Source: Bryobacterales bacterium (GTDB lineage Bacteria > Acidobacteriota > Terriglobia > Bryobacterales > UBA6623). Taken from it: DNA of 64,000 bases. Where the stretch lies: NCBI GenBank assembly GCA_028819575.1, contig JAPPLB010000002.1:1-64000 (forward strand), written 5' to 3'. This document shows, one piece after another, positions 1 to 64,000 of this stretch. Made by a program: the position numbers and the translations under genes. Each line of letters begins with the position of its first letter. Position 1 is the stretch's first letter. A model generated the notes under the pieces. It had not been told where the DNA came from. It searched no databases and saw only the letters and a list, made by a program, of their open reading frames with translations.

Positions 1-192
1 ACCACATGGCGAGGCGAAGTGCGTGAGAGGGCCGTCAGGACTAGGCGCAAGCCGGGCGGAGGAAAAAGGCGCGAGCCGCTTGGCGCGCGCAGGCGTACTT
101 GAACAGTACGTTGAGCACGGCAAGCAAGCGCAACGAAGTCCTGGCGGTCGTATCGCGTGCTTCGACCGTCGGGTGTTGAGAAATGCAGGCTA
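1..192 (+). repeat. TIR element copy 1 (left end cut by window); one 24-bp unit
   Basis: Near identical to 41202-41410 and 11767-11974; ends ...gtcgggtgttgagaaatgcaggcta. Confidence 0.9.
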
Positions 193-790
193 TAGCAACC
201 GTAAGCTGCGCCCAACGGTTTTTCACGAAACACGAGACACGAATCACGAAACACGGGGTTTTTGGTACTGAAGCCCTTCAGTCTTTTTTCCGGTCGGGGG
301 ACGGTATAGGTTGAGAGTGATGACGCCATTGCTGGGAACGAAAAACCCATCCGCGCCCGTCGGGGACAAGTCGGGTGGGGAGAGAAGAGCCGCCCGAGCG
401 CTTCTTTCCTGCTCGTCGTGGCGCGGCATGGGGCGGCAATGGCGCGGCATTGGCGGCATGGGGCGCGCCGAGCCGCTGGCCGAGCAACATCCGCACCAGC
501 AACAGGGCCATTCGGGTTTTCACGGGTCACGAGAAACGAGTCAAGAGACACGAAACGCGGCCTTCGACGGCCGTTCGAGTCGCCATGGGTGCGGAAGGGT
601 CACATCACGAAAAACCGCCGCCCGGTCGCTGCTTCTCTGCGCGTTGTGGCGCGACATGGGGCGGCAATGGCGCGGCATGGGCGGCATGGGCCGCCCCAAG
701 CAACTGTCCGCACACCATCCGCACCGGCAACAGGGCCATTCGGGTTTTCACGAAACACGAATCACGGCTTTTTTTCGAATCACGGCCTTT
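193..790 (+). repeat. Composite ~600 bp repeat, copy A (heptamer array, palindromic hairpin, two 228-bp-spaced subunits)
   Basis: Collinear with 18800-19423; shared blocks include ggtactgaagcccttcagtctttttt, gttgagagtgatgacgcc, gccgcccgg...ggcgcggcatgggcggcatggggcgc. Confidence 0.85.
266..288 (+). terminator. Palindromic hairpin ACTGAAGCCCTTCAGT + T-run
   Basis: Perfect 16-nt palindrome followed by CTTTTTT; recurs at 18658, 18899 and inverted at 56312. Confidence 0.5.
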
Positions 791-1156
791 TTGCCGTGTC
801 GGCAGACAGGTGATGCGCGAAGGCGGGCAGGCCCGCAGGCTTCAAGGGTGGATGTACGAAGCGCGGGAAAACGAGTGGAAAGGAGTTTTTCCGAATCTCG
901 ATTCGGTTCAAGATTCGGAATTCGTCACAATTCGTCACAATTCGTCGGTAAGATTCGGATAAGCCCCTGCCGCCCATCAAGCGCCCCCGCGCACTGCGGC
1001 AACCGGGACATCGGCTTCATGGATGCATCGCGTCCCCGCCTGACCTTCCCTGGCCCGCAGGTCTCGCCAAGTGGCGATGTGAAGGGCGAACGGGCCACGA
1101 ATCGCGAAACACAGCCTTTGACCAGGCGCGCGGCGCAAGCCAGCCCGAGTTCCGAG

Positions 1157-1220
1157 GTTTTCACGAAACACGAGACACGAAACACGAATCACGGCTTTTT
1201 TTCGAATCACGGCTTTTTTC
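1157..1220 (+). repeat. Heptamer array CACGAAA/CACGAGA/CACGAAT with CGGCTTTTTT trailer
   Basis: ttttcacgaaacacgagacacgaaacacgaatcacggctttttttcgaatcacggctttttt. Confidence 0.85.
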
Positions 1221-1260
1221 TCGCATGCTTCGGCGGTAGGGTAGTGAGAAATGCAGGTTA
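1221..1260 (+). repeat. Right-end remnant of TIR element
   Basis: tcgcatgcttcggcggtagggtagtgagaaatgcaggtta versus tcgcgtgcttcgaccgtcgggtggtgagaaatgcaggcta. Confidence 0.75.
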
Positions 1261-3485
1261 AACGTCACAGTGCGTTGCTTCTGGCCCCAGCCGTTCTCTT
1301 GTGGCCGGCGGTCTGTCTCCTCGCTGCCTCATCGGCTCACTGGGCATTCCAGCCGCTCGAACGTCCCGAGAAACCCGTCGTCGAAGATTCCTCGTGGGTC
1401 AGCAATCCGATCGACCGGTTCGTTCTGGCAAGACTGGAGGAGCAGGGTATCGCTCCCTCGCCCGAAGCCGCGAAAACCACGCTGATTCGCCGCGTCCATC
1501 TCGACCTGATCGGCCTGCCTCCCACGCCCGCCGAAGTCGATGCCTTCTTGAACGATGCAAGCCCCGGCGCTTACGGCAGCCTGCTCGACCGGTTGCTCGA
1601 TTCGCCCCACTACGGCGAGAAGTGGGGACGCCACTGGCTCGACCTTGCCCGCTACGCGGACAGCCACGGTTTTCGCGGTGACCCCTTGCGGCCGCACGCC
1701 TGGCGTTATCGCGACTGGGTCATCAATGCGCTCAACGCGGACATGCCCTTCGATCGGTTCACGATCGAGCAGATGGCGGGCGACCTGCTCCCAAACCGCA
1801 CCACGGAGCAGCACGTAGCCACCGGCTTCCATCGCAACACGCCCACGAATACCGAAGGGGGCTCGGATCCGGAAGAATGGCGTGTCGAGCAGGTCGTCAA
1901 CCGCGTGAATACCGTGGGGACAGTCTGGCTTGGGCTCACCGTCGGATGCGCCCAGTGCCACGACCACAAGTACGACCCCATCACGCAGAAGCAGTACTAC
2001 GAGTTGTTCGCGTTCTTCAACGACGCCGAGGAGGTCGACATCGATGCGCCTCTCTCCGGCGAGCGCGGCCCTTACTACGAGGCGCTCTCGAATTACCGGC
2101 GCGAGCGTGAACGCTTGCTGCGCGAGGCCGGCGTCTTCGATCTCAAACCGCCTTGGGAAAAGAAGCTTCTCTATCACGCTGACAACCCGGGTGAGTCGGC
2201 GCCTTGGGACATAACCTTCGACGAGTTGCGCACGGCCATCGACCTCGGCGAAACCATCCTCCGCACGCCGCCCGCGGAGCGCACCGTCAAGTGGGAAAAG
2301 CGCCTGACGCGATTCTTCATCTATGAATACAAGCGCGTTCTCACCAAGGACGAGTGGGAAAAGCTGGACTTCGTTACGCTGCGGGAACGACTTGATGCGC
2401 TGGACAGGTCCCTGCCGCCGTTCAGTGAAGCGCAGGCCATACATGTCGAAAGGAATCCCCGAAAAACGCACGTGTTGCTGCGGGGCAGCTATAAGGACTT
2501 CGGTATCGAAGTGCAGCCCGGCGTTCCCGATTGGCTTCACGGCTCCCGTGCCGGCGGGCGTCTCGACCGCATCGACTTGGGGCGCTGGCTGGTTTCCGAC
2601 GGCAACCCGCTGACCTGGCGCGTCACGGTCAATCGCATCTGGCAGGAGTTTTTTGGACGGGGCCTCGTGGCAACGTCGGAGGACTTCGGCGCGCAAGGCG
2701 AGAAGCCGTCACATCTCGAGCTGCTCGACTGGCTGGCCTCCGAGTTCAACGAAACGCAGAGCTTCAAGCGAATCATCCGAACGATCATGATGTCGTCCGC
2801 GTATCGTCAGTCGTCGAATGCGCGGCCGGACCTCATCGAGCACGATCCCGGCAACGCGCTCGTTGCGCGCCAAGGTCGCTTCCGTCTTCCCGCCGAGTTG
2901 ATTCGCGACTCCGCGATGGCGGTCAGCGGCCTGCTCTATCCGAAGATCGGCGGCAGGAGCATTCGCCCGCCGCGGCCGTCCGGCGCCACCCGTATGGGAA
3001 GCACCGGCGGCAGGTGGAAGCTCAGTCAGGGTCGCGATCGCTACCGCCGCGGGCTCTACATACAGTTTCACCGTATCGAGCCCTATCCGCAGCTCGCCAA
3101 CTTCGACATGCCGGGCAGCTATGAGGCGGCCTGCCGCCGCCGCCGTTCCAATACGCCCTTGCAGGCGTTGAACCTGCTCAACGACGCGGTGTTCATCGAA
3201 GCTGCCCGGTCGCTGGCCTTTCGCACTCTCGCTGAGGCGGAGCGGGACGCCGACCGCATCCGTTTCGCGTTCCGCCTCTGCCTGGCGCGCGACCCTGACC
3301 CGCTCGAGACGGATTGGCTCAGCACCTCGTTCGATCGCCAGAAGAAGATCCTCGAGCAGGACCCGGAGCGCGCCGAGACACTGTTCCCGCTCGAGATGGC
3401 GGGCGTGAACCGGCTGGAGGGCGCGGCGTGGGTCGGCCTGGGCAGCGTGCTGCTGAACCTGGACGAGTTCATCACAAGGGAGTAG
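1251..3485 (+). CDS. DUF1549/DUF1553 protein (no N-terminal PSCyt1 domain)
   Basis: Motifs [71 protein letters not shown]; signal-like N-terminus. Confidence 0.93.
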
Positions 3486-3502
3486 ACTGCGAGGCAACGA
3501 TA

Positions 3503-4939
3503 GTGACCTTCGACGACTTCGCCTGCGTTCAATCTCGCCGGCGCTTCCTGCAAAGCGTTACCGCCGGAGTGAGTACGGCTGCCCTGGCGCATTTGCTGGG
3601 CGTCGAAGGTCGCACGGCCGCAACCGGCCTGCCCAATACCGATCCGATGGCCCCCAGGGCGCCGCATTACGAGCCCAGGGCGAAGAGCGTCATCTTGCTC
3701 TACATGTCGGGAGGCGTCAGCCAGCTCGACGCCTTCGACCCCAAACCGGGACTGCGAAAGTGGCACGGCAAGCCGCTTCCGCCCTCGATGACCAAGGACC
3801 TCAAGCTCGCCTTCATCAAGCCGAACGCCAAGATCATGGCCAGCAACGCGCGCTTCGGCAGGCACGGCCAAAGCGGCATGGAGTTCTCCGGGCTGGTCCC
3901 CAATCTGGCTGCCTGCGCCGACGACATCTGCATGATTCGCTCGATGAACACCGAGGCGTTCAATCACGATCCCGGCGTGCTGCTGTTGACCACCGGCCAT
4001 ACGCAGTTCGGCCGGCCTTCCATGGGGGCTTGGGCGACCTACGGACTGGGCAGCGAGTCACAGGATCTGCCGGGCTTCGTCGTGATGGGTTCGGGCAATG
4101 GCCCCAACGGCGGCTCGAACATCTGGGGCAACGGGTTCCTGCCCTCTTCTTATCAGGGAACGCGTTTCCGCACGACCGGCGAACCCATTCTCTATCTGTC
4201 GAATCACGACGGTGTGAGCAGCGAGTTGCAGCGGGCGCGGCTGGATGCGATCCGCCGGCTCAACCGGAAGCGTTTTCAAGACACCGGCGACCTCGAAATC
4301 GCGGCTCGCATCAACTCCTACGAGCTGGCGTTCCGCATGCAAGCGGCGGCTCCCGAGTTGCTCGACTTCTCGAACGAACCCGAGTACATCCTCGATTCCT
4401 ATGGTGTCAACAAGGAGCCGACGCACACCTATGCCACGAACTGCCTGCTGGCGCGGCGCATGGTCGAGCGCGGCGTGCGATTCGTCATGTTGACGCACGG
4501 TAATTGGGACGCGCACAAGGAAATCGACAAGAACCATGGCGAGAACTTCGCTATCGTCGACCGTCCGACGGCGGCGCTCGTCAAAGATCTCAAGCAGCGC
4601 GGGTTGCTCGACAGTACGCTCGTCATCTGGAGCAGCGAGTTCGGCCGTACTCCCATGATTCAACTCGACCGCGACGATGAAGCAGCGGGCCGCGACCACC
4701 ACCCCGATTGCTACAGTCTTTGGCTGGCCGGCGGCGGGACCAAGCCGGGCGTAGTCGTCGGTGAGACCGACGACATCGGACTCAAGACGGTCAAGGATCA
4801 AGTCCACGTCCACGATCTGCAGGCGACGATCCTGCACTGCCTCGGGTTTGATCACGAGCGGCTCACCTACCGGCACATGGGACGCGACTTCCGCTTGACG
4901 GACGTGGGAGGAAAGGTAGTCGACAAGCTATTGGCCTGA
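3503..4939 (+). CDS. DUF1501 protein (Tat-like leader)
   Basis: SRRRFLQSVTAG leader, YMSGGVSQLDAFDPKPGL, SSEFGRTPM, GRDHHPDCYSLWLAGGG; GTG start chosen by comparison with 7898 (MTFDDFA). Confidence 0.93.
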   Translation: MTFDDFACVQSRRRFLQSVTAGVSTAALAHLLGVEGRTAATGLPNTDPMAPRAPHYEPRAKSVILLYMSGGVSQLDAFDPKPGLRKWHGKPLPPSMTKDLKLAFIKPNAKIMASNARFGRHGQSGMEFSGLVPNLAACADDICMIRSMNTEAFNHDPGVLLLTTGHTQFGRPSMGAWATYGLGSESQDLPGFVVMGSGNGPNGGSNIWGNGFLPSSYQGTRFRTTGEPILYLSNHDGVSSELQRARLDAIRRLNRKRFQDTGDLEIAARINSYELAFRMQAAAPELLDFSNEPEYILDSYGVNKEPTHTYATNCLLARRMVERGVRFVMLTHGNWDAHKEIDKNHGENFAIVDRPTAALVKDLKQRGLLDSTLVIWSSEFGRTPMIQLDRDDEAAGRDHHPDCYSLWLAGGGTKPGVVVGETDDIGLKTVKDQVHVHDLQATILHCLGFDHERLTYRHMGRDFRLTDVGGKVVDKLLA

Positions 4940-4946
4940 AACATCT

Positions 4947-5131
4947 CTAGCCTGCATGTCTCACCATGTGGCGAGGCGAAGTGCGTGAGAGGGTCGCCAG
5001 GACGAGGCGCGAGCCGCTTGGCGCGCGCAGGTGTACTTTGATAGTACATTGAGCACGGTAAGCAAGCGCAACGAAGTCATGGCGGTCCTACCGCGTGCTT
5101 CGGACGTCAGGTGGTGAGATATGTAGGCTCG
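4947..5131 (+). repeat. TIR element copy 2, short form (no 24-bp unit)
   Basis: ctagcctgcatgtctcaccat...gtggtgagatatgtaggctcg; 185 bp, begins 7 bp after the DUF1501 stop codon. Confidence 0.88.
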
Positions 5132-5235
5132 CGGCGTTGACACTGGTGCGGTCCGCACGCGGGCGAAGGAAAGACTGACAACGAAAAACAAAAAACTAGA
5201 AACTAGAAACAAAAAACTGACTACTGAAAACTAAC

Positions 5236-7890
5236 TTGACGTCTGGTAAGAACAAGCAAGTGAAACAAGCCAAAAACAATTGCGCTCCGTGGCTGACGAC
5301 GCTGTTGGTTCTCCTCCTTCCTCTGGCCGGCTTGGCTCAGCAGCGGGCGTTGCCGCCCGCTGCCGATGTGAAGGTGGACTTCGCGAAAGATGTCGGGCCT
5401 CTGATCGAGAACCGTTGTCTGGGCTGCCACAGCGCCCAGCTTCAATCGAGCGGCTTGCGGCTCGATAGCCGCGAGGCCCTGCTCACGGGGGGCTACACCG
5501 GCCCCGCGATACGGCCTGGCGACAGTGCGGGCAGCAAGTTGATCCACTTGGTGGCGGGTCTCGAAAAAGGCATCGTCATGCCGCTCGACGGAGATAGGCT
5601 GACGGCGCACCAGATCGGGCTCCTGCGCGCCTGGATCGACCAGGGGGCCGAGTGGCCTGCTGCCCCTTCGAGCGGGTCCGTGGCTGCCGGGTCCACGGCG
5701 GCGTCGCGGCCGCGGGCAACGCATTGGGCGTTTCAGCCGATCTCCCGGCCTGGCACGCCGAACGTGAGCAGTCCCGGGGGTGTGAGGAACCCGATCGACC
5801 GCTTCATCCTGGCGCGGCTTGCCAAAGAAGGGATCGAGCCCTCTCCGGAGGCCGGCAAGCGCACGCTCGTTCGTCGACTCGGCCTCGATCTCCTGGGCCT
5901 CCCTCCCGAACCGGAAGACGTGGCTCGCTTTATCGCCGACGAAAACCCCGAAGCGTACGAGCGCCTCGTCGACCGTCTGCTCGAGTCGCCCCACTACGGC
6001 GAGAAATGGGCCATGCATTGGCTCGATCTCGCGCGCTACGCCGACAGCGATGGATATGAGAAAGATTACGTCCGTCCGCATGCCTGGCGCTATCGACACT
6101 GGGTCATCAATGCGCTCAACGCTGACATGTCGTTCCGTCGGTTCACGATCGAGCAGCTTGCCGGCGACCTCCTGCCCGGCGCGACCGTCGAGCAGAAGGT
6201 GGCGACCGGTTTCCACCGCAACACGTTGAAGAACCGTGAAGGCGGCGTAAAAATCGAACAGTTCCGTTTCGAGGAGACGGTCGATCGCGTCAACTCGGTG
6301 GGCACGGTTTGGCTTGGCCTCACCCTCGGTTGCGCCCAATGCCACGATCACAAGTACGATCCGCTCACGCAGCGGGAGTACTACAACTTCTTCGCCTTCT
6401 TTAACAACCTCGATGAGGTCGATATCGACGCGCCGCTCGCGGGTGAGATGGGTCCCTACCTGGCCGCGCTTCCCGGCTACCGCGCACAGCGCGAGGCCCT
6501 GCTGGCGGAGGCGGGAGTAGCCGAACTTCAGACCGCCTGGGAAGAAAAGATGAAGCTGGCCCGCGCCAACCCCGGCAAGTGGACGGACTGGGATCACGCG
6601 CACGACGCTCTCCAGAAATATCTCGACGGCTCCGACCGCATCATCGACAAGCCCCCATCCGATCGGACACGGAAAGAGGTAGACGACCTCGCCGATCACT
6701 TTGTCAGGAATTACCGCCGTGTCATCACCAAAGAGCGCTACGAGGAGCTCGGCTTCGAGGAGCTGGGCAAGAAGCTCATCGCGCTCAAGGAAGATTTTCC
6801 AGCCGTCAGCGAGGCGCAGACGGTGGTTGAAAGTGATCTTCACCGCAAGTCGCACATTCACATTCGCGGCGATTGGCAGAACACCGGCAGAGGTGTCGCG
6901 GCGGACATACCCTCCTTCCTTCCGGCAGCCTATACGGATCGATCGTCCGAGGCCGGGCTCACTCGTCTCGACCTCGCGCGTTGGATCGTCTCGCGTGACA
7001 ATCCTCTCACCGCGCGGGTCATCGTCAACCGCGTCTGGCAGGAATACTTCGGCGCCGGCCTCGTCGCAACATCCGAAAATTTCGGCGCGCAGGGCGAAAA
7101 GCCCTCGCACCCCGAGCTTCTCGATTGGCTCGCCCGGGATTTCATGGGCCACGGCTGGAGCCTCAAGCACCTCCACAAGCGGATCGTCATGTCGGCGACC
7201 TACCGGCAGTCTTCGAAAGCGCGCCCCGAGCTCGATGCGGTCGATGCCGGCAACCGCTGGCTCGCCCGCCAGTCGCGCTTGCGGCTCCCCGGCGAATTGG
7301 TTCGTGATTCTGCTCTGGCGGTGAGCGGTCTTCTGTACCCCGAAATCGGCGGCAAGAGCATGCGGCCGCCTCTGCCCGAAGGTCTTGCGGAGTTGGCGTA
7401 CGGCAGTTCGCTCAAGTGGAACGAGAGCGAAGGCCGCGACCGTTACCGCCGGGGCCTCTACATCCTCTTCCAGCGCTCTGTGCCCTATCCGCAACTGATG
7501 AATTTCGATGCTTCCGAGCGCACCGTGACCGAGTGCAGCCGCGAACGTTCAAACACGCCGCTGCAATCGCTCAATCTGCTGAACGATCCCGTCTTTGTCG
7601 AAGCGGCGCAGGCCTTCGCCGTTCGCCTCTTGACCCGGGGCGGCGGCGCCTTCGACGACAGACTGCGGTACGCCTTCGACTTGGCCTTGGCTCGCCCGCC
7701 GAAGTCCACTGAGCTCGAGGCCATGAACGAGTACTACCGTAAGCAGACGGGTATCCTTGAAGAGGACCTTGAATCGGCGCGGCAAATGTTTCCGCTGGAC
7801 CTGCCCGGCGTGAGCACCCTCGAAGGAGCCGCCTGGGTGGGCGTCAGCAGCGTCCTTCTCAACCTGGACGAGTTCATCACGCGGGAGTGA
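5236..7890 (+). CDS. PSCyt1 + DUF1549/DUF1553 protein
   Basis: N-terminal CLGCH heme motif, [39 protein letters not shown] start. Confidence 0.93.
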   Translation: MTSGKNKQVKQAKNNCAPWLTTLLVLLLPLAGLAQQRALPPAADVKVDFAKDVGPLIENRCLGCHSAQLQSSGLRLDSREALLTGGYTGPAIRPGDSAGSKLIHLVAGLEKGIVMPLDGDRLTAHQIGLLRAWIDQGAEWPAAPSSGSVAAGSTAASRPRATHWAFQPISRPGTPNVSSPGGVRNPIDRFILARLAKEGIEPSPEAGKRTLVRRLGLDLLGLPPEPEDVARFIADENPEAYERLVDRLLESPHYGEKWAMHWLDLARYADSDGYEKDYVRPHAWRYRHWVINALNADMSFRRFTIEQLAGDLLPGATVEQKVATGFHRNTLKNREGGVKIEQFRFEETVDRVNSVGTVWLGLTLGCAQCHDHKYDPLTQREYYNFFAFFNNLDEVDIDAPLAGEMGPYLAALPGYRAQREALLAEAGVAELQTAWEEKMKLARANPGKWTDWDHAHDALQKYLDGSDRIIDKPPSDRTRKEVDDLADHFVRNYRRVITKERYEELGFEELGKKLIALKEDFPAVSEAQTVVESDLHRKSHIHIRGDWQNTGRGVAADIPSFLPAAYTDRSSEAGLTRLDLARWIVSRDNPLTARVIVNRVWQEYFGAGLVATSENFGAQGEKPSHPELLDWLARDFMGHGWSLKHLHKRIVMSATYRQSSKARPELDAVDAGNRWLARQSRLRLPGELVRDSALAVSGLLYPEIGGKSMRPPLPEGLAELAYGSSLKWNESEGRDRYRRGLYILFQRSVPYPQLMNFDASERTVTECSRERSNTPLQSLNLLNDPVFVEAAQAFAVRLLTRGGGAFDDRLRYAFDLALARPPKSTELEAMNEYYRKQTGILEEDLESARQMFPLDLPGVSTLEGAAWVGVSSVLLNLDEFITRE

Positions 7891-7897
7891 CCGAGCC

Positions 7898-9331
7898 ATG
7901 ACCTTCGACGACTTTGCCCGCATCCAGACCCGCAGGGATTTCTTCCGCTACGTCGGCGGCGGACTCGAAACCATCGCAATCGCTCATTTGCTGGCCGAGG
8001 AAGGCCGCACGGCAGTCGAAACACCCGCGGTCAACCCGCTCGCCCCGAAAGATCCACACTTCGCCCCGAAAGCGAAGAACGTCATCTTCCTGTTCATGGC
8101 GGGAGCGCCCAGCCAGATCGATCTCTACGATCCCAAGCCGGAACTCCGGAAGTGGCACGGCAAGCCCCTGCCGCCGTCTCTCACCAAAGACCTGAAGCTG
8201 GCGTTCGTCAAGCCGACGGCCAAAGTGATGGCCAGCGCCCGCCGGTTCACGCCGCATGGGCGGAGCGGGCTCGAGTTTTCCGACTACCTGCCCCGCATCG
8301 GCGAGAACGCCGACGAGATCTGCATGTTGCGGTCGATGCACACCGAGGCTTTCAACCACCACCCGGGTCAGTCGCTGCTGATGAGCGGCTCGCCGCTGCC
8401 GGGACGCCCGACGATTGGTGCTTGGGCGGCCTACGGCTTGGGGAGCGAGTCACAGGACTTGCCGGCCTTCGTCGTGCTCAGTTCCGGGCGCGGCGCCAGT
8501 GGCGGGTCGAGCAACTGGTCGAGCGGATTCCTGCCGTCCACCTATCAGGGCGTCGTTTTCCGCAGCAGCGGTGAGCCGATTCCCTATCTCGCGAACCCGC
8601 CCGGTGTCACGCCGCCCACGCAGCGGGCGCGGCTCGACGCCATCCGCAAGCTCAACGAGCAACGCTATCACGACACCGGCGACCTCGAGATCGCGTCGCG
8701 CATCCAGTCATACGAGCTCGCCTACCGTATGCAAACGTCGGGGCCCGAACTCACCGACTTCTCCGGCGAGCAACAGCAGACCCTCGACAGCTACGGCGTC
8801 GGCAAGGAACCCACCCACCCCTACGCGACGAACTGTCTGCTCGCCCGTCGGATGGTCGAGCGCGGTGTCCGCTTCATGATGCTGGTCCACGCGAGCTGGG
8901 ACGATCACCAGGAAATCGACAAGAGGCTCGCCAAAAATTGCGCGATCACCGATCAGCCCATCGGCGCGCTCCTCGACGATCTCAAGCAACGCGGCCTGCT
9001 TGACGAAACGCTCGTCGTTTGGGCCGGAGAGTTCGGACGCACCCCGATGGGTCAGCTCGAGCGGATCGACGAGCCGTTCGGCCGCGATCATCACCCCAAC
9101 TGCTTTACGATCTGGGCTGCGGGCGGCGGCGTCAAGGGCGGGCAGGTCATCGGCAAGACCGACGAAATCGGGTTGAACATCGCCGAGGACCCGATCCATA
9201 TCCACGACTTGCAGGCGACGCTCTTGCGGCAGCTCGGGCTCGAACATACCCGGCTCGTCTACCGCCACATGGGCCGCGATTTCCGCTTGACGGACGTTGG
9301 CGGCAACATCATCGAGAAGATGGTCGCCTGA
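7898..9331 (+). CDS. DUF1501 protein
   Basis: MTFDDFARIQTRRDFFRYVGGG, FLFMAGAPSQIDLYDPKPEL, GEFGRTPMGQ, GRDHHPNCFTIW. Confidence 0.94.
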   Translation: MTFDDFARIQTRRDFFRYVGGGLETIAIAHLLAEEGRTAVETPAVNPLAPKDPHFAPKAKNVIFLFMAGAPSQIDLYDPKPELRKWHGKPLPPSLTKDLKLAFVKPTAKVMASARRFTPHGRSGLEFSDYLPRIGENADEICMLRSMHTEAFNHHPGQSLLMSGSPLPGRPTIGAWAAYGLGSESQDLPAFVVLSSGRGASGGSSNWSSGFLPSTYQGVVFRSSGEPIPYLANPPGVTPPTQRARLDAIRKLNEQRYHDTGDLEIASRIQSYELAYRMQTSGPELTDFSGEQQQTLDSYGVGKEPTHPYATNCLLARRMVERGVRFMMLVHASWDDHQEIDKRLAKNCAITDQPIGALLDDLKQRGLLDETLVVWAGEFGRTPMGQLERIDEPFGRDHHPNCFTIWAAGGGVKGGQVIGKTDEIGLNIAEDPIHIHDLQATLLRQLGLEHTRLVYRHMGRDFRLTDVGGNIIEKMVA

Positions 9332-9347
9332 AAACTCGAGGAGAACG

Positions 9348-10334
9348 ATGGCGGAAGAACCTTTCGGAGCAGGCATCATCGGGACGGCGCACTCTCATGC
9401 GGTCGGCCACATGACGGCCATCCACGAGTCCAACAACTATCGCTTCGTCGCCGCTGCCGAGCCCAACCCCGTGCTCCTGGAGCGCGCCAGGCGGAGCGGA
9501 CGCTGGGAAGGCGTCACCTGGATGAGCGTGGACGAATTGCTGGCTCATCCCGGGATCCGGATGGTCTGCATCGAGACCGATCCGCTCGAATCGCTCGAGT
9601 GGGCGCTGCGGTCGATCGAGGCGGGCAAGCACACCAAGATCGACAAGCCTCCGGGCGTTGACTATTCGCTTCTCGAGAAGGTCTTCGATGAGGCGGAGCG
9701 GCGCCATCTGCTGATCCAGATGGGCTACGTGTACCGTTACAACCCGGCCTTCCGCCTCGCCCACCGCGCCATCCGGGAAGGTTGGCTTGGCCCGGTTCGC
9801 TCGGTGATCTGCCAGATGAACGATAGACTGTCCCCTGCCGGCCGCCGCCGTCTCGACGGCTATCCGGGCGGGCAGATGTTCGAGATCTGTTGCCACATGA
9901 TCGACCCGCTCGTCTGGTTTTTTGGTGAACCGGTACGCGTCAGCCCGACCTTGCGTCACAGCGACCCGGTCGACGACGAACTCGAGGACGATGTCATGGC
10001 AACGTTCGAGTTCGACCTGGAGCTGGCCATCGTCAAGAGCAACACGCGCAACGGGGAGCGCTACTTCTATATCTTCGGGCAGGAGGGGTCGATCCAGATC
10101 GACAGCCCCGACCGCCCCGAGGTGCGCCTGGCGCTGAGCAAGCCCCATGGCAGGTACGCGGCCGGCGTTCACAACGTGTCCGTCGGGTTGTCGCGCCGCT
10201 ACCTGCCCGACATGGATGACCTTGCCGTCGCCATCCGCGAGCGGCGCCACGTTCGCTATTTCACGCCCGAGCACGACCTGGCGGTTCAGCGCACTCTGCT
10301 GCGGGCCTGCGGAGTTGAAGTGGAAGAGACTTGA
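9348..10334 (+). CDS. Gfo/Idh/MocA family oxidoreductase
   Basis: GAGIIGTAHSHAVGH N-terminus, KHTKIDKPPGVD, MGYVYRYNPAF; start ATG 9348 preferred over ORF start 9297. Confidence 0.85.
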   Translation: MAEEPFGAGIIGTAHSHAVGHMTAIHESNNYRFVAAAEPNPVLLERARRSGRWEGVTWMSVDELLAHPGIRMVCIETDPLESLEWALRSIEAGKHTKIDKPPGVDYSLLEKVFDEAERRHLLIQMGYVYRYNPAFRLAHRAIREGWLGPVRSVICQMNDRLSPAGRRRLDGYPGGQMFEICCHMIDPLVWFFGEPVRVSPTLRHSDPVDDELEDDVMATFEFDLELAIVKSNTRNGERYFYIFGQEGSIQIDSPDRPEVRLALSKPHGRYAAGVHNVSVGLSRRYLPDMDDLAVAIRERRHVRYFTPEHDLAVQRTLLRACGVEVEET

Positions 10335-10357
10335 GAAACCCGGTCCGGGAGAAAAAC

Positions 10358-11656
10358 ATGAAAAACGTCTTGAGAAGAACGTTCTTGAAAGACTCGCTTG
10401 CCGGCGCCGCGGCGCTGATCGTGGCTGCTGCCCGGCAAACCCATGCCTCGCCCAATGATCAGATCAACGTCGCGTCGGTAGGTGTCGGCGGCATGGGCAC
10501 CGGCCACGTGGGGCGCTTGCTCACGCGTGCGGACGTGCGTATCGCGGCGGTCTGCGACATCGACCAGGCCCATCGTGAGCGCACCGAACAGCAAGTCAGG
10601 CGCGAAAAGGGTTACGCCCCCAAGTCCGTCGAAGACTTCCGCGAACTGCTCGACGACAAGTCGGTCGATGCCCTCGTCATCGCCACGCCGCATCACTGGC
10701 ATTGCCCGATTGCCATCCCCGCCATGCAAGCCGGCAAGGACGTTTATGTCGAGAAGCCTGCCAGCCATGTTTTCCGGGAAGGCCGCCTGCTCGTCGACGC
10801 CGCCAGGAAGTACAACCGCATCGTGCAGCATGGCACGCAGATGCGATCGAGCGAGGTGACCAAACAGGCCGACAAGCTGCTCAAGGAAGGCGTAATCGGC
10901 GATGTCAAGATGAGCAAGGCCTGGAACTGCCAGCGCCACACCCATCGGCAGCCCGTGGCGGACGGCCCCGTGCCGGCCGGCGTGAATTACGACATGTGGC
11001 TGGGGCCGGCGAAGGAACGCGGCTTCAACAACAACCGCTTCCACCGGGGCTGGGCCTGGTACCGCGAATACGGCAACGGCGACATCGGCAACGACGGCAT
11101 CCATGATCTCGACCTCGCGCGCTGGGGACTCGGCGTCGAAACGCACCCCAACCGCATCACCGCTCACGGCAGCCGCATTGACCTCGTCGGAGAGCGCGAG
11201 TACCCCGACAACATGATGGTGTCCTACCACTACGACGAAGGCAAAGTCCTCACCTATGAAGACCGCGGGTGGTCCCCGTACGGCAACTACGGCTTCGATA
11301 GCGGTAACGCCTTCTACGGCACTGAGGGCTACATGATCTTTTCACGGCGTGGCTACTTCCAGGTGTACCTGGGCAGGAAGGACGAGCCCGGCCCCGGATT
11401 GAGGGGCGGGCCGCGGGGCCATCCCGAGCACATGTATGACTTCCTCGACTGCGTACGCACTCGCAAGCAGCCCGTAGCCAATGCCGAAGTCGCTCATCTG
11501 AGTTGCGGCCTCACGCACCTGGGAGAGATCGCCTACCGCGCGGGACGCGTTCTCCACTTCGATCCCGAAAAGGAAAAATTCATCAACGACTCCGAGGCCG
11601 ACAAGATGCTGACCAAGGAATACCGCGAGCCCTGGAGCGTCCCCGACCCCGTCTGA
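10358..11656 (+). CDS. Gfo/Idh/MocA family oxidoreductase with Tat-like signal
   Basis: MKNVLRRTFLKDSLAGAAAL; VASVGVGGMGTGHVGRLL; KDVYVEKPASH. Confidence 0.9.
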   Translation: MKNVLRRTFLKDSLAGAAALIVAAARQTHASPNDQINVASVGVGGMGTGHVGRLLTRADVRIAAVCDIDQAHRERTEQQVRREKGYAPKSVEDFRELLDDKSVDALVIATPHHWHCPIAIPAMQAGKDVYVEKPASHVFREGRLLVDAARKYNRIVQHGTQMRSSEVTKQADKLLKEGVIGDVKMSKAWNCQRHTHRQPVADGPVPAGVNYDMWLGPAKERGFNNNRFHRGWAWYREYGNGDIGNDGIHDLDLARWGLGVETHPNRITAHGSRIDLVGEREYPDNMMVSYHYDEGKVLTYEDRGWSPYGNYGFDSGNAFYGTEGYMIFSRRGYFQVYLGRKDEPGPGLRGGPRGHPEHMYDFLDCVRTRKQPVANAEVAHLSCGLTHLGEIAYRAGRVLHFDPEKEKFINDSEADKMLTKEYREPWSVPDPV

Positions 11657-11766
11657 CCTTCATTTCTCGCCACTGCCCTCTCTTTCGAAGGCGGGGTAGG
11701 AAGCACGGCGCAAGAAGCCCTTCGCGCGTGTATTCCGGGCTGCCGCTCTCCGCGGGGCAAAAGAAG

Positions 11767-11974
11767 CTAGCCCGCATTTCTCACCACGCGGCGAGGCGAA
11801 GTGGGTGAGAGGGCCGCCAGGACGAGGCGCAAGCCGGGCGGAGGAAAAAGGCGCGAGCCGCTTGGTGCGCGCAGGCGTACTTGACCGTACATCGAGCACG
11901 GCAAGCAAGCGCAACGAAGTCCTGGCGGTCGTATCGCGTGCTTCGACCGTCGGGTGGTGAGAAATGCAGGCTAG
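11767..11974 (+). repeat. TIR element copy 3 (one 24-bp unit)
   Basis: ctagcccgcatttctcaccac...gtggtgagaaatgcaggctag. Confidence 0.92.
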
Positions 11975-12265
11975 TTCCGCCCCCGCACGAGTGCGGATCA
12001 ATCACAGCAAAAAAGCCATGTCGTTCCTTTCTCCTACCTCTTCCGTACCGTCGCACCGGCTCCATTTCGACCTATCCGTGGCGAGGATTATGGGTTTTCA
12101 CATCAGGAAGCGCTGTATCGGCTGCATCTCGCTGTTGGGTTCGGCTGTCTGATTCTCTGCTCAGGGGGCTTCCGGCGGATGTTGGGGAAGATCATGGACA
12201 ATCGGGAAAGAGCTTCGGAGAGAGAAGGAAACGGTTTCCGGTGGATGCTATAGTGAGGTCCGATT

Positions 12266-12718
12266 GTGGCCACTCAAACCGCTACCGACGCCATCTATCG
12301 CGCTCTGCGCACCCCCGAACCGGACCCCGACCTGGCTCACGCCGCCGTCGAGGAAATCCGGGAGTTGAGTGGGCAGAACGTCATCGCTGTCGTTGGGTCT
12401 CAGATCGCCGAGTTGAAGTCCCAGATGGCCGATTTCCGGGCTGAGATGAAGGCGGAGATCACCGAGGTCCGGGCTGAGGTGAAGGCGGAGATCACCGAGG
12501 TCCGGGCCGAGATGAAGGCGGGGTTTGCCGAGGTCAACGCTCGCATTGACGCCCAGGCCGCTCGTATTGACGCCCAATCTGCTCGTATTGACACCCAATC
12601 TGCTCGTATTGACGTTATGCAACGAGTGGTCTGGCGCGTGATTTGGCCGCTCATCGTTCTGCTGGCCGCTCCTGTCTTGGGCTTTCTTTACCAAACCCTC
12701 ACCGCCGTCTCGAGATAG
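12266..12718 (+). CDS. Coiled-coil protein with C-terminal TM helix (DUF1640-like)
   Basis: IAELKSQMADFRAEMKAEITEVRAEVKAEITEVRAEMKAGF heptad-like repeats, ARIDAQ repeats, hydrophobic VIWPLIVLLAAPVLGFLY; GTG start. Confidence 0.7.
   Translation: MATQTATDAIYRALRTPEPDPDLAHAAVEEIRELSGQNVIAVVGSQIAELKSQMADFRAEMKAEITEVRAEVKAEITEVRAEMKAGFAEVNARIDAQAARIDAQSARIDTQSARIDVMQRVVWRVIWPLIVLLAAPVLGFLYQTLTAVSR
12440..12622 (+). repeat. Coding minisatellite: three 33-bp units then four 21-bp units (last partial)
   Basis: gctgagatgaaggcggagatcaccgaggtccgg at 12440/12473/12506; gctcgtattgacgcccaatct at 12539/12560/12581/12602. Confidence 0.85.
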
Positions 12719-12845
12719 CTGATTTCCGGCCTTTTGTTGCTCGCCATTGCGCGGCGGAAAGTGTCGCAAGACAACTGTCAGCGCACAAACGCTTACGCCG
12801 GTTTCGTCTCGTCGTAAAATCAATCGTGAAAACGCGTGCGTTTCG

Positions 12846-13030
12846 CTGGCCTGCATATCTCACCACGCGGCGAGGCGAAGTGGGTGAGAGGGCCGTCAGG
12901 GCGAGGCGCGCGCCGCTTGGCGCGCGCAGGCGTACTTGAACCGTACGTTGAGCACGGCAAGCAAGCGCAACGAAGTCCTGGCGGTCGTATCGCGTGCTTC
13001 GACCGTCGGGTGGTGAGAAATGCAGGCTAA
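12846..13030 (+). repeat. TIR element copy 4, short form; overlaps start of next CDS
   Basis: ctggcctgcatatctcaccac...gtggtgagaaatgcaggcta. Confidence 0.92.
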
Positions 13031-15851
13031 CGTAAGACCAATGCCGCTCGTCTGGAATCGAACGGCGGCGATACTCGGCCTGCTTGCGGCTTCGCAAGGC
13101 CTTGGCGCGGGGCAAGACGCCTCCCGTATCGAGTTTTTCGAATCACGAATTCGGCCCCTGCTCGCCGAGAGGTGCGCCGTCTGCCACAGCGACAAGGCCA
13201 GGATGGCGGGACTCGACTTGATGTCGGCGGAGGGTTTTGCGAAAGGGGCCGACACGGGCCGGCTTGTCGCTGGCGGCGACATCGACAACAGCCGTCTGGT
13301 GAGAGCCGTGCGCTACCGGTCGGACGTCAAGATGCCGCCGACCGGAAAGCTTGACGCGGAGGACATCCGGGCGATCGAACAGTGGGTGCTTTGGGGAGCC
13401 CCATGGCCCGAGCCGGCGGATGCTGAAGACCGGCCCAGGCAAGCCGCCGAAAACACGTCGCTTGAAGGCGCCGGCCATTGGGCCTTCCAGCCGTTGAGCC
13501 CGGTTGAACCGCCCACCGTCAAAGACTTGGATTGGGCGCAATCTCCGGTCGATCGCTTCATCCTGGCCGAACTCGAAAAACGCGGTGTCGAGCCGGCTGA
13601 ACGGGCCGGCAGGCTTACTCTCCTTCGCCGCGCCAAGTTCGATCTCCATGGCTTGCCGCCGACTGCAAAGGAGATCGAGATGTTCCTGGCCGACACCGGG
13701 CAGGGCGCTTTTGCCCGGCTGGTGGACCGCTTGCTCGCATCGCCTCGGTACGGCGAACGCTGGGGCCGGCATTGGCTGGACGTGGCCCGCTACGCCACAT
13801 CGACCGGTGTTGACGAAGACCACCGCTACCCCGATGCCTGGCGCTACCGCGACTACGTCATCGACGCCTTCAACCGCGGCCTGCCTTATGACCGGTTCGT
13901 GCGGGAGCAAATCGCCGGCGACCTGCTGCCTGCGTCCGAACCGGGCACGGTCAACGTCAACGGCATCACGGCCACCGGCTTTCTCGCGCTGGGCCCGAAG
14001 GCGATCGCCCAGCAGGACCGCGTCCAGATGGTCTACGACGTTGTTGACGAGCAGATCGACACGGTTTCGAAAACCTTCATGGGTCTCACTATCGCCTGCT
14101 CACGCTGCCATGACCACAAGTTCGATCCCGTTCTGACGACCGATTACTATTCGCTCGCATCCATCTTCGCCAGCACGAAAACCTACGCCGACCTCAGCCT
14201 GGAAGAGGGCAACGTCGTTCAGTTCCACATGGAGCCTCTCGTTCCTCGGGAGGTCTACCGACGCTACCGCTCGCACCGGGACCGCATCGACGCCGTGCAG
14301 AAGCGCATCGAGTCCATCCTCGAGTCGGCTGCGATCGGCTACATGGAAGATCAACTGCTGCCCAGGATGGTCGACTACATGGCGGCTGCCCGTCGGGTCT
14401 ACGTCGATGGTGAGGACATGCACGAGGTGGCGAGGGCTGCGGACCTTGATCCCGCTACCGTCAAGAAATGGGCGGAGTATCTCGACCCCGGCGACCAACT
14501 GCGTCTCTACTTGAAAGACTGGCATGATGCGGACGCCGCGACGGCGCGCGGCGTCGCCGAGGAGTACCGCAAGGCCTTCGCGGCCTCGTCCGCTGAGTGG
14601 CGGGCCAAGGTCAGCTCCTGGAAGCAGGATGTCCGGCGCGCTTATGAGTCCCGCAAGCCGGCGCCCAAAAAGCCGCTGACCGACGGATTCAAGAATCGGG
14701 TTCATGAGGAGGCCGCGCTCAAGGAAGGCGGACCCTTCTATCTCGACACCGAACGGCGCACGGCAGTTCTGTCAGCCGAACTGCGAGAACTCGTGGCGGA
14801 GTTGCGTTCCGAGCAGGCCGAGCTGGAAGCATCCTCGCCGCCTCGCCCCCCGATGGCATCGGCGGTCATCGAAGGAGAGATCGTCGAACAACCCGTCTTC
14901 ATCCGAGGCAGCCACCACAACCGCGGCCGGATTGTCCCCAAGATCTTCCCTGTCGTGCTCGCAGGCCGCGGCCAGACCCCCGTCACTCAGGGCAGCGGCC
15001 GGCGGGAGCTGGCGGACTGGTTGGTCGCCGGCAATGCAGCCCTCACCAGCCGGGTCATGGTGAATCGCATTTGGCTGTGGCATTTCGGTGAAGGCCTTGT
15101 CCGCACGCCGAATAATTTCGGCAAGGTCGGCGAACGCCCCACGCACCCGGCTTTGCTGGACTACCTCGCCCGGGAGTTCATCGATACGGGCTGGTCGATC
15201 AAACAGATGCACCGGCGCATCATGAACTCCAGTACCTACCGGATGAGCAGCCGCCCAACGAGCCAGGCGCTCGAGCTCGACCCGGGCAACCGGCTGTGGT
15301 CTCGATTCAACCGCCGCCGGCTCTCGATCGAGGAAATGCGCGATTCCGTTCTCGCTCTCGGTGGCTCCCTGGACTTGGCGATGGGCGGAACCCTGCAACC
15401 CGAGTTGGGTGATTCGATCAAGGGGTCGTCGAGCCCCGATCCGCCCTATCTCTCTCCCGAAGACACCAACCGCCGCACGGTATACCTGCCTCTCTACCGC
15501 AACCGGCTGCCGAAACTGCTGGGTCTCTTCGACTTCGTGGATTCGACCGCCAGCACCGGTCAGCGTTCTCAAACCAACGTCGCGCCCCAGGGGCTGTTCG
15601 CCATGAACAGCGGATTCCTGGATGACCGCGCCCACGGTTTCGCCCGGCGGCTGCTGGATGGCGCGGTGGACGATGCCGGGCGGGTCGAGCTTGCTTATCG
15701 CCTGGCGCTGACTCGGCCGCCGCATGCCGAGGAACGCCGCCGCATGGAGAATTTCGTCAGTGGTTATCCTGAATCGAGCAGGAAGCCCGCAGCCTGGCAA
15801 GGACTCTGTCGTGTTCTCATGGCATCGAACGAGTTTCACTATGTCGACTAG
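13020..15851 (+). CDS. PSCyt1 + DUF1549/DUF1553 protein
   Basis: ERCAVCHSD heme motif, CSRCHDHKFDP, NRIWLWHFGEGLVRTPNNFG; alternative ATG at 13041 (MPLVWNRTAAILGLLAASQG). Confidence 0.93.
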   Translation: MQANVRPMPLVWNRTAAILGLLAASQGLGAGQDASRIEFFESRIRPLLAERCAVCHSDKARMAGLDLMSAEGFAKGADTGRLVAGGDIDNSRLVRAVRYRSDVKMPPTGKLDAEDIRAIEQWVLWGAPWPEPADAEDRPRQAAENTSLEGAGHWAFQPLSPVEPPTVKDLDWAQSPVDRFILAELEKRGVEPAERAGRLTLLRRAKFDLHGLPPTAKEIEMFLADTGQGAFARLVDRLLASPRYGERWGRHWLDVARYATSTGVDEDHRYPDAWRYRDYVIDAFNRGLPYDRFVREQIAGDLLPASEPGTVNVNGITATGFLALGPKAIAQQDRVQMVYDVVDEQIDTVSKTFMGLTIACSRCHDHKFDPVLTTDYYSLASIFASTKTYADLSLEEGNVVQFHMEPLVPREVYRRYRSHRDRIDAVQKRIESILESAAIGYMEDQLLPRMVDYMAAARRVYVDGEDMHEVARAADLDPATVKKWAEYLDPGDQLRLYLKDWHDADAATARGVAEEYRKAFAASSAEWRAKVSSWKQDVRRAYESRKPAPKKPLTDGFKNRVHEEAALKEGGPFYLDTERRTAVLSAELRELVAELRSEQAELEASSPPRPPMASAVIEGEIVEQPVFIRGSHHNRGRIVPKIFPVVLAGRGQTPVTQGSGRRELADWLVAGNAALTSRVMVNRIWLWHFGEGLVRTPNNFGKVGERPTHPALLDYLAREFIDTGWSIKQMHRRIMNSSTYRMSSRPTSQALELDPGNRLWSRFNRRRLSIEEMRDSVLALGGSLDLAMGGTLQPELGDSIKGSSSPDPPYLSPEDTNRRTVYLPLYRNRLPKLLGLFDFVDSTASTGQRSQTNVAPQGLFAMNSGFLDDRAHGFARRLLDGAVDDAGRVELAYRLALTRPPHAEERRRMENFVSGYPESSRKPAAWQGLCRVLMASNEFHYVD

Positions 15852-17310
15852 CAAGCCCGTTTCCACCGTCTCGCGGCAACCGGTCTTGCGGCGGCCCGTC
15901 TCGCGGCGCGCCCTGCTGCGCCGCAGCGCTCTCGGGTTTGGCGCTCTTGGCCTGATGGGCGTGATGGCCGAAGACAATAACCTCTTCGCTGCGCCGGCCG
16001 TCATGAACCCGCTCGACGCTCGCGAACCTCATTTTGCGCCGAAGGCGAAGAGCGTGATCTTCCTCTTCATGCACGGCGGGGTTTCGCATATCGACTCGTT
16101 CGACCCCAAGCCGCGCCTCGATGCCGATCACGGCAAGCCGCTTCCTTTCAAGAAATCGCTTCAGTTTGCCGACCGCCATGTCGGCGGCTTGATGAAGTCG
16201 CCGTTTCCCTTCAAACGCTGCGGCGATAGCGGCATCCCGGTCAGCAGCTTGTTTCCCCACGTCGGAGGCGTGGTCGATGAGCTGTGCGTCATTCGCTCCA
16301 TGGTGGGCGATGGCGTCGACCACGGCGCGGCGATGCTGCAGCTTCACACCGGAACCTTCTCCTTCACACGGCCGAGCATGGGTTCTTGGGTGGTGCAGGG
16401 CCTCGGGACCGAGAACCGCAACCTCCCCGGCTTTATCACCATCAAGCCGACCTTGTGGCATGGCGGCGAGAAGAACTGGAGCAGCAGCTTTCTCCCCGGC
16501 GCTTACCAGGGTACTCCGATTGGCAACTCGTTCATGGACGTGAAGGATATCGAAGCCGAGCCGATCGCCTATCTCGCCCACGAACGCCTTACCTCCGAGC
16601 AACAGCGTTATGAGCTGGACATGCTTCGCAAGGTCAACCATCTCCACCAGCGGGAACGCCGGGAAGACCCCCACCTCGAAGCCCGCATCCAGGCCCTTGA
16701 ACTCGCTTTCCGCATGCAGGCCGAGGCTCCCGAAGCGCTCGATGTCGAGAGGGAATCCGAAGCCACCAGGAAGCTGTACGGACTCGACCATCCGCTGACC
16801 CGTGACTTCGGTTGGCAATGCCTTCTGGCCCGGCGCTTCGTCGAGCGCGGCGTCCGCTTCGTGCAATGCACGCACAGCGGCATGGAAGAGAAGTGGGATC
16901 ACCACAGCGAACTCGCCAAGCTCCACTACGCCAGCGCCCGCGAGATCGATAAACCGATGGCAGGGCTGATCCGCGATTTGAAGTCGCGCGGACTGCTCGA
17001 AGAAACACTCGTGGTGTGGGGCGGGGAATTCGGACGCACGCCGTTCGCCGAGGCGGACGGGCGCGACCATAACCCCTACGGCTACAGCATCTGGATGGCC
17101 GGCGGCGGGGTGAAACCCGGCTTTATCTACGGTGCAACGGACGATTTCGGCTACCACGCCGTCGAGGATCGCATGCACATCCACGACCTGCACGCCACCA
17201 TCCTGCACCTGCTCGGCCTCGACCATACCAGGCTCACCTATCATTACGGCGGACGTGATTTCCGCCTCACCGATGTCGCCGGCAACGTCGCGCACAAGCT
17301 GATGGCCTGA
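15841..17310 (+). CDS. DUF1501 protein (Tat-like leader)
   Basis: VSRRALLRRSALGFGALGL, FLFMHGGVSHIDSFDPKP, GGEFGRTPFAEADGRDHNPYGYSIW; ATG overlaps upstream stop. Confidence 0.93.
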   Translation: MSTSKPVSTVSRQPVLRRPVSRRALLRRSALGFGALGLMGVMAEDNNLFAAPAVMNPLDAREPHFAPKAKSVIFLFMHGGVSHIDSFDPKPRLDADHGKPLPFKKSLQFADRHVGGLMKSPFPFKRCGDSGIPVSSLFPHVGGVVDELCVIRSMVGDGVDHGAAMLQLHTGTFSFTRPSMGSWVVQGLGTENRNLPGFITIKPTLWHGGEKNWSSSFLPGAYQGTPIGNSFMDVKDIEAEPIAYLAHERLTSEQQRYELDMLRKVNHLHQRERREDPHLEARIQALELAFRMQAEAPEALDVERESEATRKLYGLDHPLTRDFGWQCLLARRFVERGVRFVQCTHSGMEEKWDHHSELAKLHYASAREIDKPMAGLIRDLKSRGLLEETLVVWGGEFGRTPFAEADGRDHNPYGYSIWMAGGGVKPGFIYGATDDFGYHAVEDRMHIHDLHATILHLLGLDHTRLTYHYGGRDFRLTDVAGNVAHKLMA

Positions 17311-17319
17311 AGAGAATCC

Positions 17320-18417
17320 ATGGAAAAGATGCGCGTCATACTACGCCGGCGGGAGATCAAGATCGTTTCGAAGAGTGGCTCGGCCCTTCTGAAGATGAGG
17401 CTTGCGGTGTGCTTGACCGCATTGCTGCTGGTGGTTTCGAGCCACGCTTTCGCGCAGGAGCCCTTGGTCGGCGAATACGGGGCTGCGCTGGACCGTGCCG
17501 AGCAACTGTTCGGGAAGGGCGATCTGGACGGAGTCATTCAGGAGTTGAAGCCTTGGGTGGAGAGGGATGCGAGTCTGGCGGAAGCTCAGCACGGTTTGGG
17601 GCTGGCCTACTATCAGAAGCCCGATTTCATCCGGGCCATCCGCCACCTCTCGGCCGCCCTGCCGCTTGAGCCCGAGAACTCCCCCCAGTGGAAACAGACG
17701 GTCGAGATCCTCGCCATGGCCTACTACTTCAGTAACCGGGCGCGAGACGCGCTGCCCCTGCTCGAGAAAGCCGTCGCGTGGTCCCGGGGAGACACCAACA
17801 TCTCCTACACCTTGGCGATGGCGTATCTTGCCACCCACGACGGCCCGAATACGAGGCGAAGCTTCGCCAAGCTGTTCGGGATCGATCCGGAAAACCCCCA
17901 GGCGTACGTGCTCGCCGCCGACCTGATGTCACAGGAGAATTACGTGGACGACGCGGAGGCCATGATTCTCGCGGCGCTCGAGAAGCAGCCTGATCTGCCG
18001 CTGGTTGCCCACAAGCTGGGATTGATCGCTCTTACTCGCGGGCGGTTCGAACAAGCCGCGGAGTATTTCCGAAAAGAGTTGGTCTCCAACCCCGGGCACT
18101 CCAACGCCTGGCATTATCTCGGCGACGCCTACTTCCGGCTGGGAAGATTCGATGAAGCGGTCGATCCCTTGCAGAGAGCCATTTGGCTCAACCTGCGGTC
18201 TGCTCGGTCCTATGTGCTGTTGGCGAAAGTGTATTCTCAGCAGGAGCGCTACTTCGTGGCCGAAAACACGCTGAAGCGCGCCATCGACATGGATCCAAGG
18301 AACTACGAAGCCCACTTTCAACTCGCGCGCATCTATCACAGGACCAACCGGCCCGCGTTGGCGAAAAAGCAGATGGCCGTTGCGAATGAGTTGCGCCAGT
18401 CGATGCCGACCAACTGA
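17320..18417 (+). CDS. TPR repeat protein, secreted
   Basis: Repeated TPR units, e.g. AWHYLGDAYFRLGRFDEAVDPLQRAIWLN and EAHFQLARIYHRTNRPALAKKQM. Confidence 0.85.
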   Translation: MEKMRVILRRREIKIVSKSGSALLKMRLAVCLTALLLVVSSHAFAQEPLVGEYGAALDRAEQLFGKGDLDGVIQELKPWVERDASLAEAQHGLGLAYYQKPDFIRAIRHLSAALPLEPENSPQWKQTVEILAMAYYFSNRARDALPLLEKAVAWSRGDTNISYTLAMAYLATHDGPNTRRSFAKLFGIDPENPQAYVLAADLMSQENYVDDAEAMILAALEKQPDLPLVAHKLGLIALTRGRFEQAAEYFRKELVSNPGHSNAWHYLGDAYFRLGRFDEAVDPLQRAIWLNLRSARSYVLLAKVYSQQERYFVAENTLKRAIDMDPRNYEAHFQLARIYHRTNRPALAKKQMAVANELRQSMPTN

Positions 18418-18505
18418 CCTGAAACATCCCCCCCAGGTCAAGCGGCCTTGACGCCGATCCGCATGTTTCGAGCTGGCATAATCCGAGCGCCGGCGGAGGA
18501 AAACG

Positions 18506-18573
18506 AGCCGGCATGTCTCCCCGCGTGGCGAGGCGAAGTGCGTAAGAGGGCCGTCAGAAAGAGGCGCGAGCCG
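18506..18573 (+). repeat. Left-end remnant of TIR element fused to a heptamer-array leader
   Basis: gccggcatgtctccccgcgtggcgaggcgaagtgcgtaagagggccgtcagaaagaggcgcgagccg then ccggcaacacggccttta. Confidence 0.75.
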
Positions 18574-18657
18574 TCCACGCCGGCAACACGGCCTTTATGG
18601 TTTTTTCACGAGACACGAAACACGGCTTTTTCCGTGGCCCGTTTGGTACCTGTTGGT

Positions 18658-18681
18658 ACTGAAGCCCTTCAGTCTTTTTTT
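18658..18681 (+). terminator. Palindromic hairpin ACTGAAGCCCTTCAGT + T-run
   Basis: Same module as 266-288. Confidence 0.5.
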
Positions 18682-18799
18682 CGGCCGCGCCGGCATAGCA
18701 TGAGCAGAGAAGAGCTGTTTCTCATGTCCCGTGAGGCCTGATCCTTGACGCAAACGAAAGCAATGAAAAAGGTTTACCGGCCCGCCGGCGTTTCCCGGT

Positions 18800-19423
18800 A
18801 GAGCAATCGCAAGCCGCGGCCAACGGTTTTTCACGAGACACGAAACACGAATCACGGCCTTTTCGAGCCACGGCTTTGTCGAATCGTTGCCTCTTGGTAC
18901 TGAAGGGCTTCAGTCTTTTTTTCGGTCGGGGGCCGGTTTATGTTGAGAGTGATGACGCCGTTGTTGGGAACGAAAACCCCATCCGCGCTCGTCGGGGCCA
19001 AGTCGGGTGGGGACACAAGAGCCGCCCGGTCGCTGCTTTCCTGCGTGTTGTGGCGCGGCATCGGGCGGCTATGGCGCGGCATGGGCGGCATGGGGCGCCC
19101 CGAGCCGCTGTCCGCGCACCATCCGCGCCAGCAACAGGGCCTTTCGGGTTTTCACGGGTCACGAGAAACGAGTCAAGAGACACGAAACGCGGCCTTTGAC
19201 AGCCGTTCGGGTCGCCATGGGAGCGCAAGAGTCGCATCACGAAAAACCGCCGCCCGGTCGCTGCTTCCCTGCGCGTTGTGGCGCGGCATGGGGCGGCTAT
19301 GGTGCGGCATGGGCGGCATGGGGCGCCCCGAGCCACTGTCCGCGGCACCATCCTCACCAGTAGCAGGGCCTTTTGGGTTTTCACGAAACACGAAACACGA
19401 AACACGAATCACGGCTTTTATGC
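18800..19423 (+). repeat. Composite ~600 bp repeat, copy B
   Basis: Collinear with 193-790, same 228-bp internal offset (19021 to 19249). Confidence 0.85.
18899..18922 (+). terminator. Palindromic hairpin ACTGAAGGGCTTCAGT + T-run
   Basis: Same module as 266-288 with the two central bases swapped. Confidence 0.5.
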
Positions 19424-19580
19424 TTCCCAACCCACCATTTCCCGCTATTTCCCACCATTTCCCGGTAAAAAATTTGTCCCTGAGCCAGTATCCACGTCCC
19501 GTCCACCGTTCTCGGTCGGCCTTGAGAGGAGCGCCGTTCGCCGCAGCTCCGTCATTTCCACTGCCTCGACGACGACTCTC
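19424..19580 (+). repeat. Third repeat module (ccacgtcccgtcc.ccgttctcggtcggccttgagaggagcgccgttcgcc)
   Basis: Reverse-complement copy at 55990-56160. Confidence 0.85.
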
Positions 19581-19740
19581 TCAACCAACAAGGGGACATT
19601 TCTATCGAGGCTTGACAGACAGAAAAAAAGGCTTGACTTTGGGTGAATCGCAATCTACCATTGGGCAGCACATCTGTACGTATCTGTATGCAGTTCGAAG
19701 TCCCGGTCGTTCATCCTTAGAAGGCTTGGAGGTTTTCGAA

Positions 19741-22700
19741 GTGTTGCACAGTCGTTCACGATTTCTGTTTCTGGTAGCGCCGCTTCTCGCGGCGCTTTTT
19801 AGTTTTCAGACCCCGGACGCCGGCTTTGCCCAGGTGACTGCCGGGTCCAGCATCTTTGGCACCATCACCGACCCGAACGCAGCGGCCATCCCGGACGCCG
19901 AGGTGAAGGTGATCTCAACCAGCACCGGCCTGACAAGAGTAGTCAGAACGAATGCTGTTGGAAGTTATGTCGTGCAGCAGCTCACGGCGGACACCTACGA
20001 CATCGAGGTGTCCCAGGAGGGGTTCAACGTTGCGCGCGTCACCGACGTCTTGCTGCAGACCAACGAAACGGTTCGCCGCAACGTCGAACTGGTTCTCGGA
20101 GCGGTGACCGAAACCGTCGAGGTGGTGGCCGCCGCCGAGTTGACGAACACCTATACTTCACAACTCTCGCAAACGGTCGATTCGAAGCGCGTGGTCGAGT
20201 TGCCGCTGAACGGACGTGACGTCACGCAGCTTTCCCTGACGGTCGCCGGAGCGTCGGTCACCGACAGGTCCACCGCATTCTATGCCGGCACGTCTGGGTT
20301 TGACACGACTACGACGGTGGTCAACGGCAATCGGACCCAGGGTAACTCATACATGCTGGATGGTATGGGAAACCAGTTCATGGAGCGCCGGGTGTCGAAC
20401 ATCTATCCCAATCCCGATGCCGTGGAGGAGTTCACGCTGAACACGGCGCAATACTCCGCCGAGATGGGCGGCAACCCCGGGGCGCAGCTCAGCGCCGTGA
20501 CCAAGAAGGGGACCAATCAGCTTCACGGATCGATTTTCGAGTTCGTCCGCAACGGGTACTTCAACGCCCGCAACGCCTTCGACACTCGAGGCCAGGACGA
20601 CGGTCTGAAGCGGAACCAGTACGGCTGGGCCATCGGCGGACCCTTTTACATTCCGAAAGTGTTCGACGGGCGCAACAAGTTTTTCTGGATGAATTCATAC
20701 CAGTCAACGCCGATCCGCAAGCCGGGGTCGCCCGGTTTCCACCAGAGCTGGACCGCGCTCGAGAAGAGAGGCGACTTCACGGAGCACCTGACCGGTATGA
20801 TGCGCTCGGTGCCCTCCCCGGCGTGCGACGGCTCGATGCTCTCGGTCGATTCGGGCGCCATCTTTGACCCCGCGTCAGCCAACAGAGCTTGCGGCTCGCT
20901 GGGTCTGCCCTATCCCAATAACACCATGCCGGCCACGAGGGTGGACCCGATCATGGGTAGCATCCTGTCCCAGCACACCCCCGATTCACCCTCGGTAGGG
21001 TACCTCATTCCCCATTTCATTCCGGCCGCGCAAGATCAGTATCAGTGGGTCAATCGGGTGGACGCCATCCTGGGCGACCATTCGATCATGGGCCGCTTCA
21101 TCTACGGCAACAAGTTCGGCGGCGCTTTCAACGATCCTCAGGATGCCTTGTGGAACGTCGGAATCAACGACGGGGGCAACACGACGGAGGCCATGACGTG
21201 GGCGATTACCGACACCTGGACGGTCTCTCCCAACGTGCTGGTTACGGGCGGTTTCGGTTTCCTCAAGAACCCCTTTGCCCTGACGCCGCATCCTTTCTTG
21301 ACTTCCTGGTCGGCTCACGGCTCCGACATCCAGAACGATCCGGGCTGTCAGGATCTGAACTTCGGTGTCGCCGGCCGTGGCGGAATCCGGATCTGGGACC
21401 GCTGCGCCGCCAAAGACACCCACTCGTGGGAGATCAACACCGCCGTGAAGTGGATCCGGGGAAATCACGACATCGCGATCGGCGGACTCTACTCCAAGCA
21501 CCACAATGCGAACCCCAATGAGCCTCCGCTGCAATCGGGAGGAGGCTTCTCGTTCACCGACACCTTCACCGGGCTGGCCGCGGCGGATGCGGTGGCGGGT
21601 CTGGCGAGCCTGTACCGGGTGGGTAGTTATGGCGAGGCGCGTCTCGCGGGCAGTTATCGGATTCTGGCCTCGCTATACGTGAATGACAATTTTCGCGTCA
21701 ACCGCAAACTGACGCTGAACATGGGCGTTCGTTGGGACCCGGGCACCCACTCCCGCGACAAGTTTCGCGTCGACGGCACCCGTTGGATGTCATGGCCTTT
21801 CCCTGGACAGCAATCCCAGAGATTTCCGAACGCGCCTCCCGGCTGGTTGTATTGGGGTGATCCCGGTACGCCTGACACGAATGCGTTCGCCCGCTTGAAT
21901 CAGTTCGCCCCCCGGCTCGGGTTCGCTTACGACCCGAGCGGGACCGGCAGGTGGGCGGTCCGCGGCGGTGTCGGAAGCTATTTCGGTCAGATGCAGGCAG
22001 GCGGCTTTGCGCTGGGAGGCGCCGGTTCGTCCGCTTCGCCTTATGCCTCCGGCAACATCAACATCGTGAATCCCGTCAGCATCAAGAATCCCTGGGATTC
22101 GCCTCCGTACAACGGCACGGTAGCTATTCCGATCCCGCCGGCCGACTCGTCTTCGGCGGTCCCGCTGCCGTTCCCCTCTCAATGGGCTTATGATCCGAAT
22201 ACGAAAAACCCCAACACGTGGAACTGGAGCCTGACGATAGAGCGGAACATGGGCAACGATGTCCTGCTGCGGGGCGCCTATGTGGGAAGCCGCGGCACGC
22301 ACATCATCGGCGGATACGAGACGAACCTCCCCGTCTTCATTCCGGGGCAGTCCACTCAGGCCAACCGTCAGGAACGCCGTCCCGATCCGAATTTCCAGGC
22401 CATCAACGTCAGCAGCGGAATCGCCGATTCCTACTACCACTCGTTGCAGTTGACGGCAGAGAAACGCTATGCCGGAGGGTTGACGTTTCTCGTCAACTAC
22501 ACCTTGTCGAAGTCCATCGACACGGGGTCCAACGACATTGGCTGGGCCGGGGCGTTCGGCAACCAGGACCCGCGCGGTCCGTGGTTCAATCGCGGGTTGT
22601 CGGAGTTCGACCGCACCCATGTCGTCAACGCGTCGATGGTGTGGGACCTGCCGAGGGTCAGGTCGGGGCCGCCCGCACTGCAATACCTGGCGAGTCACTG

Positions 22701-23181
22701 GGAGATTTCGTCGCTGGTCTTCATTCGCAGCGGCAACCCGTTTACTCCCGTCAGCAGTAGGGGCAACTCGCTTTCGCCCGGGCACAGCAGTGTCGACCGC
22801 GCCGATGTGGTTCCCGGCGTCGATTGGCGGTTGAACAACGTAAGCCGTCACGATGCGATCCACAAGGGCTATTTCAACCAAGCCGCCTTTACGACCCCCC
22901 CCTTGGGTACGCGCGGCAATGCAGGCCGCAGTATCATGCGGGGGCCTGGTTTCGCCGGTACGGACTTGATGCTAGCCAGGTTCTTTCCGATCAATGAGAG
23001 ATTGCGGTTGCAGTTGCGGATTGAAGCGTTCAACGTCTTCAATCAGACGAACTTCAATGGCATACGCGGTCATGGTTCGCCAGCCTTCACGAACGTAGAC
23101 AACCCCAGCTTCGGGCTGCTTCTTGTCAACGGGGCTCAGGACCCGAGGATCATGCAATTTGGCCTCAAGGTGCTTTTCTAG
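19741..23181 (+). CDS. TonB-dependent receptor, carboxypeptidase-regulatory-like N-terminus (Oar-like)
   Basis: ITDPNAAAIPDAEVKVISTSTGL, VELPLNGRDVTQL, SAVTKKGTNQLHGSIFEFVRN, C-terminal F; GTG 19741 gives a signal peptide, upstream ORF is repeat. Confidence 0.9.
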   Translation: MLHSRSRFLFLVAPLLAALFSFQTPDAGFAQVTAGSSIFGTITDPNAAAIPDAEVKVISTSTGLTRVVRTNAVGSYVVQQLTADTYDIEVSQEGFNVARVTDVLLQTNETVRRNVELVLGAVTETVEVVAAAELTNTYTSQLSQTVDSKRVVELPLNGRDVTQLSLTVAGASVTDRSTAFYAGTSGFDTTTTVVNGNRTQGNSYMLDGMGNQFMERRVSNIYPNPDAVEEFTLNTAQYSAEMGGNPGAQLSAVTKKGTNQLHGSIFEFVRNGYFNARNAFDTRGQDDGLKRNQYGWAIGGPFYIPKVFDGRNKFFWMNSYQSTPIRKPGSPGFHQSWTALEKRGDFTEHLTGMMRSVPSPACDGSMLSVDSGAIFDPASANRACGSLGLPYPNNTMPATRVDPIMGSILSQHTPDSPSVGYLIPHFIPAAQDQYQWVNRVDAILGDHSIMGRFIYGNKFGGAFNDPQDALWNVGINDGGNTTEAMTWAITDTWTVSPNVLVTGGFGFLKNPFALTPHPFLTSWSAHGSDIQNDPGCQDLNFGVAGRGGIRIWDRCAAKDTHSWEINTAVKWIRGNHDIAIGGLYSKHHNANPNEPPLQSGGGFSFTDTFTGLAAADAVAGLASLYRVGSYGEARLAGSYRILASLYVNDNFRVNRKLTLNMGVRWDPGTHSRDKFRVDGTRWMSWPFPGQQSQRFPNAPPGWLYWGDPGTPDTNAFARLNQFAPRLGFAYDPSGTGRWAVRGGVGSYFGQMQAGGFALGGAGSSASPYASGNINIVNPVSIKNPWDSPPYNGTVAIPIPPADSSSAVPLPFPSQWAYDPNTKNPNTWNWSLTIERNMGNDVLLRGAYVGSRGTHIIGGYETNLPVFIPGQSTQANRQERRPDPNFQAINVSSGIADSYYHSLQLTAEKRYAGGLTFLVNYTLSKSIDTGSNDIGWAGAFGNQDPRGPWFNRGLSEFDRTHVVNASMVWDLPRVRSGPPALQYLASHWEISSLVFIRSGNPFTPVSSRGNSLSPGHSSVDRADVVPGVDWRLNNVSRHDAIHKGYFNQAAFTTPPLGTRGNAGRSIMRGPGFAGTDLMLARFFPINERLRLQLRIEAFNVFNQTNFNGIRGHGSPAFTNVDNPSFGLLLVNGAQDPRIMQFGLKVLF

Positions 23182-23388
23182 GCGCTCAGCGGCCGGCGGG
23201 CTGCTGGGCGCGGGCGCCTGACAAACGCGATGAGTTCACAGTTGTCACGACGGCTCTGCGCCTCGTTGCGTAGAGCCGTCGTACCGTTCATGGACTACTT
23301 GTTCACCGCGGCGCTGCCGCTCGACGGACGCCCGGTTCCAAAGGGCCGGTTCGCGCGAAAGTCGGTGATACAATGTGACCCCTCGACG

Positions 23389-25266
23389 ATGCGGAAGTGT
23401 ATCTGCTTCGCCACCGTTTTGCTGGGCTTTGCGGTTCCCCTGGTTGCAGGATCTGCGGATGCCTCCACCCAACCTGAAGTCCTGACACGCGCTGTTCCAC
23501 CCCCTGCTCGGGAGGCCATGCAGGGAGTGGACTACGAAGATGTGACCGAGGCCTCCGGCCTGGCTCGGTTTCAGCATATCGCGGGGGAGCCTCTCAAACC
23601 CTACCTGCCGGAAACCACGGGCTCCGGACTGGCTCTCCTCGATTTCGATAACGATGGATGGGTCGATATCTACTTCGTCAATTCTCTGACGCACGCCGCT
23701 CGAAGAGGTAAGGAAAAGCCGTTGCCGTCCGCCTTGTTTCGCAACAACGGCGACGGAACGTTCACCAATGTCACTGCCGGTGCCGGCGTCGAGAACAACC
23801 GCTGGGGCACGGGAGTCTGCGCCGGCGATTTCGACAATGACGGTTGGGCGGATCTTTACGTCGTCAACCTGGGAAAGAGCCGCCTGTACCGCAACAACGG
23901 CAACGGGAGCTTCACCGATGTCGCACCTGAAGCGGGAGTGCAAGTGGACCTGTGGGCGACCGGCTGCGCCTTCGGAGATTACGACCGCGATGGGCGCCTG
24001 GACCTCTACGTGGCCGGCTACGTCGAATTCGATTGGGACAATCCGCCTCCGGCCGGTGAGTCAAGTGAAGACGCGGAGAGCGGAAATCGGCCCGCGCTCC
24101 GTTCTGCATCCGACTCCCCGGCGCGCCCTGCGAGCAACGATCGCGGCGGCATGAGCGGAGCGGCCTACGATCCCGGACAGCCGTTTTGCACGTTTCTCGG
24201 TATGCGGGTGGCGTGCGGACCGCTGGGCATGAAGGGCGCCCCGGACTTCCTGTTCCGCAACAACGGAGACGGCACGTTCGATGACGTTACCCGGAAAGCA
24301 GGCGTTGTCGACGAGCAACTCTACTACGGCTTTGCCGTGGGTTGGGTGGATCTCGATGACGACGGCCGGCTGGATCTGGTGGTGGCCAACGATTCGAAGC
24401 CCAACTACGTGTACCACAACCAGGGAGACGGCACTTTCGAGGAAATAGGCTATCTCAGCGGACTCGGCACCAATGCCGACGGGCGCGCGCAGGCCTACAT
24501 GGGCATGGCGATCGGGGATTACAACCACGACGGCGCATCGGACTTTTTCCTGACGACGTTTTCGAATGACAACTATTCGCTCTACCTCAACCGAGGGAAC
24601 CTGGACTTCAACGACGTGACGCAGACCGCCGGTCTGGGATCGATTACGATTCCCTTTCTCGGCTGGGGTGCGCTATTCCTGGACTACGACAACGACGGCT
24701 GGCTGGATATCCTCGCGGCGAACGGGCACGTGTATCCGCAGGTGGACGAACATAGCCGATTCACCTCTTTCCGGCAGCGCACCTTGCTGGTCCGGAATCT
24801 GCGCAACGGCAAGTTCGTCGACGTGACCGGAAACCTGGGACCCGGCATGATCAGGCCCAAGAGCTCACGCGGGGCGGCAGTGGGGGATCTGTTCAACGAT
24901 GGCGGTCTCGACATCGTTCTGATCAACGTCGATGAACCGCCCACTCTGCTTCGCAACCGGGGTGGGAATAGCGCCGGGCATTGGCTTTCGCTGCAACTGA
25001 TCGGCGACCCGGCACGCCGAACACCGCGCGATGCCATCGGGTCGGTGGTCTTTTGCGAGGCCGGAGGCTTTCGCCAGAAGGGCGAAGTGGCGTCCGGGCG
25101 CAGCTACGTTTCCCAAAGCGACCTGAGAGTCCATTTTGGATTGGGCGCTGCGGAGCGTGTCGACAAGCTCGAGATCCGCTGGTCGAACGGAGAGAGCGAG
25201 ACGATAGCCATCCCTGAGGTGAACAGGTTCTACACGGTCGTCCAGGGCGAAGGGATTCGCAAGTGA
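23389..25266 (+). CDS. FG-GAP/VCBS + ASPIC/UnbV (CRTAC1-like) secreted protein
   Basis: Many DFDNDGWVDIY motifs, [13 protein letters not shown]-terminal ASPIC-like VHFGLGAAERVDKLEIRWSNGE. Confidence 0.9.
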   Translation: MRKCICFATVLLGFAVPLVAGSADASTQPEVLTRAVPPPAREAMQGVDYEDVTEASGLARFQHIAGEPLKPYLPETTGSGLALLDFDNDGWVDIYFVNSLTHAARRGKEKPLPSALFRNNGDGTFTNVTAGAGVENNRWGTGVCAGDFDNDGWADLYVVNLGKSRLYRNNGNGSFTDVAPEAGVQVDLWATGCAFGDYDRDGRLDLYVAGYVEFDWDNPPPAGESSEDAESGNRPALRSASDSPARPASNDRGGMSGAAYDPGQPFCTFLGMRVACGPLGMKGAPDFLFRNNGDGTFDDVTRKAGVVDEQLYYGFAVGWVDLDDDGRLDLVVANDSKPNYVYHNQGDGTFEEIGYLSGLGTNADGRAQAYMGMAIGDYNHDGASDFFLTTFSNDNYSLYLNRGNLDFNDVTQTAGLGSITIPFLGWGALFLDYDNDGWLDILAANGHVYPQVDEHSRFTSFRQRTLLVRNLRNGKFVDVTGNLGPGMIRPKSSRGAAVGDLFNDGGLDIVLINVDEPPTLLRNRGGNSAGHWLSLQLIGDPARRTPRDAIGSVVFCEAGGFRQKGEVASGRSYVSQSDLRVHFGLGAAERVDKLEIRWSNGESETIAIPEVNRFYTVVQGEGIRK

Positions 25267-27503
25267 CGAAGGCCGCTTTCACGGGCACAGTTTTTGGGTT
25301 GCTCTTTCTTCTCCGATCCGTCGTCGCCGCGCCGCCCCAAGACCAGCTCCAACGGACGACCCAGTTGTGGACCGAGGGCATCATCGATGTCTCCGGGCTC
25401 GCGGCGCTGACAGCTTTCTCGAACGTCCCCTACGACGATCAGGACCTCGACAGCATCTGTGCGATGAAGCAAACCGTCGTTCGCAACGCTTTCCAAGCCA
25501 CCGGAGACTACCTGGCTCATCTGGAATCGGCTCCGCCGGCGCAGCGCGATCACCAGTCGATCATGAAGCTTCACCATCAGTTGGCCCAGCTCCATAGCTA
25601 TCAGGGCGACATGAAGCGCGCGATCGAACGCTTCGAGGCGGCGTACCTCATCGCCGCCGAGCAGAAGCTCGCCTATTTTCAACAGTCGCTTGAAGAAAAA
25701 CTGGGTATCGCGCAGATGCGCCGCGGAGAAGTCGAAAACTGCGTCGAGAGCCACAATGCACGGAGTTGCATCTTCCCGCTCTCCGCGGAGGCGCTGCACC
25801 AGCGGCCTTCCGGCTCGGAAGCCGCGATCAAGCACTTCTTGAAGTTTCTCGCGAAAGCCCCGGACAATCTCGAAGTCCGCTGGCTCCTGAATGTTGCCCA
25901 CATGACGTTGGGAAGCTATCCCGCGAAGGTGCCCCCGGCGCATCTCCTCCCGCCTGCGGTGTTCCAATCCAAAGCGGAGGTCGGGGCAATGAACGACGTG
26001 GCGCCTTCGTTGGGACTGGATGTGTCGAACATGGCCGGCGGCGCCATCCTCGAAGACTTCAACGGCGACGGCTATCTCGATGCAGTGGTCTCGAGCCAGG
26101 ATAGTTGCGCCCCGCTCCGGTACTTCCGCAGCAAAGGAGACGGAACGTTCGAAGATGAAACGGCGGAAGCAGGGCTGGCGGATCAGCTCGGCGGGCTCAA
26201 TCTGATCCAGACGGATTACAACAACGACGGCCGGCCGGACATCTTTGTTCTTCGCGGAGGTTGGGAAGTCCCGATGCGGAACTCGCTGCTGCGCAGCAAC
26301 AAAGACGGGACGTTCACCGATGTGACCCGCGAGAGCGGCTTGGCTGTCCCTGCGACCGCAACGCAAACGGCTGCCTGGGCGGACTTCGATCTCGACGGCT
26401 ACCTGGATGTGTTTGTCGGCAACGAGTTTTCGCCCAGCCAGTTGTTCCGGAACAGGGGGGACGGGACATTCGTTGATGTCGCCCCTGCGGCCGGCGTCGA
26501 CCGTACCGCGTTCACGAAAGCAGCCGTCTGGGCAGACTACGACAATGATCGATATCCCGATCTCTATGTTTCGAACTACGCCGAAAAGAACTTTTTCTAT
26601 CGTAACAACGGCGACGGCACGTTTACGGAGGCGGCTCGGATGTTGGGAGTCGAGAATCCGGTCTACAGTTTCCCGGCATGGTTCATGGACTATGACAACG
26701 ACGGCAGGCTTGACCTGTTTGTCTCAGGCTATGTTCAGTCCATGGCGGATGTTGCGAGAGGGTATCTGGGACAACCGTTGAAGGGAGAAACCTTCAAGGT
26801 TTACCGCAACGTGGGAAAGAGTGGTTTTGAGGATGTTACCGGCGCGCTGGGAATGGCGCGGAACATTCTTACCATGGGCTGTAATTTCGGCGACATCGAC
26901 AACGACGGTTACCTGGATTTCTACCTGGGCACCGGGGCGCCCTCTTACGGTGCGCTGATGCCGAATCTTCTCTTTCGCAACGAAGCGGGCAAGGCATTCT
27001 CGGACGTGACCTCGTCCTCGCGAACCGGACACCTGCAGAAAGGCCACGGAATCGCTTTCGGCGACATCGACGGCGACGGCGACCAGGACATTTTTCTCCA
27101 CACCGGCGGTGCTGTCCCCGGTGATGCCTACCGGAATGCAGTGTTCCGGAACCCTGGACACGGCAACGACTGGATCGCCATTCAGCTTCAAGGTGAGAAG
27201 ACGAACCGTGCTGCAGTCGGCGTTCGCATCAAACTCGTACTTCCCGGAGGCCGGGAGGTTCACCGTGAGGTGACCAGCGGTGGTTCGTTCGGAGCCTCCA
27301 GCTTTGAGCAACATGTGGGGGCGGGGAATGCGGATCGCATAGCGGCCCTCGAAATCTGGTGGCCTGCGAGCAACACGCGCCAAACGTTTGAGAACATCAC
27401 TACGAATCAGGTTCTTGCCATCAAGGAATCCTCGGAAAACTACGATGTGATCGAGAGGCAGTCCTTTCACCTCACCGAAAAGGATGCTCCTCACAAACAC
27501 TGA
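25263..27503 (+). CDS. TPR-like + FG-GAP/VCBS + ASPIC/UnbV protein
   Basis: GEVENCVESHNARSCIFPLS, repeated NNDGRPDIF and NDGYLDFYLG motifs; GTGA overlap with upstream gene. Confidence 0.9.
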   Translation: MTKAAFTGTVFGLLFLLRSVVAAPPQDQLQRTTQLWTEGIIDVSGLAALTAFSNVPYDDQDLDSICAMKQTVVRNAFQATGDYLAHLESAPPAQRDHQSIMKLHHQLAQLHSYQGDMKRAIERFEAAYLIAAEQKLAYFQQSLEEKLGIAQMRRGEVENCVESHNARSCIFPLSAEALHQRPSGSEAAIKHFLKFLAKAPDNLEVRWLLNVAHMTLGSYPAKVPPAHLLPPAVFQSKAEVGAMNDVAPSLGLDVSNMAGGAILEDFNGDGYLDAVVSSQDSCAPLRYFRSKGDGTFEDETAEAGLADQLGGLNLIQTDYNNDGRPDIFVLRGGWEVPMRNSLLRSNKDGTFTDVTRESGLAVPATATQTAAWADFDLDGYLDVFVGNEFSPSQLFRNRGDGTFVDVAPAAGVDRTAFTKAAVWADYDNDRYPDLYVSNYAEKNFFYRNNGDGTFTEAARMLGVENPVYSFPAWFMDYDNDGRLDLFVSGYVQSMADVARGYLGQPLKGETFKVYRNVGKSGFEDVTGALGMARNILTMGCNFGDIDNDGYLDFYLGTGAPSYGALMPNLLFRNEAGKAFSDVTSSSRTGHLQKGHGIAFGDIDGDGDQDIFLHTGGAVPGDAYRNAVFRNPGHGNDWIAIQLQGEKTNRAAVGVRIKLVLPGGREVHREVTSGGSFGASSFEQHVGAGNADRIAALEIWWPASNTRQTFENITTNQVLAIKESSENYDVIERQSFHLTEKDAPHKH

Positions 27504-27609
27504 CTCGGCCCGGGGGAAGAACAGGACAGTGAACGGCCATATTTCACGGAGAGGGAAGCTGGGAGCCGTCCTTGCCCTTCGGAGTGGCCGAACCCATTGC
27601 GAGTAGATC

Positions 27610-30144
27610 GTGACCTTGTCTCGAACCTTTTGGGTGATCCTGAGCCTCTGCCTTCCGGCAGGGGTCACGACCCTTGCTGCGGCCGAAGCGCAACCCGGAA
27701 CGGAACGTGTGTTGGGGATGATCCTGGTGAGCGAGCGGGAAAGGGCCGAGGAACTCCTGGCGCGCATCCAGGCAGGCGGCAACTTTCAAGTTCTCGCGAC
27801 ACGGTATTCAACGGACGCAACCGCAGCCGAGGGCGGTTATCTCGGTCCGGTCAAGCTGACGGACGTTCGCCCGGAGCTGCGTCAGGCTCTCGAAGGGGTC
27901 GCTCGAGGACAAGTGACCCCTGTCTTTCAGACACCCGCGGGTTTCATGATTCTCAAGGTCCTCCGGAAGGCCCGACCGAAAGTCGACCCGAAGACCGGTT
28001 CGAGCGCGATTCAGTTCGCAGCCTATGTGTCGGGGTTTGAAGAGAGCCTTTACTTTTTCTCCCGCCACCCGAAACCTGCGGAATATGCTCAGGATTTGAA
28101 AGCCATCTGCGAGATCAGGCGAGCGGCCAATGAGGCGGCCGTCGCGGATTTGGAAGCCCGGCTGGCTGAAAGCACCGATGCTCAGGAACTCCTCCGGAAT
28201 CACCATACGGTCGGACAACTGGCCGCTTATCAAGGCTCGATGGACAGGGCCATCGAGCATTTTGAGGCGGCGTATCGGATTGCCGGCGACAACGACGTGA
28301 CCGACTTCAAGCCGGCGCTCCAGGAAAAACTCGGAGTCGCCCATTTGCGCCGGGGTGAGGTCGAGAATTGCGTCCACGACCACAACGTGCAGAGTTGCAT
28401 TTTTCCGCTCAGCCGAGCGGCGCAGCATCGCCGACAATCGGGTTCCGAGAAAGCGATGGGGCTCTTTCTGGAGTATCTTCGGGACAATCCGGAGGACCTG
28501 GAGGTGCGGTGGCTGGGAAACATTGCCGCGATGACTTTAGGGAAGTATCCCGATGGCATCCCGTCCGATCTTCTTTTTCCCCCGCGGACATTCGAATCCC
28601 AGGATGATGTCGGCCGCTTTGTGGATATCGCAGCGGCGTCGGGGTTGGACCTCTTGAATGCCGCAGGCGGCTCGATCATGGACGACTTTGACAATGATGG
28701 GCTCCTGGACATCGTCATCTCGGTTGTCAATGTCTGCGAACCCATGCACTACTACCACAACAATGGCGACGGCTCGTTCAGCGACTGGACGAAGCGGGCC
28801 AAACTCAGCGGTCAACTGGGCGGCATCAACTTGAATCAGGCCGACTACGACAACGACGGACGGCTGGATATCTTCGTCATGCGGGGCGGTTGGGAGTTCC
28901 CGATGCGGAACTCACTTCTTCGAAACAATGCGGATGGGACGTTTACCGACGTCACCGTGGAAAGCGGTTTGGCCTCTCCGGCGTATCCGACGCCCACCGC
29001 GAGCTGGGCGGACTACGATAACGATGGTTTCGTTGACCTCTTCGTAGGGAATGAGAACGCCCCCGGACAATTGTTCCGAAATAACGGTGACGGGACCTTC
29101 ACCGACGTGGCGAAGAAGACGGGCATGGACCGCAAGGCGTTCACGAAGAGCGCCGCATGGGGTGACTACAACGACGATGGATTCCCCGATCTCTACGTCT
29201 CGAACTTCGAGGCGGAGAACTTCCTTTATCACAACAACGGGGACGGCAGCTTTACAGAAGTCGCCCGCGCACTCGGGGTCGAGGGGCCGATCGTCAGCTT
29301 TCCGGTCTGGTTCTTCGATTATGACAACGACGGCCGGCAAGACCTTTTTGTGTCGAGCTATGTGCAGTCGGTGGCCGAAATCGCTGCCGAGTATCTTGGT
29401 CTTCCCACCCGGGGTGAGACCATCAAGCTCTATCGCAACACGGGACGAGAGGGTTTCGAAGACGTAACGGAACAAGCAGGTCTGGACCGTATTTCGATGG
29501 CGATGGGCGCGAACTTCGGTGACATTGACAATGACGGGTTCCTGGATATCTACCTGGGCACAGGCTCTCCGTCATATTCGTCTCTGGTGCCGAATCTGAT
29601 GTTTCGGAATCAAGGAGGCGAGACTTTCGCTGACATCACCTCTTCGTCCGGCACGGGTCATCTCCAGAAAGGGCACGGCATCGCCTTTGGCGATCTCAAC
29701 AACGATGGCGATGAGGACATCTTTCTGCATGTGGGCGGAGCGGTTCCTGGTGACACGTACCGTAACGTGCTGTTCAAGAACCCCGGCCATGAGAACAACT
29801 GGATCGGTTTGAAACTAGTGGGGGAAAAGTCCAACCGGGCGGCCATCGGGGCTCGGATTAAAGCGACCTTGGCGTCGGAGGGCACAGAGCCTCGATCGAT
29901 ATATCGGGTGGTTACCAGCGGCGGATCGTTTGGTGCATCGAGCTTCCAACAGCACATTGGTCTCGGGAAAGCACATCGCATCGAAACGCTCGAAATCCGC
30001 TGGCCGACAAGTGGCTCAACGCAGGTTTTCAAGCATGTGGGCGTAAACCAGACAGTTGAAATCAAGGAGTCGGAAAACAACTACCGCACACTCGCCCGAC
30101 CCTCGTTTGCGTTCCGAGGCGCCGAAGGAGCAAGCCGTCACTGA
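27610..30144 (+). CDS. Parvulin-type PPIase domain fused to TPR-like + FG-GAP/VCBS + ASPIC/UnbV
   Basis: N-terminus ARIQAGGNFQVLATRYSTDATAAEGGYLGPVKLTDVRPELRQALEGVARGQVTPVFQTPAGFMILKVL resembles rotamase/PpiC; remainder paralogous to 25263. Confidence 0.85.
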   Translation: MTLSRTFWVILSLCLPAGVTTLAAAEAQPGTERVLGMILVSERERAEELLARIQAGGNFQVLATRYSTDATAAEGGYLGPVKLTDVRPELRQALEGVARGQVTPVFQTPAGFMILKVLRKARPKVDPKTGSSAIQFAAYVSGFEESLYFFSRHPKPAEYAQDLKAICEIRRAANEAAVADLEARLAESTDAQELLRNHHTVGQLAAYQGSMDRAIEHFEAAYRIAGDNDVTDFKPALQEKLGVAHLRRGEVENCVHDHNVQSCIFPLSRAAQHRRQSGSEKAMGLFLEYLRDNPEDLEVRWLGNIAAMTLGKYPDGIPSDLLFPPRTFESQDDVGRFVDIAAASGLDLLNAAGGSIMDDFDNDGLLDIVISVVNVCEPMHYYHNNGDGSFSDWTKRAKLSGQLGGINLNQADYDNDGRLDIFVMRGGWEFPMRNSLLRNNADGTFTDVTVESGLASPAYPTPTASWADYDNDGFVDLFVGNENAPGQLFRNNGDGTFTDVAKKTGMDRKAFTKSAAWGDYNDDGFPDLYVSNFEAENFLYHNNGDGSFTEVARALGVEGPIVSFPVWFFDYDNDGRQDLFVSSYVQSVAEIAAEYLGLPTRGETIKLYRNTGREGFEDVTEQAGLDRISMAMGANFGDIDNDGFLDIYLGTGSPSYSSLVPNLMFRNQGGETFADITSSSGTGHLQKGHGIAFGDLNNDGDEDIFLHVGGAVPGDTYRNVLFKNPGHENNWIGLKLVGEKSNRAAIGARIKATLASEGTEPRSIYRVVTSGGSFGASSFQQHIGLGKAHRIETLEIRWPTSGSTQVFKHVGVNQTVEIKESENNYRTLARPSFAFRGAEGASRH

Positions 30145-32042
30145 GGGATCGTGACGCTGGGATCGAGCCTGCGGGCTTGGTGGAAGAACTGCATCGCCCG
30201 AGATCGTTCACCCTCTTTCCAGTAGGTGAGCGCCATTTGATGGTAGGCCCGGGCCGAATCGGGTTTGATGCGAAGCGCCCGCTCGATTTCCTCTCGCGCC
30301 TCGATATACGAACCTGCCTGCCCCAATGCAGCCGCTAGATTCAAGTGCAGTTCCCCGTTATCAGGAGCCGTCTCCAGCAGGCGGCCATACTCCACCGCCG
30401 CCGCCGCATACTCGTGCTTCGCAAACAGAGCCGCCGCCAGAAGGCGGCGTGCCTCGTCCAGCTCGGGATGGAGATCAAGCAACTCCCGGAAAGTTCCGAC
30501 AGCCTCTTCGAAATTGCCGGCATCAAGCGCGTGCACGCCCTGCCGGTAATTGGAATTCTCAGTGAGTAGCAGGAATTTCCGCCGCTGGCGATCGGCGGCG
30601 GCGTTTTGCCCTGACTGATCGAGAGCCTCTACCAGGAGTTCATGGAGCTGCAGGTGAGTCGGTTCGTGCTGCAGGGCCTCGCTCCAAGCTGCGATGGCGG
30701 CGGCCGTTTCCCCGCCGGCATCGAGTAATTCGCCGTACTCCAGACAAGCCTGGACCAGTATCCGGTCAGCGGAACAAGCTTTCCGATACTCCTCCAGAGC
30801 GCCCGCGCCATCTCCAGAATCCCTCAGAACGCGGGCCAGGTTCCAGCCGGCCCGAATGTGGTCCGGCTGCAGTCGGAGCGTTGTGGTGAGCGACGCTTTT
30901 GCCGCTTCCCAACGCCTTCTAGTGGCAAGAACAAGACCCAAGTTGTAGTGGGCCTCCGCAAAGTTGGGGTCGATGCGCAGGCATTCTTGGAACTCTCGTT
31001 CCGCCCCGGCAGCGTCTCCGTTCAACATCAAGAGCGACCCGTAGTTGAGGTGTCCATCCGGGGAGCCGGGATCGAGTTCGATGACCCGCCGGAACTCTTC
31101 GCCGGCTTTCACCAAGTCGCCTCTGCGCTGGTACGCGATACCGAGGACAGACCGGATAGTCGATACATTGTCTGCACCCTCCAGAGCCTCTTTCAGTAAG
31201 TCGATAGCCTCCTGGAAACGGCTCTGTTCGAGCGCGGACAGCCCCTGCTGGTAAGAGAGATAGCTCTGATCGCTCGCAACCGCCGTTCGCCCTTCTTGTT
31301 TGAGCCGTTTGGCAATCTCGAGGTGTCTTTCTGCAGCCTTTTTGTTTTCGTTCTGCTTGAGGAGTGTTCGCCCGAGCTGGTAGTGCGTCTCGAAAGAATC
31401 AGGGTTCAATGCCACAGCGTGTTTCAACTCGGCGATCGCCTCCGCCACTTGATCCAGATGAGCGAGGGTTTGCCCGAACCGGACACGGTACTCGGCGGAT
31501 TCAGGATTCTCTTTCGCAGCGCGGCGAAACGATGCCAGAGCTCGTTCTGTGTCGCCTCCTTTCCAGTGGATGATTCCGACGTTGAAATGCGCCTCGGAAT
31601 AGTTTGGTTTCTGAGCGATGGCGGCTTCGAATTCGGATAAGCCGAGATGTTCGGAGCCGACTCGATCTCCGAAAAGGAGTCCCAGAACAAAGTGGGCCTC
31701 GGGGAAACGGGGTTGGATCTCGAGCGCCTTGCGGAGCGCCTTCTCCGCTCCTGATGAATCTCCCCACAGCCGCAGGGCATTCCCCAGGTTGTAATGCGCC
31801 TCCGCTTTCTCGGGAGCAAGACGGATCGCGGTCTCGAACTCCGAAACGGCGCGGCCTGCGGCGTCCTTTTCAAGGAAATACTGGCCTAGACGAAGATGGC
31901 CTTCGAAATCGGAGGCGGGCTCTTGAGCCAGGCTCAGCGCCGTAATGGCGTAAACAGCGAGCACTATCGGTCTTCCGTGCCGCGACCACGTTGTGATTCT
32001 GGTCACGATACTGAGGCCGGGTTGCACCTGCTTGCACCTCAC
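30138..32042 (-). CDS. TPR repeat protein
   Basis: Many TPR units: EAHYNLGNALRLWGDSSGAEKALRKALEIQP, EAHYNLGLVLATRRRWEAAKASL. Confidence 0.9.
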   Translation of the reverse strand: MRCKQVQPGLSIVTRITTWSRHGRPIVLAVYAITALSLAQEPASDFEGHLRLGQYFLEKDAAGRAVSEFETAIRLAPEKAEAHYNLGNALRLWGDSSGAEKALRKALEIQPRFPEAHFVLGLLFGDRVGSEHLGLSEFEAAIAQKPNYSEAHFNVGIIHWKGGDTERALASFRRAAKENPESAEYRVRFGQTLAHLDQVAEAIAELKHAVALNPDSFETHYQLGRTLLKQNENKKAAERHLEIAKRLKQEGRTAVASDQSYLSYQQGLSALEQSRFQEAIDLLKEALEGADNVSTIRSVLGIAYQRRGDLVKAGEEFRRVIELDPGSPDGHLNYGSLLMLNGDAAGAEREFQECLRIDPNFAEAHYNLGLVLATRRRWEAAKASLTTTLRLQPDHIRAGWNLARVLRDSGDGAGALEEYRKACSADRILVQACLEYGELLDAGGETAAAIAAWSEALQHEPTHLQLHELLVEALDQSGQNAAADRQRRKFLLLTENSNYRQGVHALDAGNFEEAVGTFRELLDLHPELDEARRLLAAALFAKHEYAAAAVEYGRLLETAPDNGELHLNLAAALGQAGSYIEAREEIERALRIKPDSARAYHQMALTYWKEGERSRAMQFFHQARRLDPSVTIPQ

Positions 32043-32111
32043 TGGTGGTGTTCTTTCCCGTGGTTGATCGTCCGAAACACTGGCCGTCTCGATCGTGGGC
32101 CGGTAGCGCTA

Positions 32112-33569
32112 TTAATGTCCGTCCGCGGGAATGATTTGCTTCTGAGCCACTTCGAAATGCTGTCGAGCTTCTTCAATTCGTCCTGTGTCAAGCAGAGCCA
32201 TGGCCAACGCCTCCCGGATACGAGGCGTGTCCGAGCGCTTGATCGCCTCGAGGAGATGAGCCACAGCGCGTTCGGGACGTCCCGACCTTGCTGCCGCGAC
32301 ACCCGCATTGTAGAGTGCATCGACCAGATCGGGATCGAAGCGCGCCGCCTGCTCGAAGTACTGTTCCGCTAACAGAAAATTCTCTTCACGAGCCTCCAGA
32401 AGCCCTAGGTAGTTGTGAGTGGGTCCATCCTGGGGTGCCATCTCAAGCGATTTCTCCAGCAGGCTCCGTGCTTCGGCAGGGTTGCCTTGTTGGAGGTAAG
32501 CCAGCGCCAGGTTGCGCGCGGCGGAGACACTGGGCCGCCCCTCGAAGGACTGTCTGAGAGCACTGATACCCTGCGCCAGGTCACCCTGTTGCAGAGACCT
32601 GCGGGCGGCCTGCTCTAGTGCGTCGGCTCGCCACACGGCTTCTTGGCGGGCGGTCAGATCTCGAAAGGCGCGCAGTTCCTGCAAGGCCTGCGTTCTCTCG
32701 CCAGCCGCGCGGTGTAGTGCCGCAAGTTGGAAGTGAGCACCGGGGTGTTGAGGGTCGAGTTGCACAGCTTCGTTCAGGTGACGACGCGCACCATCCTGGT
32801 CCCCGATCTTGAGCAACGCCGAACCGAGGTAATAGTGAGCAAAGAAGTCTTTCTGTCCGCGGGCCATCGCCTCCTGCAAAGGAGATGTCGCTTCGTCCCA
32901 GCGGCCAAGCTGAAACAAAGTAATCCCGAGAAAGAAGTGTCCCTGTGGGAAATCCGGCGCCAGCCGGACCACTTCCCGGTACTGTTCCAGCGAACCGGAC
33001 TCATCTCCCGTCCGTGCCAGCGTGAAGGCCAGGTTGAAGCGCAACTCGGGGTCATTGCCTGCGTAGGCGAGGGCCCGGGTGTAGGCTTCGGCCGCCTCCC
33101 GCATCTTGCCGGTGTGGCCCTTGCGAGCCTGCGCGAGGAGAGCGTTTCCGAGTTGCACCTGCGCCCGTGGGTGTTGCGGAGAGAGCCGAAGAGTCTCACG
33201 AAAGGCCGCTTCGGCTGCTTGGAACTCGCCCGTGTTCAGCAGCGCCAATCCGAGGTTGTAGCGGTGAGCCCCGACGCCAGGTTGCAGAATAGTCAGGGTC
33301 TGGAAGCGAGCGGCGGCGTCTCCGAATCGCTGCGCCCCGGCGAGACAGTATCCGAGTGAACTGAGAATCGATACATTTTCGGGATCATGTTGAAGTGCTT
33401 GCTCGAAGTATGAAGCAGCGACTGCAAAATTCTTTGCTTCCATCGCCCGGACAGCTTGTTGCAACACGTTGCCAGGTTGGGCTGACCAGCAAACAGCGTT
33501 CAGCAACAAGCAATGGGTCAGCAGACGGCAGGAAGTACAGAAAAGCGTCGATAATCGTATAGCTTCCAT
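32112..33569 (-). CDS. TPR repeat protein
   Basis: TPR units, e.g. VGAHRYNLGLALLNTGEFQAAEAAFRETLRLSPQHP; signal-like N-terminus. Confidence 0.9.
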   Translation of the reverse strand: MEAIRLSTLFCTSCRLLTHCLLLNAVCWSAQPGNVLQQAVRAMEAKNFAVAASYFEQALQHDPENVSILSSLGYCLAGAQRFGDAAARFQTLTILQPGVGAHRYNLGLALLNTGEFQAAEAAFRETLRLSPQHPRAQVQLGNALLAQARKGHTGKMREAAEAYTRALAYAGNDPELRFNLAFTLARTGDESGSLEQYREVVRLAPDFPQGHFFLGITLFQLGRWDEATSPLQEAMARGQKDFFAHYYLGSALLKIGDQDGARRHLNEAVQLDPQHPGAHFQLAALHRAAGERTQALQELRAFRDLTARQEAVWRADALEQAARRSLQQGDLAQGISALRQSFEGRPSVSAARNLALAYLQQGNPAEARSLLEKSLEMAPQDGPTHNYLGLLEAREENFLLAEQYFEQAARFDPDLVDALYNAGVAAARSGRPERAVAHLLEAIKRSDTPRIREALAMALLDTGRIEEARQHFEVAQKQIIPADGH

Positions 33570-33608
33570 GTAACGCTTTGCTACAATCTACCATGGGTAT
33601 AGTGCACC

Positions 33609-35753
33609 ATGAGACCGTTGTTGTTGGGGTTTCTGATCGGATGTCAGTGCTTCGCGGCGACGGAAACGGTGACACCCAGCTTCCGCAACGATATCATCCC
33701 CGCTATCACGAAGTTAGGTTGCAATTCCGGCCGCTGCCACGGTTCCCAGTACGGCAAAGGCGGCTTCAAACTATCTCTGTTGGGCTTCGATGTTGCATCC
33801 GACTACAACGCGATCGTAAAAGACCTCAAGGGAAGGCGCGTTAATCTCAACGATCCTGCCGTAAGCCTGGTCCTGCGCAAGCCGACTCTGACGATTCCTC
33901 ACGGTGGCGGTCTTCGCTTCGCCGTAGATTCGTCGACCTACAACCTCTTGCTGAGTTGGATTGCAGCGGGAGTCCCAGAGCCCCTGGCGACCGACCCCCG
34001 ACTTACGAGTGTCGATGCTCGTCCCGCATCCCGGAAATTGAGCATCGGCGAGAAGTTGCCGCTGAAGGTAACTGCCCGTTTCAGTGACGGGAGCACGCGG
34101 GACGTAACACGGACGTGCCGCCTGGAGGTGTTGAACGATAACGTCGCCGAGGTCTCCCCGCAAGGTGTGGTCACCGCGACAGCTGGCGGAAGGGCCGCCG
34201 TTTTGGCTCGTTACATGGGGAAGACTGCCGTCGTGAACCTGTTGACGCCGTACGCCCCTCCCGATGAAAGTTCATCCTTCGAAACCAACAATTACATCGA
34301 CGAGATACTCGCCGGGAAATGGGAGCAGCTCGGACTCCGTCCTGCGGGGCCTTCGAGTGACACGCAGTTTCTTCGCCGTGTGTATCTGGATCTGATCGGC
34401 ATACTGCCCTCAGAGGCCGAAGTGCGGGCTTTCGTGTCCGACACTTCCGAAGACAAGCGGTCGAAGGTAATTGACCATCTGCTGGAACGTCCCGAATACC
34501 AGGACTTTTGGACTCTCCGCTGGGGTGATCTCCTACGAGTCACTCGCAACGGCATGGGTGAGAAGCCCATGTGGAATTTCAATCGCTGGCTGCACCGGAG
34601 CATGGGTGAGAACCGTCCGATCAACGAGATGGTACGGGAGATTCTCGTCGCGCGAGGACAACCGAATCGTGAGAACGTCTCGGCTTTCTACAAGATGACC
34701 CGTTCACCCGAGGAGGCCGCCGAAGCAGTCAGCGTAACCTTCATGGGTCTGCGTTTGGGCTGTGCCAAGTGTCATCAGCATCCGTTCGAGAAGTGGGGTC
34801 AAGACGATTACTACGGGATGGCGGCCTTCTTCGCACGGCTTGACTCCAAACCCGATGCCGATTACGGTCAGGCGACCTTGCGTTTGAAACCCACTGGATT
34901 TGTCCGGCACCCGAAGACACAGCAAGTGGTTCGACCATCCATCCCCGGTGGTGACACTTTCGGCTACGAAGGAGATCTGCGGATCAAGCTTGCCGATTGG
35001 CTCACTTCGGATACGAACCCCTGGCTCGCAAGGAACTTCGCGAACCGCTTTTGGGGATACGTGATGGGCCGTGGATTGATTGAACCGCTCGACGACATTC
35101 GCGACACCAATCCACCATCGGTACCCGAACTGCTGAACGCCCTGGCAATGGATTTGCAAAAGAGCGGGTTCGACCAGAAGCATCTGCTGCGCAGAATCAC
35201 CAATTCGCGTGTCTATCAGCTCGATTCACGACCTGCTCCCGGCAGCCCGCCGGACAACACGTTCTATACGTTCTACAGTCCCAAAAGGCTTTTGGCTGAG
35301 CAATTGCTGGATGCGATCACGTACGCAACGCATTCTCCGGACAAATTCCCCAATCTCCCTGCGGACTTGCGGCCCATTCAACTGCCCGATCCCGAAGTGC
35401 CTTCGGAGTTTCTGGACTTGTTTGGCCGGCCTCGAAGGCTGGTGCCCTGTGAGTGCTCGCGACTGAATGACAGCAATTTGAATCAGGTTCTGAGCCTGAT
35501 GAACGGCGAATACCTGCAAGAGAAAATCGCTTCGCCCAGCGGCCGTGTGGCGTCGTTGTTCCAGCTTGTTCCCCTGGAGCAGGCCATTGCCAACCTGTAC
35601 TATGCAACGGTAAGTCGTCCTCCCTCCGACGAAGAGTTCTCACGGACGATGGAAATCCTGGGTCAAAGGCGCAACGCGGAAGCAAAACGGCAGGTTCTCG
35701 AAGATCTTTTATGGGTTCTGTTGAATTCTCGGGAGTTTCTCTTTAACCACTGA
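33609..35753 (+). CDS. DUF1549/DUF1553 protein with Ig-like (BIG_2-like) domain
   Basis: CNSGRCHGSQYGKGGFKLSLLGFD, LKVTARFSDGSTRDVTRTCRLEVLNDNVAEVSPQGVVTATAGGRAAVLARY, CAKCHQHPFEKW. Confidence 0.92.
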   Translation: MRPLLLGFLIGCQCFAATETVTPSFRNDIIPAITKLGCNSGRCHGSQYGKGGFKLSLLGFDVASDYNAIVKDLKGRRVNLNDPAVSLVLRKPTLTIPHGGGLRFAVDSSTYNLLLSWIAAGVPEPLATDPRLTSVDARPASRKLSIGEKLPLKVTARFSDGSTRDVTRTCRLEVLNDNVAEVSPQGVVTATAGGRAAVLARYMGKTAVVNLLTPYAPPDESSSFETNNYIDEILAGKWEQLGLRPAGPSSDTQFLRRVYLDLIGILPSEAEVRAFVSDTSEDKRSKVIDHLLERPEYQDFWTLRWGDLLRVTRNGMGEKPMWNFNRWLHRSMGENRPINEMVREILVARGQPNRENVSAFYKMTRSPEEAAEAVSVTFMGLRLGCAKCHQHPFEKWGQDDYYGMAAFFARLDSKPDADYGQATLRLKPTGFVRHPKTQQVVRPSIPGGDTFGYEGDLRIKLADWLTSDTNPWLARNFANRFWGYVMGRGLIEPLDDIRDTNPPSVPELLNALAMDLQKSGFDQKHLLRRITNSRVYQLDSRPAPGSPPDNTFYTFYSPKRLLAEQLLDAITYATHSPDKFPNLPADLRPIQLPDPEVPSEFLDLFGRPRRLVPCECSRLNDSNLNQVLSLMNGEYLQEKIASPSGRVASLFQLVPLEQAIANLYYATVSRPPSDEEFSRTMEILGQRRNAEAKRQVLEDLLWVLLNSREFLFNH

Positions 35754-35767
35754 TGGAGGCATAAGTC

Positions 35768-37120
35768 ATGATTGAGGTGCCGACCGTAACTCATCGCCGA
35801 TGTGACGGCATCCCACGTCGCGAATACCTGCGCATCGGCTCACTGGGTCTGTTTGGACTCAACCTGCCTCAACTGCTGCGCGCGGCCGAATCCGAAACGG
35901 CCAAGACGGTCCCAGCCGGAAAAGTGTCCTGCATCCTGATGTGGCTGAGCGGGGGGATCAGCCAGATCGACAGCTTTGACCCCAAGCTCGACGCCCCGAA
36001 GGAGATCCGCGGTGAGTTTGGTACGATTCCCACCCGCACGCCGGGGATTCACTTCGTGGAGCACCTTCCGAAGCTCGCGAAGATGACGCCGAAGTTTTCA
36101 CTGGTCCGCTCGATGACTCACAACCAGGGCACCCATGGACTCGCCGATCAATTGGTAACCAGTGGCTATGCTCCCACACCTTCCGGAGTAGGAGTTCGAT
36201 ATCCCTGCCAGGGGTCGATCGTCAGTTGGGCCGTCGGGTATCGGGACGGCGTTCCGCCCTATGTCTATGTCGGCGATGTTACGGGTCCGGACGAGTTTCG
36301 CAAACGAGACGCGCTCAATGCGGGAGTCTTGGGAGCGCAGCACAATCCACTCCAACTCGGTGACCAGGCGAATAAGCCGGACTTCAAGGTCCTTGGGGTC
36401 TCGCCTCCCAAGGGAGTCGATCTTGCCCGGTTGAACAGTCGGCGCGAGATGCTGACCATGCTGGACCGCTGGCAACGGGACACGGACACGCGTTTGGCGA
36501 GCCTGCAGTCGGTGGATGCTTATTACCAAAAAGCGTACTCGCTTGTGACCTCGCCGATGGCGAAGCGAGCGTTCGACCTCGACGAGGAACCCGTTCAACT
36601 GCGGGATGCGTACGGGCGGACCATGTACGGCCAGAGTTGCCTGTTGGCCCGAAGACTTGTCGAGGCCGGAGTGCGGTATGTCACGGTCGGCATGCCGGGC
36701 TGGGACACGCACGTCGACAATTTCAACGACTTGAAAGACAAGTTGCTCCCCGTTCTGGACACGACGTATTCGGCGTTACTGCAAGACCTCTCGGACCGAG
36801 GGATGCTCGACACTACGCTGGTGATCTGCATGGGTGAGTTCGGGCGTACGCCCAAGATCAATGCCGAAGCCGGACGGGACCACTGGCCCGCCACCCAGGT
36901 TTTTGCCATGGGCGGCGGCGGCATCCAGACCGGCATCGTAGTCGGTGAGACCAGCGACCGCTCCGATTACCCCACCGAGCGACCTGTCTCGGTACAGGAC
37001 TTCTGTGCCACCGTGTATCACGCGCTCGGCATTCCCACCGCGCTCGAGTACCTCTCTTCGGAAAACCGCCCGATCGCGGTGTTGAATGAAGGCCAGCCGA
37101 TCGCGGAGCTGATTTCGTGA
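35768..37120 (+). CDS. DUF1501 protein
   Basis: CILMWLSGGISQIDSFDPKLDAP, MGEFGRTPKINAEAGRDHWP. Confidence 0.94.
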   Translation: MIEVPTVTHRRCDGIPRREYLRIGSLGLFGLNLPQLLRAAESETAKTVPAGKVSCILMWLSGGISQIDSFDPKLDAPKEIRGEFGTIPTRTPGIHFVEHLPKLAKMTPKFSLVRSMTHNQGTHGLADQLVTSGYAPTPSGVGVRYPCQGSIVSWAVGYRDGVPPYVYVGDVTGPDEFRKRDALNAGVLGAQHNPLQLGDQANKPDFKVLGVSPPKGVDLARLNSRREMLTMLDRWQRDTDTRLASLQSVDAYYQKAYSLVTSPMAKRAFDLDEEPVQLRDAYGRTMYGQSCLLARRLVEAGVRYVTVGMPGWDTHVDNFNDLKDKLLPVLDTTYSALLQDLSDRGMLDTTLVICMGEFGRTPKINAEAGRDHWPATQVFAMGGGGIQTGIVVGETSDRSDYPTERPVSVQDFCATVYHALGIPTALEYLSSENRPIAVLNEGQPIAELIS

Positions 37121-38769
37121 GATCGAGCGTGCTATGGGCCGCTCTCTGGCTCAGTGTGCCATGGGGTGTGCGCGCGGAGCCCGTCGACTACTCCCGGAAC
37201 GTTCGCCCCATCCTCGAGAAGAACTGTGTAGGTTGCCACCACCACGGATCCCTCGACCAGCCGGCTATGTCGGGAGGACTGGCCTTGGATTCTTACGACG
37301 CGGTTCTGAAGGGCGGCAAGGAACCGATTGTGAAGCCCGGTCAGGCGTCGGAAAGCGAGCTTCTGCGACGTCTGGAAGCGTCCGACCCGGCGGTCCGCAT
37401 GCCAAGAGGTGGACCTCCTCTGCCTGCCGAGTCCATCGCCGTTATCCGCCAATGGATAGAAGACGGCGCGGGAGAAGGGATGCCCGCAGAGTCCGTCATG
37501 CCCCCGCCGGACACGAGAACGACTTCTCGGATCGCTGTTCGGGCCATTGATGTGTTCATACCGTTCGGTCGCCGGCAGCCGGTCAAACCTACCATGGACC
37601 AATTAAGTCCGCAAAAGACTGCAATCCTCGGTATTCCCGGAACACTAGTGGTGGAACAGGAGCACCAAACGGACTCGATCGCGGCAACGCCGTATGAGGA
37701 CGGCCTGGACGTGAAAATGGGCCCCCTGTCGCCTGCCACCGCTGTCGCTTTTAGTCCGGATGGCGGTTACCTGTTGGTTGGCTCCTTTGGCGGTGTGGCG
37801 GTTTGGGACCTCTCGAAACGTTCCGTCGTCAGGGATCTCGATGACGTCAGGGGCAGCGTCAACAGCCTCGAATTCAGCCCGGACGGCAAGCTGCTTTCCA
37901 TAGTCGGGGGCAAGCCGTACTCGCCTGGAGAAGTCCGGCTCTACGATCCCCAGTCCGATTTCCAACTGATTGCCGTCTTGACAGCACATAAAGAGGTAAT
38001 TCTCGACCAGTCATTCAGTCCGGACTCCCGGCGCTTGGCTACGGTGAGCTTCGACAAGACGGTTGAAATCTGGGACCTGGTGGCGCGAAAACGAATTGCA
38101 GAGATCAACGATCATTCCGACACGGTGCAGTGTGTTGCATTCGACCCCAAGGGAAAGACCATCGCCACGGGAGCCATGGACATGACCGTGAAGATTTCAG
38201 ACGGCACGACAGGGAAAGGGGAACTCACACTGAATCCCGAGCTGAAGGGAATGCTGGCTGTCTCCTTCAGCCCGGACGGAAAGTTTCTGCTGACTTCGGG
38301 TGAATCCCCTGAGATCTATTGGTGGGAGCTGGCTGAAATAGGGGCGACCGTTACGGAGGCGGGCTGGATCGCCTCGCGCAAGTTCCCGGGCCACCTCGAA
38401 CCGGTCTACGATATGCGCTTCAGTCCGAATGGACAGTTTCTCGCCACGGCCGGCGCCGACCGCACCGTTCGTTTGTGGGATGGCAGGTCCGGCCGGCCCA
38501 TCCATGCCTGGGTTGACGCCGACGACCTGTTGTACACCGTCGCTTTCAGCCCGGATTCGAAACGTGTGGCGGCTGCCGGCGGTGATGGATTGACCCGTGT
38601 ATGGGATGTCGATTCGGGCGCTCTCCTCACGGTCTTTGTATATAAGGCGCATGGCGCTCAAGCTACGAGTGAATGGCTGGCCGTCACTCCGGAGGGAACC
38701 TACAATGCCTCCCCAAATCTTGGGCAGGTCATACGTCCGAGGGAGGTACACCATGCGAAGAACCGCTGA
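37117..38769 (+). CDS. PSCyt1-like cytochrome + WD40 repeat protein
   Basis: NCVGCHHHGSLD plus WD40 units VAFSPDGGYLLVGSFGGVAVWDL, RFSPNGQFLATAGADRTVRLWDG; GTGA overlap. Confidence 0.92.
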   Translation: MRSSVLWAALWLSVPWGVRAEPVDYSRNVRPILEKNCVGCHHHGSLDQPAMSGGLALDSYDAVLKGGKEPIVKPGQASESELLRRLEASDPAVRMPRGGPPLPAESIAVIRQWIEDGAGEGMPAESVMPPPDTRTTSRIAVRAIDVFIPFGRRQPVKPTMDQLSPQKTAILGIPGTLVVEQEHQTDSIAATPYEDGLDVKMGPLSPATAVAFSPDGGYLLVGSFGGVAVWDLSKRSVVRDLDDVRGSVNSLEFSPDGKLLSIVGGKPYSPGEVRLYDPQSDFQLIAVLTAHKEVILDQSFSPDSRRLATVSFDKTVEIWDLVARKRIAEINDHSDTVQCVAFDPKGKTIATGAMDMTVKISDGTTGKGELTLNPELKGMLAVSFSPDGKFLLTSGESPEIYWWELAEIGATVTEAGWIASRKFPGHLEPVYDMRFSPNGQFLATAGADRTVRLWDGRSGRPIHAWVDADDLLYTVAFSPDSKRVAAAGGDGLTRVWDVDSGALLTVFVYKAHGAQATSEWLAVTPEGTYNASPNLGQVIRPREVHHAKNR

Positions 38770-40960
38770 CATCGCCTCTTGGGGCCAGGGAGGTCCATCC
38801 CTGCTCTCCTGCCCTGTATTGCCGAGGTCACTGCGCTTTCTACTCTTGGCGACGGCCCTTTTGTTGCTGTTTGACTTTAGCCAAGGTCTTGCCCAAAGAG
38901 GCTACCCGAGGATCGAAACGGTCTATCCCGGGGCTGTGACACGCGGAAAAACAACAGAAGTCCTCCTGCGTGGCAGGTATAACCTGAAGGAGGCAAATCG
39001 GGTTCTCTTCAGTGGTGACGGAGTCAGCGCCAGTGTCGTCGACTGGTCTGAGCTGGAAAATCCCCAACCGGCGAAGAACAAGCTTCCTGTATTTCCCCCC
39101 GAGACTTTACGGATCAAGGTAACGGTGGCCGAAGACGCGATGACAGGCATCCGGCCGTTCCGCGTCCTTACCAAGGGAAGCTTATCCGCACTTGCTCATC
39201 TTCTGATCACCGAAGCGCCCGGCGTGAACGAATCGGAACCGAACGACTCCACTTCGGAAGCGCAGACGATCGAGGTTCCGCAGACCGTCAACGGCTTGCT
39301 CGACAAGGAAGTTGATGTTGATCTGTACAAGTTCCACGCCGATGCGGGGGCACGCATGAGTTTCATCGTCCACTCGGCGCGCCTCCAGCACCCCGTACCT
39401 CATCTCGAGAGGAACTTCGCAGATCTCATCATGAGTCTCCGCGACAGCGACGACAACGAACTGGCCGCAGCGGACGACTGGAACGGACAAGACCCTCAAC
39501 TGTTTCACACTTTCCGGCAATCCGGGACGTATTACTTGAGAGTGCGCGAGGCTCGCTACCACTCCGGCAAGGACAAGTGGTGGTACGCACTATCAGTGCT
39601 CACTACCCCTCATGTGACATCCATCTTCCCTCCTGTTGCCAAAGCTGGATCAAGAGCAAAACTGGAGCTTGAAGGTTTCAATCTGGAGGGTCTTGGCTCC
39701 TACGAAGTCGATGTACCAGTGGAAGCAGGGAAGGATTTTCGTTTTCAAGTCGCGTCTTCTCGAGGCAAGTCGAATCCCGTACGTTTGTTGATCACTGATC
39801 TGCTGACCGCAACTGAGATGGACGGACAGAGGGAGTTTACCGAGATCAAGATCCCGGCAGGAATCAGCGGTCGCATTTCCGCCGAAAGTGAGGTAGACCG
39901 CTATCGTTTCAGGGCTCGTCAGGGTGACGCGCTGGAGTTTGTTGTACAGCGGGGCAACTCTTATCTTGATCCATTGCTTGAGGTGCGCGACGTGACGGGA
40001 ACACTTCTAGCCGCCCAGGACGACGGCGTGATCACTCTTGGCCAAGGAGCCCGAGGATCGATCGCATTCCCTGCGGACAAGAACGCGCGGATCGAGTGGA
40101 CTGCTCCGGTCGACGGCGAATACGAATTGCAGGTCCGCGACGCCAACTACTTCGGTAGCAGGGATCACGTCTATCATCTCGTTGTTCGGCCACAAGAACC
40201 TGACTTTGCTCTGATCGTTGATGACGACCGGATGCCCGTAGGCCCAAGAGAATCCTACACGAGTGTGGTTACGGTCGAACGCAGGAATGGTTTTGACGGC
40301 CCGGTCGAACTCTTCGTGAGAGGATTGCCAGAGGGGATCGTCGCCGAAAGGAGCGCCATTCCGGCCCATCTGAACCAAGGCAATATCGTATTGACGGGTT
40401 CCCTGGACGTAATGCCGGACGCCAAGGACGTCGAAGTGTATGGCGTAGCCGAAGCCCGCCTCTCCGACGGGCAAATCAAGACGATCCAGCGGACAGCGAA
40501 ACCTTTCGCCCCGATGGGCCAAGCGGGTGGGCGCAGCTTCTATGCTGCGCCATCAATCTCTGCCGCAGCGGTCGAGGGCAGCGACATTATCATGGACGCA
40601 ACTCCACGGCGTGTCACGCTACGTCCCGGCGAATCGGCCACCGTGGATATCAAGGTAATGCGTAACAACTATGACGGCCCGATCGAGATGAACGTGATCC
40701 TCTGGAACCTGACACAACGCCTGAGCGAGCTTCCTGAAGGCATCATTTTCGAAGAGAAGCAGAGTAAGACGTCGCTCGGACCGAAGGAAACCGAAGGCTG
40801 GGTTACATTCCGAGCAGAAGCGGATGCGCCTCCCTTGGATGACTACTTGATGACGGTTCTTGGCCAGATTACCTACAACCGGATTTTCATGACCCGGGTT
40901 GCGGCATTCTTTCGGCTCACGATCAAGCCCGACGTTCAAAGGCTGTCAGAGGCCAGGTAG
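38753..40960 (+). CDS. Pre-peptidase C-terminal (PPC-like) domain protein
   Basis: ESEPNDSTSEAQTIEVPQTVNGLLDKEVDVDLYKFHADAG; RISAESEVDRYRFRARQGDALEFVV. Confidence 0.82.
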   Translation: MRRTADIASWGQGGPSLLSCPVLPRSLRFLLLATALLLLFDFSQGLAQRGYPRIETVYPGAVTRGKTTEVLLRGRYNLKEANRVLFSGDGVSASVVDWSELENPQPAKNKLPVFPPETLRIKVTVAEDAMTGIRPFRVLTKGSLSALAHLLITEAPGVNESEPNDSTSEAQTIEVPQTVNGLLDKEVDVDLYKFHADAGARMSFIVHSARLQHPVPHLERNFADLIMSLRDSDDNELAAADDWNGQDPQLFHTFRQSGTYYLRVREARYHSGKDKWWYALSVLTTPHVTSIFPPVAKAGSRAKLELEGFNLEGLGSYEVDVPVEAGKDFRFQVASSRGKSNPVRLLITDLLTATEMDGQREFTEIKIPAGISGRISAESEVDRYRFRARQGDALEFVVQRGNSYLDPLLEVRDVTGTLLAAQDDGVITLGQGARGSIAFPADKNARIEWTAPVDGEYELQVRDANYFGSRDHVYHLVVRPQEPDFALIVDDDRMPVGPRESYTSVVTVERRNGFDGPVELFVRGLPEGIVAERSAIPAHLNQGNIVLTGSLDVMPDAKDVEVYGVAEARLSDGQIKTIQRTAKPFAPMGQAGGRSFYAAPSISAAAVEGSDIIMDATPRRVTLRPGESATVDIKVMRNNYDGPIEMNVILWNLTQRLSELPEGIIFEEKQSKTSLGPKETEGWVTFRAEADAPPLDDYLMTVLGQITYNRIFMTRVAAFFRLTIKPDVQRLSEAR

Positions 40961-41201
40961 ATTCGGTTGAGCCAAGCATATCCGCATTATCATTCCCTGT
41001 CTGCCAGGCTGAGTTGTCGGCGAGCACTGTCTGCGGCCGTGATCTCGAGCTTTGCGTAGAGGTGCTCCCTTCTGCTTTCCTGGGTCGAGAGTGTGTGTTT
41101 CGCAGCCAAGAGACTCCCGGCATGAAGGGTCATGGAGCGTAATGAGAGATCATAGTCAAGGGGCAAGGCTGCTGAGTCCGCTGCTCGACGAATGATTCCA
41201 T

Positions 41202-41410
41202 CTAGCCTGCATTTCTCACCACGTTGCGAGGCGAAGGGGGTGAGAGGACCGTCAGGACTAGGCGCAAGCCGGGCGGAGGAAAAAGGCGCGAGCCGCTTGG
41301 CGCGCGCAGGCGTACTTGAACAGTACGTTGAGCACGGCAAGCAAACGCAACGAAGTCATGGCGGTCGTATCGCGTGCTTCGACCGTCGGGTGGTGAGAAA
41401 TGCAGGCTAG
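41202..41410 (+). repeat. TIR element copy 5 (reference copy, 209 bp, 21-bp perfect TIRs)
   Basis: CTAGCCTGCATTTCTCACCAC...GTGGTGAGAAATGCAGGCTAG exact inverted repeats. Confidence 0.95.
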
Positions 41411-43085
41411 CCATTCCAGGCGGCAGTTTCTCTCTCTGGGTGCGGGGCTTGGTTTATCCCCGTTGTTCTCGCCGCTTTGTGCATCCACACCGTCCTTCGA
41501 GGAGATTCCCGCCTCGGCGAGTGGGATCTCATTCGTACACGAAAACGCGATGTCGCCTGAACATTACCTGCCGGAGACGGTCGGGCCGGGATGTGCGTTC
41601 ATCGACTACGACAATGACGGCTGGATCGATCTCTATCTGGTCAACAGCGGCGCGTGTGACTTTTATTCGCCACGGCAGCCGTTGCGTAATGCGCTCTACA
41701 GAAACAATCGTGACGGGACATTCACAGACGTTACCGATGCAGCCGGTGTCGGTGCTGGCACATTCGGGATGGGAGCGGCTGTTGGTGATTATGATAACGA
41801 CGGCTATCCGGATCTGCTGGTGACCGCCTACGGCCGCTGCATCCTTTACCAGAACAACGGAGATGGAACTTTTACTGACGTCACCACAAAGGCCGGCATT
41901 GTGTCGCCGGATTGGTCGACGAGTGCCGTCTGGTTCGATTATGACAACGACGGCCTGCTCGACCTTTTCCTATGCAGCTTTGTCGAGTTCCGCGCCGATA
42001 CACACATCAATTGCGGGACCAACAAGGCGGGCAAGCGCTATTACTGCATACCGCGCGTATTCAAGCCGACACCGAGCTTGCTCTACCGAAATAACGGTGA
42101 CGGCACCTTCACTCTCGTCAGCAAGGGGACCGACATCGAAGCGGCGATGGGCAAGGCGCTCGGCGCCGTGGCGACCGACATCAATAACGATGGGTTGATG
42201 GATCTGTTTGTCGCTAACGACACGGTGCAGAATTTTCTGTTCGTCAACCGCGGGAGAGGTGTATGGGAAGAGAGCGGCATGTTCGCCGAAGTGGCGTTCA
42301 GCGCTGACGGGAAAGCCCGTTCCGGCATGGGAGTCGATGCCGCCGACTTCGACCAGGACGGCCACCAGGATCTTTTTGTGGCCAACATCGACCAGGAGAT
42401 GTTCTCCCTCTATCGCAACCGAGGAGACGAGTCTTTCCAGGACGACGCGCGCGTGCATGGCATCTCCCAGGCGACCCGACTGCTGAGCGGATGGGGACTT
42501 AAGTTTTTTGACTACGACAACGATGGCGAGCTTGATTTATTGCTTGCTAATGGTCACCCGGATGACATGATCGGCCAATACTCGCTGAAGGTCACCTACA
42601 AGGAACCCTTGCTATTGTTTCACCACGAAAACGGCAAGTTGCGAGAAGTCAGCGCCCAAGCAGGCCCGGTTTTTCAGAAGAATTTTTCTGCACGCGGGCT
42701 CGCCGTAGGCGATTACGATAACGACGGCGCGGTCGACGTGCTGATCGCCAACAATGGAGAGGCTCCTCTTCTGTTGCGTAACCGAGCTGCGAGGGGGAAC
42801 CATTGGGTGGGATTGAAGCTGGAAGGTGTCCACTGCAACCGCGATGCCATTGGGGCGCGAATCACGTGGTCTTGCAGCGGCAAGAAGAGGTCACGGCTCC
42901 GTACCGGGGGCGGCAGCTATCTATCGTCCCATGACCCTCGTGAGGTGCTGGGTCTCGGCGCCGCAACAAAGCTTGACTGGATCGAGATTGCCTGGCCGCG
43001 TCCCAGCGAAACGGTGGAAAGACTATCCGCCGTGCCGATCGACCGGTACGTGCACGTGATCGAGGGTAAGGGTATCCAGAACTAA
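41400..43085 (+). CDS. FG-GAP/VCBS + ASPIC/UnbV (CRTAC1-like) protein with Tat-like leader
   Basis: [44 protein letters not shown]-like tail [24 protein letters not shown]. Confidence 0.92.
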
Positions 43086-43205
43086 GTCAGTCCTGCTTGG
43101 GACGCATGAGGGGCACAGCGGATACCCTGCCTGCGGCTCACACTGGTTTCAGCGACATCTGCCTTACTTCGGAGTAAACGACATGAGGGCACGAGGCTTG
43201 ACCGG

Positions 43206-44657
43206 CTAACTAGCCTGGAGCGCCTTGGCCACGACTTGGCCGTGGATGTCCGTCAGGCGGAAGTCGCGGCCCTGAAACCTGTACGTCAATCGAGTGTGAT
43301 CGATGCCGAGGCAATGGAGAATGGTCGCCTGCAGATCGTGCACGTGCACGGGGTCAGCGACCACGTTGTAGGAATAGTCGTCCGTCTCGCCGATGGTCTG
43401 GCCGGGTTTGACACCACCTCCGGCGAGCCACATCGTAAAGCAACGAGGATGGTGGTCCCGGCCGTAGTCGGTTTCGGTCAAGCGGCCCTGGCAATAGACA
43501 GTACGGCCGAACTCGCCGCCCCAAACGACGAGCGTATCGTCCAGAAGTCCTCTTTGCTTGAGGTCGCGGATGAGCGCCGCCGAAGCCTGGTCCGTCGCGG
43601 TGCACTGCTTGCGAATACCTTTCGGCAGGTTGCCGTGTTGATCCCAGCCACGGTGGTAGAGCTGAATGAAACGGACGTCGCGCTCGGCAAGCCTTCGCGC
43701 CAGCAGACAGTTCGCCGCGAACGTCCCCGGCGTGCGGGCATCCTCTCCGTAAAGTTCAAACGTACTCAGTGGCTCGTCTGAAATGTCCGTCAATTCCGGT
43801 ACCGACGCCTGCATTCGATACGCCATCTCATATTGAGCGATGCGGGTCGATATCTCGGGATCACCGAACTCGTCAAACACGATCTGATTCAGTTCCGCTA
43901 GAGCGTCAAGATACCGTCGCCGTTTTGTTCGATCGAATCCCGGAGGATCGTTCAAATAAAGAATCGGGTCTCCTATCGACCTGAACTTTATGCCCTGGTA
44001 ATGTGTCGGAAGGAACCCGCTTCCCCACAAGCGGTCGTAAATCGGCTGTCCGCCGGTGCCTTTTGTGATCAGGACGACGAATGCCGGCAGGTCAGTGCTT
44101 TCGCTGCCCAACCCGTAAGTCGCCCATGCTCCCATGCTGGGGCGCCCCGCGATCTGCGATCCGGTTTGGAAGAACGTGACCGCAGGGTCGTGGTTGATCG
44201 CCTCGGTTTTCATGGACTTGATGAAGGTGAGTTCATCCACGATCTTGGCGGTGTGCGGCAGCAACTCGCTGACAATGGCGCCTGATTCCCCATGACGTTC
44301 GAAGGAGACCCTGGAGCCAGCCAGCGGGAAGCTCGTCTGTGTTGAGGTCATGCCGGTCAACCGCTGTCCCTTACGAATGGAGTCCGGCAGTTCCTGGCCG
44401 TGCCGCTCTCTCACGAGAGGTTTATCGTCGAACAGTTCCAACTGCGAAGGACCGCCCGACATGAACAGGTAAATCACACGTTTCGCTTTGGGAGGGTGGT
44501 GAGGAATACCGGGCAGGGCTTTGAGTGTGGCTTCTTGGGCACCGTGCAGTTCCCTCGCCAGCAGGCTTGAGAGAGCCGCAGCACCAATGCCGAAGGCGCT
44601 CCGGCCAAAGAACTGACGGCGCGTCTGGATACTCCGGAGAGACTTGTGCGGGTTCAT
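43206..44657 (-). CDS. DUF1501 protein
   Basis: [67 protein letters not shown]. Confidence 0.94.
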
Positions 44658-44659
44658 GG

Positions 44660-47600
44660 CTATTGCTTTGTCACCGTCTCATCCATGTTGAGCAAAAGGC
44701 TCGCAAGAGCTGTATAGGGGGCCAATTCTCGTGGGTCAAGTGTCGTATCACGCTGTGATTCCCCGACACTCAGATACGCCACTGCAGCTTTCCGCTCCTG
44801 GAGAAACCCGATTCTGAAGTCCTCGAAGGCCTTTTCCAAAACTTCGAGTTCCGACTGGCGGGGCCGCAGGGAGGTCACGACCCAGAATCCGTATGAAAGC
44901 CGCTCCCTTGTGGTCGCCCCGCCTTCATGCATCATCCGTTCGGCGAGCTTCCGCGAAGCCTCGACATACGTCGGATCATTCATCAGCGTCAGCGCTTGGA
45001 TTGGAGTGTTCGTCCGAGGCCGTCGAATTTGGCAGCTTTCCCGGTCAGCAGCGTCGAAGGCGACCATCGAGGGTGGCGGGACCGTGCGCTTCCAATATGT
45101 ATACAGGCTTCTTCGATAGAGGGCGCTACCGGAGTCCTCTTGGTAAGTGGCCCCGGAGACCTCATTCCAAATCCCGGGCGGTTGATAAGGTTTGACCGTC
45201 GGCCCGCCCATTGTTTCGTCAAGCAGTCCGGATAAGCTCAGCGCTTGGTCTCGTATGACCTCGGCGGGCAACCGAAATCGTGGTCCTCGCGTCAACAGGC
45301 GGTTCTCAGGGTCGCGATCCATCAACTCCGGCGTCACGGATGAGGACCGTCGATACGCCGCACTTATCACGATCGTCTTCAGGATCATTTTGACGTCCCA
45401 ACCGTTATCCATGAACTCGACAGCCAACCAATCGAGCAACTCGGAGTGCAGCGGCCTTTCGCCCTGCGTGCCGAAGTCCTCACTCGTCTTCACCAGTCCC
45501 ACTCCAAAGAGCATCTCCCAATAGCGGTTCACGGCGACGCGCGCAGTGAGAGGGTTCTCCCGCGAAACAAGCCAGCGGGCCAGATCCAGCCGGGTTTGTG
45601 GCCCCCTGGAACCGGCGCGGGTCAGCACAGCCGGTGTTGCGGGCTCGACTTTCTCTCCACGCGCATCGTACGCTCCGCGCCGCAGGACGTGAGCGCGATT
45701 AGCTTTTTCGCTCTCGGTCATCACCATCACGCTCGGGATATTTTTGGCGAACAGGGTGCGCCGAAGACGGGCCATCTTCAGAGCCGCGATGGCTTGTCGA
45801 GCCCTCTTTGGAGCCTCTGTGTCGAGGTAAGCCCAGCGAAATTTCATGGCCTGTGCCGGAGTGCGTTGTTCGGCAGGCAACGCCGCTATGTCGGGAAGAC
45901 TGTCATCCAGGCTCAGGACTGAGACTTCATCAGCGCTCAAGGCACGTGTGTAGATCCTCAGCTCGTCGAGACGTCCCTGGAAACTCGGCCGTCCTCCGCC
46001 CGCGCCAAGCCGGAACGGAAACGCATAGCTCGATGGCCATTTCAGGTCATCCCATTCCACTTCGAATGGCCAAGGCTGGCCGTCAACGTAGAACCGTGCT
46101 CCACGCGAGCTGGGCCGTTCCGCTGTGTAGGTAAGAGCGACATGCTGCCAACGATTCAGCGCCAGCGGTTGTTTGGAGATAATCCGCATGCTGAGATCGG
46201 TGTAGCGATGGGTGAGTTCGAACCTCAGCTTGCCGTCGACGAGGTAGAGTCCGTAGCCTTGCGCTTTCTCGACGTTCAGCGTCCGCGTCAGGATGGCCCC
46301 ATTTGCACCCTTGGGATTGATCCAGAAAGAGAACGTGAACGGGTCGTTGTAGTCGAAACCTCCGAGATCGCCGAGATCGACTGATTGAGCCTCTTCGAAT
46401 AGTCCCGCGGAGCCCTGTCGGCCCTCAGCCAGGTCGATTCTGCGAGCGCCGGGTTCATGGCTCTGCGGCATTTCCTCCCACTCTGCGTAGTCCAAACGTG
46501 CTTTGCGGAACGGATAGTGAGCGACGAGCCCTTCTGAAACACTCCAGTCAGCCTTCCGATGCTTTGCAAGTGAACGCGCCCACGCAGAGATCCCCTCTTT
46601 GATGCCTGGCTCCAGTTCCTCAAGCCTTTGCTCCGCCGCCAGTATCTTTCTGTCCAACTTGGCGAGTTCGGAACTTTGCGCGTCCGTCGGCGCCTTGATC
46701 ATCGGGCCATCGTTGCCGAAATGATAGACCAGCCCACGTTCAGGCACGTTGTTGAAGTACGCGAAGAGCTGATAGAACTCCTTCTGCGTGAGCGGGTCGT
46801 ACTTATGGTCATGACATCGCGCGCATTCCATAGTGAGCCCGAGCCAAACAGTCGAGGTCGTCGCCACGCGATCGGCGGCGTATTCAACGAGGAACTCTTC
46901 CTCGACGATTCCGCCCTCTGCATTGGTACGCAGGTTGCGGTGGAAACCGGTGGCGATTTTCTGATCGAGAGTCGCATTCGGAAGCAGGTCACCCGCGATT
47001 TGCTCGATGGTGAATTGGTCAAAACCCATGTTGCTGTTGAACGCCTCGACAACCCAGTCCCGCCATCTCCACATATCCCGCGTGCCGTCCATCTGGTATC
47101 CGTTCGTGTCGGCGTAGCGGGCCGCGTCCAGCCATGGGGTGGCCATGCGCTCGCCGTATCGGGGCGATGCCAGCATGCGGTCGACAAGCTTCGCATAAGC
47201 ATTCGCATCGGTGTCCGAAAGGAAGCGGCCGACTTCTTCCAGCGAAGGAGGAAGTCCGGTCAGGTCGAGCGCCAAGCGCCGGATCAGCGCCTCGCGCGCC
47301 GCCTCGGGTTGCGGCCTCAGACCTTCGTCTTCCAGTTGTCGCAGCACGAAGCGGTCGATTGCGTTGCGAACCAGGTCGGTGCGCTCAACAGGGGGAGGTT
47401 GCGGTCGTGTCGGAGGGACAAACGACCAGTGCTGAGCCCAGGGGGCGCCCTGCTCGATCCAGCTTCGAAGCACTTCCACTTCCGAATCGGGGAGCTTGTC
47501 GAAGCCCTTGTAGGACGGGGGCATCCGTCGAGCAGGGTCGCCCGACATGACTCGATCAAGCAAAACGCTTTCCTGAGGATTTCCTCGCACGATCGCGAAT

Positions 47601-47824
47601 CCGCCACTTGCCAAGCGCTCGAACGCGGCTTCTTCCAAATCGAACCGAAGCGCGTTGACGCGTGTCCCGTCATCCGGCCCATGGCACGTAAAGCAACGCT
47701 CCGACAGGATGGGCCTCACGTCGCGGTCAAAGTCGACCTCCGCGGCCGTCGCTGCAAGGCCCGTTTGTGCGGCTGAGAAGAAAGCTAAACCCACGGTTGC
47801 CGCAAGATGCAGTATCACCTTCAT
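44660..47824 (-). CDS. PSCyt1 + DUF1549/LamG-like/DUF1553 protein
   Basis: [21 protein letters not shown], LamG-like [19 protein letters not shown]...[33 protein letters not shown]. Confidence 0.93.
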
Positions 47825-48133
47825 GAGCGGTGTGTCCAGCCCCCATTCTCTGCGATGCGTTGAGCCTTGTCCATACCGAGACCGGCTTCTCAGGGGTTAC
47901 CTGAGCACAGGCACAACCTTCATCGAACGGGGTCTGTCAACCATAACGAGTCACATCGAAAATGAGTGCGAATAGCATGAAACCGAGCAAGCGCGTTGCG
48001 ATTTGCCGACTCTCGTTCATGTGGACGAGGGTCAAAGACTGACCTTACACTTCAGAGGGCGGCCCCATCGTATCTTTCCTGTCTGCTGTCGCTGCGCCAC
48101 TCTGATATTCTGGGACTCCAGCTCGCGAAATCC

Positions 48134-49549
48134 ATGTTCGAACGTCATCGAAAGAAGGCGGCCGTCCTTTTTGCAGTCGTCGATGTCGTCCTGCTGATAG
48201 CCGCGTTCGAGGCTGCCTATCAGCTTCGGGTTTTTCTTCCGCTACCGCTCGAGTTCTATATCCTCTCTCCGGTCAAGGGCCTGGTTCTGGTCTTCACTCT
48301 CCTGGTTTGGCTGCTCACGGGGTGGTGGCTTGGTGTTTACGATCGTCTCTACGCACACCAGATCCGCGCTGCGATTTATGACACCGTACGTCAGGTTATC
48401 CTGACCACCCTTGGCCTCGTCGCTTTCCAGTTCATCTTGAAACTGGATATCAGCCGTGTGTTCATCGGTCTGTTTGCCGTTTTCAGTTTTGTTCTGCTGC
48501 TCTTCTATCGAATAGCGGCGGGACCGCTGAGAGGCTGGATACGGCGTCAATTCGGCGCCGAGGCCTTTCATGTGATCGTGGGTTCGGGAGAGACCGCCCT
48601 GGAGGTGGGCCGTCGGATGGAGGCAGCCCGTGAGTACGGAATCCGACTTGTCTCTTTTGTTGATCCGGCCGGGCATCTCAGTCCGAACGTGCATCTCAAG
48701 AAGACGTATCCGGTGTGGCGGGTCAATGATCTGGCCGGCAGGCTCCGGGGCCATGTTATTGACGAGATCATCTTTAGCGTCGAAGCGTCGAAGCTCGTCG
48801 ACTTGGAGGAGATCTTTCTGCTCTGCGATGAGGAGGGAGTCCGTATCCGTGTGGTCATCGATGTTTTTCCCTATGCCCATCGGAACGTCTACCTTGACCG
48901 CTTTGGCACTGTTCCCTTCCTGACCTTCTCTGCAACACCCGATGATGAAGTGCGCCTGTTCGTCAAGAGGGCGCTCGATGTCGTGCTGGCGTCGCTGTCG
49001 CTCGTAGTCTTGTCGGTTCCGATGCTGCTGCTGTCAATCCTGCTGCGGGCGACTTCGAGCGGTCCTGCCATTTTTCGCCAGGTTCGTTGCGGGTTGAACG
49101 GCCGGACGTTTACGTTCTACAAATTCCGCTCGATGGTGGAGAACGCCGACGAGCTCAAGCCGGCCTTGGAGCACCTTAACGAACGGGATGGCCCTATCTT
49201 CAAGATCGCAGACGATCCCCGCATGACCTCCCTAGGCCGCTTTCTTCGCCGCTACTCCATCGACGAGTGGCCGCAGCTTTGGAATATCCTTCGCGGTGAC
49301 ATGTCGTTCGTGGGGCCGCGCCCGGCAGTGCCCTCAGAGGTATCTCAATATGCGACTTGGCAGCGGCGGCGTCTACGGATGCGTCCCGGTCTTACCTGCC
49401 TGTGGGCGATTCACGGACGCGACAACGTGGATTTCGACACCTGGATGAAGCTGGACCTGCAGTACATCGACAACTGGTCACTGTTGCTCGATGTCAAGAT
49501 TTTGCTGCAGTCCATTCCACAGGTCGTGGCCGGACGAGGGGCCAGTTAG
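48134..49549 (+). CDS. Exopolysaccharide polyprenyl glycosylphosphotransferase
   Basis: N-terminal TM segments, KRALDVVLASLSLVVLSVPMLLLSILLRATSSGPAIFRQVRCGLNGRTFTFYKFRSM, FLRRYSIDEWPQLWNILRGDMSFVGPRP. Confidence 0.92.
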   Translation: MFERHRKKAAVLFAVVDVVLLIAAFEAAYQLRVFLPLPLEFYILSPVKGLVLVFTLLVWLLTGWWLGVYDRLYAHQIRAAIYDTVRQVILTTLGLVAFQFILKLDISRVFIGLFAVFSFVLLLFYRIAAGPLRGWIRRQFGAEAFHVIVGSGETALEVGRRMEAAREYGIRLVSFVDPAGHLSPNVHLKKTYPVWRVNDLAGRLRGHVIDEIIFSVEASKLVDLEEIFLLCDEEGVRIRVVIDVFPYAHRNVYLDRFGTVPFLTFSATPDDEVRLFVKRALDVVLASLSLVVLSVPMLLLSILLRATSSGPAIFRQVRCGLNGRTFTFYKFRSMVENADELKPALEHLNERDGPIFKIADDPRMTSLGRFLRRYSIDEWPQLWNILRGDMSFVGPRPAVPSEVSQYATWQRRRLRMRPGLTCLWAIHGRDNVDFDTWMKLDLQYIDNWSLLLDVKILLQSIPQVVAGRGAS

Positions 49550-50817
49550 CCGGCATGTTCCTGTTTGCCGAGCGCAATGATGCGGTACCCCAAAGCGACG
49601 GACACCAGGTAAGCGCCCAGGATCTCGCTGTCTCCGAGGCTTTGGTCGAACAAGCCTGCTACAAGCAGACCCACAGTAGCCGCGGCCACACCATGAGGAA
49701 GCCAAGACAGTCTGTGAACTGCCCTTATTTGCCCGCGGGCGGCTGAGGCGTGGTCCCGGAAGACGGTTAGCAGAAACCATAGGATAAACATGGTTGCCGG
49801 GATGCCCCGTTCCGCTGCGTAGTGGATCACAACATTATGTAAGTGAGCGTAATAGCCCGGGGGGCGCTCCCCAGCGCCAGCCGGCTGAAAGTCGTCAAAA
49901 CGCTCCCGAACCCGCTCCGGCCCCACGCCGAACCAGGGGTGAGCTTCCACCATTCGTACACCCGTTTGCCACATCAGAAGCCGATTTGAATAGGAATCGG
50001 GCTCACCGACGGACTTCAACCTCTGCCTCACTGGTTCCGGAGCGATTCCCATCAATAGCACGAACCCGATCGGCGCGATCCACAGCAGCCTTGGTTTCCA
50101 ATGCCAAACGAGATAGGCGCCACCAGCGAGAGCAGCCGCCCAGGTGCTTCGCGTATAACTCAGCAACAGCACCATCCCGAACACCGCTCCGACCCCGACC
50201 CACACGCCACGTCCCCGCCAGCGCTGTTTTTGACTGAACAGCAGATAACTTGCCAATATCAGCGCCACAAGCATCAGGACTTGGCTGAATGTCATCCAAT
50301 GGCTGAAGAATCCAGTGATGCGGCGACCGACATAACTGTAGTAGAAGCTCTGGCCGCTCGCGTATGCTTCGCCCGCTTTCCACGCGAACTGGCCCAGCGC
50401 CGTGATACTGGATGCCAACATGGCGACGAAGAGCGCTTCGAGCAAGCGCTGAACCTGGCTCATTGTTCGAAAAAGTGAAAACACGACCGGCAGGGTCAAG
50501 AAGACGAGCAGTTTTCGCACTTGCGGCCAGCCAGCCGCCGGGTCATCCGAGAAGGCGAGCGACAGCAATGTCCATGAGACGAAACCCACGAGGGGGGTGG
50601 CGATCGGAGGCACCCGGATACGTTCCCTGGAAGCAACCAACCCTACACATGCCGCGGCAAGAGCCGTATGCGCCACAAAGATCGAGACGAGTTGACCCAC
50701 ACTTGAGACAAACGCCGCGACGAAAGCGTAGCGTCTCAGGCGATCGCGCAGGTCAACCCCGACTGCGGGCGAGATCGTGCGGACTTCGGATGCCATTGAA
50801 ACCAACCAGTATGCCAT
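49546..50817 (-). CDS. O-antigen ligase/polymerase-like (Wzy_C) membrane protein
   Basis: Multiple hydrophobic segments; TRSTWAAALAGGAYL, HPWFGVGPERVRERF, HLHNVVIHYAAERGIPATMFILWFLL. Confidence 0.85.
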   Translation of the reverse strand: MAYWLVSMASEVRTISPAVGVDLRDRLRRYAFVAAFVSSVGQLVSIFVAHTALAAACVGLVASRERIRVPPIATPLVGFVSWTLLSLAFSDDPAAGWPQVRKLLVFLTLPVVFSLFRTMSQVQRLLEALFVAMLASSITALGQFAWKAGEAYASGQSFYYSYVGRRITGFFSHWMTFSQVLMLVALILASYLLFSQKQRWRGRGVWVGVGAVFGMVLLLSYTRSTWAAALAGGAYLVWHWKPRLLWIAPIGFVLLMGIAPEPVRQRLKSVGEPDSYSNRLLMWQTGVRMVEAHPWFGVGPERVRERFDDFQPAGAGERPPGYYAHLHNVVIHYAAERGIPATMFILWFLLTVFRDHASAARGQIRAVHRLSWLPHGVAAATVGLLVAGLFDQSLGDSEILGAYLVSVALGYRIIALGKQEHAG

Positions 50818-51148
50818 CGGGATCGAGCGGGAAGGTCGCCAACCGATCCAAATACGTCTGTACGCTTACGGACCTCCGATAACGGTCCGCCGCCGCGCGA
50901 GGAGAACGACCGCTGTTGTTCTCGGGATTATCTGTCGCGCCGGCAGAAATGCATGCAGTCGTCTTTACGGTACCCGTTGGCGTCGCGGCGGGATCCGAGG
51001 TTTCCCGACGATCGGCACGGATCGAGTTACCCGTAGCGCTGTAACGAACGCCGAGGATCGCGTCCGCAGCCGTGACGTCTGCCGCTTCCTCTCGGAAATG
51101 GCCATGCCGGGTGGCGTCGCGGCGGCGAATCCGTCTCGGCGTTGCAAA

Positions 51149-52453
51149 TCACACTTCTTCCAGCGGTTCGCTCGAGTCGCCGAACTTCTTCGGGCGGATT
51201 CCGAATTTGGCAAGCATCGAGAGATAAAGGCCGCACGCCTTGCGGTCCGGTTTCTCGAGGTAGTCGAGGGTGCGCCCACCTTGAATCTGCCCGCCGGCGC
51301 CACCCAGCAACACAATAGGCAACTGCTTGGCGTCGTGCCGGCCCGTCAGCATGCTTGAGCAATACATAAGCATCGAGTTGTCGAGCGCAGTTCTTTCACC
51401 CTCCTGAATCTGGTCCAGCTTACGAGCGATGTAGGCGAACTGCTCCAGGAAGAACTGATTCACCCTCAGGTAGTCGGCGTCGTCCCGATGGGATAGTTCG
51501 TGGTGGCCGACATCGACGCCCAAATGCCGGAACAGCAGATAGCTGTGATCGTTGTTGAGCTTCAGCGTCGAGACACGCGTCGTGTCGGTCTGGAAGCCAA
51601 GCACCAGGATGTCGCACATCAGCCGCATGTGCTCGGCGAGATTCTGTGGAATGCCGTCCGGCGGACGCGGAATGTTGGGCTTGTCGAGCGTCGGCCGCCA
51701 ACCTTGCATCTCCCCGTTGCTGCCGGCCTGCTCGATGCGACGCTCGACCTCTCGTACGGAGTTGAGGTACTCGTCGAGCTTGTGTTGATCGGCCGAGCTG
51801 ATATTCCGGCGAAACCGATTCGCGTCGGACAGCACGGCATCGAGCACGCTCTTGTCCGCTTCTTGTACAGAATCCTTGAAAAGTCGATCGAATGCGAGGG
51901 CCGGATAGAGTTCCAAAGGCGTCGGGGTCGTCGGAGAACTCCACGAGATATGCGAGCTGTAGAGCATCGAGTAGTTCTTGTGGATTCCCGGATTCGATCT
52001 CTCACAACCGAGCACCAAGCTGGGAACCTTGGTCGAATATCCATACTGTTGAGCTACGACCTGGTCGACGCTCGTGCCGGAACGAATCTCGCCACCGGAC
52101 GCGAGTGGCGCACCGGAAAGCAGGTTGCCGGTCTGCGAACTGTGGATGTTGCCCTTGAGGGCTTCCTCGTTGTACAGCCCGCGGACAAAAAGAAGTTTCT
52201 CACGGAAGTCAGCCAGTGGAGTCAACACCTGGCCGAGCGCCATCTGCTTACCTTCACCCCTGGCCCACCATTCTTTGCTCCTAAATCCATTCCCCGAGAA
52301 CAGCACGGCCAAACGAACAGGAGCCTGGCTACTGTTCTTCACGGCGGCGGCCGCTCGGTCACCCCATACAGGGACAGACTCCATCCATGGCAACGCCATC
52401 GTGACACCGAGGCCGCGGAGGAAGGTGCGGCGAGAAAAGAGATGAGTCCTCAT
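51149..52453 (-). CDS. DUF1552 protein
   Basis: FSRRTFLRGLGVTMALPWMESV leader; LLSGAPLASGGEIRSGTSVDQVVAQ; LDEYLNSVREVERRIEQ. Confidence 0.9.
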   Translation of the reverse strand: MRTHLFSRRTFLRGLGVTMALPWMESVPVWGDRAAAAVKNSSQAPVRLAVLFSGNGFRSKEWWARGEGKQMALGQVLTPLADFREKLLFVRGLYNEEALKGNIHSSQTGNLLSGAPLASGGEIRSGTSVDQVVAQQYGYSTKVPSLVLGCERSNPGIHKNYSMLYSSHISWSSPTTPTPLELYPALAFDRLFKDSVQEADKSVLDAVLSDANRFRRNISSADQHKLDEYLNSVREVERRIEQAGSNGEMQGWRPTLDKPNIPRPPDGIPQNLAEHMRLMCDILVLGFQTDTTRVSTLKLNNDHSYLLFRHLGVDVGHHELSHRDDADYLRVNQFFLEQFAYIARKLDQIQEGERTALDNSMLMYCSSMLTGRHDAKQLPIVLLGGAGGQIQGGRTLDYLEKPDRKACGLYLSMLAKFGIRPKKFGDSSEPLEEV

Positions 52454-52481
52454 GAGCTACCTCCTGAATACCATGGATGGT

Positions 52482-55400
52482 TCACCGCGCATCTGCAAGT
52501 GGAGTCTCTCTGCCCCGGATTCTCCGGAACTGAGGACTCTGGACAATCATATCGATGACCGACGAAAAACGGTAGCCGTTTTTCGGGAGCCGCTCCTGCA
52601 TTTCGGCGAGCAGCGGTTCATCCGAGAGCTGCACTTCCCGGCCGAGGGCGTAGCCCAGCAGTTTGCGGCAGAACTGGCGGAGGATGGCTTGAGTACGCTT
52701 CTCCAGGAGGTATTCCCGCAGGCCCTCCAAACCGTTGATTCGACTTCCGTCGGGAAGGTTCGTGCGGGTGTCGATGGGTCGGCCGGCGAGATCACTCTGA
52801 CGGCGGCGGCCGATGGCATCAAAGCCCTCCAGCGCGAAGCCGAACGGGTCGATCCTCTGGTGGCATGAAGAGCATTGAGGGTCGCTGGTATGTCGTGCGA
52901 CCAGTTGGCGGACCGTCAACCCTTCGATTTCGGTTTCATCGGCGGGAAGTTGAGGGACTTTTCGAGGCGGGCGGGGCAACTTCTCCCCCAGGAGCACTTC
53001 GCTGACCCAGTTTCCTCGAAGGATCGGGCTCGTTCGCGATGCGCCCGATTGTCTCGCGAGGGTTGCCGCAAGCCCCAAGATTCCACCACGCCCATGCCGA
53101 CGCATGCCTTCGATACGACGCCATGACTCTCCTTCGACTCCCTCGATTCCATAGAAGCGAGCCATGCGTTCGTTCAGGAAGGTGTGGTCGGCGTCGAACA
53201 GACTCAGCAAGGAGCCGTCTCTTTGGAATACATCGGTGAAGAACCTGATCGATTCCTCGTACATGTCGCCGCGAAGATCCTCGAACTCAGGAAAGTACTT
53301 TTCGCTCTTCTCGTCGAGCGAATCGAAATCCTGGATATGCAACCACTGGCAGGCGAACTCCGTGGCCAAGCGCCGCACACGATCGTCCGTCAACATTCGC
53401 CGGGTTTGTTTCTTCAGCGCTGCAGGTTCGTGCAGGGCGCCTGAGGCGGCGAGGGCACGGAGTTCCCGATCCGGTTGCGACGACCAGAGGAAGTAACTCA
53501 GACGGCTCGCGAGTTCCCAATCGGAAACCGTGGCGGCATCCGTACTGATTGGCGCGTTTTCGAGCCGGTACAGAAAAGCCGGCGCGACGAAGACACGGGC
53601 GAGAGTCAGCCGAAAGGCATCTTCGTGGGACAGTTCCTGACCGCGCATGTCTCGATACAGACCGCGTAACTCATCCGCTTCATCAAGGGTCAGCGGGCGG
53701 CGCCAGGCTTGTGCGGCGAAATCGACGAGCGCGTCGACCTGTATGGGCTCGTGAGCAACCAGCTCTTTGCGGTACGCGGCGGCTCGCTGGTCAAACGGCT
53801 CGCGAAGAGGTTTGACCGCCTCGTACTGAGAACGATCTTCGACTCCGTTGCCTTCGAACGCTTCCAGGAGCAGGTCCAACGCAGTGACTCTCAGCAATGG
53901 ACTCCGACTGACGTAGTGAAGCTCTTGCCAGAGCCGGTCGAGTCGAGATTTCTGCGCATCGTCGAGCATCAGCCGCGAGAGATGATCATCCTCCCGATAA
54001 AACAGCGCAAGCGTGAGCACTTCGTCGACGGGAACGATCTGGTTGAAGCAAAGCGCCGCCGGAAACAGGCTGCGGTACTCATCGAATGCCGCCTCGAGCC
54101 GCCGCCGGGCCGGGTTGTTCCGGTCGATGAGAAAGGCCCGATTGAAGGAAACATCTCTACGATCCGCGAACACCTGGGTGACTCTGGAGAAGGTGACAAC
54201 GACCTCGCTCGGGAGCAGCCCGGAGGTGATGGCCGGCGTCCCGACGGCCACGTCCACTTGTACGCTCCCGCCGCCTCCCATCTCCTTGTCGAGCACGGCG
54301 GTTGCCACCAGCTCGCGACCGGCCGCCAAGTGGCCGGGCAAACGGATCGTCATCACTGAGGGAGCGCTTGTCCAGACGGAGGCAGGGTCGATGGCGCTCC
54401 CATCGGGACGCCTGCCGAACATCCCCACATCCCAGCCCCACTGCTCCGAGCCATCCGCTGGTTCGAAGAGGTCCGAACCTCGATACAGCTCTCGGACGTC
54501 ACGCAGGTACATGTCCGGGCGGCCGGCTGCGACAAGCCGCGGCTCTTTCCACACTACGTGGTCATGATCGCCGCCATCCCCCGCGTCCGTGGTCACGAGC
54601 GAGAGGACGACGGTTTTTTCTCCGCGTAGATCCTCGGGGATGGAGAAACGGATTTCCTGCTGCGTGAGCAAGGGATCGGCCGGTTCCATCCATCGTGACG
54701 GGCCTCCCTTTCTCCCGATCAGGCCGACGGGACCAAACGTCCAAAGCCCCCTCTGCCACGCGGCGATGTCTTCCGCGAGAGCGGGAGCGTCCTGCGGCGC
54801 CGCGCGGCGCCACCGGGAACGGAGGTCGTCCAGGAGCAGCGATGACGGGGGGCCGGTGAGGCTTTTCCAGAGAGTGGCGAGATACTTTGCGCTCAGGCCG
54901 CGTTCGCGCGCCACGGCCTCGATCGTCTTACCGCCCGTCGTGAGCGCGTCCCGTTCAACAAGGGTCGCGGCAAGGTATTTCTCCAGCGGCAGGCGGCCGG
55001 CCAAGCCGATTCGAGTGTCACCGTGGACAGCGACGTTGCCGACTTTCGAACCGACCCCAAGATCCGCGGTGTCAGCAAACTGCCCGTAGAGAGAACGAAT
55101 CTCGGCAAGGGTTTCGTCTGTCCAGTCGCGACGGGTCGTGTTTGGCGAGAAGCGGAAGCCATCCGGGAGCAGCACGGCATGGCGGGCAATCCGCTTCGCT
55201 GCGTCGAGATACTTGTTCAACAGGGCCGGTGACATGACGAGCGCGTTGCCGGTATTCGTGAATCCTTCCCCCGCCGCGCTATCGGTGGGGAATTCGCGGG
55301 CCGGATTCAAGTCGACTGCTGTCAAGTCCCGGATCGTGTAGGTGTACTCGGCATTGTTGAGCCGACGCAGAACAACCGGTCCCGGATCTCCGGCATTGGC

Positions 55401-55877
55401 CAAAGCCTCGGCATGGAGATACCGTTCGGCCCAGCCGCGCAGTTTATTCCGCTGCTCCGATGAGGGCGGCCTTGCGGACTCGGGCGGCATCTCACCGTTG
55501 TCGAGCATTTCGACAACCTTGAGCCAGGTCTTCGTGTCTCCTCGCACTTCCGCCAGTGTCGCGAACCGTTCGAGATCCAGCTCACCAACTCGAGCCGCCG
55601 TTGAATGGCAGCCCAGGCAGAACTGCCGCATGATCGGCCGAACCTCAGTCCGGTATTCGTCAGCCAATCCAGCGAAGAAACGCAGGCCGGGCTCGGCCGA
55701 GTGAACCCTGGGCGCGCAAACCAAAGCTGCGCCCAGAAGCGCCAAGACAGCGAAGGAGCGGGGAGCAATGAACACGTTCTTCTTGCGGCAGCAGGAAGTG
55801 AATTTCCGCCAAAGGCCCAAGGCGGCAAAAAAGTTCATGCCGGGCTTGCCATCGAGTTCAGGGAAAGTTGGTTGCAT
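52482..55877 (-). CDS. DUF1587/1592/1588/1585-type cytochrome-like protein
   Basis: FCLGCHS, LRRLNNAEYTYTIRDLTAVDL, FLWSSQPDRELRALAASGAL, DPQCSSCHQRIDPFGFALEGFDAIGRRR; start uncertain (55877 or 55838), ORF beyond that is repeat. Confidence 0.88.
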   Translation of the reverse strand: MQPTFPELDGKPGMNFFAALGLWRKFTSCCRKKNVFIAPRSFAVLALLGAALVCAPRVHSAEPGLRFFAGLADEYRTEVRPIMRQFCLGCHSTAARVGELDLERFATLAEVRGDTKTWLKVVEMLDNGEMPPESARPPSSEQRNKLRGWAERYLHAEALANAGDPGPVVLRRLNNAEYTYTIRDLTAVDLNPAREFPTDSAAGEGFTNTGNALVMSPALLNKYLDAAKRIARHAVLLPDGFRFSPNTTRRDWTDETLAEIRSLYGQFADTADLGVGSKVGNVAVHGDTRIGLAGRLPLEKYLAATLVERDALTTGGKTIEAVARERGLSAKYLATLWKSLTGPPSSLLLDDLRSRWRRAAPQDAPALAEDIAAWQRGLWTFGPVGLIGRKGGPSRWMEPADPLLTQQEIRFSIPEDLRGEKTVVLSLVTTDAGDGGDHDHVVWKEPRLVAAGRPDMYLRDVRELYRGSDLFEPADGSEQWGWDVGMFGRRPDGSAIDPASVWTSAPSVMTIRLPGHLAAGRELVATAVLDKEMGGGGSVQVDVAVGTPAITSGLLPSEVVVTFSRVTQVFADRRDVSFNRAFLIDRNNPARRRLEAAFDEYRSLFPAALCFNQIVPVDEVLTLALFYREDDHLSRLMLDDAQKSRLDRLWQELHYVSRSPLLRVTALDLLLEAFEGNGVEDRSQYEAVKPLREPFDQRAAAYRKELVAHEPIQVDALVDFAAQAWRRPLTLDEADELRGLYRDMRGQELSHEDAFRLTLARVFVAPAFLYRLENAPISTDAATVSDWELASRLSYFLWSSQPDRELRALAASGALHEPAALKKQTRRMLTDDRVRRLATEFACQWLHIQDFDSLDEKSEKYFPEFEDLRGDMYEESIRFFTDVFQRDGSLLSLFDADHTFLNERMARFYGIEGVEGESWRRIEGMRRHGRGGILGLAATLARQSGASRTSPILRGNWVSEVLLGEKLPRPPRKVPQLPADETEIEGLTVRQLVARHTSDPQCSSCHQRIDPFGFALEGFDAIGRRRQSDLAGRPIDTRTNLPDGSRINGLEGLREYLLEKRTQAILRQFCRKLLGYALGREVQLSDEPLLAEMQERLPKNGYRFSSVIDMIVQSPQFRRIRGRETPLADAR

Positions 55878-55989
55878 GATACGGTCACTCTCGTCCCACT
55901 TTCCTAGCAAAATTGTAGCGCTGATCGAGCACAGCGCCACAAGCCGAAGTCTGACAACGCAATCCAGAGCGCCCCCTTTCTCAGCATGA

Positions 55990-56160
55990 CTCATTGGACT
56001 TTCACCGCAGCGGAGGAAGCCCGGAGGACGACGGGAGCTGTGGCGAACGGCGCTCCTCTCAAGGCCGACCGAGAACGGCGGACGGGACGTGGACCCTTGA
56101 CCGGGGGGCCGAGAAATGCCGGGAAATCGTGGGGAATAGCGGGTAGGGAAGCACAAAAGC
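55990..56160 (-). repeat. Third repeat module, inverted copy
   Basis: Reverse complement matches 19424-19580 core and adjoining heptamer array. Confidence 0.85.
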
Positions 56161-56311
56161 CGTGTTCCGAGTCTCGTGTCTCGTGAAAACCCTTACAAGC
56201 CGTGTTGCCGGCACAGGGGGCGGCAGCCGCCACAGCGAGCGCCGCGGGGACGGGAAGTCAAACTTGATGATTTCCGCCTCGTTGTCCTCATGCTATGCCG
56301 TCTGGGACGGG

Positions 56312-56333
56312 AAAAAGACTGAAGGGCTTCAGT
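56312..56333 (-). terminator. Palindromic hairpin + T-run (minus orientation)
   Basis: gaaaaagactgaagggcttcagt = inverted copy of 266-288 module. Confidence 0.45.
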
Positions 56334-56555
56334 ACCAAAAGGTCATGTTTCGTGATTCGTGTCTCGTGACTCATGACCCGCCCAGGCTTCGCCGCACCGG
56401 TTGAGGAGAAGACAGGGTCGCGGCATGCCGTCCTCGCAGAGGACGATTCGGTGAGCGGACTCTTTGCCGTGATTACTGCAAGAAGCCGCACCCGCGTTAG
56501 AATTGCTATGGAGGATGGGCGGAAGCATCGCGCGTTCCCGGACCACTACGGCCTG

Positions 56556-59171
56556 ATGAGTTCTCCCCGCGGCATGCCTGCGAAGGTCATAGCTCTCTTG
56601 TTCGTCAGCCTCGCCGCGTACCCGCAAACGGGGGCCGACATCGGCGGCGCCGCGCACGAAGTGCTCGCGGAACACTGTCTGTCCTGCCATGGCTCGGCGA
56701 AGACGTCGGGGCTCGATCTTCGAAATCGCGAGGCGTTGCTGCGGGGAGGCGTTCGCGGACCGGCCGTGGTTGTGAGCCAAGCCGAGTCGAGCATGCTCTA
56801 CCAAGCCGCGGCTCACCTTGGAGATCTGAAGATGCCGCCGGGGAGCGCCCATCCGTTACCTGACGATCAGCTCGACATCCTGCGACGCTGGATTGACGCG
56901 GGCTCTCCCTACCCGATGGCGGAAAGCGCCTCCGGTTCGGACTTTGACGAAGAATGGTGGTCGTTCAAGACGCCCCGCCGTCCCGAAGCGCCGGAAGTCA
57001 AGGATGCCGATGCAGCGAACCCGATTGACGCTTTCGTGTTCAAGAGGTGGGAGCAGAAGGGACTGCGCCACGCTCCAACGGCAAGCAAGCACGTGCTGGC
57101 AAGACGAGCCTATTTCGACTTGACCGGCCTGCCTCCGACACCGGAGGAGGTCAATCAATTCGTCACCGACGAATCGCCCGACGCTTACCAGAAACTGATC
57201 GACCGGCTTCTTGAATCAAAGCACTACGGGGAGCGCTGGGGCCGTCACTGGCTGGATGTCGTTCGTTACGCCGACAGCGGCGGTTTCGAGACCGACGAGT
57301 TTTATCCCGAGGCGTGGCGGTATCGGGACTACGTGATCAAATCGTTCAACGAAGACAAACCCTTCGATCGGTTCGTCCAGGAGCAAATCGCCGCGGACGA
57401 ACTCTGGCCGGACAATCTGGATCTCCATGACAGCAGTTACGCGATTCGCCCGGAGAAAGTGGAACACCTGGAGGCGCGCGTCGGAACCGGTCTCTATACG
57501 TTCGGCACCGCCATTGGCGAGTCATATCTCGAGACGCCGCAGTTGCTTTACGAACGCTTCACGGACTGGGTCGACACGACCGGGGCCGCCTTCATGGGAC
57601 TCACGGTAGGTTGCGCCCGGTGTCACGATCACAAGTTCGATCCGATCACTCAGGAAGAGTACTTCCGGCTGCAGGCGATATTTGCAGCGAGTCAACCGGT
57701 CCGCCTTTCGGTGGTCACGAAGATGACGGAGTTTCACCGGAACGAGGCCTACCCCCGTTACATCGCGCTCGATGAGAGCCGCAATGCCTACGAACTGTTT
57801 CTCGATCGTGTCAAACAACGTCTCGTCGACGAAAAGAAGAAGGAGTTCGATGCGGCCGTGGCCGCTGCGTTCGATGTGCCGGAAGAAGACCGATCCGCCG
57901 AGCAGAAGAAGCTTGCCGCCCCTCTGGTCGAGGCGGTTGCCGGGATCAAACCCGAGGAACAGTTGAGTGCCGAGGAAGAAACCGAGAAGACCCGGTTACA
58001 GCTTGCGATCGCCGATGCAGTGATTGCGGTTCCTCGAAAAGACGCCTCGCACAGCGTCCGCTTCGATGCGTTGTTCGACATCCCCTCGGCGATGGTGCTG
58101 GGACCGGTCCTGCCGGAGTTGATCCCCGAGATCCACGTTCTCGAGAGAGGAGACCTCGGAAGCCACAAGGCCAAGGTGGGTCCCGGCCTGCCCGCCTCGC
58201 TCAGCCGTGGTGACGAGTTCGAGAAACGAGACTCGAACGGCCCGCGGTATCGCAAGAAGCTGGCCCTGTGGCTTACGAGTCCCGACCATCCACTTGTTGC
58301 CCGGGTGATTGTCAATCGCCTCTGGCAGTGGCATTTCGGGCGCGGGATCGTCGGCAGCGCCAATGATTTCGGACGGCAGGGTCAACCGCCGACCCATCCC
58401 GAGCTGCTTGATTGGCTGGCCGCGGAATTCGTCGCTCGCGGCTGGAGCCTCAAATCGATGCACCGGCTGATGATGACGTCTTACGTCTATCAAATGTCGA
58501 GTCAATTCTCGAGCCGGGAGAATCTTGCCATCGACGAAGACAACCGCTACCTGTGGCGCGCCAACCGGCGGCGCCTGGAAGCGGAGGCCGTTTGGGACGC
58601 GATCCATGCGGTGGCGGGCACCCTGAACCGGAAGATGGGAGGGCGCCCCTTCGTGCCGCCGCTTTCCGACGCCGAGCTTGCGCCGCTGCGCAATAAATGG
58701 TGGTGGACGGTTCCGGCCGACCCGGGGGACCACTCGCGGCGGGGAGTCTACATGCTGGCGCGCCGCACCTTCCCGTTCCCGATGTTCGACAAGTTCGACA
58801 CGCCGGATCCGGCCGTGAGCAGCTCGGGCAGGGAAGTGACCACGGTCGCTCCGCAGTCGCTGTTCCTGCTCAACAATCCGATCGTCTTCCGGCAGGCCAT
58901 GGAGCTTGCCGGCCGGCTCGTCCGGGAAGCCGGGGAAGACCCTGACGCAAGGGTCAATCTTCTGTGGCGCATCAGTTTCGCGCGGCCTCCCACGGATGCC
59001 GAAAAGCGGGAGGCGCTCGAACTGCTGGGGTCTGCTACCCCCGAGGGATGGAAGGAGAGGCCGGACAAGCTCCCCGCGAGCCTGGAGAACATCGATCCGG
59101 CAGCGGCGCGGGCGTTGACGGAGCTTTGCCTGACGGTCTTTAATCTGAATGAGTTTCTATTTGTCGATTGA
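56556..59171 (+). CDS. PSCyt1 + DUF1549/DUF1553 protein
   Basis: [56 protein letters not shown]; start 56556 inferred. Confidence 0.92.
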   Translation: MSSPRGMPAKVIALLFVSLAAYPQTGADIGGAAHEVLAEHCLSCHGSAKTSGLDLRNREALLRGGVRGPAVVVSQAESSMLYQAAAHLGDLKMPPGSAHPLPDDQLDILRRWIDAGSPYPMAESASGSDFDEEWWSFKTPRRPEAPEVKDADAANPIDAFVFKRWEQKGLRHAPTASKHVLARRAYFDLTGLPPTPEEVNQFVTDESPDAYQKLIDRLLESKHYGERWGRHWLDVVRYADSGGFETDEFYPEAWRYRDYVIKSFNEDKPFDRFVQEQIAADELWPDNLDLHDSSYAIRPEKVEHLEARVGTGLYTFGTAIGESYLETPQLLYERFTDWVDTTGAAFMGLTVGCARCHDHKFDPITQEEYFRLQAIFAASQPVRLSVVTKMTEFHRNEAYPRYIALDESRNAYELFLDRVKQRLVDEKKKEFDAAVAAAFDVPEEDRSAEQKKLAAPLVEAVAGIKPEEQLSAEEETEKTRLQLAIADAVIAVPRKDASHSVRFDALFDIPSAMVLGPVLPELIPEIHVLERGDLGSHKAKVGPGLPASLSRGDEFEKRDSNGPRYRKKLALWLTSPDHPLVARVIVNRLWQWHFGRGIVGSANDFGRQGQPPTHPELLDWLAAEFVARGWSLKSMHRLMMTSYVYQMSSQFSSRENLAIDEDNRYLWRANRRRLEAEAVWDAIHAVAGTLNRKMGGRPFVPPLSDAELAPLRNKWWWTVPADPGDHSRRGVYMLARRTFPFPMFDKFDTPDPAVSSSGREVTTVAPQSLFLLNNPIVFRQAMELAGRLVREAGEDPDARVNLLWRISFARPPTDAEKREALELLGSATPEGWKERPDKLPASLENIDPAAARALTELCLTVFNLNEFLFVD

Positions 59172-59176
59172 ATCCG

Positions 59177-60631
59177 ATGTCCAGTTCATCCACTAGCGGA
59201 GTATGGGTCCGTTCTCGCAGACAGTTCCTGCAGAAGTCCGCGTTCGGCTTCGGATCGCTGGCGCTGGGCCATCTGCTCGACCGGGACGGCCTTGCATTCG
59301 CCGCCGAGACGGCATCAAGGCGGGCGAACCCGTTACGCGCCAAGAAGCCTCATTTCCCCGCCAAAGCGAAGAGTGTCATCTTCCTCTTCCTGCAAGGAGG
59401 GCTGAGCCAAGTCGACAGCTTCGATCCCAAGCCGGCCCTGGCCCGGTGGGACGGCAAGTTGCTTCCCGCGGACTACCAGGGCGGCAAGCTGCTACTGGCG
59501 CAAATCAACGCCTTCGAAGCCAAGTTCATGCAGACCCGCCGGACGTTCAAGAAACGAGGCCAGTCCGGCATCGAGATTTCCGATCTCTTCGAGCAAACGG
59601 CCGAGCTGGCGGATGAGCTGGCCGTGATACGGTCCTGCTATCACGAGTCCTTCATCCACGGACCCGCTCTCAGCATGTTGAACACCGGCTCGCTTCGGTT
59701 GGGCGCGCCGAGCCTGGGAGCGTGGACGTTGTATGGCCTGGGGAGTGAATCCGACAGCCTGCCGGCCTATGTGGTGATGACCGACAACTACCTGCGGTCG
59801 AGCAAGTCCCTGTATGGAACGGGGTTCCTGCCGGCCACCTACCAGGGCACTCTGGTTTCGACGGTGGGACCCGCCTTCGAGAACCTGAGTCCATCGCCGC
59901 ACATCGGCCTGGGAAGGCAGCGCAGGATCCTGGACCAGGTGCATCGCTGGAACCGGCGGCACCTCGAAACGCGCGGGGACGACAGCAGGCTCGACGCCCG
60001 CATGAACAACTACGAGTTGGCGTTCCGCATGCAGATGGCCGCGCCGGAACTGGTCGATCTATCGAAGGAGCCGGAGCACGTTCGGGAACTCTACGGAATA
60101 GCGGGAAAGCAGACGGCTCGATTTGGCGGCATGTGCCTGCTGGCGCGCCGCATGGTCGAACGCGGCGTACGCTTCGTTCAACTGTACAGCAGCGGTTGGG
60201 ACGGGCATAGCGAGTGCGACAAGGGCCACCTCAAGGTGGCGGCGAAGATGGACCGGCCCGTCGCCGGCCTCATCAAAGACCTGAAGCAGCGCGGTTTGCT
60301 CGAAAGCACTCTTGTGGTTTGCGTGGGAGAATTCGGCCGCACCCCAGTCATGCAAGGGAGCAATGGGCGCGACCACAATCCCTACGGATTCAGCGCCTGG
60401 ATGGCCGGCGGAGGCGTTCGGGGCGGCAAGGTGATCGGGGGCACCGACGAGTTCGGTTTCGCCGCGGTGGAAGACCGGGTTCACGTCAATGCCCTGCACG
60501 CGACCATGCTCGAACTCCTGGGCCTCGACCACAAGAGGCTGACCTACTTTTTCGAGGGCCTTGAAAGGAGGGCCACCGGCGTGGGCGAGACGGGGAACCA
60601 TAGCATCGCGTCCCGCCTGCTGGAGGGATGA
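59177..60631 (+). CDS. DUF1501 protein (Tat-like leader)
   Basis: RSRRQFLQKSAFGFGSLALG, FLFLQGGLSQVDSFDPKPAL, GEFGRTPVMQGSNGRDHNPYGFSAW. Confidence 0.94.
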   Translation: MSSSSTSGVWVRSRRQFLQKSAFGFGSLALGHLLDRDGLAFAAETASRRANPLRAKKPHFPAKAKSVIFLFLQGGLSQVDSFDPKPALARWDGKLLPADYQGGKLLLAQINAFEAKFMQTRRTFKKRGQSGIEISDLFEQTAELADELAVIRSCYHESFIHGPALSMLNTGSLRLGAPSLGAWTLYGLGSESDSLPAYVVMTDNYLRSSKSLYGTGFLPATYQGTLVSTVGPAFENLSPSPHIGLGRQRRILDQVHRWNRRHLETRGDDSRLDARMNNYELAFRMQMAAPELVDLSKEPEHVRELYGIAGKQTARFGGMCLLARRMVERGVRFVQLYSSGWDGHSECDKGHLKVAAKMDRPVAGLIKDLKQRGLLESTLVVCVGEFGRTPVMQGSNGRDHNPYGFSAWMAGGGVRGGKVIGGTDEFGFAAVEDRVHVNALHATMLELLGLDHKRLTYFFEGLERRATGVGETGNHSIASRLLEG

Positions 60632-61167
60632 ACCGCAGTCAACGATTGCTAATTCTGGCGGTGCTCACGGCTTTGGCCTCGATCCACGTCCAGGCGGCGG
60701 ATGAGGGCGGAAACGAGACAGGGGAACCTGCCTTCGAAAACGTGATCCGCCTGCCGCAAGACTTGTACACCCAAGATGGCCGGTTGCTCGAGCAGGGCAT
60801 GTACCGCGTGAGGGCGCAGTTCGACGGGGGGAGACCGACTCTGGTTTTCGAAAGCTCCGACCTGGAAAAGACGACGATCGAGGGGAAGCCGAGGGAGCGT
60901 ATTCGACAGGGAGTGCCCAACGTTCCCATCGCGGGAACGATGTTCCTGCGTTCAACCGACAACCCCGTCGGAACGGACGCCGAACGGCACCACAGCAAAA
61001 CGGGACATCCCCAGTATCAGGAAACGGAACGAGACTGGAAGGCAGCGCTGCGGATGTACCGGCATGCGGACACCCAAAAGAAAGACATCTTGCTGCTCTT
61101 TCAACGGCGGTTGCCCGGTGCGCGCTGGGAGTCGATAGAGTACCGGGTTTATTCGAGCAACCCGTAG
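60628..61167 (+). CDS. Hypothetical secreted protein, translationally coupled to DUF1501
   Basis: ATGA overlap with upstream stop; signal peptide MNRSQRLLILAVLTALASIHVQA. Confidence 0.75.
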   Translation: MNRSQRLLILAVLTALASIHVQAADEGGNETGEPAFENVIRLPQDLYTQDGRLLEQGMYRVRAQFDGGRPTLVFESSDLEKTTIEGKPRERIRQGVPNVPIAGTMFLRSTDNPVGTDAERHHSKTGHPQYQETERDWKAALRMYRHADTQKKDILLLFQRRLPGARWESIEYRVYSSNP

Positions 61168-61171
61168 GCGC

Positions 61172-62290
61172 TCACTGCACGAGCGCGGTTTCCCTGACCG
61201 CTGCGTTGAGGGCGGGCATCAATTCATGAGCGAACAGCTCCATGCTGCGGAGCCAACTCTCCTTGTCGTCCCAGTCGTAGCTCATCAGGATCAGGGTTCC
61301 GAAAGGACCCGTTTCTTCGCGCATCTCGAGCAGGCGCCGCAACGCTTCATCGACATCGCCTGCGATGATCTGCTCGGTCATGAGGAAGTCGAGTTGGCAA
61401 TCGGCGTCGCTCATGTCGAGGTCCCGCTTGTAGATCTTGCGGCCGAGCCCCTTATCGAAGAGGCGGCCGATGTACTCGTAGTTCTGTCCCAGCGAGTTCC
61501 TTCGCGCTATCTCTTCGGCTTCCCTGGTCGTGTCGGCCAGGAAAATCGATCGCGCGATCTTGAATTGGGAACGGTCGGCGATGCGCCCCGCCTCGCGCGC
61601 GCCCGCTTCGTAGGAGTTCCACATATCCGCCAGAACGTTGGCCGTCACCAGGCAGTGGCCGAACGGCTGAAACCCTCGTCGACCGGCCTCTCTCATCGAG
61701 GCTGAATTGCGGCTCATGCCGGGCATGGCGATCGGAGGATGCGGCTTCTGGAGGGGCTTGTGGATGTATCCGATGCCGGTTTCCTCATCGACCGTATCCT
61801 GCAACCGAATGTTCCAGTGCTTGCCCTCGATCACGTAGGGCGGATCGGATTCCCAAAGATGAAGAATCATGTCGATGGCTTCGCTCACCATGGAGGAACC
61901 GAATTTGGGCTCCAGACCGTACAACTCCTGATCGGCGGTCACGCTGCCGGGTCCGAAGCAGAGGTTGAGCCGGCCCTTCGACAGATGGTCCAGAAAGGCG
62001 AGCCGGCTGGCGACGTGAGCCGGGTGGTGTTGCTGAAGACAGACCGGCGCCGGACCCATGCGAATCGTTTTCGTCTCGCCGAGCGCCCGAGCGATGAATA
62101 TCTCCGGCATCACGATGTTCTCGTATTTCATCGTGTGATGCTCGCCGATCCAGAACTCCGAGAAACCGAGCTCCTCGACACGGACGATCAGTTCAAGATC
62201 TTCGTCGTAGGATTGCGCCAGCGGCTTGTCCGGCGGATGAAAGGGCATGATGAACATGCCGTAGTCGATGTGATTGACCTGGTCGTTCAT
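61172..62290 (-). CDS. LLM class flavin-dependent oxidoreductase (luciferase-like)
   Basis: LGFSEFWIGEHHTMKYENIVMPEIFIARALGETKTIRMGPAPVCLQQHHPAHVASRLAFLDHLSKGRLNLCFGPG. Confidence 0.92.
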   Translation of the reverse strand: MNDQVNHIDYGMFIMPFHPPDKPLAQSYDEDLELIVRVEELGFSEFWIGEHHTMKYENIVMPEIFIARALGETKTIRMGPAPVCLQQHHPAHVASRLAFLDHLSKGRLNLCFGPGSVTADQELYGLEPKFGSSMVSEAIDMILHLWESDPPYVIEGKHWNIRLQDTVDEETGIGYIHKPLQKPHPPIAMPGMSRNSASMREAGRRGFQPFGHCLVTANVLADMWNSYEAGAREAGRIADRSQFKIARSIFLADTTREAEEIARRNSLGQNYEYIGRLFDKGLGRKIYKRDLDMSDADCQLDFLMTEQIIAGDVDEALRRLLEMREETGPFGTLILMSYDWDDKESWLRSMELFAHELMPALNAAVRETALVQ

Positions 62291-62328
62291 GGGCGGCGGC
62301 TCCGATCGGAGAACGAGTCCCCCTATTT

Positions 62329-62557
62329 TAGCCAGCATTTCTCACCACCCGACGGTCGAAGCACACGATAAAAAGGCCGTGATTCGTGTCTCGTGTCTCG
62401 TGATTCGTGAAAAACCTTAAAGTCCGTGTTGCTCGAGCCAAGCGGCTTGCGCCTTTTTCCACCGCCCGGCTCGCGCCTTTTTCCTCCGCTCGGCTTGCGC
62501 TTCGTCCTGACGGCCCTCTCACGCACTTTGCCTCGCCATGTGGTGAGAAATGCAAGG
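62329..62557 (-). repeat. TIR element copy 6, inverted and chimeric (two 24-bp units; centre replaced by heptamer array)
   Basis: tagccagcatttctcaccacccgacggtcgaagcac...gtggtgagaaatgc; interior cgtgattcgtgtctcgtgtctcgtgattcgtgaaaaacc. Confidence 0.88.
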
Positions 62558-62672
62558 TGGACGAGCTATTGAACCGTTATCAGAAGTGAATCAAGTGACC
62601 CTCGTTGAGGTCAGCAGGCAGTCTAGCCTCAGTTGAAGCTCCGGCCGGCTTCCAGTAGGATTGTGCTGACCC

Positions 62673-64000
62673 ATGGCCGCCGGCACAACGGATGACCCGT
62701 ATCTTCTGACCGCGGAGGACGTGGAAGATGCTCCCGTACGACCCTTTGCAATCCTGAAGCGCATCGGCCCGGGGTTGGTCACGGCGAGCGCGGTCGTGGG
62801 CACCGGCGAGTTGATCGCCACCCCGGTCCTGGGAGCAGAGAACGGCTATTTGCTGTTGTGGCTCGTGATCCTGAGCTGCGTGATCAAAATCGTCGTGCAA
62901 AACGAGCTGGGCCGTTACGCCATCGGCACCGGCGAGACCGGGGTGGAAGCGTTGAACCGCCTGCCGGGGCCGCGCCTGCGCGTCTCGTGGGTACTGTGGT
63001 TGTGGCTGTGCATGTACACCACGACGTTGATGACGCAGAGCACGATGCTGGCTGGCATCGCCGAGGTGATGAATCGTGTCTTTCCCTCGATATCGATCCT
63101 GGTTTGGATATGGACACTCACGATCGGAACCATCGTTCTGTTGGTTGTCGGCCGCTATGGTTTCATCGAGAAGATCTCGATCAGTCTCGTCGTCTGTTTT
63201 ACCTTCGTCACCGTCGGCGCCGCTTTCGTTCTGATGCTGAGGCCCGAATACTTCTCTTGGGGACGCCTGTCTGAAGGATTCTCGTTTCATCTGCCGCAAG
63301 GCGGGTTGGCCACGGCGGCAGCCGTGTTCGGCATCACCGGGGTCGGCTCGGCGGACCTGATCAACTATCCGTACTGGTGCATCGAGAAGGGCTACGCTCG
63401 TTACGCGGGTCCGCGCGACGAAACACCGGCCTGGCTCAGACGGGCCCGAGGATGGATTCGCGTGATGGGCGCGGACGTGATTTTCGCGGCTGGCGTTTAC
63501 ACGTTCGCGACCGGCGCTTTCTATCTGCTGGGCGCGGGCATCCTGCACGGACTCGGAGTGTTGCCCGAGGGGACCGAAATGGTTCGCACCCTCTCGAACA
63601 TCTACACCGAGACGCTGGGAGGCTGGTCGAACTACCTTTTCCTCGGCGGCGCCATCGCTGTATTGTATTCGTCGTTGTTCGCGGGGACGGCCGCCGCGGC
63701 CAGAGGCTATGCCGATTTCGTGCGCGTCCTCGGCGGGTACGATCGACATGACGCCGCCGCGCGCTTCCGTTACATCCGAATCTTCTCCGCCGTTCTGCTG
63801 TTGATCCCGGTACTCTACTACATACTCTTGCGTGAACCGGTCTTGATGGTGAAGATCGGCGGGATCGCCCAAGCCCTGATGCTGCCCATCATCGGAGCGG
63901 CCACGTTGTATCTGCGGTACGTTCACTTGCCTCGAAGGATCCTTCCCAGGGGCTGGATCACGCTCGCGCTTTGGGTGACGACCGCCCTGACCGCAGTGAT
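62673..64000 (+). CDS. Nramp-like divalent metal transporter (C-terminus beyond window)
   Basis: Translated directly: MAAGTTDDPYLLTAEDVEDAPVRPFAILKRIGPGLVTASAVVGTGELIATPVLGAENGYLLLWLVILSC...; multiple TM segments; open to window end so absent from ORF track. Confidence 0.85.
   Translation, partial: MAAGTTDDPYLLTAEDVEDAPVRPFAILKRIGPGLVTASAVVGTGELIATPVLGAENGYLLLWLVILSCVIKIVVQNELGRYAIGTGETGVEALNRLPGPRLRVSWVLWLWLCMYTTTLMTQSTMLAGIAEVMNRVFPSISILVWIWTLTIGTIVLLVVGRYGFIEKISISLVVCFTFVTVGAAFVLMLRPEYFSWGRLSEGFSFHLPQGGLATAAAVFGITGVGSADLINYPYWCIEKGYARYAGPRDETPAWLRRARGWIRVMGADVIFAAGVYTFATGAFYLLGAGILHGLGVLPEGTEMVRTLSNIYTETLGGWSNYLFLGGAIAVLYSSLFAGTAAAARGYADFVRVLGGYDRHDAAARFRYIRIFSAVLLLIPVLYYILLREPVLMVKIGGIAQALMLPIIGAATLYLRYVHLPRRILPRGWITLALWVTTALTAV

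Follow-up and report, generated by a model that had tools for sequence, protein, structure and literature searches.

A mobile 185/209-bp element with IS1380-type terminal repeats and a covarying hairpin body in Bryobacterales

Copies of the element in the window and across the genome

The window, by which we mean the whole 64,000-nt stretch of DNA analyzed, lies on contig C199 of a 5.37-Mb Bryobacterales genome in 200 contigs. It carries a short dispersed element, one copy of which occupies 41202..41410 on the plus strand (209 bp; blastn, 100%). There, CTAG duplications at 41202-41205 and 41407-41410 enclose terminal inverted repeats (TIRs) at 41206-41222 and 41390-41406. The ends of this copy are exact reverse complements over 21 nt (39.2 bits), as the first-pass annotation had described, and blastn recovered every other copy and remnant that it had listed. 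Two copies are 185 bp long, at 12846..13030 (plus strand, 84%; flanks CTGG on the left and CTAA on the right) and 4947..5131 (plus strand, 77%; CTAG and CTCG). Copies of the 209-bp class also lie at 11767..11974 (plus strand, 93%; flanks CTAG/CTAG) and at 1..193 (plus strand, 96%; right flank CTAT), the latter interrupted by the contig start. An inverted, chimeric copy is found on the minus strand at 62329..62557 (73%), with an ACGA-type repeat tract substituting for part of its core. Remnants on the plus strand retain the left arm alone (18506..18573) or the right TIR and arm alone (1221..1260).

Comparison of 41202-41410 with 4947-5131 shows that the 209- and 185-bp classes differ by a 24-bp module (GCGCAAGCCGGGCGGAGGAAAAAG); variants of 198 to 208 nt are also present in other families, in genomes G613, G683, G687, and G694. 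The window holds other short repeats as well. Degenerate ACGARWC arrays (CACGAATCACGAGACACGAA...) form a second dispersed, intergenic repeat at 224-1176, 18607-19396, 56174-56357, and 62377-62391, and one such tract takes the place of some of the 62329 copy's core. Another repeat type, AAACTAGAAACTAGAAACAAAAAACT, adjoins the 4947 copy at window position 5187 and is missing together with it in the sister species G002. An ATG in the right TIR of the 41202 copy (window 41400) is in frame with a 561-aa ORF at 41400-43085, and 13 gene starts were called at the corresponding TIR position in a 1.21-Mb sample of the genome; insertions of the element may supply start codons to genes.

A whole-genome search with the 17-nt TIR, allowing up to three mismatches, yielded 1,303 matches (638 + 665), against 10 (3 + 7) for the reversed pattern, which bears out the high abundance predicted from the window. 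The 1.21-Mb sample held 420 TIRs forming 143 closed pairs of less than 400 bp. Their outer TIR-to-TIR lengths peaked at 176–177 and 200–201 bp, or 185 and 209 bp with the 4-bp flanks, and the two sizes reported earlier are therefore genuine classes. Scaling from this sample, we estimate about 440 closed copies in the genome; counting one copy for every two TIRs raises the figure to at most about 650. The intergenic, MITE-like placement first described from the window also holds: only 7 of 142 oriented copies overlapped a gene predicted by a simple gene finder, though 84% of the sample is coding. Overall, the element has the features of a miniature inverted-repeat transposable element (MITE), being short and dispersed in many copies, with TIRs of 17–21 nt and no transposase gene. 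A search of the 1.21 Mb for an autonomous form, as a longer TIR pair of 400–3,500 bp, found none. Plasmids, phages, E. coli, and two viral-contig patterns gave no match to the element, and a weak match in G025 covered part of the core alone.

Target sites, empty sites, and resident IS1380 elements

The 4-mers flanking the element conform to YTAR (CTAG, TTAG, CTAA, TTAA). Direct repeats of 4 bp flanked 44 of 143 copies, compared with a shuffled mean of 18.1 and maximum of 25; 2-bp direct repeats flanked none. The empty-site comparison proposed in the first-pass annotation was made against G002, in which empty sites hold a single 4-mer: in nine filled/empty pairs, the gap was exactly −4. One of them belongs to the 41202 copy: G002 is cleanly empty there, with one CTAG, and its allele reads GATTCCATCTAGCCATTCC. 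The empty site of the 12846 copy has CTAA, and the 4947 copy is missing from G002, where window positions 4939 and 5235 abut. Where synteny allowed the site to be read, the sister species lacked most of the copies. These data demonstrate that the element is mobile and that it inserts with a 4-bp YTAR duplication.

The flank pairs were unequal in about two-thirds of copies, the 12846 and 4947 copies being examples in the window. When filled and empty alleles of the nine pairs were compared, mismatches affected 29% of sites in the 4-bp flanks, against 12.5% over the adjoining 16 bp. Mutation alone was rejected as the cause, since flank mismatches were no fewer in copies less than 2% from the consensus than in older copies. 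Transfer of donor overhangs, in the manner of piggyBac, was also rejected, as the nearest copies shared flanks no more than random pairs did; the almost uniformly perfect duplications of IS1380 copies in Singulisphaera and Thauera also count against it. Flank imperfection is more frequent than age accounts for.

We then considered which enzyme could act on the ends. The first-pass annotation had seen no transposase, which is correct within the window but does not extend to the genome. There, a PF13701 search returned two intact 492-aa ORFs (E = 2.9e-148 and 7.9e-147), each inside an IS1380-family element of about 1.72 kb, and these elements carry a transposase and matching TIRs, for which the annotation had suggested a search. 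Their ends read CCTGCATTTCTCACCAG or CCCGCATTTCTCACCAG, with CCCGGATATCTCACCAG at the opposite end, and they are flanked by CTAA/CTAA and CTAG/CTAG. The terminal repeat common to these insertion sequences and the element is CC[TC]GCATTTCTCACCAG; at locus L119, the left IS1380 end matches the element's TIR at 16 of 17 positions, with YTAR flanks. One resident IS1380 has inserted into a 209-type copy, at that copy's internal CTAG, and in G002, the best IS1380 match is carried on contig C41. A similar end type and YTAR target characterize IS1380 relatives in Planctomycetota, Pseudomonadota, Myxococcota, and Acidobacteriota, with YTAR-[CT]C[CT]G[CG]AT-type ends common to those of Singulisphaera, Nannocystis, Thauera, and Acidobacteria. 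As resident and related IS1380 share both ends and target with the element, we assign it to the IS1380 type and not to IS630/mariner. No likeness between the element's interior and IS1380 was found past the TIR, so there is no visible sign that it arose from IS1380 by internal deletion.

IS1380 is probably the enzyme source that mobilizes the element. Elsewhere in the phylum the association varies: PF13701 was present in 8 of 22 carrier genomes, and the element's ends agreed with those of the resident IS1380 in G662 and, loosely, in G482 but disagreed in G599 and G613. Where the association fails, the transposase may have been lost, or another may be at work. An alternative end type (TTATTCATGA in place of TCTCACCA) occurs on the same core in G610, G466, G634, G482, and G515. 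In these relatives both ends were switched together, and PF13701 was not matched in most of their genomes.

A conserved hairpin and the strand that is kept

Over its full length, the 185-nt consensus is predicted to form a single hairpin (RNA z = −11.5), and no shuffled sequence was equally stable; both strands give very stable folds. A class-level search retrieved full-length relatives at 72–90% identity, and in a 16-copy alignment, 32 of 61 pairs showed compensatory changes. We extended this to 42 copies of 182–187 nt, in which distant copies are on average 65% identical. Here, both sides changed in 52 of 59 base pairs, and all five helices covaried. Pairing was kept in 93.8% of cells, compared with 72.7% in shuffled and at most 43% in slid controls; both-side changes numbered 483 against 157 shuffled, and the covariation score was 0.580 against 0.205 shuffled and at most 0.115 slid. 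Compensatory changes therefore surpass both kinds of control, as expected of a structured RNA family. Covariation in the TIR helix is obligatory, because both ends face one transposase, but the internal helices 2 to 5 covary without any such reason. Some 20 unpaired columns, in asymmetric internal loops, are at least 90% conserved. Rfam gave no family at gathering score in the window and none at E ≤ 5 for the element.

To describe the spread of this fold, we used two covariance models. Model R1 gave full-length matches of 182–187 nt in 57 of 396 Acidobacteriota genomes, across many families. Model R2, trained on copies from Acidobacteriota alone, was run against 27 genomes, 18 of which gave no match. 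Full-length matches were obtained in a Pseudomonadales genome (1.8e-36) and a Chlamydiae genome (1.2e-33; 49 rows, about 30 sites), and weaker ones in genomes of Rhodocyclaceae (2.4e-13), Pirellulales (2e-7), and Planctomycetota. All of these matches in other phyla come from draft assemblies, most of them MAGs. Judged by these comparisons, the whole body of about 185 bp is a conserved predicted hairpin common to several phyla, a feature that lay outside the view of the first-pass annotation.

The two strands are not equivalent. In the union of both strands' folds over the 42 copies, G-U exceeded A-C in 42 pair columns and the reverse held in 9; among pairs predicted from both strands, the counts were 21 and 4. 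In 40 of 42 copies, it was the forward strand that folded more stably. Counts over copies from the window's genome leaned the same way (64:25 and 65:18), as did those from G002 (35:21), cells not being independent in these counts. The direction agrees at every level. A DNA cruciform, or correction of one arm by the other, should treat G-T and A-C alike, and the G-U bias therefore points to selection on one single strand. That strand is most likely RNA; a folded single strand of DNA is less likely. A mobile structured RNA, or else single-stranded DNA, with a putative function would be consistent with these features.

Interpretation and relation to known systems

We favor, at a probability of roughly 0.7, a non-autonomous element that borrows IS1380 transposases and whose body is kept as an old, widespread hairpin family. 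IS1380-family DDE transposases would recognize the 17-nt inverted ends and insert the element at YTAR sites with a 4-bp duplication. Its length, full-length hairpin, and loop bases would be maintained even as the sequence drifts, with the TIRs changing between IS1380 end types. One single strand would be under selection; RNA copied from the element and folded as a stable hairpin is the likeliest candidate, made either as its own small RNA or as part of flanking transcripts. The conserved fold suggests that the hairpin may be of use to the element or to its host. A bolder version, which we offer tentatively and hold at less than even odds, is a mobile non-coding RNA family: old, of fixed length (~185 nt), crossing phyla with the TIRs of any available IS1380, and kept because the RNA would act for the element or its host.

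Several alternatives account for part of these data. If the element were simply a selfish IS1380 MITE, with nothing but its ends of consequence, ends and target sites would suffice for its mobility, and its palindrome would be kept not by selection but by template switching, which copies arm onto arm and can change both at once. Such copying predicts a perfected palindrome, yet bulges with conserved unpaired bases persist over about 50–90% identity; length is constant at 182–187 nt, and no strand preference would be expected, against the 42 to 9 columns observed. We regard this explanation as unlikely. The first-pass annotation had suggested an IS630/mariner-like MITE with a TA target. TA is indeed the center of YTAR, but that proposal does not survive the absence of 2-bp repeats (0 of 143, against 44 of 143 at 4 bp), the single 4-bp copy retained in empty sites, and ends that are those of IS1380, which together leave it very improbable. 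Movement of a REP/BIME element by a RAYT (Y1) transposase is scarcely credible either: the element is palindromic, abundant, and intergenic, with TAG at its end, but no Y1 transposase (PF01797) was matched in G000 or G002, each with hundreds of copies, and TIRs with a target duplication are DDE hallmarks.

Genomic context bears on a further possibility, that copies are domesticated 3′-end hairpins serving as transcription terminators or mRNA stabilizers behind stop codons. This would suit the very stable folds on both strands, the rarity of overlap with genes in a largely coding sample, and the 39 copies that begin exactly on a neighboring gene's stop codon. Y-TAR, however, is both target and stop, so that this position follows at least partly from target choice and needs no selection. 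Orientation at stop codons is balanced, with 20 copies along the gene and 19 against it, and between tandem genes there is a weak co-directional bias (35 vs 19, p = 0.04); together these do not favor a simple mRNA element. With most copies at readable syntenic sites also missing from the sister species, we consider such domestication quite unlikely.

Among known systems, the closest is the IS1380 family itself (PF13701, DDE_Tnp_1_4; for example, IS1247 and ISEcp1). The resident 1.72-kb members share the element's terminal repeats and 4-bp YTAR duplication, whereas the element has no transposase gene and its body is unrelated past the TIR. IS1380 is a group linked to eukaryotic piggyBac, and it would gain here a natural substrate in high copy number, whose recorded insertion sites run into the hundreds. 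For IS1247, a 5-bp duplication is listed (PMC3281130). Our search of the open-access literature, with subscription papers and ISfinder outside its scope, found no IS1380-derived MITE of this kind, and IS1380 and Acidobacteria both go unmentioned in a 2024 review of prokaryotic MITEs.

Correia elements of Neisseria and ERIC of enterobacteria are intergenic, palindromic hairpin MITEs of 100–200 bp in 120–700 copies, whose transcripts are cleaved by RNase III or E (PMC10969869). They resemble the element in being palindromic, intergenic, and high-copy but differ in sequence, ends, and target and are known within related taxa, whereas the element spans phyla at a fixed length with measured covariation. 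MITEPye1 of Paracoccus yeei is likewise short, with IS-like TIRs, direct repeats, and a long stem-loop fold, but it derives from IS1182, has IS1182 ends, and is present in one to three copies in one species (PMC11578231). The GTAG/CGTC REP repeats are also palindromes, for which G-T pairing was remarked upon as a hint of transcription (PMC3733652). Unlike the element, they are 20–40 bp long, the GTAG type is RAYT-linked, and they have no comparable TIR pair or target duplication. Bacterial MITEs are usually regarded as decayed, lineage-bound IS leftovers in which the ends alone matter. The element reverses this expectation, in that its ends vary and its folded body appears to be kept across phyla, and the strand bias opens the idea of a functional RNA, or of a folded single DNA strand, to direct testing.
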